Below the pieces are notes generated by a model. That model saw only the letters and a program-made list of their open reading frames with translations. It was not told the origin of the DNA and searched no databases. A program made the translations under genes and the position numbers. Below, one piece after another: positions 1 to 33,444 of a DNA stretch of 33,444 nucleotides. This stretch comes from Candidatus Kuenenia stuttgartensis (GTDB lineage Bacteria; Pseudomonadota; Alphaproteobacteria; SMXS01), in assembly GCA_943329845.2 (NCBI GenBank), contig CALQFM020000048.1:1-33444 (forward strand). Reading direction: 5' to 3'. Each line of letters starts with the position of its first letter. Position 1 is the first letter of the stretch.

Positions 1-393
1 GCCGCCTTCGAGGAAGCGCACCAGCGGCACCCGGTAGCGGATCGCCATGTCCTCGGCGAACACGCTCTTGCGCAGGCCCGCCGCGTTTGGCGAGCCGCCG
101 CGTAGGGTGAAGTCCTCGCCGCCGACGATGACCCGGCGGCCGTCCAGTTTGCCGAAGCCCAATATGTAGTTGGCGGGCTGGAAACCGGTCAGGTTGCCGT
201 CGTCGTCCAACTGGGCCTGGCCGGCGGTCTCGCCTTGTTCCTCGAAGCTGCCGCCATCGACCAGCCCGGCGATGCGTTCGCGGATGGTCAGTCGGCCCTT
301 GGCATGCTGGCGGGCGATGCCGTCGGGTCCGCCCAGGCCTTTGGCCATCTCGCGCCGCCTGCGGATCTGCTCCGCCTCGTCCTTCCAGCTCAT
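1..393 (-). CDS. Acyl-CoA carboxylase carboxyl transferase subunit, N-terminal part (cut by window edge)
   Basis: The first 131 residues are visible and the frame stays open to base 1. It starts with ATG at 393 (MSWKDEAEQIRRRREMAKG) preceded by AAGGGA six bases upstream. The segment with Gly-Pro-Asp-Gly, then RQHAKGRLTIRERI and later GKLDGRRVIVGGEDFTLRGG, is typical of the biotin-dependent carboxyl transferase (crotonase-fold) beta subunits of propionyl-/methylcrotonyl-/acetyl-CoA carboxylases. Such subunits transfer CO2 from biotin to an acyl-CoA in the cytoplasm. The substrate cannot be told from this part, and the CoA-binding C-terminal half lies outside the window. The gene diverges from the NTF2-like gene at 465 across about 70 bases. 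Confidence 0.85.
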   Translation of the reverse strand, partial: MSWKDEAEQIRRRREMAKGLGGPDGIARQHAKGRLTIRERIAGLVDGGSFEEQGETAGQAQLDDDGNLTGFQPANYILGFGKLDGRRVIVGGEDFTLRGGSPNAAGLRKSVFAEDMAIRYRVPLVRFLEGG

Positions 394-464
394 GCGGGAT
401 CCCTTGCTGTGAGGCTGGGACTGTAAACTTGACGTTGCCGGGCGGGCAACCGCACACTCCGGCA

Positions 465-842
465 ATGGCGCTTGGCGATCAGGAAACGGTGATATCGGCC
501 AACGAGGCGTTCTACGACGCATTCGCCGCCGCGGACGTGGCCGCCATGGAAGCCATCTGGGCCCATGAGGCGGAAGTCACCTGCCTGCACCCCGGCTGGC
601 CCAAGCTGGAAGGGCGCGAGCCGGTGCTCCAGAGCTGGCGGGGCATCCTCGCCCATCCCGGCCGGCCGCAGATCGAATGTGTCCATCCCTCGGCCATAAT
701 CCACGGCGATACGGCCATCGTGCTGTGCTACGAGCTGATGCAGTCGGCCTGCCTGCTGGCGACCAACGTGTTCGTGCGCGAGGCGGGGACCTGGCGGCTC
801 GCCCACCACCACGCGGGCGGACCGGTTCCGGCGCCGGACTAA
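465..842 (+). CDS. NTF2-like / SnoaL-type small protein
   Basis: A protein of 125 residues with the pattern of the NTF2-like cone fold: an N-terminal helix pair (NEAFYDAFAAADVAAMEAIW), the loop H-x-A-x-V-T-C-L-H-P-G-W, the segment GREPVLQSWRGI, and C-terminal strands ending in W-R-L-A-H-H-H-A. Related proteins range from ketosteroid-isomerase-like enzymes to small ligand-binding proteins, and no specific reaction can be assigned. I chose ATG at 465. A TTG at 429 in the same frame would add 12 residues that look non-native, and neither has a clear ribosome site. The 3' end converges on hspQ with 7 bases between the two stop codons. Confidence 0.8.
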   Translation: MALGDQETVISANEAFYDAFAAADVAAMEAIWAHEAEVTCLHPGWPKLEGREPVLQSWRGILAHPGRPQIECVHPSAIIHGDTAIVLCYELMQSACLLATNVFVREAGTWRLAHHHAGGPVPAPD

Positions 843-849
843 ACCGAAA

Positions 850-1179
850 CTAGTGCGTCTGGGTGTGGATCGGCTCGTAGGAGCCGTTTTCCATCTCGGC
901 GAACATCTCGGGTACCTGCGGATGATGTACCGGCTCGCCGGACTCGTCGGGCAGAAGATTCTGCTGCGAGACATAGGCGATGTAGGTGCTCTCGTCGTTC
1001 TCGGCCAGCAGGTGGTAGTAGGGCTGGTCCTTCGCCGGGCGCATGTGCTCGGGGATGGACTGCCACCATTCCTCGGTATTGCTGAAGGTGGCGTCGATGT
1101 CGAAGATCACGCCTCGGAACGGGTAGAAGCGGTGCTTCACCACCTGGCCGATACGGTACTTCGCCTCACGCTGTAACAC
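850..1179 (-). CDS. hspQ: Heat shock protein HspQ (YccV-like, hemimethylated-DNA-binding domain)
   Basis: A protein of 109 residues. The start AKYRIGQVVKHRFYPFRGVIFDIDATFSNTEEWW and the later PYYHLLAENDESTYIAYVSQQNL match the whole HspQ family, which has no other domains. HspQ binds hemimethylated DNA in vitro and in enterobacteria acts as a specificity factor for the Lon protease; its role here is assumed by homology. The start is GTG at 1179 with GAGGAAA seven bases upstream, and this ribosome site overlaps the TGA of the aldo/keto reductase gene (1189-1191). The two are therefore probably translated from one mRNA. Confidence 0.92.
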   Translation of the reverse strand: MLQREAKYRIGQVVKHRFYPFRGVIFDIDATFSNTEEWWQSIPEHMRPAKDQPYYHLLAENDESTYIAYVSQQNLLPDESGEPVHHPQVPEMFAEMENGSYEPIHTQTH

Positions 1180-1188
1180 GGCGTTTCC

Positions 1189-2175
1189 TCATGCGTGGCC
1201 CAGGATCGCGTGGGGGCGATAGGGCTCTTCCAACAGTTTGATATCGGATTCTACAAGGGTCAGATCAAGCGCGGCAATTGCATCGTCGAGATGCGACAGT
1301 TTCGTGGCACCTATTATGGGGGCGGAAACCGCCGGTTTCGACAGGATCCAGGCCAGCGCCACCTGCATCGGCTTGACGCCGAGACGGCCTGCCACTTCCA
1401 CGTTGCGGTCGGCCACCTTGAAGTCGTCGTCGGCGTAATAAAGCTGGGTGGCGAAGTCGTCCGAGGTGGCGCGTGCGGTATCGCCGCCGCCCTGGCGGTG
1501 CCGGTTGCCGGCCAGGAAGCCGCGCGCCAGCGGGCTCCACGGGATCAGGCCGACTCCCTTGGCCGCGCACAGCGGGATCATTTCCCGCTCTTCCTCTCGG
1601 TAGACCAGATTGTAGTGGTTCTGCATGGAGACGAACTTCGCCCAGCCGTTCTTCTCCGAGAGGCTCAGGTACTCGCCGAACTGCCACGCGAACATGGACG
1701 AGGCGCCCAGGTAGCGCACCTTGCCGGCGCGAACGAGGTCGCTCAGCGCCTCCATGGTCTCTTCCATGGGGGTTTTGTAGTCGAAGCGGTGGATCTGGTA
1801 GAGGTCGATGTAGTCCAGCCCCATGCGCTTCAGCGAGGCGTCGCACGACGCCATGATGTTCTTGCGCGACAGGCCGTGGCGGTTGAGCTTGCCGTTGTGG
1901 GTGCCGCCGAAGCACTTGGTGGCGATCACCACGTCCTCGCGGTCGGGCACCAGGTCCTTGATCGCCCGGCCCAGGATTTCCTCGGTGACGCCGTTGCAGT
2001 AGACGTCGGCGGTGTCGAAGAAGTTGATGCCGGCTTCGAGCGCCTTCTCGTAGAACGGCCGCGCCGCCGTCTCGTCCAGCACCCAGGCGCGCTGCGCCGG
2101 ATCGCCATAACTCATGGTGCCCAGGCACAGCCGCGACACGCGCATGCCGGTCGAACCCAGTCGGGTATATTTCAT
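1189..2175 (-). CDS. Aldo/keto reductase
   Basis: A protein of 328 residues with the full AKR barrel. The catalytic tetrad is visible: Asp and Tyr in FFDTADVY (about residues 52-59), Lys in IATKCFGG (about 87) and His in LYQIHRFD (about 129). The NADPH-binding end includes LAWILSKPAVSAPIIGATK. It resembles YajO/Tas-type reductases that reduce aldehydes or ketones with NADPH in the cytosol; the substrate is unknown. ATG at 2175 has GGGGGA six bases upstream. It is the first gene of a pair with hspQ (9 bases apart). Upstream lies a paired inverted repeat that separates it from the acyl-CoA dehydrogenase gene. Confidence 0.93.
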   Translation of the reverse strand: MKYTRLGSTGMRVSRLCLGTMSYGDPAQRAWVLDETAARPFYEKALEAGINFFDTADVYCNGVTEEILGRAIKDLVPDREDVVIATKCFGGTHNGKLNRHGLSRKNIMASCDASLKRMGLDYIDLYQIHRFDYKTPMEETMEALSDLVRAGKVRYLGASSMFAWQFGEYLSLSEKNGWAKFVSMQNHYNLVYREEEREMIPLCAAKGVGLIPWSPLARGFLAGNRHRQGGGDTARATSDDFATQLYYADDDFKVADRNVEVAGRLGVKPMQVALAWILSKPAVSAPIIGATKLSHLDDAIAALDLTLVESDIKLLEEPYRPHAILGHA

Positions 2176-2237
2176 CGCCGATCCCCCTGTTTGATAAGGG
2201 GCATATTAACGGTTGGGGCGGGCGTGTCGACTTCGGT

Positions 2238-2370
2238 CCCTCGCCCTCTGGGAGAGGGAGGGACCCGCGCCGAAGGCGTGGGAGGGTGAGGGGCGTTGTC
2301 GATGAGGGACGGGACCGGAGCGTGCAATACGCAACGCCCCGCACCCGGCCCTCTCCCAAGGGGAGAGGGT
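2238..2370. repeat. Paired inverted repeat of two hairpin units
   Basis: Two related units face each other. The left unit (2238-2300) has a hairpin CCCTCT-GGG-AGAGGG at 2244-2258. The right unit (about 2330-2370) has CCCTCTCCC-AAG-GGGAGAGGG at 2349-2369. Their inner ends, GGGGCGTTG at 2290-2298 and CAACGCCCC at 2332-2340, are perfectly complementary, so the whole could fold as one long cruciform or hairpin. It lies between two minus-strand genes, just after the stop of the acyl-CoA dehydrogenase. It looks like a dispersed intergenic element of REP/MITE-like kind and may also end transcription. No other copy was seen in the window. Confidence 0.7.
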
Positions 2371-2378
2371 TCCAGGAA

Positions 2379-3608
2379 TCAGTTAGCCCCGGTCGGCACC
2401 TTGTTGAACGGGATGCCCTTGTCGGCGCGGATGTCGGGCGGCAGGCCCAGCACGCGCTCGGCGATGATGTTGCGCAGGATCTCGTCGGTGCCGCCGGCGA
2501 TGCGCAGGCCCGGCGAGCCCATATAGGCCTCGGCGAACTGGCGGCGGAAGCCTTCCAGCTCCGGGTCATAAGCGATGCCGGCCGTGTCCAGCAGGTCGAG
2601 GCCGAAGGACGCCATGTCCTGCAGCATGGAGGCGAACACCGCCTTGTTGATCGACGCTTCCGGCCCCGGCCGCGCGCCCTGCGACAGGGCGGTCATGGTG
2701 CGGTAGCGGCCGTTGCGCAGGCCCATGTACTTGGCGTACCAGCCGGCGAGCTGCTCGCGCACCGCCTTGTCCTGGATCGCCGGACCCCGGCTGCCCTCGA
2801 CGCTGTTGGCCAGCTTCATCAACATCTCGAAATTGATGCCGCGCTGGGAGTTCTCGCTGATCGACAGGCGCTCGTTCATCAGCGTGGTCAGCGACACCTT
2901 CCAGCCGTCGCCGACGGCGCCGAGGCGCTGGCTGTCGGGGATGCGGACGTTGGTGAAATAGACCTCGTTGAAGCCGCGCCCGCCGGACGCCTGCTTGATC
3001 GGCTTCACCTCGACGCCGGGCGACTTCATGCTGAGGAAGAAGAAGGTCAGGCCCTCGTGCTTGGCCACAGTGGGATCGGTGCGGGTGACCAGGATGCCCC
3101 AGTCGGAGAACTGCGCGCCGGAGGTCCAGATCTTCTGGCCGTTGATGATCCAGTCGTCGCCGTCGCGCTCGGCCTTGGTGCGGAGCGCCGCCAGGTCCGA
3201 CCCGCCGGCCGGCTCGGAGAACAGCTGGCACCAGATTTCCTCGCCGGCCAGCGCCTTGGGCACGAAGCGCTTCTGCTGCTCGGGCGTGGCAAACGCCATC
3301 ATGGTCGGCATGCACATGCCCAGACCGATGGAGAACACGGCGGGCGGCAGGTTGTAGTCGCTTTCCTCCTGCTCGAAGATCACCCGCTGCATGGGCGTGC
3401 CGCCCAGGCCGCCGACTTCCTTCGGCCAGGTGATGGCCGCATAGCCTGCGGCCGCCTTCTTCGCCTGCCAGGACTTGGCCATCTTCAGCGTTTCCGCCTC
3501 GGTCATGTTCTCGGGCAGCGGCTTGCGGTACTCGGCGGCGTTCTCGGCCAGCCAGGCGCGCGCCTCGGCGCGGAATTTGGCTTCTTCGGGCGAGTCTTCG
3601 AAATTCAT
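2379..3608 (-). CDS. Acyl-CoA dehydrogenase family protein
   Basis: A protein of 409 residues with the complete acyl-CoA dehydrogenase layout: N-terminal helices (PEEAKFRAEARAWL), TWPKEVGGLGGTPMQR, the FAD-contacting CQLFSEPAGGSDLA and WIINGQKIWTSGAQ, and the C-terminal IAGGTDEILRNIIAERVLGLP. This flavoenzyme makes the alpha,beta-double bond in an acyl-CoA and passes electrons to ETF. The family branch, common in actinobacterial and proteobacterial lipid and steroid degradation, suggests a branched or cyclic substrate, but that is inference. ATG at 3608 shares one base with the TGA of the P450 gene (TGATG), so the two are translationally coupled. Confidence 0.93.
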   Translation of the reverse strand: MNFEDSPEEAKFRAEARAWLAENAAEYRKPLPENMTEAETLKMAKSWQAKKAAAGYAAITWPKEVGGLGGTPMQRVIFEQEESDYNLPPAVFSIGLGMCMPTMMAFATPEQQKRFVPKALAGEEIWCQLFSEPAGGSDLAALRTKAERDGDDWIINGQKIWTSGAQFSDWGILVTRTDPTVAKHEGLTFFFLSMKSPGVEVKPIKQASGGRGFNEVYFTNVRIPDSQRLGAVGDGWKVSLTTLMNERLSISENSQRGINFEMLMKLANSVEGSRGPAIQDKAVREQLAGWYAKYMGLRNGRYRTMTALSQGARPGPEASINKAVFASMLQDMASFGLDLLDTAGIAYDPELEGFRRQFAEAYMGSPGLRIAGGTDEILRNIIAERVLGLPPDIRADKGIPFNKVPTGAN

Positions 3609-4948
3609 CAGGCGGCGTCCTTGAGCGGTCGGAGATGGATCGGCAGGCCGTCCTTGGGCTTGGGGATCGGCATGATCTGGAAGTCGGCCTCGTAGCCGTC
3701 GTCCAGGTGGAACCGGTAGTTCAGCAGCAATTGGTACATGAAGACCTTGGTCTGCATATAGGCGAAATGCAGGCCGATGCACATGTGCGCGCCGCCGCCG
3801 AACGGCACCCAGGCGAACTTGTGCCTGCGGTCCTCGGCGCGCTGGTCCGAGAAGCGGTCTGGCTCGAAATTGTCGGGATTGTGCCATAGCTCGGGCATGC
3901 GGTGGGTATAGCCGGGGCTGATCGCGATGGCGGTGCCGGCGGGGATCGTGTAGCCGCCGAATTCGAAGTCGCGCACCGCCGTGCGCGGGATCGAGGGCAC
4001 CGGAGGGTTGATCCGCAGCGCTTCCTTGAAGCACCACTCGACGATCTGGACGTCGCCCAGCCGCTCATAGGGCAGGTTGTCGCCGGGCAGGCCCAGCGCG
4101 GCGCATTCGCGGCGGGCGGCTTCCTGCCAGTCCGGGTTGCGGCACAGGTGATAGATCAGGGTGGTGATCGAGCTGGTCAGCGTGTCGTGCGCTGCCATCA
4201 TCAGGAAATCCATGTGATCGACGACGTCGGCGTCGGTGTAGCGGTTGCCATCGTCGTCGACCGCGTTGCACAGCAGGGTGAACATGTCGGTGGCCGTGCT
4301 GCCGCGCCGGAGCGGGATCTGCTCGCTGAAATAGTTCTCCAGGAACTTGCGGCCCTGTACGCCGCGCCACATCTTGGTGCCCGGAATCGGCGTCCTGATC
4401 ACCGAAACCGACGCCTGGACGCTGTCGAAGAACGCCCGGTTGACCTTGTCGGCTTCCGGTCCGAGCGGCATGCCCAGGAACACCGAGGCGGCGGTGTTGA
4501 GGGTGAGCTGCTTGATCGCTTCGTAGAAGCGGAAATCGCCCTTGGCGCGCCAGCGGTCGAGGCCCTGGCGGATGCCTTCATTGAGCTTCTCGATATAGGC
4601 CTGCATGGCGGGCTGCTTGAACGCCACCTGCATGATGCGGCGATGAGCCCGGTGGTCGTCGAAGTCCCGCAGCATCAGGCCGTTGGGGAACAACCTCCCG
4701 AGGATGGGATTCCAGCCGCCCTTGGAGGAGAAATTGCGCTCGCGGTCCATCAGCACGAATTCGTTGGCCTCGGGGCCCAGCAGGGTCACGTTGGTGCGGC
4801 CGAACGCGTTCGACCAGTAGACGTGCCCGTACTTGCTGACCATATCATCGCTGACGGCAGCGGGGTCGCGCAGCAGGTCCAGGGATTTTCCCACCAGGGG
4901 CAGTCCTGGCTCGCCGGGAATTCCGTTCAGGCGGGGGTTTCGGGCCAA
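3608..4948 (-). CDS. Cytochrome P450
   Basis: A soluble P450 of 446 residues. The I-helix oxygen-binding segment is AAHDT (252-256), the ExxR motif is EALR (309-312), and the haem loop FGGGAHMCIG (383-392) has its Cys ligand at about 390. It probably hydroxylates a hydrophobic substrate using O2 and an external ferredoxin; no redox partner is encoded nearby. I chose TTG at 4948 because AGGAG lies eight bases upstream. GTG at 4975 would add nine residues and would place that ribosome site inside the gene. It overlaps the acyl-CoA dehydrogenase gene by one base and follows the MFS gene after about 97 bases. Confidence 0.93.
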   Translation of the reverse strand: MARNPRLNGIPGEPGLPLVGKSLDLLRDPAAVSDDMVSKYGHVYWSNAFGRTNVTLLGPEANEFVLMDRERNFSSKGGWNPILGRLFPNGLMLRDFDDHRAHRRIMQVAFKQPAMQAYIEKLNEGIRQGLDRWRAKGDFRFYEAIKQLTLNTAASVFLGMPLGPEADKVNRAFFDSVQASVSVIRTPIPGTKMWRGVQGRKFLENYFSEQIPLRRGSTATDMFTLLCNAVDDDGNRYTDADVVDHMDFLMMAAHDTLTSSITTLIYHLCRNPDWQEAARRECAALGLPGDNLPYERLGDVQIVEWCFKEALRINPPVPSIPRTAVRDFEFGGYTIPAGTAIAISPGYTHRMPELWHNPDNFEPDRFSDQRAEDRRHKFAWVPFGGGAHMCIGLHFAYMQTKVFMYQLLLNYRFHLDDGYEADFQIMPIPKPKDGLPIHLRPLKDAA

Positions 4949-4993
4949 TGCACGATCTCCTGTGGTTAGCCACACTACCTAATGCGGATCGCT

Positions 4994-5009
4994 GTTACCA
5001 ACAAGTAAC
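4994..5009. promoter_or_regulatory. Candidate operator upstream of the P450 gene
   Basis: An inverted repeat GTTAC-CAACAA-GTAAC lies in the short gap between the MFS stop and the P450 start, about 45 bases before the start codon. TTAC-N6-GTAA is a layout used by several TetR-type repressors. No regulator gene is adjacent, so the binding protein is unknown. Confidence 0.35.
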
Positions 5010-5045
5010 TAAATGCTGCCGCATGTCCCATTATGGGCACGGGCG

Positions 5046-6245
5046 TCACGCGAAGGCGATCTGCTGGCGGCGGATCCGGTCGGCCTGGACCGCCAGCTGG
5101 CCGAGCAGCACGCCGCCCACCAGGATGCAGGCGACGGCGACCCAGCCCACCGCCGGCGTGCCGCCGAGGTGGTCCTTGACGCTGCCGCCGATGAACGGCG
5201 CGAACGCCGCTGCGAAGGTCATGAAGCTGGGGAAGGTGCCTGCCATGCGCCCGCTGGGATCGACCAGCGAGAACGCGGCGAGGGCGATCGGCAGCATCAG
5301 GATCGGCAGCACCGCGAAGATCGGACCGCAGATGATGTAGATGGTGCTGCTCTCCAGGTTGGCGAGCAGCCAGGCGCAGGCCGCCAGCGCGGCGACGATG
5401 ACGGTGATCGGCATGGCGGCGCTGAGCCTGGAGCCGAGGAATCCCGCAATCAGCGGCCCGATGGCCATGACGAAGCTGGCGATGAAGAAGATCAGCTTGA
5501 GCGTCGCCGGCGGGATCTGGCGTTCGGTGCCGATGATGAAGATCAGCATCATCAGCACGCCGTTCCCCAGCAGGATCAGCGCCAGGCCGATCAGCGCGGC
5601 CCAGCCGCTTTTCGGAATGGCCGGTACCTCGGTCGGCTTGCCGTCGTCGGCGAACTGCTGCGGTACCGGTGGTGGCGACGGCACCAGCAGCACGAGGGGC
5701 AGGGCGATGATGCCGCAGATGGCATAGAACCCGTAAGCGCCGTTCATGCCGTAATGTTCCAGGGCGGTCGGCACGCCGACGGACAGGAACATGCCCATGA
5801 CACCGATGGCGCTGTTGGTGACGCCGAACGTGACGCGGGGATTGTCGCTGCGTCCCGCCAGCGACATGGTCAGCGCGATCGCGGGACCGGCCCCGATGCC
5901 GGCGATAATGCGCACGATGGCGAGCAGGGTCAGGTTCGGCACCACCAGCGTGGCCAGGTTGGCGAGCAGGATGACCAGCACGCCGGCGCCGATGCCCTTT
6001 CTGACGTCGATACGCGAGGCATAGCGGGCGGCGATGAACGATGTCAGCGAGATCGCGATCAGTTCGAGGGCGGCGATGGCGCCGGTCACGGTCTGGTTGG
6101 TGTGGAAGTGGCTGCTGATCGCCTGCATGTTGAACGGCATGGCAAGGCCGCCGGCGTAGCCGAGCACCATCACCGCCGACAGGGCGCCAAGGCCGAGCGG
6201 ACGAAGCGACACCAGATGGCTCGCCCCCGAAATGTTTGTGGACAC
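5046..6245 (-). CDS. Major facilitator superfamily transporter
   Basis: An integral membrane protein of 399 residues with about twelve hydrophobic segments in two six-helix halves, and a central loop around residues 195-220 (PSPPPVPQQFADDGKPTEVP). Segments such as RYASRIDVRKGIGAGVLV and RIIAGIGAGPAIALTMSLAG fit the MFS loop 2-3 and helix 5 region. It probably moves a small organic compound by proton coupling; direction and substrate are unknown. I chose GTG at 6245, which has GGGGAGG six bases upstream; a TTG at 6260 would put this ribosome site inside the gene. It heads the block MFS - P450 - acyl-CoA dehydrogenase, which suggests import of a substrate that is then hydroxylated and oxidised. 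Confidence 0.88.
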   Translation of the reverse strand: MSTNISGASHLVSLRPLGLGALSAVMVLGYAGGLAMPFNMQAISSHFHTNQTVTGAIAALELIAISLTSFIAARYASRIDVRKGIGAGVLVILLANLATLVVPNLTLLAIVRIIAGIGAGPAIALTMSLAGRSDNPRVTFGVTNSAIGVMGMFLSVGVPTALEHYGMNGAYGFYAICGIIALPLVLLVPSPPPVPQQFADDGKPTEVPAIPKSGWAALIGLALILLGNGVLMMLIFIIGTERQIPPATLKLIFFIASFVMAIGPLIAGFLGSRLSAAMPITVIVAALAACAWLLANLESSTIYIICGPIFAVLPILMLPIALAAFSLVDPSGRMAGTFPSFMTFAAAFAPFIGGSVKDHLGGTPAVGWVAVACILVGGVLLGQLAVQADRIRRQQIAFA

Positions 6246-6460
6246 CGCGTTCCTCCCCAAGATCGCGTGATGTGCAACGGTCGCGATGACGCTAACATAC
6301 GCCCCGGGAAGCTGTTATCGAAAAAGGGGAGGCGGTGGGATGGCGCGCCGCTGCCGCTCGGCGTGAAGCCCTGAGCAGAGTCACGGTAACCTGGCACAGT
6401 CGCCAGGGCCGCGATTCCGCCTATGTATTCAGGGGGAAAGCGTGTGAAGGGAGACGGACG

Positions 6461-7273
6461 ATGAAGGCGGGGCACCGGATCATCATGTCGCGGTTGCGGC
6501 CACTGCTCGCGGGGGCGGGCCTGATCCTGCTGGCGGGTTGCGCCGTCTATCCGGACGAGGTCAGCGACGGCTATGCGGGCGGCGCCTATTACGGCGGCGG
6601 CTTCTACGACTATCCCGGCCACTACTATTCCTATTATCCGGGATACTACGCCTACTGTCCGCCGGTCCACGTGCCCAGGCACTACTGGAGCTACTGGCGC
6701 GAGCACCGGCGTTGGCCTGACGGCTGGAATCATGGACATGGCGGCCACGACCACGCGGACGACGGGCACGCGGGCGATTGGCACGCGGGCGACGGGCATG
6801 GCGACCGGGATCGTGACCGGCCCGGCCGTGGTCACGGCAACGCGGACGGGCGCGGCCAACTGGCGCAGGGCGAAGGCGGTCAATCCGGCATGGCGAACAA
6901 TCCGCAGGCTCAACAGGGCAATGGCTATCGCATGCCCAGGCTCGCCAACAACCCGGCACAGGTGCGCGGGCAGTTCAGCCGTGCCCAGGCGGCCGCGCGG
7001 CACGAGTGGGCCGCCAGTCGCGCCGCAGGCGGCGACGGCGCCTGGCGAGGCGGCGACAGCAAGGCCGACCGTACGACGGCGAAAGCCGAAAGGCGGGCCG
7101 ACCGGGCGGCCGCGCGGAGTTCGGGTAACAACAGGTCCGACGGCGGATCGCGCGCCTCCAGCGCAGGCGGCGGCGACGGCGGCTACCGTGGCTCGAGCGG
7201 CGGGTCTGGCGGCCAGGGCTGGAGCGGCGGTTCCGGCGGCGGCGGCTCTCGCGGCGGCGGACGCGGCAGATAA
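6461..7273 (+). CDS. His/Tyr/Gly-rich lipoprotein of unknown function
   Basis: A protein of 270 residues, not recognised as a known family. A lipoprotein signal ends in LLAG-Cys27. It is followed by a Tyr/Gly-rich stretch (about 37-65) and a Trp/Tyr/His patch (HYWSYWREHRRW). Then comes a His/Asp/Gly run with repeats of DGHAGDWHAGDGHG (about 90-118), an Ala/Arg-rich charged part, and a Gly/Ser/Arg tail ending in GGGGSRGGGRGR. Low complexity makes homology hard to judge. The His/Asp cluster could bind metal and the tail resembles disordered RGG-type sequence. ATG at 6461 follows AAGGGAG. A strong terminator follows directly. It diverges from the MFS gene across 215 bases in which I see nothing distinctive. 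Confidence 0.75.
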   Translation: MKAGHRIIMSRLRPLLAGAGLILLAGCAVYPDEVSDGYAGGAYYGGGFYDYPGHYYSYYPGYYAYCPPVHVPRHYWSYWREHRRWPDGWNHGHGGHDHADDGHAGDWHAGDGHGDRDRDRPGRGHGNADGRGQLAQGEGGQSGMANNPQAQQGNGYRMPRLANNPAQVRGQFSRAQAAARHEWAASRAAGGDGAWRGGDSKADRTTAKAERRADRAAARSSGNNRSDGGSRASSAGGGDGGYRGSSGGSGGQGWSGGSGGGGSRGGGRGR

Positions 7274-7274
7274 A

Positions 7275-7302
7275 AAAACGGGGCGCAAGGGCGCCCCGTT
7301 TT
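7275..7302. terminator. Bidirectional rho-independent terminator
   Basis: A perfect 12-bp stem AAAACGGGGCGC / GCGCCCCGTTTT with loop AAGG sits between the lipoprotein gene (plus) and the VOC gene (minus). It has a T-tract on both strands, so it can serve both converging genes. Confidence 0.9.
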
Positions 7303-7320
7303 CGTGTCTGATCCTGAGCG

Positions 7321-7848
7321 TCAGCCCAGGTTCTTGAACACGTCGCGGCCGTCCCAGCTCTCGGCGGCCTCGCGGATCATGGCATACATGCCGCGAACGC
7401 CCGCATGATCCTGGTACAGTTCGATCATGTGGCCCAGCGCCTTGCGGGTGTCGGTGTAGCACAAGTAGGTGGTCGGGCTGGTCTGGAACTCGTTGGCGAT
7501 GGGAAAGCCCGCCGCCTCGAACGCCTTCTTCTCCGCGTCATAGTCCTTGCAGAAGATGGCGGTGTGATGGAAGCCCTCCTCGCCCGGCTTGAACATGTCG
7601 CGGTAGCAGCTCGGCCCGTCATTGTGCTGCTGGATGAATTCGATGTTGAGGTCGCCCGACTGGACGAAAGCCGCCGAGATGTCGAGCGGCGCCTCGTTGC
7701 CCCGGTACCAGTTCTTGACCAGCGGGATGTGGTCGAACACAAAGAACGGCCCGACGCCGTAGACTTCGTTGTAGCGCTTGCAGGCTTCGCGCAGGTCGTT
7801 GACGACGTAGCAGTTCTGCACGACGGGCGCCCGATTGAGCAACGGCAT
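7321..7848 (-). CDS. VOC (glyoxalase/bleomycin-resistance) family protein
   Basis: A protein of 175 residues with two beta-alpha-beta-beta-beta modules. Early motifs are VVQNCYVVNDLREACKRYNEVYGVGPF and DLNIEFIQQHNDGPSCY; the second module has EGFHHTAIFCKDYD and ends in HMIELYQDH. The His and Glu at these points (FHHTA, MIELY) are typical metal ligands of the VOC fold. The sequence is of the Glyoxalase_4 / methylmalonyl-CoA-epimerase-like type, but the substrate is not known. ATG at 7848 has GGGGAGAG seven bases upstream. It stands alone on the minus strand, diverging from the rhomboid gene. Confidence 0.85.
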   Translation of the reverse strand: MPLLNRAPVVQNCYVVNDLREACKRYNEVYGVGPFFVFDHIPLVKNWYRGNEAPLDISAAFVQSGDLNIEFIQQHNDGPSCYRDMFKPGEEGFHHTAIFCKDYDAEKKAFEAAGFPIANEFQTSPTTYLCYTDTRKALGHMIELYQDHAGVRGMYAMIREAAESWDGRDVFKNLG

Positions 7849-7972
7849 GACGGTTCTCTCCCCAGAGATGTTGCGAGTCGGCGGTCATACTAGCCACGCT
7901 ACCCGCACGGATAAAGGGAACATTGGGATCGGAACGGCATTGAAAGCATGTGCGCGCGCGGTCAACCCCCTG

Positions 7973-7978
7973 TAGAAT
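7973..7978 (+). promoter_or_regulatory. Possible -10 element giving a leaderless rhomboid mRNA
   Basis: TAGAAT lies so that transcription would start at about 7985, right at the ATG at 7986. That ATG has no Shine-Dalgarno sequence. The -35 region is weak, so this is only suggestive. Confidence 0.25.
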
Positions 7979-7985
7979 CCCAAAC

Positions 7986-8732
7986 ATGTTCCCGCTTTTC
8001 GACGACAATCCGCATGGCGGCCGTTCCTACGTGAACTGGGCCATCATCGCGCTGTGCGTGCTGGTCTATTTCTGGCAGGCGGGCCTCAGCGAGCAGGACG
8101 GGCAGGAGGCGGCCTACGTCTTCGGCATGATCCCGGCGGTGCTGTTCCACAGCCTCAAGCTGCCGCAGGAGATCGCCGTCATTCCGGCCTGGGCGACGCT
8201 GCTGACCTCCATGTTCCTGCATGGCGGTTTCATGCACCTGGCCGGCAACATGCTCTATCTGTGGATCTTCGGCGACAATGTCGAGGAGGTGATGGGGCGC
8301 GGGCGCTTCCTGGTGTTCTACCTGCTGTGCGGCGTGGCGGCGGGGCTGACCCAGGCGCTGCTCGACCCCGGATCGAAGATCCCGATGGTCGGCGCCAGCG
8401 GCGCCATCTCGGGGGTGCTCGGCGCCTATTTCCTGCTGTTCCCGCGCGCCAATGTGAAGGTGCTGATGTTTCCGTTCGGGCTGGTGTTCGTGCCGGCCCT
8501 TATCGTGCTGGGGCTGTGGTTCCTGCTGCAACTGCTGGACGGCCTTCGCGGCCCGTCGGGCGAGGGCGGCGTGGCGTTCTGGGCCCATGTGGGCGGCTTC
8601 GTCGCCGGCATGGTGCTGTTGCCGCTGTTCAAGCCCGGACATATCCCCTACTTCGCACGCGGCCATCACCGCCCTTTCAGCTTCATCCGCAAGAAGCGCG
8701 ATCCGGCCGACGGGCCCTGGGGACGGCGCTGA
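7986..8732 (+). CDS. Rhomboid family intramembrane serine protease
   Basis: A six-helix membrane protein of 248 residues. The rhomboid features are all present: FLHGGFMHLAGNMLYLWIFG (about 77-96) with the HxxxN oxyanion helpers, catalytic Ser138 in GASGAISG, and catalytic His201 in AHVGGFVAG. It cuts transmembrane segments of other membrane proteins within the lipid bilayer; its natural substrate is not predictable. The basic tail (RGHHRPFSFIRKKRD) is probably cytoplasmic. I chose ATG at 7986, where the family homology starts; an upstream ATG at 7950 adds twelve unlikely residues. It converges on the small gene at 8735 with two bases between. Confidence 0.93.
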   Translation: MFPLFDDNPHGGRSYVNWAIIALCVLVYFWQAGLSEQDGQEAAYVFGMIPAVLFHSLKLPQEIAVIPAWATLLTSMFLHGGFMHLAGNMLYLWIFGDNVEEVMGRGRFLVFYLLCGVAAGLTQALLDPGSKIPMVGASGAISGVLGAYFLLFPRANVKVLMFPFGLVFVPALIVLGLWFLLQLLDGLRGPSGEGGVAFWAHVGGFVAGMVLLPLFKPGHIPYFARGHHRPFSFIRKKRDPADGPWGRR

Positions 8733-8734
8733 CG

Positions 8735-8941
8735 CTACGCGTCCGGCGCCAGCCATTCGGCGACAATATGGCGGGCGTGCCGCGGCTGGGTCTCCGGATG
8801 CTGATAGCGATACACCGTGACCGCCGCCTCGAAGGCGCGCGGATCGATGATGCCGCTGGCGCGCAACGCCGAATAGGCGCGCGTCGCGGCTTCGCGGCAG
8901 GCGCTGCCTTCGGCGCACAACTCGACGGGAATCCCGATCAT
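8735..8941 (-). CDS. Small protein of unknown function (68 aa)
   Basis: Not recognised. It is taken as real because ATG at 8941 is preceded by AGGAGAG at ideal spacing and the gene fills the gap exactly, ending two bases from the rhomboid stop. The protein (MIGIPVELCAEGSACREAATRAY...) is soluble and mixed helical, with two early Cys residues (9 and 15) and no signal peptide. A perfect FNR/FixK-type palindrome lies 60 bases upstream of its start, a distance similar to that upstream of the Rieske gene, so it may be oxygen-regulated. Confidence 0.6.
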   Translation of the reverse strand: MIGIPVELCAEGSACREAATRAYSALRASGIIDPRAFEAAVTVYRYQHPETQPRHARHIVAEWLAPDA

Positions 8942-9001
8942 GTTTCTCTCCTCCCTGGGGGCCAGAAGGGCGAAGCGTCATGCGCTGCCGGCGGGCATGC
9001 A

Positions 9002-9033
9002 TTGATTCGAATCAAGCCCGGGATCCGGATCAA
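9002..9033. promoter_or_regulatory. FNR/FixK-type box plus a degenerate second box
   Basis: TTGATTCGAATCAA at 9002-9015 is a perfect TTGAT-N4-ATCAA palindrome, the FNR/Anr/FixK consensus. Eighteen bases further on, 9020-9033 reads as TTGAT-CCGG-ATCCC on the minus strand, one intact half plus a weak half. The sequence ATCAAGCCCG is repeated with the same 18-base period. The site lies between the small gene (minus, start 8941) and the M20 gene (plus, start 9116). No good -10 sits at the class II distance on either strand, so the target is unclear. Confidence 0.55.
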
Positions 9034-9115
9034 GCCCGCTCGACAGCCCAGGCCGCGCCGCCTACGCTGATGCCTGGCGCGCCGCAGGTTGGGGCAAGCG
9101 AAAGGCTGGGGACCG

Positions 9116-10420
9116 ATGAGAACCATGACGTTGATGCTGGGCGCCGCGGTTGTGCTCTCGGCGGCCTCGCCAGCGCGCGCCGCGCCGGCCGACCAGGCGG
9201 CGATCCGGGCAGGGGCCGCCGCCGTCGATCAGCAGGTGATCGCCTGGCGCCGCGACATCCACCAGCATCCGGAACTGGGCAACCGCGAGGTCCGCACCTC
9301 CAAGATCGTCGCCGACCATCTGCGGTCGCTGGGCCTGGAGGTGCGCACCGGCGTGGCGCATACCGGTGTCGTCGGCGTGCTGAAGGGTGGCAAGCCGGGA
9401 CCGGTCGTCGCCCTGCGCGCCGACATGGACGCGCTGCCGGTCACCGAGCCGGCGGGCTTGCCCTTCGCCTCGACGGTGAAGGCCGAATACAACGGCCAGC
9501 AGGTCGGCGTCATGCATGCCTGCGGCCATGACGCGCATACGGCGATGCTGATGGGCGTGGCGCAGATCCTGGCCGGCATGAGGGCCGACCTGTCCGGCAC
9601 GGTGGTGTTCCTGTTCCAGCCGGCGGAGGAGGGCGTGCCCACGGGCGAGACCGGCGGCGCCAAGCAGATGATCGCCGAAGGCGCGCTGGCCAACCCCAAG
9701 GCCGACGTGGTGTTCGGCGTGCACACCTGGCCGGGCCCGCCCGGGCGGCTCACGGTACGCACCGGCGGCACCATGGCCGGCTCGGACCAGCTATACGTGA
9801 CGGTGAAGGGCCGGCAGACCCACGGCGCCATGCCGTCCAAGGGCGTCGATCCGGTGACCGCTTCGGCGCAGATCATCGTCGGGCTGCAGACCATGGTCAC
9901 CCGCCAGATGGATGCGGCGGCGTCGCCGGTTGTCATCTCGATCGGCAAGATCTCGGGTGGCGTCCGGCACAACATCATCCCCGACAAGGTCGAGATGTCG
10001 GGCACTATCCGCCACCTCGATCCCGAAACCCATGACGCGTTTCTCGATCGCATCCGCAGGACCATCGACGGCATCGCCGAGCTAGCGGGCGCCAGCGCCG
10101 ACGTGACGATCGAGCCCTACGCACCCCCGGTATTCAATCCGCCCGAGCTGGTGGCGCGGATGACCCCGACGCTGGAGCGGGTCGGCGCGGGCGCGGGCGG
10201 CCTGTTGCGGGACGCGCCCGCCACCATGGGCGCCGAGGACTTCGCCTGGTACCAGAAGGAGGCGCCGGGAATGTATTTCTTCCTGGGCATCGACAAGCCG
10301 GGCGCCAAACCGGGCGCGCCCAACCATTCGCCCGATTTCTTCATCAACGAAGACGCGCTGAAGACCGGCGTCGAGGCGATGGTCAGCCTGACGCTCGACT
10401 ACATGGCGGGCGGCAAATAA
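9116..10420 (+). CDS. Exported M20-family amidohydrolase/peptidase
   Basis: A protein of 434 residues with a Sec signal peptide (MRTMTLMLGAAVVLSAASPARA, cut near 22). The M20D motifs follow in order: RRDIHQHPELG (45-55), ALRADMDALPV (99-109), MHACGHDAHT (133-142) with metal-binding Cys/His, the catalytic Glu pair in QPAEEG (169-173), and GVHTWP with a metal His at 203. A dimerisation insert with RQTHGAMPSKG and a C-terminal MGAEDFAWY complete the fold. Relatives cleave N-acyl amino acids, hippurate or indole-acetyl conjugates. The export signal means it works in the periplasm. ATG at 9116 follows a GGGG tract. Confidence 0.93.
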   Translation: MRTMTLMLGAAVVLSAASPARAAPADQAAIRAGAAAVDQQVIAWRRDIHQHPELGNREVRTSKIVADHLRSLGLEVRTGVAHTGVVGVLKGGKPGPVVALRADMDALPVTEPAGLPFASTVKAEYNGQQVGVMHACGHDAHTAMLMGVAQILAGMRADLSGTVVFLFQPAEEGVPTGETGGAKQMIAEGALANPKADVVFGVHTWPGPPGRLTVRTGGTMAGSDQLYVTVKGRQTHGAMPSKGVDPVTASAQIIVGLQTMVTRQMDAAASPVVISIGKISGGVRHNIIPDKVEMSGTIRHLDPETHDAFLDRIRRTIDGIAELAGASADVTIEPYAPPVFNPPELVARMTPTLERVGAGAGGLLRDAPATMGAEDFAWYQKEAPGMYFFLGIDKPGAKPGAPNHSPDFFINEDALKTGVEAMVSLTLDYMAGGK

Positions 10421-10448
10421 AAATGGCCCCGGCGGGGAGGCCGGGGCC
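10415..10448 (-). terminator. Strong rho-independent terminator read from the minus strand
   Basis: On the minus strand GGCCCCGGC-CTCCCC-GCCGGGGCC (10448 to 10425) is a perfect 9-bp stem followed by ATTTTTATTT. The plus strand has no T-tract after it, so it is built to end minus-strand transcription although no protein gene is seen there. Its U-tract overlaps the stop codon of the M20 gene. Confidence 0.85.
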
Positions 10449-10539
10449 AGTCATGAACGGTACGGTGCGGGAAGCGTCTGGCGGGTATGCTCAGAGTACC
10501 GTTCAGGGGGTCACACGTGGGATGGTCTCCGCGCGCGAC
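10418..10539 (-). ncRNA. Candidate FNR-dependent small RNA (about 120 nt)
   Basis: The unit has a promoter and a terminator but no credible protein. A perfect FNR-type palindrome (10574-10587) centred 41.5 bases before the predicted start at 10539 is joined to a -10 TCTAGT (10551-10546). The RNA would contain a 10-bp stem TGAACGGTAC / GTACCGTTCA (10505-10496 with 10463-10454) enclosing a C-rich loop with CTTCCCGCACC, then the terminator hairpin. The 3' half is nearly the same as the end of the Rieske oxygenase mRNA. It may instead be the scar left when the body of a Rieske paralogue was deleted, which would leave promoter and 3' end behind. No expression evidence is available. Confidence 0.4.
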
Positions 10540-10545
10540 CGGTAA

Positions 10546-10587
10546 ACTAGACAACGCTCCGGCACCGCGCTCATTGATTGCAATCAA
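10546..10587 (-). promoter_or_regulatory. FNR/FixK-type promoter of the gene-less unit
   Basis: TTGATTGCAATCAA at 10574-10587 is a perfect FNR-type palindrome. A -10 element TCTAGT lies at 10551-10546 on the minus strand. The distance from palindrome centre to -10 (29.5 bases) equals that at the Rieske promoter, which fits a class II activated promoter. Confidence 0.6.
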
Positions 10588-10762
10588 CGGTCCCCCTTGA
10601 AAAGGGCGACCGCGATAATCGCTAAGCCTTTCACGTTTCGGGCACATTTCGCCGCCGCCGAGGAAGGAACCGGCGGCTTTGCGCTGTTTCTACTTCCGGT
10701 TGTGCCGTCAAAATCTGGGCGCTTTCCCGCGGTAGTGTTTCAGCAGTGAAATCGCCGGGGAA

Positions 10763-11098
10763 ATGCGGATGCAGAACTTGCTGGGCATCGTGTCGCTGGT
10801 GGCCCTGTGCGGCGTGTTCATCGGCGCGCCTTCGTGGGTCGCGGACGGCGTGCTGCCGTCGCCCTTCGAGGTCAGGCAGGGGGCGATCATGCAGTTCGTC
10901 GACCTGGCCGAGACCGACGACGTGAAAATCTGTCTCGACGCCGGCTCGAAGGTCGCGGCGCTGATTAGCTATGACGGCAACGAGGGCGCCGTCGCCTATG
11001 GCGACTGCGTCATGGTCCAGGCCCGGAACGTGGCGATCCGTGCGGCTGACGACATGCCCCGCGGGACGGTCGTCACCGGCGTCTATGCGCTGGACTGA
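10763..11098 (+). CDS. Small exported protein of unknown function
   Basis: A protein of 111 residues, not recognised. An N-terminal hydrophobic signal (MRMQNLLGIVSLVALCGVFIGA) is followed by an acidic mature part with two Cys (in VKICLDAG and YGDCVMVQ) that could form a disulfide. Its alternating beta pattern ends in RGTVVTGVYALD. ATG at 10763 follows GGGG; an in-frame ATG at 10769 is also possible. It reads alone on the plus strand between the gene-less unit and the Rieske gene, with which it converges. Confidence 0.65.
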   Translation: MRMQNLLGIVSLVALCGVFIGAPSWVADGVLPSPFEVRQGAIMQFVDLAETDDVKICLDAGSKVAALISYDGNEGAVAYGDCVMVQARNVAIRAADDMPRGTVVTGVYALD

Positions 11099-11112
11099 TC
11101 GGGAAGACGGAA

Positions 11113-11139
11113 AGAACCCCAGCCGGTGAAGGCCGGGGC
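11113..11139 (-). terminator. Terminator of the Rieske oxygenase gene
   Basis: On the minus strand GCCCCGGCC, a short loop and GGCTGGGG form a stem of about 8 bp with one G-U pair, followed by TTCTTTCC. It lies about 35 bases after the Rieske stop codon and matches in position the terminator at 10425-10448. Confidence 0.6.
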
Positions 11140-11147
11140 TCCAGTCA

Positions 11148-11197
11148 GGAACGGCACGGTGCGGGAAGCGTCTCAGGCGTGCTGAATGTACCGTTCC
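11148..11197 (-). repeat. 3' hairpin element shared with 10454-10505
   Basis: On the minus strand GGAACGGTAC (11197-11188) pairs with GTGCCGTTCC (11157-11148) around a loop that holds the Rieske stop codon and CTTCCCGCACC. The copy at 10505-10454 has the same stem with a T-A outer pair in place of G-C. The segment from AGACGC to the terminator differs between copies by two substitutions and a two-base indel. Confidence 0.75.
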
Positions 11198-12567
11198 AGA
11201 TTTCTGTGCAGGTCGCGGATGCGGCTCTCCTGGTAGTTGCCGACGGAGACCGCGTTCTTGCCGATCGTCGTCGCGTGCAGACCTTCCTGAACGAACGGAA
11301 TGTTCGACATGTCCTGGTCGAAGACCGCGCCCAGGCCGCCGAGTTCCTTGGCATCCGCCCAGACCTGGTCATCGGTCATGATGTGGACCGGGACCGGCGC
11401 GGGCCGCGGCTTGCTGGCGTCGACCCGGTGCAGGATCATGATTTCGACGATCGCCGATTCCGGATTGTTCCCGTCGGGCCGGAACCGGTAGATGATGTTC
11501 GGGCTGAAGCCGCCCCACGGAAAGAAATTGGGGAACACGAAATACTGGATGGCGTCGAGCATCTCGCTGTCGGATGCGTCATCGCAGCCGACCCCGGTCA
11601 GCTCCTTGCAGCGCCCCCGGGCCACCTCCGCCATGAACGTGCGGGCAGTCTGGCCCTCCGGCAGCGTCAGGCTGCCGACGGCGCCGACCTGGCGTCCCGA
11701 CGTATTGACCATGGCGTCCACGGTCTGCTGGCCTGAGCACGACTGCAGGTGAGGGCTGGGCACGCCCATGGGCGTGATCATGCGGTTGAAGTTCTGGCCA
11801 TCGTAATTGTCGTATTGCGTATTGGCGTCCGCCGTGTGCGGCATGATCTGGGGATGCGTGTCGATGACGTGGTAGCTCTCGATGAACGCCTCGGCGCAAA
11901 CCTTCCAGTTGGCGGGCATGCGCTTCCTGACGTGCACCGCCTTGTAGCAATCCTCGAGCCTCCAGCGCTTGAAATGGTCGACCATCTCGCCGAGGAAACT
12001 CTCCAGCGGCGCGCAGTCCGGATCGGGATTGATGAAGGCGAAGCCGCCCCAGGTGCCGACCCGTGCTTCGGGCAGGCGCCCGTTGACCGCATCGACGTGG
12101 GGAAAATCCCAACGGCAGGGAATCTCGGTCAGCGCCCCCGAAATATCCCAGGTCCAGCCGTGATAGGGGCAGCGGAAGCTGGAAACCGAACCGTCCTCGG
12201 TCCGCAGCTTGCGGGCTCGGTGCAGGCAGGCGTTGACGAACGCCTTGATCTCGTCCGGCGCGGTGCGGACGACGATGAAAGACAGGCCGACGATATCGTA
12301 GATCACATGGTCCCCGACATCGGGAATTTCCTCCTCGCGGCAGGCCATCTGCCAGACCTTTTTCCAGACGCCTTCGACCTCGAGGTCGTGCCATTCGCGC
12401 GAGAAGTAGCGGTCGGCGGGAATGTCGTCCGAACCGACATAGGTGTAGCCCTGCTTTCGGAGCACGTCGGGCACGGCCCGCGTGTCGCGGTCCAGGATGT
12501 CCTGCACGGACGGCGCATCGCAACGTGCGTCGCCGGTTTTCAGTCCCTTCGGGGTCTCGATGTTCAT
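11173..12567 (-). CDS. Rieske-type ring-hydroxylating oxygenase, large subunit
   Basis: A protein of 464 residues. The Rieske [2Fe-2S] ligands are Cys114/His116 (ACLHRARKL) and Cys133/His136 (CPYHGWTW). The catalytic mononuclear iron site has His233 and His238 in ESYHVIDTHP, with an acidic ligand expected near the C-terminus. It would use O2 and electrons from a separate reductase to hydroxylate an aromatic ring or demethylate a side group; no reductase or small subunit is encoded nearby. I chose ATG at 12567 because the family starts there; an upstream in-frame ATG lies inside the promoter region. Regulation: a perfect FNR-type box lies 54 bases upstream. The end of the gene folds into a hairpin shared with the unit at 10418-10539. 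Confidence 0.92.
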   Translation of the reverse strand: MNIETPKGLKTGDARCDAPSVQDILDRDTRAVPDVLRKQGYTYVGSDDIPADRYFSREWHDLEVEGVWKKVWQMACREEEIPDVGDHVIYDIVGLSFIVVRTAPDEIKAFVNACLHRARKLRTEDGSVSSFRCPYHGWTWDISGALTEIPCRWDFPHVDAVNGRLPEARVGTWGGFAFINPDPDCAPLESFLGEMVDHFKRWRLEDCYKAVHVRKRMPANWKVCAEAFIESYHVIDTHPQIMPHTADANTQYDNYDGQNFNRMITPMGVPSPHLQSCSGQQTVDAMVNTSGRQVGAVGSLTLPEGQTARTFMAEVARGRCKELTGVGCDDASDSEMLDAIQYFVFPNFFPWGGFSPNIIYRFRPDGNNPESAIVEIMILHRVDASKPRPAPVPVHIMTDDQVWADAKELGGLGAVFDQDMSNIPFVQEGLHATTIGKNAVSVGNYQESRIRDLHRNLERYIQHA

Positions 12568-12592
12568 GGCGCCCGCTCCAGTTTGCCCAGCC

Positions 12593-12634
12593 AGTAGACT
12601 GGGAAACAGCCGGTACTCCATTGATCGCGATCAA
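12593..12634 (-). promoter_or_regulatory. FNR/FixK-type promoter of the Rieske gene
   Basis: TTGATCGCGATCAA at 12621-12634 is a perfect TTGAT-N4-ATCAA palindrome. A -10 TCTACT lies at 12598-12593 on the minus strand, placing the box at -41.5 from a start near 12586. This is the class II layout of FNR-activated promoters. Confidence 0.65.
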
Positions 12635-12668
12635 CGAACCTGGACCGCGGTGCAATTTTCCAGGGCGC

Positions 12669-15600
12669 CTATTCGGCGGGCGCGGGCCGCTTGCGTGGCA
12701 GACGCGCGAGAAGGCGCTTCACCGGCTTGCCGGCGTCGGCCATCAGCGTGTACGCCACGGGCACGATCAGCAGCGTCAGGAAGGTGGACGACAGCAGGCC
12801 GCCGATGACCAGCACGCCCATGGGACGCCGCCATTCGGCGCCGTCCGATGTGGCCAGCGCGATCGGGATCATGCCGAACACCGCCGACAGCGCGGTCATC
12901 AGGATCGGCCGCAGCCGCAGCGGCGCCGCGGCGCGCATGGCGGCGGCTGCGTCCATGCCCCGTTCGCGGAACTGGTTGGCGTATTCGACCAGCAGGATGC
13001 CGTTCTTCATCACCAGTCCCATCAGCACGATCAGGCCGATCTGGGCGAACAGGCTGAGGCCGCTGCCGTCCAGCCAGATCAGCAGGAAGGCGCCGATGAA
13101 GGCGAGCGGCGCGCACAGCATCATGATCGCAGGCTGCGCGAAGCTGTCGAACTGGCTGGCCAGCACCATGTAGATCACCAGCAGCGCCATCAGGAAGGCG
13201 AACCCGATGGCGGCCGACGACTCCTTCATGGTCTTGACCATGCCTTCGGAGCGGACCGAGTAGCCGGCGGGGAGATCCATCTCCCCGACCAGCCGCTGCA
13301 GCTCGGCGTCGGCCTGACCGAGGGTGACGCCGGTGCTGTTGGCGCCGGTCACCTCGACCATGCGGCTGCGGTCCATGCGGGTGATCTCGACAGGCCCGTT
13401 GCCGATGGTCAGGCTGGCCACGTTGTCGAGGTCGACAAGGTCGCCCCTCGCATTGGGGATCTGCACCAGGCTCAGCCGCGACAGGTCGTCGCGCTGGCTT
13501 TCCTCCAGCCGCACCCGGACGTCGTAGCGTTCGCCGCCTTCCTGGTAGGTGCCGACATCAACGCCACCGACCAGCGCGCGGACCGTACCGGCCAGCCGGT
13601 CTACCGACACGCCAAGGTCGGCCGCGGTCTGCCGGTCCACATGCACCTGAAGCTCAGGCTTGCCGGCCTCGAACGACGTCTTCACGTCCTGGAAGACGGG
13701 CAGGGGGCGCATCCTCGATGCCAGCTCCTGGGCGAGCCGGTCCAGCTCGCGCAGATCCCGGCCCTGGAACATCTGGTCGATCGGCTGGGCCGCGCCCGCG
13801 CCGCCCGAGACCCACGGAATCTCGGCCAGTTTCACCGACTTCAATGCGCCGCCGTGCCGGCGCATGGCAGTGCGAACCTTGTCCATGATCTGGAACTGGG
13901 TCACGTCGCGGTCGCTCTTGGGCTTGAGGCCGACATAGAAATCAGCCTTGTTCACCTTGTTCTGCACACCGGCGCCGACGGTCAGGAACACCGATGCGAC
14001 GCCGTCGATCTTCTCGATGTCCCGCGCGATCACCTGCGCCACCTGCCTGGTCTGCTCGATGCCGGTGCCCAGCGGCAGTTCGATCAGGGCGGTGAATTCG
14101 CTGCGGTCTGTCTGCGGCATGAACTCATTGGGAACCTGGCCGGCGACGAGCCCGCCCAGCACCACCGCGCCGACCAGCGCCGCCATGGCGATCCAGCGGC
14201 GGCGCAGGGTCGCGTCTAGGATGCGGGCATAGGTCTGCTCCAGGCGCACATGAAGTTGCTCGAGCCGTTGCAGCAGGCCGGCATGGCCGTCATGCCTGGC
14301 GAGGAAGCGCGAGCTGAGCATGGGCGTCAGGGTAACCGAAACCAGGAACGACACCGCCACCGCGAACGACACGGTGAGGCCGTACTGGAAGAAGAACGAG
14401 CCGACCAGGCCCTCCATGAAGGCGATCGGCACGAACACGGCGATGACGGTGAGCGTGCCCGCCAGCACCGCGGCGCCAACCCGGCGCACGCCCTCGGACG
14501 CGGCCTCCCTGGGCGGCATCCCTTCCTCGATCAGCCGGTGAATGCTCTCGACCACCACGATGGCGTCGTCGACCAGCAGGCCGACCGAGACGGACAGGGC
14601 CATCATGGTCAGCATGTTGAGGGTGAAACCACAGACATAGAACGCGAAGAAGGTCGAGATCACCGAGGTGGGAATGGCGATGGCGACGATCACCGTGCTG
14701 CGTGGGTTGAGCAGGAACAGGAAGGTGATGATCACCGCCAGCAGGGCGCCCAGCACCATGTCCATGGTGACGTCGTGGATCGACGACTGGATGAACAGGG
14801 CCACGTCCTTGGCGATGACCATCCGCACGCCCGCCGGCGCCTCCGCCTGGAGTTCGCGCAGTGCCTCGCGTACCGCCTCGGCGACGGCCACCGTGTTCTT
14901 GCCGGATTGGCGCCTGATATCCAGCGACACGCCGCGCTTGCCGCCCAGCTCGGCATAGGTGCGCTCGTCCTCCATGCCGTCCTCGACGCGGGCGACGTCG
15001 CGCAGCCAGATCGGCGATCCGTCGCGGAAGGCCACCGCCACGTTGCCGAATTCGGCGACGGATTCGACCTCGCCCTTGGTCTTGACCGAGAACTCGCGGG
15101 TGCCGCCGCCGGACTCGATGCGACCGCCGGGGATTTCCGCATGCTCCGAGCCGATGGCGGCGATCACCTGCTGGGCCGAGACGCCGAACCCGCGCAGCTT
15201 GTCGATGTCGAGCCAGACGCGCACCTCGCGGTCGCGGCCACCGACCAGCTCCACCGAGCCGACGCCCGGAATGCGCTGCAGCGCTTCCTTCACCGTGTCG
15301 TCGGCATAGAGCGTCAGGTCGCGGATCGGCAGGTCGCCCGCCACCAGCACCGACATGATCGGCTCGGAGTCCGGGTCGACCTTGTCGACCACCGGCGGTT
15401 CGGTCTCCTTCGGGATGTCGCCGCGAGCCAGCGCGATCTTGTCGCGGACCTCCTGGCTCTTGGTGTCGACGTTCTCGGACAGCTCGAACTCGATGAAGAT
15501 CTGGCTCAACCCTTCCGAGCTCACCGACCGCATGGTTTTGATGCCGGAGATGGTGTTGAGCTTCTCCTCGATCGGGTCGGTCACCTCGGTTTCGATGGTC

Positions 15601-15770
15601 TCCGGCGTCGCGCCTTCCAGCACGGTCGAGACGGCGACGAATGGATATTCCACGCGAGGGAACAGGTCGATGCCGACCCGGCCCAGCGACAGCGCGCCGA
15701 GCGCCACCAGCCCCGCGATCAGCATGACCGCGAAGACCGGCCGCCTGATGCAGAAGTCAGCGAGACCCAT
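12669..15770 (-). CDS. RND efflux pump inner-membrane permease
   Basis: A protein of 1033 residues, the normal length for the AcrB/HAE1 class. It has an N-terminal helix after ADFCIRRPVFAVML, the periplasmic porter region, and a helix 4 motif VSVGLLVDDAIVVVESIHR carrying the two proton-relay Asp residues. The second half repeats the topology, with QIGLIVLMGLVMKNGILLVEYANQ containing the partner Lys. It exports drugs or other amphiphiles by proton exchange. ATG at 15770 overlaps the adaptor gene by 14 bases and has GGAAGA upstream. It is the last gene of the TetR-MFP-RND operon; no outer-membrane channel gene is present, so one encoded elsewhere is probably used. Confidence 0.95.
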   Translation of the reverse strand: MGLADFCIRRPVFAVMLIAGLVALGALSLGRVGIDLFPRVEYPFVAVSTVLEGATPETIETEVTDPIEEKLNTISGIKTMRSVSSEGLSQIFIEFELSENVDTKSQEVRDKIALARGDIPKETEPPVVDKVDPDSEPIMSVLVAGDLPIRDLTLYADDTVKEALQRIPGVGSVELVGGRDREVRVWLDIDKLRGFGVSAQQVIAAIGSEHAEIPGGRIESGGGTREFSVKTKGEVESVAEFGNVAVAFRDGSPIWLRDVARVEDGMEDERTYAELGGKRGVSLDIRRQSGKNTVAVAEAVREALRELQAEAPAGVRMVIAKDVALFIQSSIHDVTMDMVLGALLAVIITFLFLLNPRSTVIVAIAIPTSVISTFFAFYVCGFTLNMLTMMALSVSVGLLVDDAIVVVESIHRLIEEGMPPREAASEGVRRVGAAVLAGTLTVIAVFVPIAFMEGLVGSFFFQYGLTVSFAVAVSFLVSVTLTPMLSSRFLARHDGHAGLLQRLEQLHVRLEQTYARILDATLRRRWIAMAALVGAVVLGGLVAGQVPNEFMPQTDRSEFTALIELPLGTGIEQTRQVAQVIARDIEKIDGVASVFLTVGAGVQNKVNKADFYVGLKPKSDRDVTQFQIMDKVRTAMRRHGGALKSVKLAEIPWVSGGAGAAQPIDQMFQGRDLRELDRLAQELASRMRPLPVFQDVKTSFEAGKPELQVHVDRQTAADLGVSVDRLAGTVRALVGGVDVGTYQEGGERYDVRVRLEESQRDDLSRLSLVQIPNARGDLVDLDNVASLTIGNGPVEITRMDRSRMVEVTGANSTGVTLGQADAELQRLVGEMDLPAGYSVRSEGMVKTMKESSAAIGFAFLMALLVIYMVLASQFDSFAQPAIMMLCAPLAFIGAFLLIWLDGSGLSLFAQIGLIVLMGLVMKNGILLVEYANQFRERGMDAAAAMRAAAPLRLRPILMTALSAVFGMIPIALATSDGAEWRRPMGVLVIGGLLSSTFLTLLIVPVAYTLMADAGKPVKRLLARLPRKRPAPAE

Positions 15771-16845
15771 CGGCCGTCTTCCCAACGGTGATGGACGCGC
15801 CGTCCTTGACCTCGGCGAGCGCCGGACCGGCCAGCGCGGCCTCGCCGGGCTTCAGGCCCGAGAGTACCTCGACCAGCGCCGCGTCCACATCGCGGACCTG
15901 CACGGTCTTGCGCCTGGCGACATGGCCCTGCTGCACATAGACGTAGGTGTCGCCGGCCGGGCCGAGCACCGCGGCGCGATCCAGCACCGCGGCGCGCCTC
16001 GGCGCCGGATGCAGGGTCAGCTTGGCGAACAGCCCCGGCTTGATGGCCAGGTCCGGGTTGGGCAGGTGGAGCCTGATTTCCACGCTCCTGGTGCGGGCAT
16101 CGACCTTGTCGTTGATCACGCCCAAGGTCGCTTCGACCGGCGCCGGCACGCCCTCGACGGCGACCGTCACGCGTGTCTGGGGCTGCAGCCTTGGCAGGTG
16201 GACGGCGGCCACCTGGGCGATCACCTCAACCGTGTCCAGCTTGGCCACCTCCAGCACGGGCGTGTTCGACGTTGCCACCTGTATCATGGTGCCCTCGTCG
16301 ACGAAGCGGCCGGTGACGATGCCGTCATAGGGCGCGGTGACGGTGGCGTCGGCCAGGTTCTGGCGGGCCTGCGCCAGCGAGGCGTCGGCCATGCCGAGCC
16401 GGGCGCGAGCGGTATCGAAGCGCGCCTGCACCTCGTCCATGCGGCCCTGCGAGACGACGCCCTTGCCGCGCAGCGACACCGCGCGCTCCAGGTCGCCCGA
16501 CGCTTGCTTAAGCTCGGCCTGGGCGAGCGCCAGTGCCTGTTCCTGCTCGTTGAGCCGGTTGCGATAATCGGCTTGGCGGGTGCGAAACAGCGGCTGGCCC
16601 ATGGTCACCCTGTCGCCGACATCGACGAAGACGGCGTCGATGGTTCCGTCGACCCTGGGCTTGATCTCGGTGATCTTGTCGGCGTGGACCTCGCCGGTGG
16701 CGAGGATCGGATTGACCACGTCCTGTGTCCGCACCATAGCGGTGGCCAGCATCACCGGCTCGGCGGCGGGCGCCGTCGCCGACTTTCCGTCGCCGCACGC
16801 GGCAACGAGGACGGCGATCAGCAGGGCGGCGGGAAGGCGGGTCAT
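15757..16845 (-). CDS. RND efflux periplasmic adaptor (membrane fusion protein)
   Basis: A lipoprotein of 362 residues with lipobox VAA-Cys17. The adaptor order is clear: a first half-lipoyl segment (VHADKITEIKPRVDGTIDAVFVDVGDRVTMGQPLF), a helical hairpin of about residues 85-145 rich in Gln/Ala (EQEQALALAQAELKQASGDL), the second lipoyl half (ATVTAPYDGIVTGRFVDEGTMIQ), then beta-barrel and membrane-proximal parts. It links the RND permease to an outer-membrane channel. Start ATG at 16845 overlaps the TetR stop as ATGA, and the end overlaps the permease gene by 14 bases, so all three are coupled. Confidence 0.94.
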   Translation of the reverse strand: MTRLPAALLIAVLVAACGDGKSATAPAAEPVMLATAMVRTQDVVNPILATGEVHADKITEIKPRVDGTIDAVFVDVGDRVTMGQPLFRTRQADYRNRLNEQEQALALAQAELKQASGDLERAVSLRGKGVVSQGRMDEVQARFDTARARLGMADASLAQARQNLADATVTAPYDGIVTGRFVDEGTMIQVATSNTPVLEVAKLDTVEVIAQVAAVHLPRLQPQTRVTVAVEGVPAPVEATLGVINDKVDARTRSVEIRLHLPNPDLAIKPGLFAKLTLHPAPRRAAVLDRAAVLGPAGDTYVYVQQGHVARRKTVQVRDVDAALVEVLSGLKPGEAALAGPALAEVKDGASITVGKTADGSR

Positions 16846-17444
16846 GGGCGTGGCCTTTCCATGCGGCCCAGCAACTCCTCGGCCAGATTGTCGGCCAGCA
16901 CCGAGGTGTCGGTGGTCAGCGCCGGATCGAGCGCCGGGAAAATCGGTGCGAACACGCAGTAGCCATGGATCAGCGAGATCAGATAGGCGGCCGTCTGGGC
17001 GCCGTCGCCGCCGGGGGCCAGTTCGGTCAGCAGCGCGGTCATGTGGGCGAACGGCCGGCCGAACACGTCGACGACCAGCCGCTCGAACCGCTTGATGTCG
17101 CCGTCCAGCAGCTCGCGCTGCAGCAGCCGCGCGGCGACCGGATCGCCCGCCGTCGCCTGCACCAGCGCGGACACCATCGCCTTGAGTCGCTCGCGCGGCG
17201 TGCCGGTCGCCTTAAGCGCGTCCTCGACCAGCGCGACGCGACGGCTGAAAACCAGCGCCAGCGCGGCGAAGTACAGCGCTTCCTTGTCGGCATAGTGGTT
17301 GTAGAGGCTGGCCGCCTTGATGCCGACCGCCTCGGCGATGTCGCGCATGGAGACGCCTGTGAAACCGCGCTCGGCGAACAACGGCGCCGCGGTGGCGGCG
17401 ACACGGTCCCGGGTCGAAAAGTCGGATGCGATCACGGTGGACAT
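16842..17444 (-). CDS. TetR-family transcriptional regulator
   Basis: A protein of 200 residues. Residues about 10-55 form the TetR DNA-binding domain (RDRVAATAAPLFAERGFTGVSMRDIAEAVGIKAASLYNHYADKEALY). The rest is an all-helical ligand domain of normal size. It heads the efflux operon and most likely represses it until an exported compound binds. A palindrome at 17456-17471 sits 12 bases before the start codon, at the predicted transcription start, which fits autorepression. ATG at 17444 has only a weak ribosome site. Confidence 0.94.
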   Translation of the reverse strand: MSTVIASDFSTRDRVAATAAPLFAERGFTGVSMRDIAEAVGIKAASLYNHYADKEALYFAALALVFSRRVALVEDALKATGTPRERLKAMVSALVQATAGDPVAARLLQRELLDGDIKRFERLVVDVFGRPFAHMTALLTELAPGGDGAQTAAYLISLIHGYCVFAPIFPALDPALTTDTSVLADNLAEELLGRMERPRP

Positions 17445-17455
17445 CTGCCAGCCTA

Positions 17456-17471
17456 ACTAACGTTCGTTAGT
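17456..17471. promoter_or_regulatory. TetR-type operator
   Basis: ACTAACG-TT-CGTTAGT is an inverted repeat with perfect 7-bp arms. It lies between the -10 element of the efflux promoter and the TetR start codon, covering the likely transcription start. Confidence 0.75.
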
Positions 17472-17475
17472 AGGA

Positions 17476-17504
17476 CTTCTAGGCAAAAGCGAAAACCAAG
17501 TCAA
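17476..17504 (-). promoter_or_regulatory. Sigma-70-type promoter of the TetR-MFP-RND operon
   Basis: On the minus strand TTGACT (17504-17499) and TAGAAG (17481-17476) are 17 bases apart. The operator starts five bases after the -10, so bound repressor would block initiation. Confidence 0.65.
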
Positions 17505-17531
17505 CCGCACTGATTCCAGCGATGTTGCCGA

Positions 17532-17560
17532 TTTACCGAACCCCCTGCTGTCCCTAGACT
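17532..17560 (+). promoter_or_regulatory. Possible promoter of the SDR gene
   Basis: TTTACC (17532-17537) and TAGACT (17555-17560) are 17 bases apart, about 47 bases before the SDR start. The match to the sigma-70 consensus is moderate. Confidence 0.35.
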
Positions 17561-17606
17561 GACGTTGAACCGAAACGGGCTCCCAGGCGGGCGGGAAGGG
17601 GTTTTG

Positions 17607-18392
17607 ATGGACGGCAAGGGGAAGGTGGCGATCGTCACGGGCTCGGCGACGGGCGTGGGCGCCGAGGTGGCACGGCAGCTCGCGGCGCGCGGCTGCAACG
17701 TGGTGATCAACTATACCAAGAGCGAGGCCGAGGCGAAGGAAGCGGAGGCCGCGTGCAAGGCGCTGGGCGTCGAGACCTTGATGGTGCAGGCCGACGTGTC
17801 GGTCGACGCCGACTGCCGCCGCATGGCGCAGGCAGCGCTCGACAAATGGGGCCGCATCGACGTGCTGGTCAACAACGCGGGCACATCGAAGTTCGTCGCC
17901 CATCACGACCTCGAGGGGCTGACGGCCGAGGACTTCCAGCGCATCTACGCGGTCAACGTCATCGGCCCCTACCAGATGACCCGGGCTGTCGCGCCGGCCA
18001 TGCAGAAGCAGGGCGCCGGATCGGTCGTCAACGTGTCGTCGCTGGCGGGCGTGCGTGGCGTGGGCAGTTCCATCGCCTATGCCGCCTCCAAAGGCGCGCT
18101 CAACAACATGACCATGTCGCTGGCCCGCGCGCTGGGGCCGGAGATCCGCGTCAACACGGTGTGCCCCGGCTTCATCGACACCCGGTGGCTGCGCAGCGGC
18201 CTTGGCGACGAGACCTTCGAGAAGCTGCGGGCCTCGGTGGCGAAGGCCAATCCGCTCAAGGAGGCGAGCACGCCGGTCGAGGTCGCCGAGCCCATCGTCT
18301 ATTTCGCGTTGAGCGCCCGCCATACGACGGGCGAAACCCTCCTCGTCGATGCCGGCACCCATCTGGGCGCGTCGATGCGGGTCGAACGCTAG
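17607..18392 (+). CDS. SDR-family NAD(P)-dependent oxidoreductase
   Basis: A classical short-chain dehydrogenase of 261 residues: cofactor motif TGSATGVG (11-18), NNAG (89-92), catalytic Ser144/145, Tyr158 and Lys162 (YAASK), then CPGFIDTRW. It resembles 3-oxoacyl-ACP reductase-like proteins (FabG type) but the substrate is not known. ATG at 17607 has GGAAGGGG upstream; an in-frame TTG at 17565 is less likely. It diverges from the efflux operon. The next gene is in the same frame, directly behind its TAG stop. Confidence 0.92.
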   Translation: MDGKGKVAIVTGSATGVGAEVARQLAARGCNVVINYTKSEAEAKEAEAACKALGVETLMVQADVSVDADCRRMAQAALDKWGRIDVLVNNAGTSKFVAHHDLEGLTAEDFQRIYAVNVIGPYQMTRAVAPAMQKQGAGSVVNVSSLAGVRGVGSSIAYAASKGALNNMTMSLARALGPEIRVNTVCPGFIDTRWLRSGLGDETFEKLRASVAKANPLKEASTPVEVAEPIVYFALSARHTTGETLLVDAGTHLGASMRVER

Positions 18393-18407
18393 GCGGAGCG
18401 ATCGGCG

Positions 18408-20351
18408 ACGAAGCGCGGCCTCGTCTACTGGTTCGGCCCGCTTCTGGGCGCGGCCGCCGTCGCCTTTGTCGCCTGCACCCAGGACGATCCCTATGTGGAG
18501 GCGCCCGCCACCCATCCGGCGCTGGCGCAGGTACGTCTGCCGCCGATCCTGACCCGGCGGGAGCTGTTCGGCGAGCAACGTGAGCCCAATGCATGGCGCC
18601 TGTCCGACAATGGCGAGATGCTGGCCTGGCTGGAGCCCGGCCAGTCGAGCCGGACGCGGCTGGTCGTCGAAACCATCGCCACGCGCCAGCGGCGGGTCAT
18701 CGACCTGCCGATGCAGCCGCAGGACCTGAGCTGGGGACCGGGTGCGACCACCCTGTTCCTCGACGTCGACACCATCGGCAACGAGCACTTCCGCAGCTAC
18801 TACGTGAAGCTCGAGGATCCGAATCCGCTGCCGCTGCCGCTTGCGCCGGAGAACGTCACCACCGAGATCGAGCAATACTGGGGCAGCGACCTGCTGGTCA
18901 GCGACAACCGGCGCGACCGCGACCTGATGGACGTCTATCGGCGCAACCTGCGCGACGGCAAGGAAACCCGGATCGCCCGCAATCCCGGGGATGTGATCGA
19001 CTGGCACGCGCTGCGCGACGCCGGGCTGTTCGCCCGCACCAGGCGCGTGCCCTCGGGTGGTGTCGCCGTCGATGTGCTGCATGGCGACCGATGGGTCAAG
19101 GAAGCCGACGTCGCCGTGGAGGAGACCTTCGAGTTCATCGGCAATCGCATAGTCGACGGCGGCGTGCTGGCCCTGTCCAACCGGGGCCGGGACAAGGTCG
19201 CGCTGGTGCGCTTCTCGCTGGCCGACGGCAAGGAGAAGGTGCTCTATGCCGAGCCCGACGCCGACGTGGAATGGGTCTGGCGCACCGGCCCGGAGAATCG
19301 TCCGGTGGTCGCCGAAGCCTATCCGGCGCGGCGGGCGGCGCATTATTTCGACACGGTGCTGGGCAGCGCTCTGGGCGACCTGGCTGGCGACGATCCGCGC
19401 GCCGTCGCCTCCATCGAGGACCTGGACGCGCACGGCCGGCGGGTGGTGGTCAACGTGGCGTCCGACGAGGGACGGCGGGAGACCTGGCTGGTCGACCGGC
19501 AGACCGGCGAGCGTCGGCTGCTGCACAAGGACGCGCGCGGCCGGCACGCCGACAACTTCGCCAAAACCGAGCCGTTCGAGTTCCGCGCCCGCGACGGGCT
19601 GATCGTTCACGGCTATGTCACCGTGCCGCGCGGCGGCGAGGGCAAGCGGCTGCCGGCCGTGGTCTGGGTCCATGGCGGGCCGTTCGCCCGCAGTTACTGG
19701 GGCTTCGACCCGATGATCCAGTTCCTCGCCAACCGCGGCTATGTGGTGATCGACGTCAACTACCGCGGGTCGACCGGCTACGGCAAGACGTTCATGGCCG
19801 CCGCCCGCGGCGAGTTCTCGCGCAAGATGAACACCGACCTGATCGACGCGCTGGACTGGGCGGTCGCCAAGGGCATCGTCGACAAGGACCACGTCGCGAT
19901 CGGCGGCGCGTCCTATGGCGGCTGGGCGGCGCTGGTCGGGCTGGCCGAGGCGCCGGACCGATTCGTCGCCGGCATCTCCATGAACGGCCCCTCGGACCTG
20001 GCCAGCCTGGTCGCCTGGCTGTCGCCGACCGTCAGCATCTGGACCGCCTTCGCCGGCAATCCGGACAGGCCCGGCGCGGTCGCCGACATGAACAGCCGGT
20101 CGCCGCTGCAGAACGCCGAAAAGATCGTCGACCCTGTGCTCATCATCCATGGCACCGAGGACGACCGCGTGCCGATCAACCATGGCGAGCGCATGGCCCA
20201 GCGTCTGCATGCCCTGGGCCGGCCGGTCGAGACGATGTGGGTGCCGGGCGAAGGCCACGGCATGACCACTCCCGAGCGGTTCGTCGCCGTTGCCGACCGG
20301 ATGGAGCATTTCCTCGCCCAGCATCTTGGCGGACGGGTCGCCAGCCAGTAA
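18408..20351 (+). CDS. S9-family prolyl oligopeptidase-like lipoprotein with apparent ACG start
   Basis: About 647 residues: an N-terminal beta-propeller (about 40-395) and a C-terminal alpha/beta-hydrolase domain with [17 protein letters not shown]. The catalytic triad is Ser502 (GGASYGGWA), Asp585 (HGTEDDRVP) and His617 (GEGHGM). Such enzymes cleave short peptides or acylated dipeptides. The first normal start, GTG at 18495, would leave out a clear lipoprotein signal ([22 protein letters not shown], Cys23) that is encoded in frame. The only plausible start for it is ACG at 18408, which has AGGCGGAG nine bases upstream and looks like a mutated ATG. No ATG, GTG or TTG lies in frame between the SDR stop and 18495. 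If GTG 18495 is used the protein is cytoplasmic. Confidence 0.85.
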
Positions 20352-20449
20352 AAGCGGCGGCGTCGTGGCGAATGCGAGACGGGCGGTTGGCGTATGGCGC
20401 AATTCCCTCTACCTTCACCCGCAGTTCCAAGAGGGGGTTGAGGAATTTT

Positions 20450-20896
20450 ATGGCGTTTTCGATCAAGGTGAACGGCTCGCAGCACGCTGTGGATGTGGAC
20501 GGCGATACGCCGCTGCTCTGGGTGCTGCGCGACAGCCTTGGGCTGACCGGCACCAAATATGGCTGCGACGCGGGCATCTGCGGCGCCTGCACGATTCACC
20601 TCGGCGGTGTCGTCACCCGGAGCTGCGGCGTGACCGTGCAGGACGCCGGCGACCGTGAGGTGATCACCATCGAGGCGCTGGGCGGTTCTCACCCCTTGCA
20701 GAATGCCTGGGTCGAGGGCGACGTCTCTCAGTGCGGCTATTGCCAGACCGGCCAGATCATGACCGCCGCGGCACTGATCGCGGACGGCGCCAAGCCCACC
20801 GACGCCGACATCGACAAGGCCATGACCAACATCTGCCGCTGCGGGACCTACAACCGCATCCGGGCCGCGATCAAGCGCGCCTCGGGCCAGGTCTAG
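20450..20896 (+). CDS. iorA: Isoquinoline 1-oxidoreductase alpha-type subunit (two [2Fe-2S])
   Basis: A protein of 148 residues with both [2Fe-2S] sites of the xanthine-oxidase family: plant-type Cys39, Cys44, Cys47, Cys59 (CDAGICGAC) and the helical-domain Cys95, Cys98, Cys129, Cys131 (QCGYCQTGQ and CRCGTYNRI). It passes electrons from the molybdenum cofactor of the partner subunit. It is in the IorA/nicotinate-dehydrogenase branch that has no FAD subunit. ATG at 20450 follows GAGGAA. The beta subunit starts ten bases after its stop. The symbol is by similarity; the true substrate is unknown. Confidence 0.92.
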
Positions 20897-20906
20897 GAGC
20901 GCCGGC

Positions 20907-23051
20907 ATGACCAGGATCGTCAACGTATCCCGCCGCGCATTCATCAAGGGCGCGTCGGTCGCCACCGGCGGCCTCGTGCTCGGCGTCTCGCTCCCGGTGT
21001 TCGACGCGTTCGGCCAGCAGGTCGCGCCGGCGCAGCCGGGCCGGCTCAACACCTTCGTCCAGATCGATCCGGACGGCACGGTCACCATCACGCTGCACCA
21101 GGCCGAGATGGGTCAGGGCGTGCAGACCTCGCTGCCGATGATCGTCGCCGAGGAGCTGGAAGCCGACTGGAGCAGGATCAAGGTCGTCCAGGCTGACGCG
21201 GTGCCGGTCAACGGCATGGAACCGGCGGCCATGGGCACCGGTGGCAGCCGCTCGGTGCGGGTCAATTTCGAGCCGCTGTCGAAGGCAGGCGCCACCGCGC
21301 GGCAACTGATGATCCAGGCGGCGGCCAACCGCTGGGCCGTACCGGTCAGCGAATGCTCGGCGAAGGCCGGCGTGGTGTCGCATCCCAGCGGCAAGACGGA
21401 AACCTTCGGCAACCTGGCGCGCGGCGCCGCGCTGCTGACGCCGCCGCAGAACGTGGCGCTCAAGGCGGCGGCCGACCGCAGGATCGTCGGCAAGCCGACC
21501 ACGCGGCTCGATGCGCGCGCCCATGCCACCGGCGCCGCCGTCTTCGGCATCGATGTCGGCGTGGCCGACCTGCTGGTGGGCACGGTCGTCAACTGCCCGA
21601 TCTTCGGCGGCAGGCTGAAGGCGCTCGATCCGGCGCCGGCCATGGCGGTCCGCGGCGTGCTGCGGGTCATCCCCAAGGAGGATTATTTCGTGGTCGTCGC
21701 CACCGGGTTCTGGCCGGCGAAGAAGGGCGCGGCGGCGCTCGCGCCGCAATGGGAGCCGGGCCCGAACGCCAAGAATTCCACCGCCGCCATCGACACGCTG
21801 ATGCAGGCGGCGCTGAAGAAGCCGGGTGCGGTGGCCGTCGACCGGGGCGATGCGAAATCGGCCGCCAAGTCGGTGAAGAAGACGTTCAGCGCCACCTACC
21901 AGGTACCGTTCCTCCACCATGCGACCATGGAGCCGATGAACGCCACGGCATGGGTGCAGGGCGACAAGATCGAGGTCTGGGCACCGACCCAGAACGCCGG
22001 CCGCGAGCGCTATTCCATCGCCGAGGAGTTCAAGGTCCGGCCCGAGAACGTCAACGTCCACGTGCCCTACATGGGCGGCGGCTTCGGCCGGCGCATCGGC
22101 ATGGGATTCATCCGCCCGGCCATTGTCGCTTCGCAGGCCATGGGCAAGCCGGTCAAGGTGATCTGGACCCGCCAGGAGGATATGACCCACGGCATGATGC
22201 GGCCCTGCGCCGTCAGCAAGCTGACCGCGGGGCTCGACGAGTCCGGCCTGCCGGCGCTGTGGGACAATCGGCTGGTGGTGCCGTCCATCGCCGAGCAACT
22301 CACGCCCAACCGGGTGATGAACGGTGTCGACCCCATCTCGGTGTTTGGCGCCGATGCGCCACGCTACAACCTGCCCAACCAGAAGCTCGACTATGCCATG
22401 CCGCAGGCTGGCGTCCCGCTGGGATTCTGGCGCTCGGTGCCGCACAGCTACAACGCCTTCTTCATCGAAAGCTTCGTCGACGAACTGGCGCGCGAGGCGG
22501 GCAAGGATCCGGTGGCCTATCGCCGTTCGCTGATGACCGCCTATCCGCGGCACCTGGCGGTACTGGAGCGCGCCGCGAAGGAGGCTGGCTGGGACACGCC
22601 GCCGCCGGCGGGGCACGGCCGCGGCATCGCCGTACACGAAAGCTTCGGCTCGATCTGCGCCCAGGTCGTCGAGCTTTCCATGCCGAGCCCTGCGACGATC
22701 AGGCTGGTGAAGCTGACGGCGGTCGTGGACTGCGGCGTCGCCGTCAATCCCAGGGGCATCGAGACGCAGATCGAGGGCGGCATGGTCTTCGCGCTCTCCG
22801 CCGCCATGTTCGGCCGCATTGATATCAAGGACGGCGCCGCGGTGCAGAAGGACTTCGACACCTACAGGATGGCGCTGATGGCGCATGTCCCGCCGGTGTC
22901 CGTGCACATCATGGAGGGCGGTCCGATCGGCGGCATCACCGAGCCGGGCGTGCCGCCGCTGGCGCCGGCGCTCGCCAACGCCATCGTCGCCGCCGGCGGC
23001 AAGCGCGTCCGCAAGCTGCCGATAATCGACGAGGGCATTGGCTTCGCCTGA
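20907..23051 (+). CDS. iorB: Isoquinoline 1-oxidoreductase beta-type subunit (molybdopterin-binding, Tat-exported)
   Basis: A protein of 714 residues. It begins with a Tat signal ([19 protein letters not shown]), so the folded enzyme is exported with its alpha partner. Molybdopterin-binding motifs include [49 protein letters not shown] and the terminal [19 protein letters not shown], where the Glu of the EPG segment is the conserved active-site base. It hydroxylates an N-heterocycle or aldehyde with water-derived oxygen. Electrons leave by the alpha subunit to a cytochrome c. The next gene encodes a cytochrome c domain, a possible acceptor. Confidence 0.93.
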
Positions 23052-23145
23052 TGCTGCCGGCCGATCGGCTCGCCGACCAGCGCGCGTGCTTGCACCGCCC
23101 CCGGAGCGCATGGCACGATCCAGGATGCATGGGGAGAGGGTGGCG

Positions 23146-25059
23146 ATGAATCTGAGGGCTCTGGTCGCGGCGGGCGTTCTGGCCTGCCTGCTGGCAGCTT
23201 GCGGGGACTCCGGCAAGCCCGAGGAAAAGCCGGCGGCGTCCGCGCCCGCCGATCCCCCTGTCTCGACCGCCGCGCCGGCTGCGCTGCCCGCCGCGACGGC
23301 CAATGCCGGCAAGTCCGTCTACCAGGCGGTGTGCGCCAATTGCCACGAAGGCCAGATCCCCAAGGCGCCGCATATCTCCATGCTGCAGATCATGTCGCCC
23401 GAATCCATCTACCGGGCGGTGACCGAAGGCGTCATGCAGGACGAGGCGTCGGGCCTCGACGACAAGCAGAAGCGCGACGTCTCCCAATACCTCGCCGGCC
23501 GCGCCTTCGGCACCGCCTCGGTCCATGTGGGGCCGTCCTGTACCGGCAACGCCGCCGCCTTCGACCGCACGGCGACGCCGTCCATCACGAATTGGGGGCT
23601 GCAGCGCACCAACACGCGGCTGATCGACGCCCGCACGGCCGGCCTGTCGAAGGACGATTTGCCCCGCCTGAAGCTGCTGTGGGCGTTCGCCTATCCGGAC
23701 GCCCTGCGCGCCCGCTCCCAGCCAACGCTGGCCGCCGGCGCGGTGTTCGTCGGCAGCCACGACGGCACGGTCTTCGCGCTCGACCAGGCCACCGGCTGCG
23801 TGCGCTGGACCTATCATGCGTCTGCCGAAGTCCGCACCGGCATCGCGATCAGCCCCTGGACGGCGGGCGATGCGGAAGCCAGGCCGGTGCTGTATTTCGG
23901 CGACCTGCTGGGCAATGTCTACGGCGTCGAGGCGTTCACCGGCCGCGAGTTGTGGCGTGTGCGCGCCGATACCCATCCCAACGCGACGATCACCGGCACG
24001 CCGTCGCTGCACGACGGCCGGCTATACGTGCCGGTGTCGTCGCTCGAGGTGACGCCGGCCCTCGACCCCAAATTTGAATGCTGCAAGTTCCGCGGTTCCG
24101 TGGTCGCCTACCAGGCCGCCTCGGGCGAGAAGATCTGGCAGACCTACACCATCGAGGCGCCAGCCGCGATCACCGGCAGGAACAAGTCGGGCACCGACAT
24201 GTACGGCCCGTCGGGCGCGCCGATCTGGAACAGCCCGGCGATCGACGAGAAGCGCGGCCAGCTCTATGTGGGGACCGGCGAGAACTACTCGTCGCCGGCC
24301 ACCCTGACCAGCGACGCCATCTTCGCCATCGACCTCGAGAGCGGCAAGGTCAACTGGCACTACCAGGCCACGTCCAACGACGCCTGGAACACGGCCTGCG
24401 ACAGCGCCACCCCGGACAACTGCCCGAAGGAGGGCGGGCCCGACTTCGACTTCGGCGCGGCGACCATGCTGGCCTCGCTCAGCGATGGCCGCGACCTCGT
24501 GCTGGGCGGCCAGAAATCGGGCATGGTCACGGCGCTCGATCCCGCCACCGGCAAGCTGGTCTGGAACGCCAAGGTCGGGCGTGGCGGCATCCAGGGCGGC
24601 ATCCATTTCGGCATGGCGGCCGACGGTGACACGCTCTACGTGCCGATCAGCGACGGCGAGGATGGCCGCACCTATCCGGAAGCGCGGCGGCCCGGGCTCT
24701 ACGCCATCGACATGAAGACCGGCCGGTACGCCTGGAAGTGGCGGGCGGCCGATGTCTGCAAGGGTCGCCAGTTCTGCGAGCCCGGTATTTCCGCCGCCGT
24801 CACCGCGGTGACGGGCCTGGTGCTGGCGGGCGGCATGGATGGCGTGCTTCGGATCCACGACGGCGCGACGGGCGCGGTGCTGTGGGAGAACGACACCACC
24901 GCCGACGTAACGGCCACCAGCGGCGCGAAGGCCCATGGCGGCTCCATCGGCGGCGCGGCCGGCCCGGTCGTGCAGAACGGCCGCATCTTCGTCAATTCGG
25001 GCTACGGCATCTACGGTCACATGCCGGGCAACGTCATGCTGGTGTTCGGCAAGGAATAG
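23146..25059 (+). CDS. Cytochrome c - PQQ quinohaemoprotein, polyvinyl-alcohol-dehydrogenase-like
   Basis: A protein of 637 residues with a lipoprotein signal (LLAA-Cys19). An N-terminal cytochrome c domain has CANCH (63-67), followed by a beta-propeller of PQQ-type repeats such as GTVFALDQATGCVRWTYHA and GNVYGVEAFTGRELWRV. CCKFRGSVVAYQAASGEKIW contains the vicinal Cys pair found in polyvinyl alcohol dehydrogenases and related PQQ alcohol dehydrogenases. It probably oxidises a secondary alcohol in the periplasm and passes electrons through its own haem. ATG at 23146 follows GGAGAGGG. It lies 94 bases after iorB and is followed at once by the retropepsin gene, whose ribosome site overlaps its stop. 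Confidence 0.9.
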   Translation: MNLRALVAAGVLACLLAACGDSGKPEEKPAASAPADPPVSTAAPAALPAATANAGKSVYQAVCANCHEGQIPKAPHISMLQIMSPESIYRAVTEGVMQDEASGLDDKQKRDVSQYLAGRAFGTASVHVGPSCTGNAAAFDRTATPSITNWGLQRTNTRLIDARTAGLSKDDLPRLKLLWAFAYPDALRARSQPTLAAGAVFVGSHDGTVFALDQATGCVRWTYHASAEVRTGIAISPWTAGDAEARPVLYFGDLLGNVYGVEAFTGRELWRVRADTHPNATITGTPSLHDGRLYVPVSSLEVTPALDPKFECCKFRGSVVAYQAASGEKIWQTYTIEAPAAITGRNKSGTDMYGPSGAPIWNSPAIDEKRGQLYVGTGENYSSPATLTSDAIFAIDLESGKVNWHYQATSNDAWNTACDSATPDNCPKEGGPDFDFGAATMLASLSDGRDLVLGGQKSGMVTALDPATGKLVWNAKVGRGGIQGGIHFGMAADGDTLYVPISDGEDGRTYPEARRPGLYAIDMKTGRYAWKWRAADVCKGRQFCEPGISAAVTAVTGLVLAGGMDGVLRIHDGATGAVLWENDTTADVTATSGAKAHGGSIGGAAGPVVQNGRIFVNSGYGIYGHMPGNVMLVFGKE

Positions 25060-25060
25060 G

Positions 25061-25831
25061 ATGGCGGCGCCACAACCCAGGTGGGAACAGCAGTACGACG
25101 AGCCACCGAAGGGCAGAGGCGGCTGCTTCTGGGCGCTGATCCTCCTCGTGCTGCTCGCCGGACTGGTCGTCGGTCTGCTGGTGGCGTTCCCCAATGCACC
25201 GGGTCTCGGCGACCGGGCGTCGGACCTCGGCGATGAAACGCCGCGGCTGGTCTATCTCGTCGCGATCCTGTCCATCCTGATGGTGAGCCTGGGCGCCAGT
25301 TTCGCCGAAAGCCCCGGCCGCACGCTCCGCCATATCGCGATCTGGGTCGCCATCGGCTCGGGAATCGCGCTGCTCTATGCCTTCCGGAACGAGTTCGGGA
25401 TGGCACGGGACCGGGTCGTTGGCAATGCCATGCCGGCCCAGGGCGTGGCCGCCGTTACGCCGGTCGAGAAGTCGGTGACCCTCTACGCACAGAATGGCCA
25501 TTTCTTCGCCGAGGCCGAGGTCGAGGGCAAGAAGGTGATGTTCATGGTCGATACCGGCGCCAGCGTGATCGCGCTCAGCCGCGACGATGCGCGGCGCCTG
25601 GGCATCACGCCGTCCGAGCGGGATTTCAACCAACTCGTCAGCACGGCAAACGGCACGACGCGGGGCGCGCCCGTCACCCTGGACAGCGTCGCCATCGGCC
25701 CCATCGACCTCCGCTACGTGGACGCCATGGTCGTCGAGGGCGACATGCAGGGCTCGCTGCTGGGCATGAGCTTCCTCAACCGGCTGTCCGGCTACCAGGT
25801 GACCGGCGACCGGCTGGTCTTTCGACAATAG
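25061..25831 (+). CDS. Membrane-anchored retropepsin-like aspartic protease (clan AA, TIGR02281-like)
   Basis: A protein of 256 residues. Three hydrophobic segments (about 22-43, 62-82 and 91-108) are followed by a single retropepsin domain with active-site Asp164-Thr-Gly in FMVDTGASVIALS and a later GMSFLNRLSGYQVTGDRLVF. Related alphaproteobacterial proteins form dimers with one Asp from each chain; their role is poorly known. ATG at 25061 starts one base after the quinohaemoprotein TAG, with AAGGA inside the end of that gene. The thioesterase ribosome site overlaps its own stop. Confidence 0.9.
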   Translation: MAAPQPRWEQQYDEPPKGRGGCFWALILLVLLAGLVVGLLVAFPNAPGLGDRASDLGDETPRLVYLVAILSILMVSLGASFAESPGRTLRHIAIWVAIGSGIALLYAFRNEFGMARDRVVGNAMPAQGVAAVTPVEKSVTLYAQNGHFFAEAEVEGKKVMFMVDTGASVIALSRDDARRLGITPSERDFNQLVSTANGTTRGAPVTLDSVAIGPIDLRYVDAMVVEGDMQGSLLGMSFLNRLSGYQVTGDRLVFRQ

Positions 25832-25840
25832 GAGGCCGTT

Positions 25841-26257
25841 CTGACAGACCATGCCAGCCTGAGGGAGCGCGCCGGCTTCCTGCTCTGGAGCCAGGTCCAG
25901 GTTCGCTATCGCGACATGGACATGATGGGCCACGTCAACCACGCGGTGATCGTCACCTACTTCGAATCCGCCCGCGCGTCGGTGATGGACAGGTTCGAGC
26001 GCGTCCCCGGCCGCGGCTTCGTGCTGGGCGACGTGCATGTGCGGTACCTGGCGGAAGTCCGCATGGGCGACGCCGTCGAGATCGGCACGCGGGTGACGCG
26101 CATCGGCACGCGCTCGTTCACCCTGGGGCAGGGCCTGTTCATCGGCGGGACCTGTGCCGCCACCTGCCTGGGGACCGAGGTCCACATCGATACCGCGACA
26201 CGCCGCGGCGCCGCGCTGCCGGCCAGCTTCCTGGCGGTGCTCGAACAACATTCCTGA
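25841..26257 (+). CDS. Hot-dog acyl-CoA thioesterase with apparent CTG start
   Basis: The protein has 138 residues if started at CTG 25841. The 4-hydroxybenzoyl-CoA thioesterase-like signature is VRYRDMDMMGHVNHAVIVTYFESAR, with the Asp/His/Asn region at about 25-34, and the hot-dog strands follow. It would hydrolyse an acyl-CoA in the cytoplasm. The first ATG (25916) lies inside the signature and would remove the first strand. CTG at 25841 is preceded by a perfect GGAGG five bases away and gives a normal N-terminus (TDHASLRERAGFLLWSQVQ). No ATG, GTG or TTG lies in frame in between. Confidence 0.85.
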   Translation: MTDHASLRERAGFLLWSQVQVRYRDMDMMGHVNHAVIVTYFESARASVMDRFERVPGRGFVLGDVHVRYLAEVRMGDAVEIGTRVTRIGTRSFTLGQGLFIGGTCAATCLGTEVHIDTATRRGAALPASFLAVLEQHS

Positions 26258-26333
26258 CCGAAAAGTCCGTTGTGCCGGGGCCTGTGCATGACGCACTATC
26301 CGGCAGTTTTCCGTCCTGCCCAGTGAGACCGAT

Positions 26334-27848
26334 TTGCCCACATCCGCCAACCTGACCGACGCCATCTTCGAGCATGCCGCGAAACAGCCGAAGATGGTCG
26401 CGCTCGAGGACATGACTGGCCGCCTGAGCTACAGGCAGTTCGCCGACCTGATCGGTCGCGCCGCCGTCTGGCTGCGCGGTCTCGGCATCGAGCCGGGCCA
26501 GCCGGTCGGCGTGCGGCTCGCCAACAGCGCCGACCATCTCATCCTGTCGCTCGCGCTGATGCGGGTCGGCGCGGCCAAGATCGAATTCGCCACGAGCGGC
26601 GCCGGCGCTCAATTCGATGCCACCGTCAGGAACCTAGGGGTGAAGACGCTGTTCATCGAGCCGCCGGCGCGGGCGGCCGGCGACCTGCGTTGCATCGCTA
26701 TCGGTCCCGGCTGGCGGCGGACGCTGGCCGATTTCAAGGGCGATTTCCGCCATGACGGCGCATCGCCCGAGCCCACCGACATCCTGCTGTCCTCCGGCAG
26801 CACCGGGCCGAGCAAGGGCGTGCCCTGCACCCACCGGCTGACGCTGGGCCGGCTCGCGGACTGGAACCCGACATACTTGCGGGCGGGCATGGTCTCCGAC
26901 GACTATACGTGCACCTTCCTGCACGTCTCCAGCATGAGCTTCACGGGATTCCTGATCCCGCTGCTGGCGCGGCTGGTGGCCGGCGGCAAGATCGTCATCC
27001 TGCCCGAATTCGCCAAGCTGCTGGATTTCGTCCGAGCTATCCGGGCGTATGACGACGCGATCCTGATCGTCACGTCGGGCATGTGCCAGGATCTTCTGTC
27101 CTGCGCGCCGGAGCAGGGCCTGCTGTTTCCCAAAGCCCGCGCCATCATCTGCACCGGTACGCCGCTGTCGGCCGAGACCAAGCAGCACGCCCTCCGGTCG
27201 CTGACGCCGAACTTCACCGAGATCTATGGCAATGCGGGCGCCGGCATCGTGTCCGCGCTGTTTCCGGACGAGATTCCGGCGCATGCCGACAGCGTTGGCC
27301 GGGTGATCCCGACCCTCACCGTCGAGATCGTCGACGGCGCCGATCACCCGGTCGGGCCCAACGTCGCCGGATTCCTCCGGTGCCGGGGAAGCGGCGTGGT
27401 CGAGGGCCTGATCGCCGGCGTCTCAAGCCAGGCCGGCTTCGAGGGTATCCGCGACGGCTGGTACTATCCCGGCGACCTGGCGGCCATCGATCAGGAGGGT
27501 TATTTGCGCCTCAAGGGGCGCGCCGCGGACGCGGTCACCCGCCGCGGCGTCCAGGTCTTCCCGACCGTCGTCGAGCTGGCGCTGATGTCCTGTCCCGGCG
27601 TGCGGGACGTAGCCGTGCTCGGGGTTGGCGCCGGTCAGGATACGCAGGTGGTCGCCGCCGTCGTTGCCAACGGGCAGGATGCCCAGGCGCTGCATCTCCA
27701 TTGCATCGGCGCCGTGGGCGCCGGGCACACGCCAGACAGCTATATGTTCGTCGCGGCACTTCCGCGCACCGCCGCAGGCAAGACCGACCGCGCTCGGCTA
27801 CGGCAAATGGTCCAGAAGTCGATCGAACGGCGGCGGGCCGTGTCTTGA
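26334..27848 (+). CDS. Acyl-CoA synthetase / class I adenylate-forming enzyme, copy A
   Basis: A protein of 504 residues with the ANL-superfamily order: P-loop SSGSTGPSKG (about 153-162), YGNAG (298-302), YYPGDLAAID, GRAADAVTRRG and the C-terminal Lys in PRTAAGKTDRARL. It would activate a carboxylic acid with ATP and join it to CoA. The usual YGxTE motif lacks its Glu (Gly302 here), which is unusual. The start TTG at 26334 has only a weak upstream GTGAG. It shares long stretches with the next gene (for example LILSLALMRVGAAK and TLFIEPPAR), so the two are tandem duplicates. Their ends touch or overlap. Confidence 0.88.
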   Translation: MPTSANLTDAIFEHAAKQPKMVALEDMTGRLSYRQFADLIGRAAVWLRGLGIEPGQPVGVRLANSADHLILSLALMRVGAAKIEFATSGAGAQFDATVRNLGVKTLFIEPPARAAGDLRCIAIGPGWRRTLADFKGDFRHDGASPEPTDILLSSGSTGPSKGVPCTHRLTLGRLADWNPTYLRAGMVSDDYTCTFLHVSSMSFTGFLIPLLARLVAGGKIVILPEFAKLLDFVRAIRAYDDAILIVTSGMCQDLLSCAPEQGLLFPKARAIICTGTPLSAETKQHALRSLTPNFTEIYGNAGAGIVSALFPDEIPAHADSVGRVIPTLTVEIVDGADHPVGPNVAGFLRCRGSGVVEGLIAGVSSQAGFEGIRDGWYYPGDLAAIDQEGYLRLKGRAADAVTRRGVQVFPTVVELALMSCPGVRDVAVLGVGAGQDTQVVAAVVANGQDAQALHLHCIGAVGAGHTPDSYMFVAALPRTAAGKTDRARLRQMVQKSIERRRAVS

Positions 27849-27868
27849 GCTCCGACAGGAAATCCAGC

Positions 27869-29392
27869 GTGCAGGATACGTTCACCAATTTCACCGATAC
27901 CATCCTCGCCCATGCCGCGAGCCGCCCGAAGGCGGTGGCGCTCGCGGATGATTATTGCAAGCTGACCTGGAAGCAGCTCGCCGACCTCGTCGGCCGGGCC
28001 AGCGTCTGGCTGAACAGCCTGGGCATCGCGCCCGGCGATCCGGTCGGCGTGCGGATGACCAACAGCATCGACCACATCATCCTGTCCCTGGCGTTGATGC
28101 GTGTCGGCGCCGCGAAGGTCGAGTTCGGCGCCGGCGAAACCGGTCGCAAGTTCGATGGCATGATCGGAACGCTGAAGGTCGGGACATTGTTCATAGAGCC
28201 GCCGGCCCGCTCGCTCGGCGCCATCCGGTGCGTCAAGATCGGCCTGGACTGGCGCGCCGGCCTGTCGGCATTCAAGGGCGACAACAAGCACCCCGACAGT
28301 TATGAGCCCTTCGACATCTCGTTGTCTTCGGGCAGCACCGGCCAGCCGAAGGGCTATCCCATCGGCCACGCGCAACTGTTTCGCCGGACGCACGACTACC
28401 TGGATGCGCTCGGCCCTGTCGGCATGTTCTCGAACGACGGTACCGGCAATCTCCTGTTGACCTCAAGCATGAGCTTCGGCGGCTTCCTCTATACCCTGAT
28501 GATGAGGCTGGGCAACGGTGGCCGCGTCACCGTGCTCCCCGAATTCACAAAGCTGATGGATTTCGTGCGCGCGGTCCAGGCGGAGGCTGACGCCGTATTG
28601 ATGCTGACGTCGGCGATGTGCGAGGATTTGATTTCCTGTGCGCCGGAGGACGGCATCCTGTTTCCGCAGGTGCGCGCCATCATGTCCGTCGGCTCGCCGC
28701 TCGCGGCCCGGGCCAAGCGCGACATGGTCACCCGGGTGACGTCGAATTTCTTGGAAGTGTATGGCGGCACCAACTTCGGCCTGATCAGCGTGCTGCATCC
28801 GGAAGACATGCTCGATCACGCCGACAGCGTCGGCCGCCTGTTTGCGGGTGTGGATGTCGAGATCGTCGATTCCGCGGACCGGCCGGTACCGCCCGGCGTT
28901 ACCGGCTATCTCCGGTGCCGGGGGTCGGGCGTCTCTCCGCAGGTGATCAGCGAGGCGCCGCAAGGCCGCTTCGAGGGTTTCCGCGACGGCTGGTGCTATA
29001 CCGGCGACCTGGGGGCGATCGACTCGGACGGCTATGTCTACATTCGCGGCCGCGTGTCCGAGGTCGTGCGGCGCCGGGGCGTCGACATCATGCCGACGGC
29101 GGTCGAGCTGGCGCTGATGTCCCATCCCGGCGTTCGGGAGGCTGCCGTGATCGGCCTGACCCGTGCCGGCGTGTCGGAGATCATTGCCGTGATCATTCCC
29201 AGCGGCAAGCCCGACGCGCAGGCGTTCCACAGCCATTGCATCGACCTTGTGGGCGCTGGCCAGGCGCCGGGCGGCTACCTGTTCGTCAAGCAGTTCCCGC
29301 GTACCAGCGCCGGCAAGATCGACCGGCCGAAGCTTAGGCAACAGATCGGCAAGAAAGTGGAGGCCACCGCCACGAAGCGGCCGGTGATCTAG
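27869..29392 (+). CDS. Acyl-CoA synthetase / class I adenylate-forming enzyme, copy B
   Basis: A protein of 507 residues, a paralogue of copy A along its full length. Motifs: SSGSTGQPKG, YGGTN (298-302, Asn in place of the usual Glu), WCYTGDLGAIDSDGYVYIRGR, and the catalytic C-terminal Lys in PRTSAGKIDRPKL. I chose GTG at 27869 because AGGAAA lies just upstream. A TTG at 27845 that overlaps the stop of copy A is the other option and would couple the two genes. The different residues around the pocket suggest divided substrate use; neither substrate is known. Confidence 0.88.
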   Translation: MQDTFTNFTDTILAHAASRPKAVALADDYCKLTWKQLADLVGRASVWLNSLGIAPGDPVGVRMTNSIDHIILSLALMRVGAAKVEFGAGETGRKFDGMIGTLKVGTLFIEPPARSLGAIRCVKIGLDWRAGLSAFKGDNKHPDSYEPFDISLSSGSTGQPKGYPIGHAQLFRRTHDYLDALGPVGMFSNDGTGNLLLTSSMSFGGFLYTLMMRLGNGGRVTVLPEFTKLMDFVRAVQAEADAVLMLTSAMCEDLISCAPEDGILFPQVRAIMSVGSPLAARAKRDMVTRVTSNFLEVYGGTNFGLISVLHPEDMLDHADSVGRLFAGVDVEIVDSADRPVPPGVTGYLRCRGSGVSPQVISEAPQGRFEGFRDGWCYTGDLGAIDSDGYVYIRGRVSEVVRRRGVDIMPTAVELALMSHPGVREAAVIGLTRAGVSEIIAVIIPSGKPDAQAFHSHCIDLVGAGQAPGGYLFVKQFPRTSAGKIDRPKLRQQIGKKVEATATKRPVI

Positions 29393-29393
29393 C

Positions 29394-29407
29394 CGTCCGG
29401 GCGGACG
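29394..29407 (+). terminator. Possible terminator after the acyl-CoA synthetases
   Basis: CGTCC-GGGC-GGACG is a short hairpin directly behind the stop of copy B, followed by ATTTCGTTTCG. The stem is only 5 bp and the T-tract is broken. In the remaining 258 bases before the next gene I see no further element. Confidence 0.4.
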
Positions 29408-29665
29408 ATTTCGTTTCGATTCCGGAAACGTCGAGGCATCGGCGCGGAAACCATCCGCCGGTTGTTGCCGAACGGCGATCACCCCTCCTTCCAGGCGGTA
29501 AAATAACGTACGCCAACCCAACACGGGCCTTGATATTCCGGCGCGGAACCTTCCAATAGGGGCCCTGCGCCATTGCCACGGGCATTGACGTCGCGCGCAG
29601 GCGCGGCATTCTGGTCTTCGAGTGGGCAAATCCCGGCGAACGAGTGAAACAAGAGGGGGAATCCC

Positions 29666-31198
29666 ATGTCTGATTGGGCTGAAGGCTATCTGGTCGAAAT
29701 CGGTTACACCTACGGGTACTACAGCGAGCTGAACCCGCTGAAGGCCCGCCTGCCGCTGCTGAAGACGGGTTATGCGCCGCCGGCTATCGGCGCCGCCTGC
29801 GAACTGGGCTTCGGCCACGGCATCAGCGCCAACATGCATGCCGCCGGCGGCACCGCCGACTGGTATGGCACCGACTTCAATCCGTCCCACGCCGCCTTCG
29901 CGCAGGACATGGCCGCCGCCGGTACCGGCGCGAAGCTGTATGACGAGGCGTTCGCCGACTTCTGCAACCGGCCCGATCTGCCGGACTTCGACTTCATCGG
30001 GCTGCACGGCATCTGGAGCTGGATCTCGCCCGCCAACATGAACCACATCGTCGACTTCCTGCGGCGCAAGCTGAAGGTCGGCGGCATCTGCTACATCAGC
30101 TACAATACCTATCCGGGCTGGAACACGGTGGCGCCGATCCGCCACCTGCTGACCCAGCATGCCTCGAGCATGTCGGCGCCCGGCATCGGCGTGCAGGGCC
30201 GGGTCGACGCCGCGCTCGACTTCGCCGACTCGCTGATGAACACCAACACGCTCTACGGCAAGGCCAACCCGAACGCCGCCGCCCGCCTCAAGGGCATCAG
30301 GAACAACGACCGCAGCTACCTGGCGCACGAGTACCTGAACGAGTGCTGGATTCCGATGTACTTCTCCGAGATCTCGAAGATGCTGTCGTCGGCCAAGCTC
30401 AACTTCGCCTGCACCGCCACCTACCGCGAGCACATCGACGCGCTCAACCTGTCCGATGAGCAGCAGACCATGTTGCGGGACATTCCGGACGCCACCTTCC
30501 GCGAGACGGTTCGCGACTTCATGGTGAACCAGCAGTTCCGCCGCGACTACTGGGTGCGCGGCGGGCGCTCGCTGCCGTCCATGCAGCAGCTCGACATGCT
30601 GCGCGAGGAGCGGATCGTGCTCAACGTGCCGCGCGCCGACGTCAAGCTCGAGGCCAGCGGTTTCCGCGGCAGCGCGACGCTGAACGAGGACGTCTACACT
30701 CCGGTGCTCGATTTCATGGCCGACGGCCAGCCCAGGTCGCTGGGCGAGATCGAGGCGGCGGTGAAGCCGACCGGCAAGACCTTCAACCAGGTGGTCCAGG
30801 CCGCGCTGGTGCTGGTTGGAAAGGGCGACGTGTCGCCGGCCAATCCGGTCGAGACGGTCGAGGCCGTGCGCCCGAAGACCGACGCGCTCAACCGCAAGAT
30901 CCTGGGCATGGCCCCGTCGGGGCGGCAGCTGAACTACATGGCCAGCCCGGTCATCGGCGGCGGCATCCACGTCAACAACATCGGCCAGCTCCTGTTGCTG
31001 GCCCGCCAGAGCGGGCACAAGACCGACGCGGCGGCCATCGACCACGCCTTCGACCTGTTCACCGCCCAGGGCAAGCGCATGGCGCGCAACGGCGTCGCCA
31101 TCAGCGACCAGGCGGAGAACAAGGCCGAGTTCAGCCGCGAGGCAAAGGGCCAGTTGGACAAGACCATGCCGATCTACAAGGCCCTCGGCATCGTCTGA
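29666..31198 (+). CDS. Class I SAM methyltransferase with methyltransferase regulatory domain
   Basis: A protein of 510 residues. Its start (YLVEIGYTYGYYSELNP) and SAM-binding motif I ELGFGHG (46-52), then YGTDFNPSH and DFDFIGLHGIWSWISPAN, are typical of the family in which a Rossmann methyltransferase is followed by a methyltransferase regulatory domain (here about residues 215-300) and a C-terminal winged-helix-like region. The methyl acceptor is unknown; relatives occur in surface-polysaccharide and other loci. ATG at 29666 follows AGAGGGGGAA. A strong terminator follows, so it is a single-gene unit. Confidence 0.9.
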   Translation: MSDWAEGYLVEIGYTYGYYSELNPLKARLPLLKTGYAPPAIGAACELGFGHGISANMHAAGGTADWYGTDFNPSHAAFAQDMAAAGTGAKLYDEAFADFCNRPDLPDFDFIGLHGIWSWISPANMNHIVDFLRRKLKVGGICYISYNTYPGWNTVAPIRHLLTQHASSMSAPGIGVQGRVDAALDFADSLMNTNTLYGKANPNAAARLKGIRNNDRSYLAHEYLNECWIPMYFSEISKMLSSAKLNFACTATYREHIDALNLSDEQQTMLRDIPDATFRETVRDFMVNQQFRRDYWVRGGRSLPSMQQLDMLREERIVLNVPRADVKLEASGFRGSATLNEDVYTPVLDFMADGQPRSLGEIEAAVKPTGKTFNQVVQAALVLVGKGDVSPANPVETVEAVRPKTDALNRKILGMAPSGRQLNYMASPVIGGGIHVNNIGQLLLLARQSGHKTDAAAIDHAFDLFTAQGKRMARNGVAISDQAENKAEFSREAKGQLDKTMPIYKALGIV

Positions 31199-31224
31199 GA
31201 CGCCTTTCCACCGTAGTCGGAAAG

Positions 31225-31255
31225 AGCCTCCGCCCGGCCGGGCGGAGGCTTTCTT
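31225..31255 (+). terminator. Rho-independent terminator after the methyltransferase
   Basis: A perfect 26-bp palindrome, AGCCTCCGCCCGG followed by its complement (31225-31250), is followed by TTCTT. It lies 26 bases after the stop codon. Confidence 0.9.
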
Positions 31256-31379
31256 CATCGGCACGGGTAGCGGTCCGGGCGGTCACGGCTAAGTAACAAT
31301 ATCGTCAATTAGTTGATTCAGCTTGATTTCCAGCGGCCGTGCGGCGCCCGGACCACACGGCATTGAGGCGGCAATGGGG

Positions 31380-31401
31380 CGCTTCACCGGCCGGTGAAGC
31401 G
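31380..31401. repeat. 22-bp perfect palindrome over the crotonase stop codon
   Basis: CGCTTCACCGG joined to its complement CCGGTGAAGCG covers the last codons and the stop (31384-31386) of the crotonase gene. No T-tract follows on the minus strand, so it is not a standard terminator; it may protect the mRNA 3' end. Confidence 0.6.
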
Positions 31402-32211
31402 GGCCTTGCGACGCTCGACGAACGAACGGACGCCTTCCTGGGTGTCGTCGCTGTCGCGCAGCCGGCCGCTGGCCTTGTCGAGCTCGGCGGTGGCGGCGTC
31501 GAAGCCGTCAACATGGGCCGTGCGTCCATTGGCGATGACGGCCCGGACGGCGAGCGGCGCCTGCTCCGCGATCCGCCGCGCCAGCACCAGGGCGCGGTCG
31601 AGCACCGCCTCCGGATCGACCACTTCCTGCACGAACCCCAGCCGCAGCGCCGTGCGCGCGTCCATCTCGTCGCCGGTGAGCAGGTAGCGCATAGCATTGC
31701 CCCAGCCCGCCCGTTCGATCATCCGCGGCGTGCCACCACATGTAGGCATAAGGCCGCGTTTCACCTCAAGCTGTGCGATTCGCGCGTCCGACCCGCAGAT
31801 GATGAAGTCCGCCGCCAGGGCCAGCTCGAATCCGATGGTGAAGGTGATGCCGCGCACCGCCGCGATCACCGGCTTGGTCCGCAACGGCGGGTAAAGGCCC
31901 ACCGGATCGACCAGCGCGCGGTCGAACAGCGGCCTGGTCCGGTCGATGTTCGGCAGGTCCAGCCCGGCGGTGAAGTGCTTGCCGGTGCTATGTAAAACCG
32001 CGCAGCGGCAAGGGCCCGCCTCGTAATCCTCATAGGCCCGCGACAGCTCGTCGAGCATCTTGTTGGTGAAGCCGTTCAGCTTCCTAGGCCGGTCGATGCC
32101 GATCAGGAACACGTCCCCCCGCACCTCGGTGACGATGCGTCCCAACCCGTTATCGTCGCCCGGATGCCCGGATTCCGCCGGTTTTCCCGCCCGCAGCTGC
32201 TTGCTGACCAT
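31384..32211 (-). CDS. Enoyl-CoA hydratase/isomerase (crotonase) family protein
   Basis: A protein of 275 residues. The first oxyanion segment is STGKHFTAGLDL and the second is RGITFTIGFELALAADF, where the Glu of GFEL matches one catalytic Glu. The second Glu is probably in LEVKRGLMPTCGGTPRM. With both present, a hydratase is more likely than an isomerase, though crotonases vary widely. The N-terminal 25 residues (MVSKQLRAGKPAESGHPGDDNG) are a polar extension. ATG at 32211 has GGGAGA six bases upstream. It is a single minus-strand gene, diverging from the secreted repeat protein. Confidence 0.92.
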   Translation of the reverse strand: MVSKQLRAGKPAESGHPGDDNGLGRIVTEVRGDVFLIGIDRPRKLNGFTNKMLDELSRAYEDYEAGPCRCAVLHSTGKHFTAGLDLPNIDRTRPLFDRALVDPVGLYPPLRTKPVIAAVRGITFTIGFELALAADFIICGSDARIAQLEVKRGLMPTCGGTPRMIERAGWGNAMRYLLTGDEMDARTALRLGFVQEVVDPEAVLDRALVLARRIAEQAPLAVRAVIANGRTAHVDGFDAATAELDKASGRLRDSDDTQEGVRSFVERRKARFTGR

Positions 32212-32629
32212 GTCGATTCTCCCATCGTGTTGTATTTACGCCACACTCTCGCTGGATCATGATACCGCGCGGACCCGAAACTATGGCAAAACGTGGGCGG
32301 CGCCTTGGATTTCCGCCGCTAAGTTCATAATATTTTTGGTATTCCAGACTTCGAGGGCTTGCAAAGCGACATTACTGCAGGGTATTAATACGTTGACCGA
32401 AAGGCCCTAAAAGCCATCGGCGCCGTGGGGTAAGGGAAGCGTTCCGCTGCTATTACGGACCCTGGGAGGGGTAATGAGGAGCCTAACTGCTTGATCTGTC
32501 ACCGAAAGTGTCAACTTTTGGCGTTGTGTTCCGTCACGCGCCCTGGCCAACTGGCCGGGATTTTCCAAACCGCGGCGCCCGCAAGGGGCGCTTTTGCTGT
32601 TGTTTCCGCTTAATAGGGAGTCGAGATCG
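32212..32629 (+). promoter_or_regulatory. Long structured leader region before the secreted repeat protein
   Basis: These 418 bases hold no convincing long gene. An AT-rich patch precedes a promoter-like TTGCAA (32359-32364) and TATTAA (32383-32388) 18 bases apart. The likely leader then has a tiny reading frame MRSLTA (32474-32494) with GGGAGG upstream, a hairpin CCGAAAG / CTTTTGG (about 32512-32531), and a terminator-like hairpin at 32575-32595. It could be an attenuated leader or a separate short RNA. Confidence 0.4.
32575..32595 (+). terminator. Terminator-like hairpin inside the leader of the repeat protein gene
   Basis: GCGCCC-GCAAG-GGGCGC followed by TTTT lies about 35 bases before the start codon at 32630. 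It would stop most transcripts unless the upstream leader refolds, or it ends a separate small RNA. Confidence 0.5.
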
Positions 32630-33444
32630 ATGAATCTCTCCAACGAAAAAAACACGCTGCTGAATACCGTTTCGCGCCTGGCCGTGAGCGAGGGTGCTCG
32701 CCTGCTTGGCAAGTACGTGACGCGTGGCGCCATGATGGCTGCCGCGCTGACCATCGGCACGGTCGTCGTGATGGACTCCCGGCCCGCGATCGCGTCCTGC
32801 TCGGACAGCGACTTCGACTCGAATGGCGATGGCGACCTGGCTGGCGACACCGGCAGCAGCGGCGTGGAGGTCATCTGCTCCGACGCCGTCGCGGGCGGAT
32901 ACGATGCCGACGGCTACGACCAGATCGACGTCCGGGTTATCGGTGACGGCGCAGTCAATCCGTCGTCCGGCGTCGCGATCTACTTTGGCAACGGAACCGA
33001 CGGCGACGTCTTTGATGGCTCGATCACCGTCGAGGACACGTTCATCGGCGGCGCGACCAATGTGGGCAAGGTGATCAGCACCAACAGCGACGCGATCGTG
33101 ATCGAGGGCGACAACAACGTTATCAACAACGGCCTCGAGGACGAGGAAGGCCCGGACGAGGTCGGCGGCGGCCTGATCCAGGGCGCCGAAGACGGCATTG
33201 ACATCGACGGCAACAACAACGTCGTCCACAACCTGAACAACGGCTACGGCACGGGTTCGGGCGTCATCAGCGGCGGCGGCGGCCTCGGCGACGACGGCAT
33301 CGAGGTGTCAGGCGGCACCAGCGGCGCAGCCAACGTCATCGACAACGGCCTCGACGGCGACGGCAACGGCAATATGGCCTATATCGTTTCCGGCGGCACG
33401 CCCGGCGCGACGAACGTCGATGGTGACGACGGCATCGACGCCGA
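32630..33444 (+). CDS. Asp/Gly/Asn-rich secreted repeat protein, N-terminal part (cut by window edge)
   Basis: The first 271 residues are visible; the frame is open to the right edge. It starts with ATG at 32630 after GGGAG. A long signal region of about 55 residues ends in MMAAALTIGTVVVMDSRPAIA. The mature part is very acidic and made of short irregular repeats such as DAIVIEGDNNVINNGL, DGIDIDGNNNVVHNL and DGIEVSGGTSGAANVIDNGLDGDGNGN. The pattern fits a right-handed beta-helix or calcium-binding surface protein, such as an autotransporter passenger or adhesin. No C-terminal domain is visible to settle the secretion route. Confidence 0.75.
   Translation, partial: MNLSNEKNTLLNTVSRLAVSEGARLLGKYVTRGAMMAAALTIGTVVVMDSRPAIASCSDSDFDSNGDGDLAGDTGSSGVEVICSDAVAGGYDADGYDQIDVRVIGDGAVNPSSGVAIYFGNGTDGDVFDGSITVEDTFIGGATNVGKVISTNSDAIVIEGDNNVINNGLEDEEGPDEVGGGLIQGAEDGIDIDGNNNVVHNLNNGYGTGSGVISGGGGLGDDGIEVSGGTSGAANVIDNGLDGDGNGNMAYIVSGGTPGATNVDGDDGIDA

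Follow-up and report, generated by a model that had tools for sequence, protein, structure and literature searches.

A Rieske oxygenase gene behind an FNR-type box and a predicted stand-alone small RNA homologous to the 3′ end of its mRNA

The window, that is, the whole stretch of DNA that was analysed, comprises 33,444 nt of a 3.68 Mb genome (G000), which is one of ten genomes of the same family that were compared (G000–G009). On its minus strand lies a gene for a ring-hydroxylating oxygenase alpha subunit (11173–12567; PF00355 and PF00848), here called Rieske A. The gene is preceded on the same strand by the FNR-type box TTGATCGCGATCAA (12621–12634), a perfect match to TTGAT-N4-ATCAA, which is separated by 22 nt from the −10-like hexamer TCTACT (12593–12598). 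Transcription is predicted to start at about 12586, and the ATG at 12567 lies 25 nt past the hexamer. A preliminary description of this DNA had reported a perfect FNR/FixK box at 12621–12634, placed at the activating distance of −41.5. The box is indeed present, and its spacing from TCTACT agrees with that placement relative to the predicted start.

A second perfect box, TTGATTGCAATCAA (10574–10587, minus strand), stands at the same 22-nt spacing from the −10-like hexamer TCTAGT (10546–10551, minus strand). As had been described, both promoters have a distance of 29.5 between box centre and −10. The earlier reading of the unit at 10546–10587 as gene-less overlooked what appears to be a gene for a small RNA, homologous to the 3′ end of the Rieske A mRNA. 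The predicted RNA is about 120 nt long (10416–10539, minus strand, both ends predicted) and would consist of two stem-loops and a Rho-independent terminator with a T run. Between this gene and Rieske A is an ORF of 111 aa on the plus strand (10763–11098), which has no Pfam or NCBIfam match and whose homologues in G001, G002, and G005 likewise adjoin the stand-alone RNA gene.

A third perfect box, TTGATTCGAATCAA (9002–9015, minus strand), lies between an ORF of 69 codons (8735–8941, minus strand; no Pfam match) and a gene for an M20 amidohydrolase. Of these two neighbours, the divergent 69-codon ORF is the likelier one to be served by the box; for the M20 gene it is a weak candidate driver, there being no −10 peak on the M20 side. 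The same pair of ORFs flanks a box in G003 and G006. Boxes also adjoin M20 genes in several relatives.

The sequence of Rieske A (protein P0001, read from its ATG) has the features of a Rieske non-haem iron oxygenase, namely a C-x-H...C-x2-H motif and a catalytic domain. Residues C114-H116 and C133-H136, which we take to be the ligands of the Rieske cluster, and H233, H238, and D419, presumably the catalytic ligands (H, H, D), are invariant in seven aligned Rieske A rows, where the row from G008 comprises only the part after its stop. By sequence, the best solved relatives are phthalate 3,4-dioxygenase and naphthalene dioxygenase. Rieske and ring-hydroxylating domains are held in common with these and with carnitine/glycine-betaine-type oxygenases; in contrast to both groups, Rieske A falls below the cut-off of every NCBIfam model that it matched (best 101.9 bits against 670). 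No characterised close relative was present in the sequence libraries searched, and the closest database records (86–92%) come from metagenome-assembled genomes.

Eight perfect boxes occur in the genome carrying the window, and none of the reversed control pattern. A first-order base model predicts approximately 0.017 perfect boxes per 33 kb and 1.8 per genome, and chance may thus account for some of the eight. Three of the eight fall within 3.6 kb in the window, a clustering reproduced by random placement in 45 of 200,000 trials. Given this clustering and the zero count of the control pattern, a chance origin of the Rieske A box was rejected.

Orthologues of Rieske A are found in six relatives of the same family (73–92% identity), and the box lies upstream of all seven genes, that is, the window gene and its six orthologues. 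It is perfect in six of them and has one mismatch in the seventh (G007). No orthologue was found in G002, G005, or G009. In G008, the gene (L150, G008:C69) is interrupted by an in-frame stop, possibly an assembly error, and contains an extra segment, but it has an intact box and 3′ hairpin. The box was rejected as a general feature of Rieske genes, since none of 23 other Rieske loci retrieved in the same search (L035–L057) has it.

Across the ten genomes there are 66 perfect boxes, 62 of which were examined, the remaining four all being in G009. Eighteen of these 62 precede a Rieske start by no more than 180 nt. By orthogroup, six belong to A, eight to B, three to C, and one to D; group C is looser, with one of its three genes (G008) only 50% identical to the group reference. 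A further box in G004, 347 nt from a Rieske start, was left out of this count, and Rieske neighbours in the lower-G+C genomes G007–G009 were assigned by tblastn. Within the genus alone, 13 of 38 perfect boxes precede a Rieske start. Assuming 30 to 68 Rieske genes per 3500, the upper figure being the count of first-look candidates in G000, binomial probabilities are 4e-14 to 1e-9 for the genus and 1e-17 to 1e-11 for all ten genomes, values that are overstated because the genomes are related. The family is rich in oxygenases, each genome encoding at least 9 to 20 homologues of Rieske A (E 1e-60; a floor drawn from at most 27 scored candidates in each), and Rieske oxygenases are the largest target class found among the boxes.

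Terminal oxidases are also represented. All five genomes with a ccoN match (G001, G003, G004, G006, and G007) have a box about 1.2 kb ahead of this gene; four of the matches are over the cut-off, and ccoN is split between contigs in G006. An ORF of 272–292 codons separates box and ccoN in the first four of these genomes. No match to ccoN was found in G000, and in G005 a box lies 170 nt before cydA. The preliminary description had considered it unexpected that an anaerobic regulator should govern an enzyme that consumes O2. This expectation was misplaced: the cbb3 oxidase operons and the one cydA of the same family carry the same box and likewise consume O2, and an O2-using enzyme under FNR is thus no paradox.

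Other boxes stand near genes of different kinds. A perfect one (L147:3743, G000:C78) precedes by 322 nt a gene whose product has a PhaC-type (polyhydroxyalkanoate synthase) domain. In G002 (L155:2983) and G001 (L259:2774), a perfect box stands 19–31 nt ahead of a called gene of about 565 codons; the G002 gene carries a GGDEF domain, which suggests a link between FNR and cyclic di-GMP.

The spacing between box and −10 could be compared over 32 promoters. At a spacer of 22 nt, the −10-like score is 2.88 for Rieske promoters (n = 19; next-best spacer 1.96) and 3.78 for the RNA units (n = 5; next 2.34). For the cco promoters (n = 4), a spacer of 19 scores 2.95, slightly above the 2.60 of spacer 22, and the four boxes near M20 genes give no peak. 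The best of spacers 21–23 over all 32 promoters was reached by none of 2000 shuffles. The individual −10 sequences of Rieske A are poor in G003, G006, G007, and G008.

A candidate regulator resides in every genome of the family. An FNR with the motif C-x2-C-x7-C, a further cysteine aligned with the fourth of FNR and presumably its counterpart, and an ETVSR helix is encoded in all ten, and in all ten its gene lies 0.2–1.5 kb from a Rieske gene. The protein of the window genome (G000:C77) has the four cysteines and the E-x-x-S-R recognition helix of a [4Fe-4S] FNR, and matches the NCBIfam FnrL model at 169 bits, below the cut-off of 300. The best solved relatives of the family FNR are entries for FixK2 and FNR-type regulators. 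In G000 (G000:C77; L006, L146), the FNR gene, a box, and Rieske B follow one another directly on the same strand, an order also found in G001 and G004. Sequence footprinting, −10 spacing, and the resident FNR thus agree with the earlier claim of an FNR-type box at class II activating distance before a Rieske oxygenase, common to the unit at 10546–10587. They support the prediction that the box in front of Rieske A, like that of the stand-alone unit, is a class II (−41.5) site for FNR or a FixK-type relative.

The likeness between the two transcription units extends to their 3′ ends. Rieske A closes with a hairpin whose loop, ACGCTTCCCG (11162–11171), spans the stop codon, followed by a G+C-rich terminator (11101–11200, minus strand); the 5′ arm of the stem is coding sequence (L-E-R-Y). 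Stem-loop 2 of the stand-alone RNA, with its loop ACGCUUCCCG at 10468–10477, and the terminator after it share 83% identity over 67 nt with this end (E 8.5e-12). Fold z is −7.75 for the stand-alone stretch (10414–10546) and −3.82 for the Rieske A 3′ end (11100–11205). The same hairpin and terminator close each of the seven Rieske A genes. Stand-alone copies occupy the same place in G000, G001, G002, and G005, flanked by the M20 gene and a homologue of the 111-aa ORF. In an alignment of 11 rows, the loop ACGCTTCCCG is invariant in every row, and ten stem pairs are formed in 110 of 110 cells. Covariation is modest: both partners changed in three of 20 pairs, and 31 of 500 shuffles reached as many, while the covariation score was reached by none of the 500, in shuffles that ignore relatedness.

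A model built from these 11 rows (R1) finds the element in all ten family genomes, in one or two copies each. Its 12 strong matches comprise seven Rieske A 3′ ends and five stand-alone genes; any further match inside the family has E 0.05 or more. The match at 11101–11200 (E 1.8e-15) holds by construction, because that stretch is a row of the model. G009, in contrast, lies outside the model, and there R1 finds (E 8.8e-7) a stand-alone unit that adjoins M20 and has a perfect box of its own. Such a box precedes all five stand-alone units, which are kept in five genomes of two genera. Box and RNA are retained where Rieske A is absent (G002, G005, and G009) or interrupted (G008), and this retention without an intact enzyme argues most strongly for the importance of the RNA.

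Among 190 genomes of the class, R1 gave six weak matches outside the family (E 0.002–0.007), none of which has a perfect box within 400 nt. These were rejected as occurrences of the element: five of the loci have no CTTCCC close to the match, and at the sixth (L237) CGCTTCCCG is present, but it falls beyond the stretch that was matched, within an adjacent reading frame.

The origin of the stand-alone form can be approached through the coding part of the hairpin. Other Rieske proteins end in similar residues (e.g., LDRYV and LDKYL), and the loop is missing from all 15 non-A Rieske 3′ ends compared. Because these other C-termini are similar but loopless, the 5′ arm of the stem is most simply seen as a relic of Rieske codons. 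Most simply, then, the stand-alone gene would descend from a copy of Rieske A that lost its coding body and kept its promoter and 3′ end. In an M20 tree, stand-alone units occur in a clade of G000, G001, G002, and G005 and in the distant G009, whose sister G008 has Rieske A. The hairpin of G009 closely resembles the 3′ end of G008 Rieske A, which favours a separate origin in G009. A claim that two independent origins are proven was nevertheless withdrawn. The tree requires the state ‘stand-alone only’ to have changed twice, yet one old origin followed by several losses may be the history instead.

Prospective targets of the RNA were sought by complementarity. The loop ACGCUUCCCG could pair with ribosome-binding sites of the GGGAAG type. 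In G000, ten exact 10-base loop complements lie outside the element, and none is in the 100 nt that precede a called gene start. Loop complements before an ATG were examined at 20 of 22 sites in G000 and 20 of 26 in G001, and include some real gene starts. One candidate, the ribosome-binding site of an enoyl-CoA hydratase gene, pairs fully in G001, G002, G004, and G005, pairs with a wobble in G000, and is unpaired in the other five genomes. With full pairing kept in only four of the ten genomes, it is not a convincing target.

Together, these observations suggest that Rieske A is activated by FNR or a FixK-type regulator at low O2, along with a small RNA that shares the hairpin and terminator of the Rieske A mRNA, a reading to which we assign a probability of roughly 70%. 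As O2 falls, the regulator would act at the box and activate Rieske A, and more enzyme would probably keep flux going at low O2, much as cbb3 oxidase sustains respiration. The stand-alone RNA would be made from a second promoter of this kind. Because this RNA has the same hairpin and terminator as the end of the Rieske A mRNA, one RNA module would be supplied from two sources at low O2, namely the stand-alone gene and the 3′ end of the Rieske mRNA, presumably by processing. The exposed loop would most likely base-pair with the translation starts of mRNAs.

A bolder proposition, to which we would give slightly less than even odds, is that the selected output is the RNA and not the enzyme. An FNR-activated small RNA would then have been born as the 3′ end of an oxygenase mRNA, would probably more than once have become a gene of its own through loss of the coding body, and would persist where the oxygenase is gone or broken.

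The stand-alone unit could also be a mere wreck of a duplicated Rieske A, its promoter and terminator lingering through recent descent and its transcript idle. Homology of the RNA 5′ arm to the C-terminal codons of Rieske A would be expected of such a wreck, and the interruption of the G008 gene and the lack of a convincing target point in the same direction. Synonymous sites at the 3′ end of Rieske A do so as well, showing no added constraint and no above-average conservation (177 of 312 windows are as conserved). However, an idle remnant accords poorly with the invariant loop and fully paired stem in all 11 copies, with the strong fold of the stand-alone stretch, and with units that keep their own box across two genera, and this explanation is judged improbable. 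Similarly unlikely is the suggestion that the shared hairpin stabilises the 3′ end of the mRNA or enhances its terminator, without acting in trans. The hairpin does directly precede the terminator in all 11 aligned copies, as a stabiliser might, but this would leave unexplained both its retention under its own promoter in genomes without Rieske A and a loop more conserved in sequence than the stem.

Another set of doubts concerns the regulator. The box might be a repressor site, or be bound by another protein of the CRP/FNR family (FixK, Dnr, or an NO sensor), so that the promoters would answer to a different signal or be repressed at low O2. FixK and FNR recognise the same box. Five HTH_Crp_2 proteins exceed the Pfam cut-off in G000, one of which (L136) is without N-terminal cysteines; as four of the five are proteins other than FNR, a FixK-type protein may bind the box. 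In the available text of a study of Sphingopyxis granuli TFA, FixK and FNR are indeed treated together (PMC7713065). The spacing from box to −10, however, is that of an activator, the same box precedes ccoN wherever ccoN was matched, and the FNR gene stands directly before a box and a Rieske gene in three genomes. A repressor or a different signal is accordingly given little weight relative to activation by FNR or a FixK-type relative.

Some elements of the favoured reading have known counterparts. FnrS of E. coli is a stand-alone FNR-activated small RNA, and the RNA predicted here would likewise be driven by FNR from its own promoter. It differs in that no Rfam family comes near its gathering score in positions 8500–13000 (best 21.9 bits against 112). 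The nearest known kind, by analogy, is the FNR-activated 3′UTR-derived small RNA represented by NarS of enteric bacteria, which, according to the available text, derives from the FNR-activated narK mRNA (PMC9438474). Both the origin from an mRNA 3′ end and the FNR-activated parent gene are shared with NarS, here as predictions from sequence. The parent here, in contrast, is an O2-using Rieske oxygenase of an alphaproteobacterium, and there is a second, stand-alone copy with its own FNR-type box.

The available text on the FnrN/FixK regulon of Sphingopyxis granuli TFA describes a box TTGAc/t-N4-g/aTCAA with most sites near −41.5, including a ccoN box at −41.5 and a box at −40.5 for a flavin-containing monooxygenase (PMC7713065). 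Box type, site position, and the ccoN target are thus shared with the family studied here, and the monooxygenase provides a precedent for an oxygenase under Fnr. The main text of that study contains neither ‘Rieske’ nor ‘sRNA’, whereas Rieske oxygenases form the largest target group found here. Going by the available text of these two sources, FNR-activated mRNAs that release a 3′UTR small RNA, and an oxygenase in an Fnr regulon, are therefore already known. In the literature searched, which was covered in part, there was no report of Rieske oxygenases under FNR, or of such a small RNA becoming a gene of its own under the same control.

The findings have implications for the biology of this oxygenase-rich family. 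A sensor of anaerobiosis seems to drive several Rieske oxygenases in addition to terminal oxidases, and this regulon is testable. With relatives that carry the mRNA tail only, both forms, or the stand-alone form only, the birth of a small-RNA gene would be traceable within a single family. If the bolder proposition is true, the low-O2 control of an oxygenase-rich metabolism would be tied to a post-transcriptional regulator.
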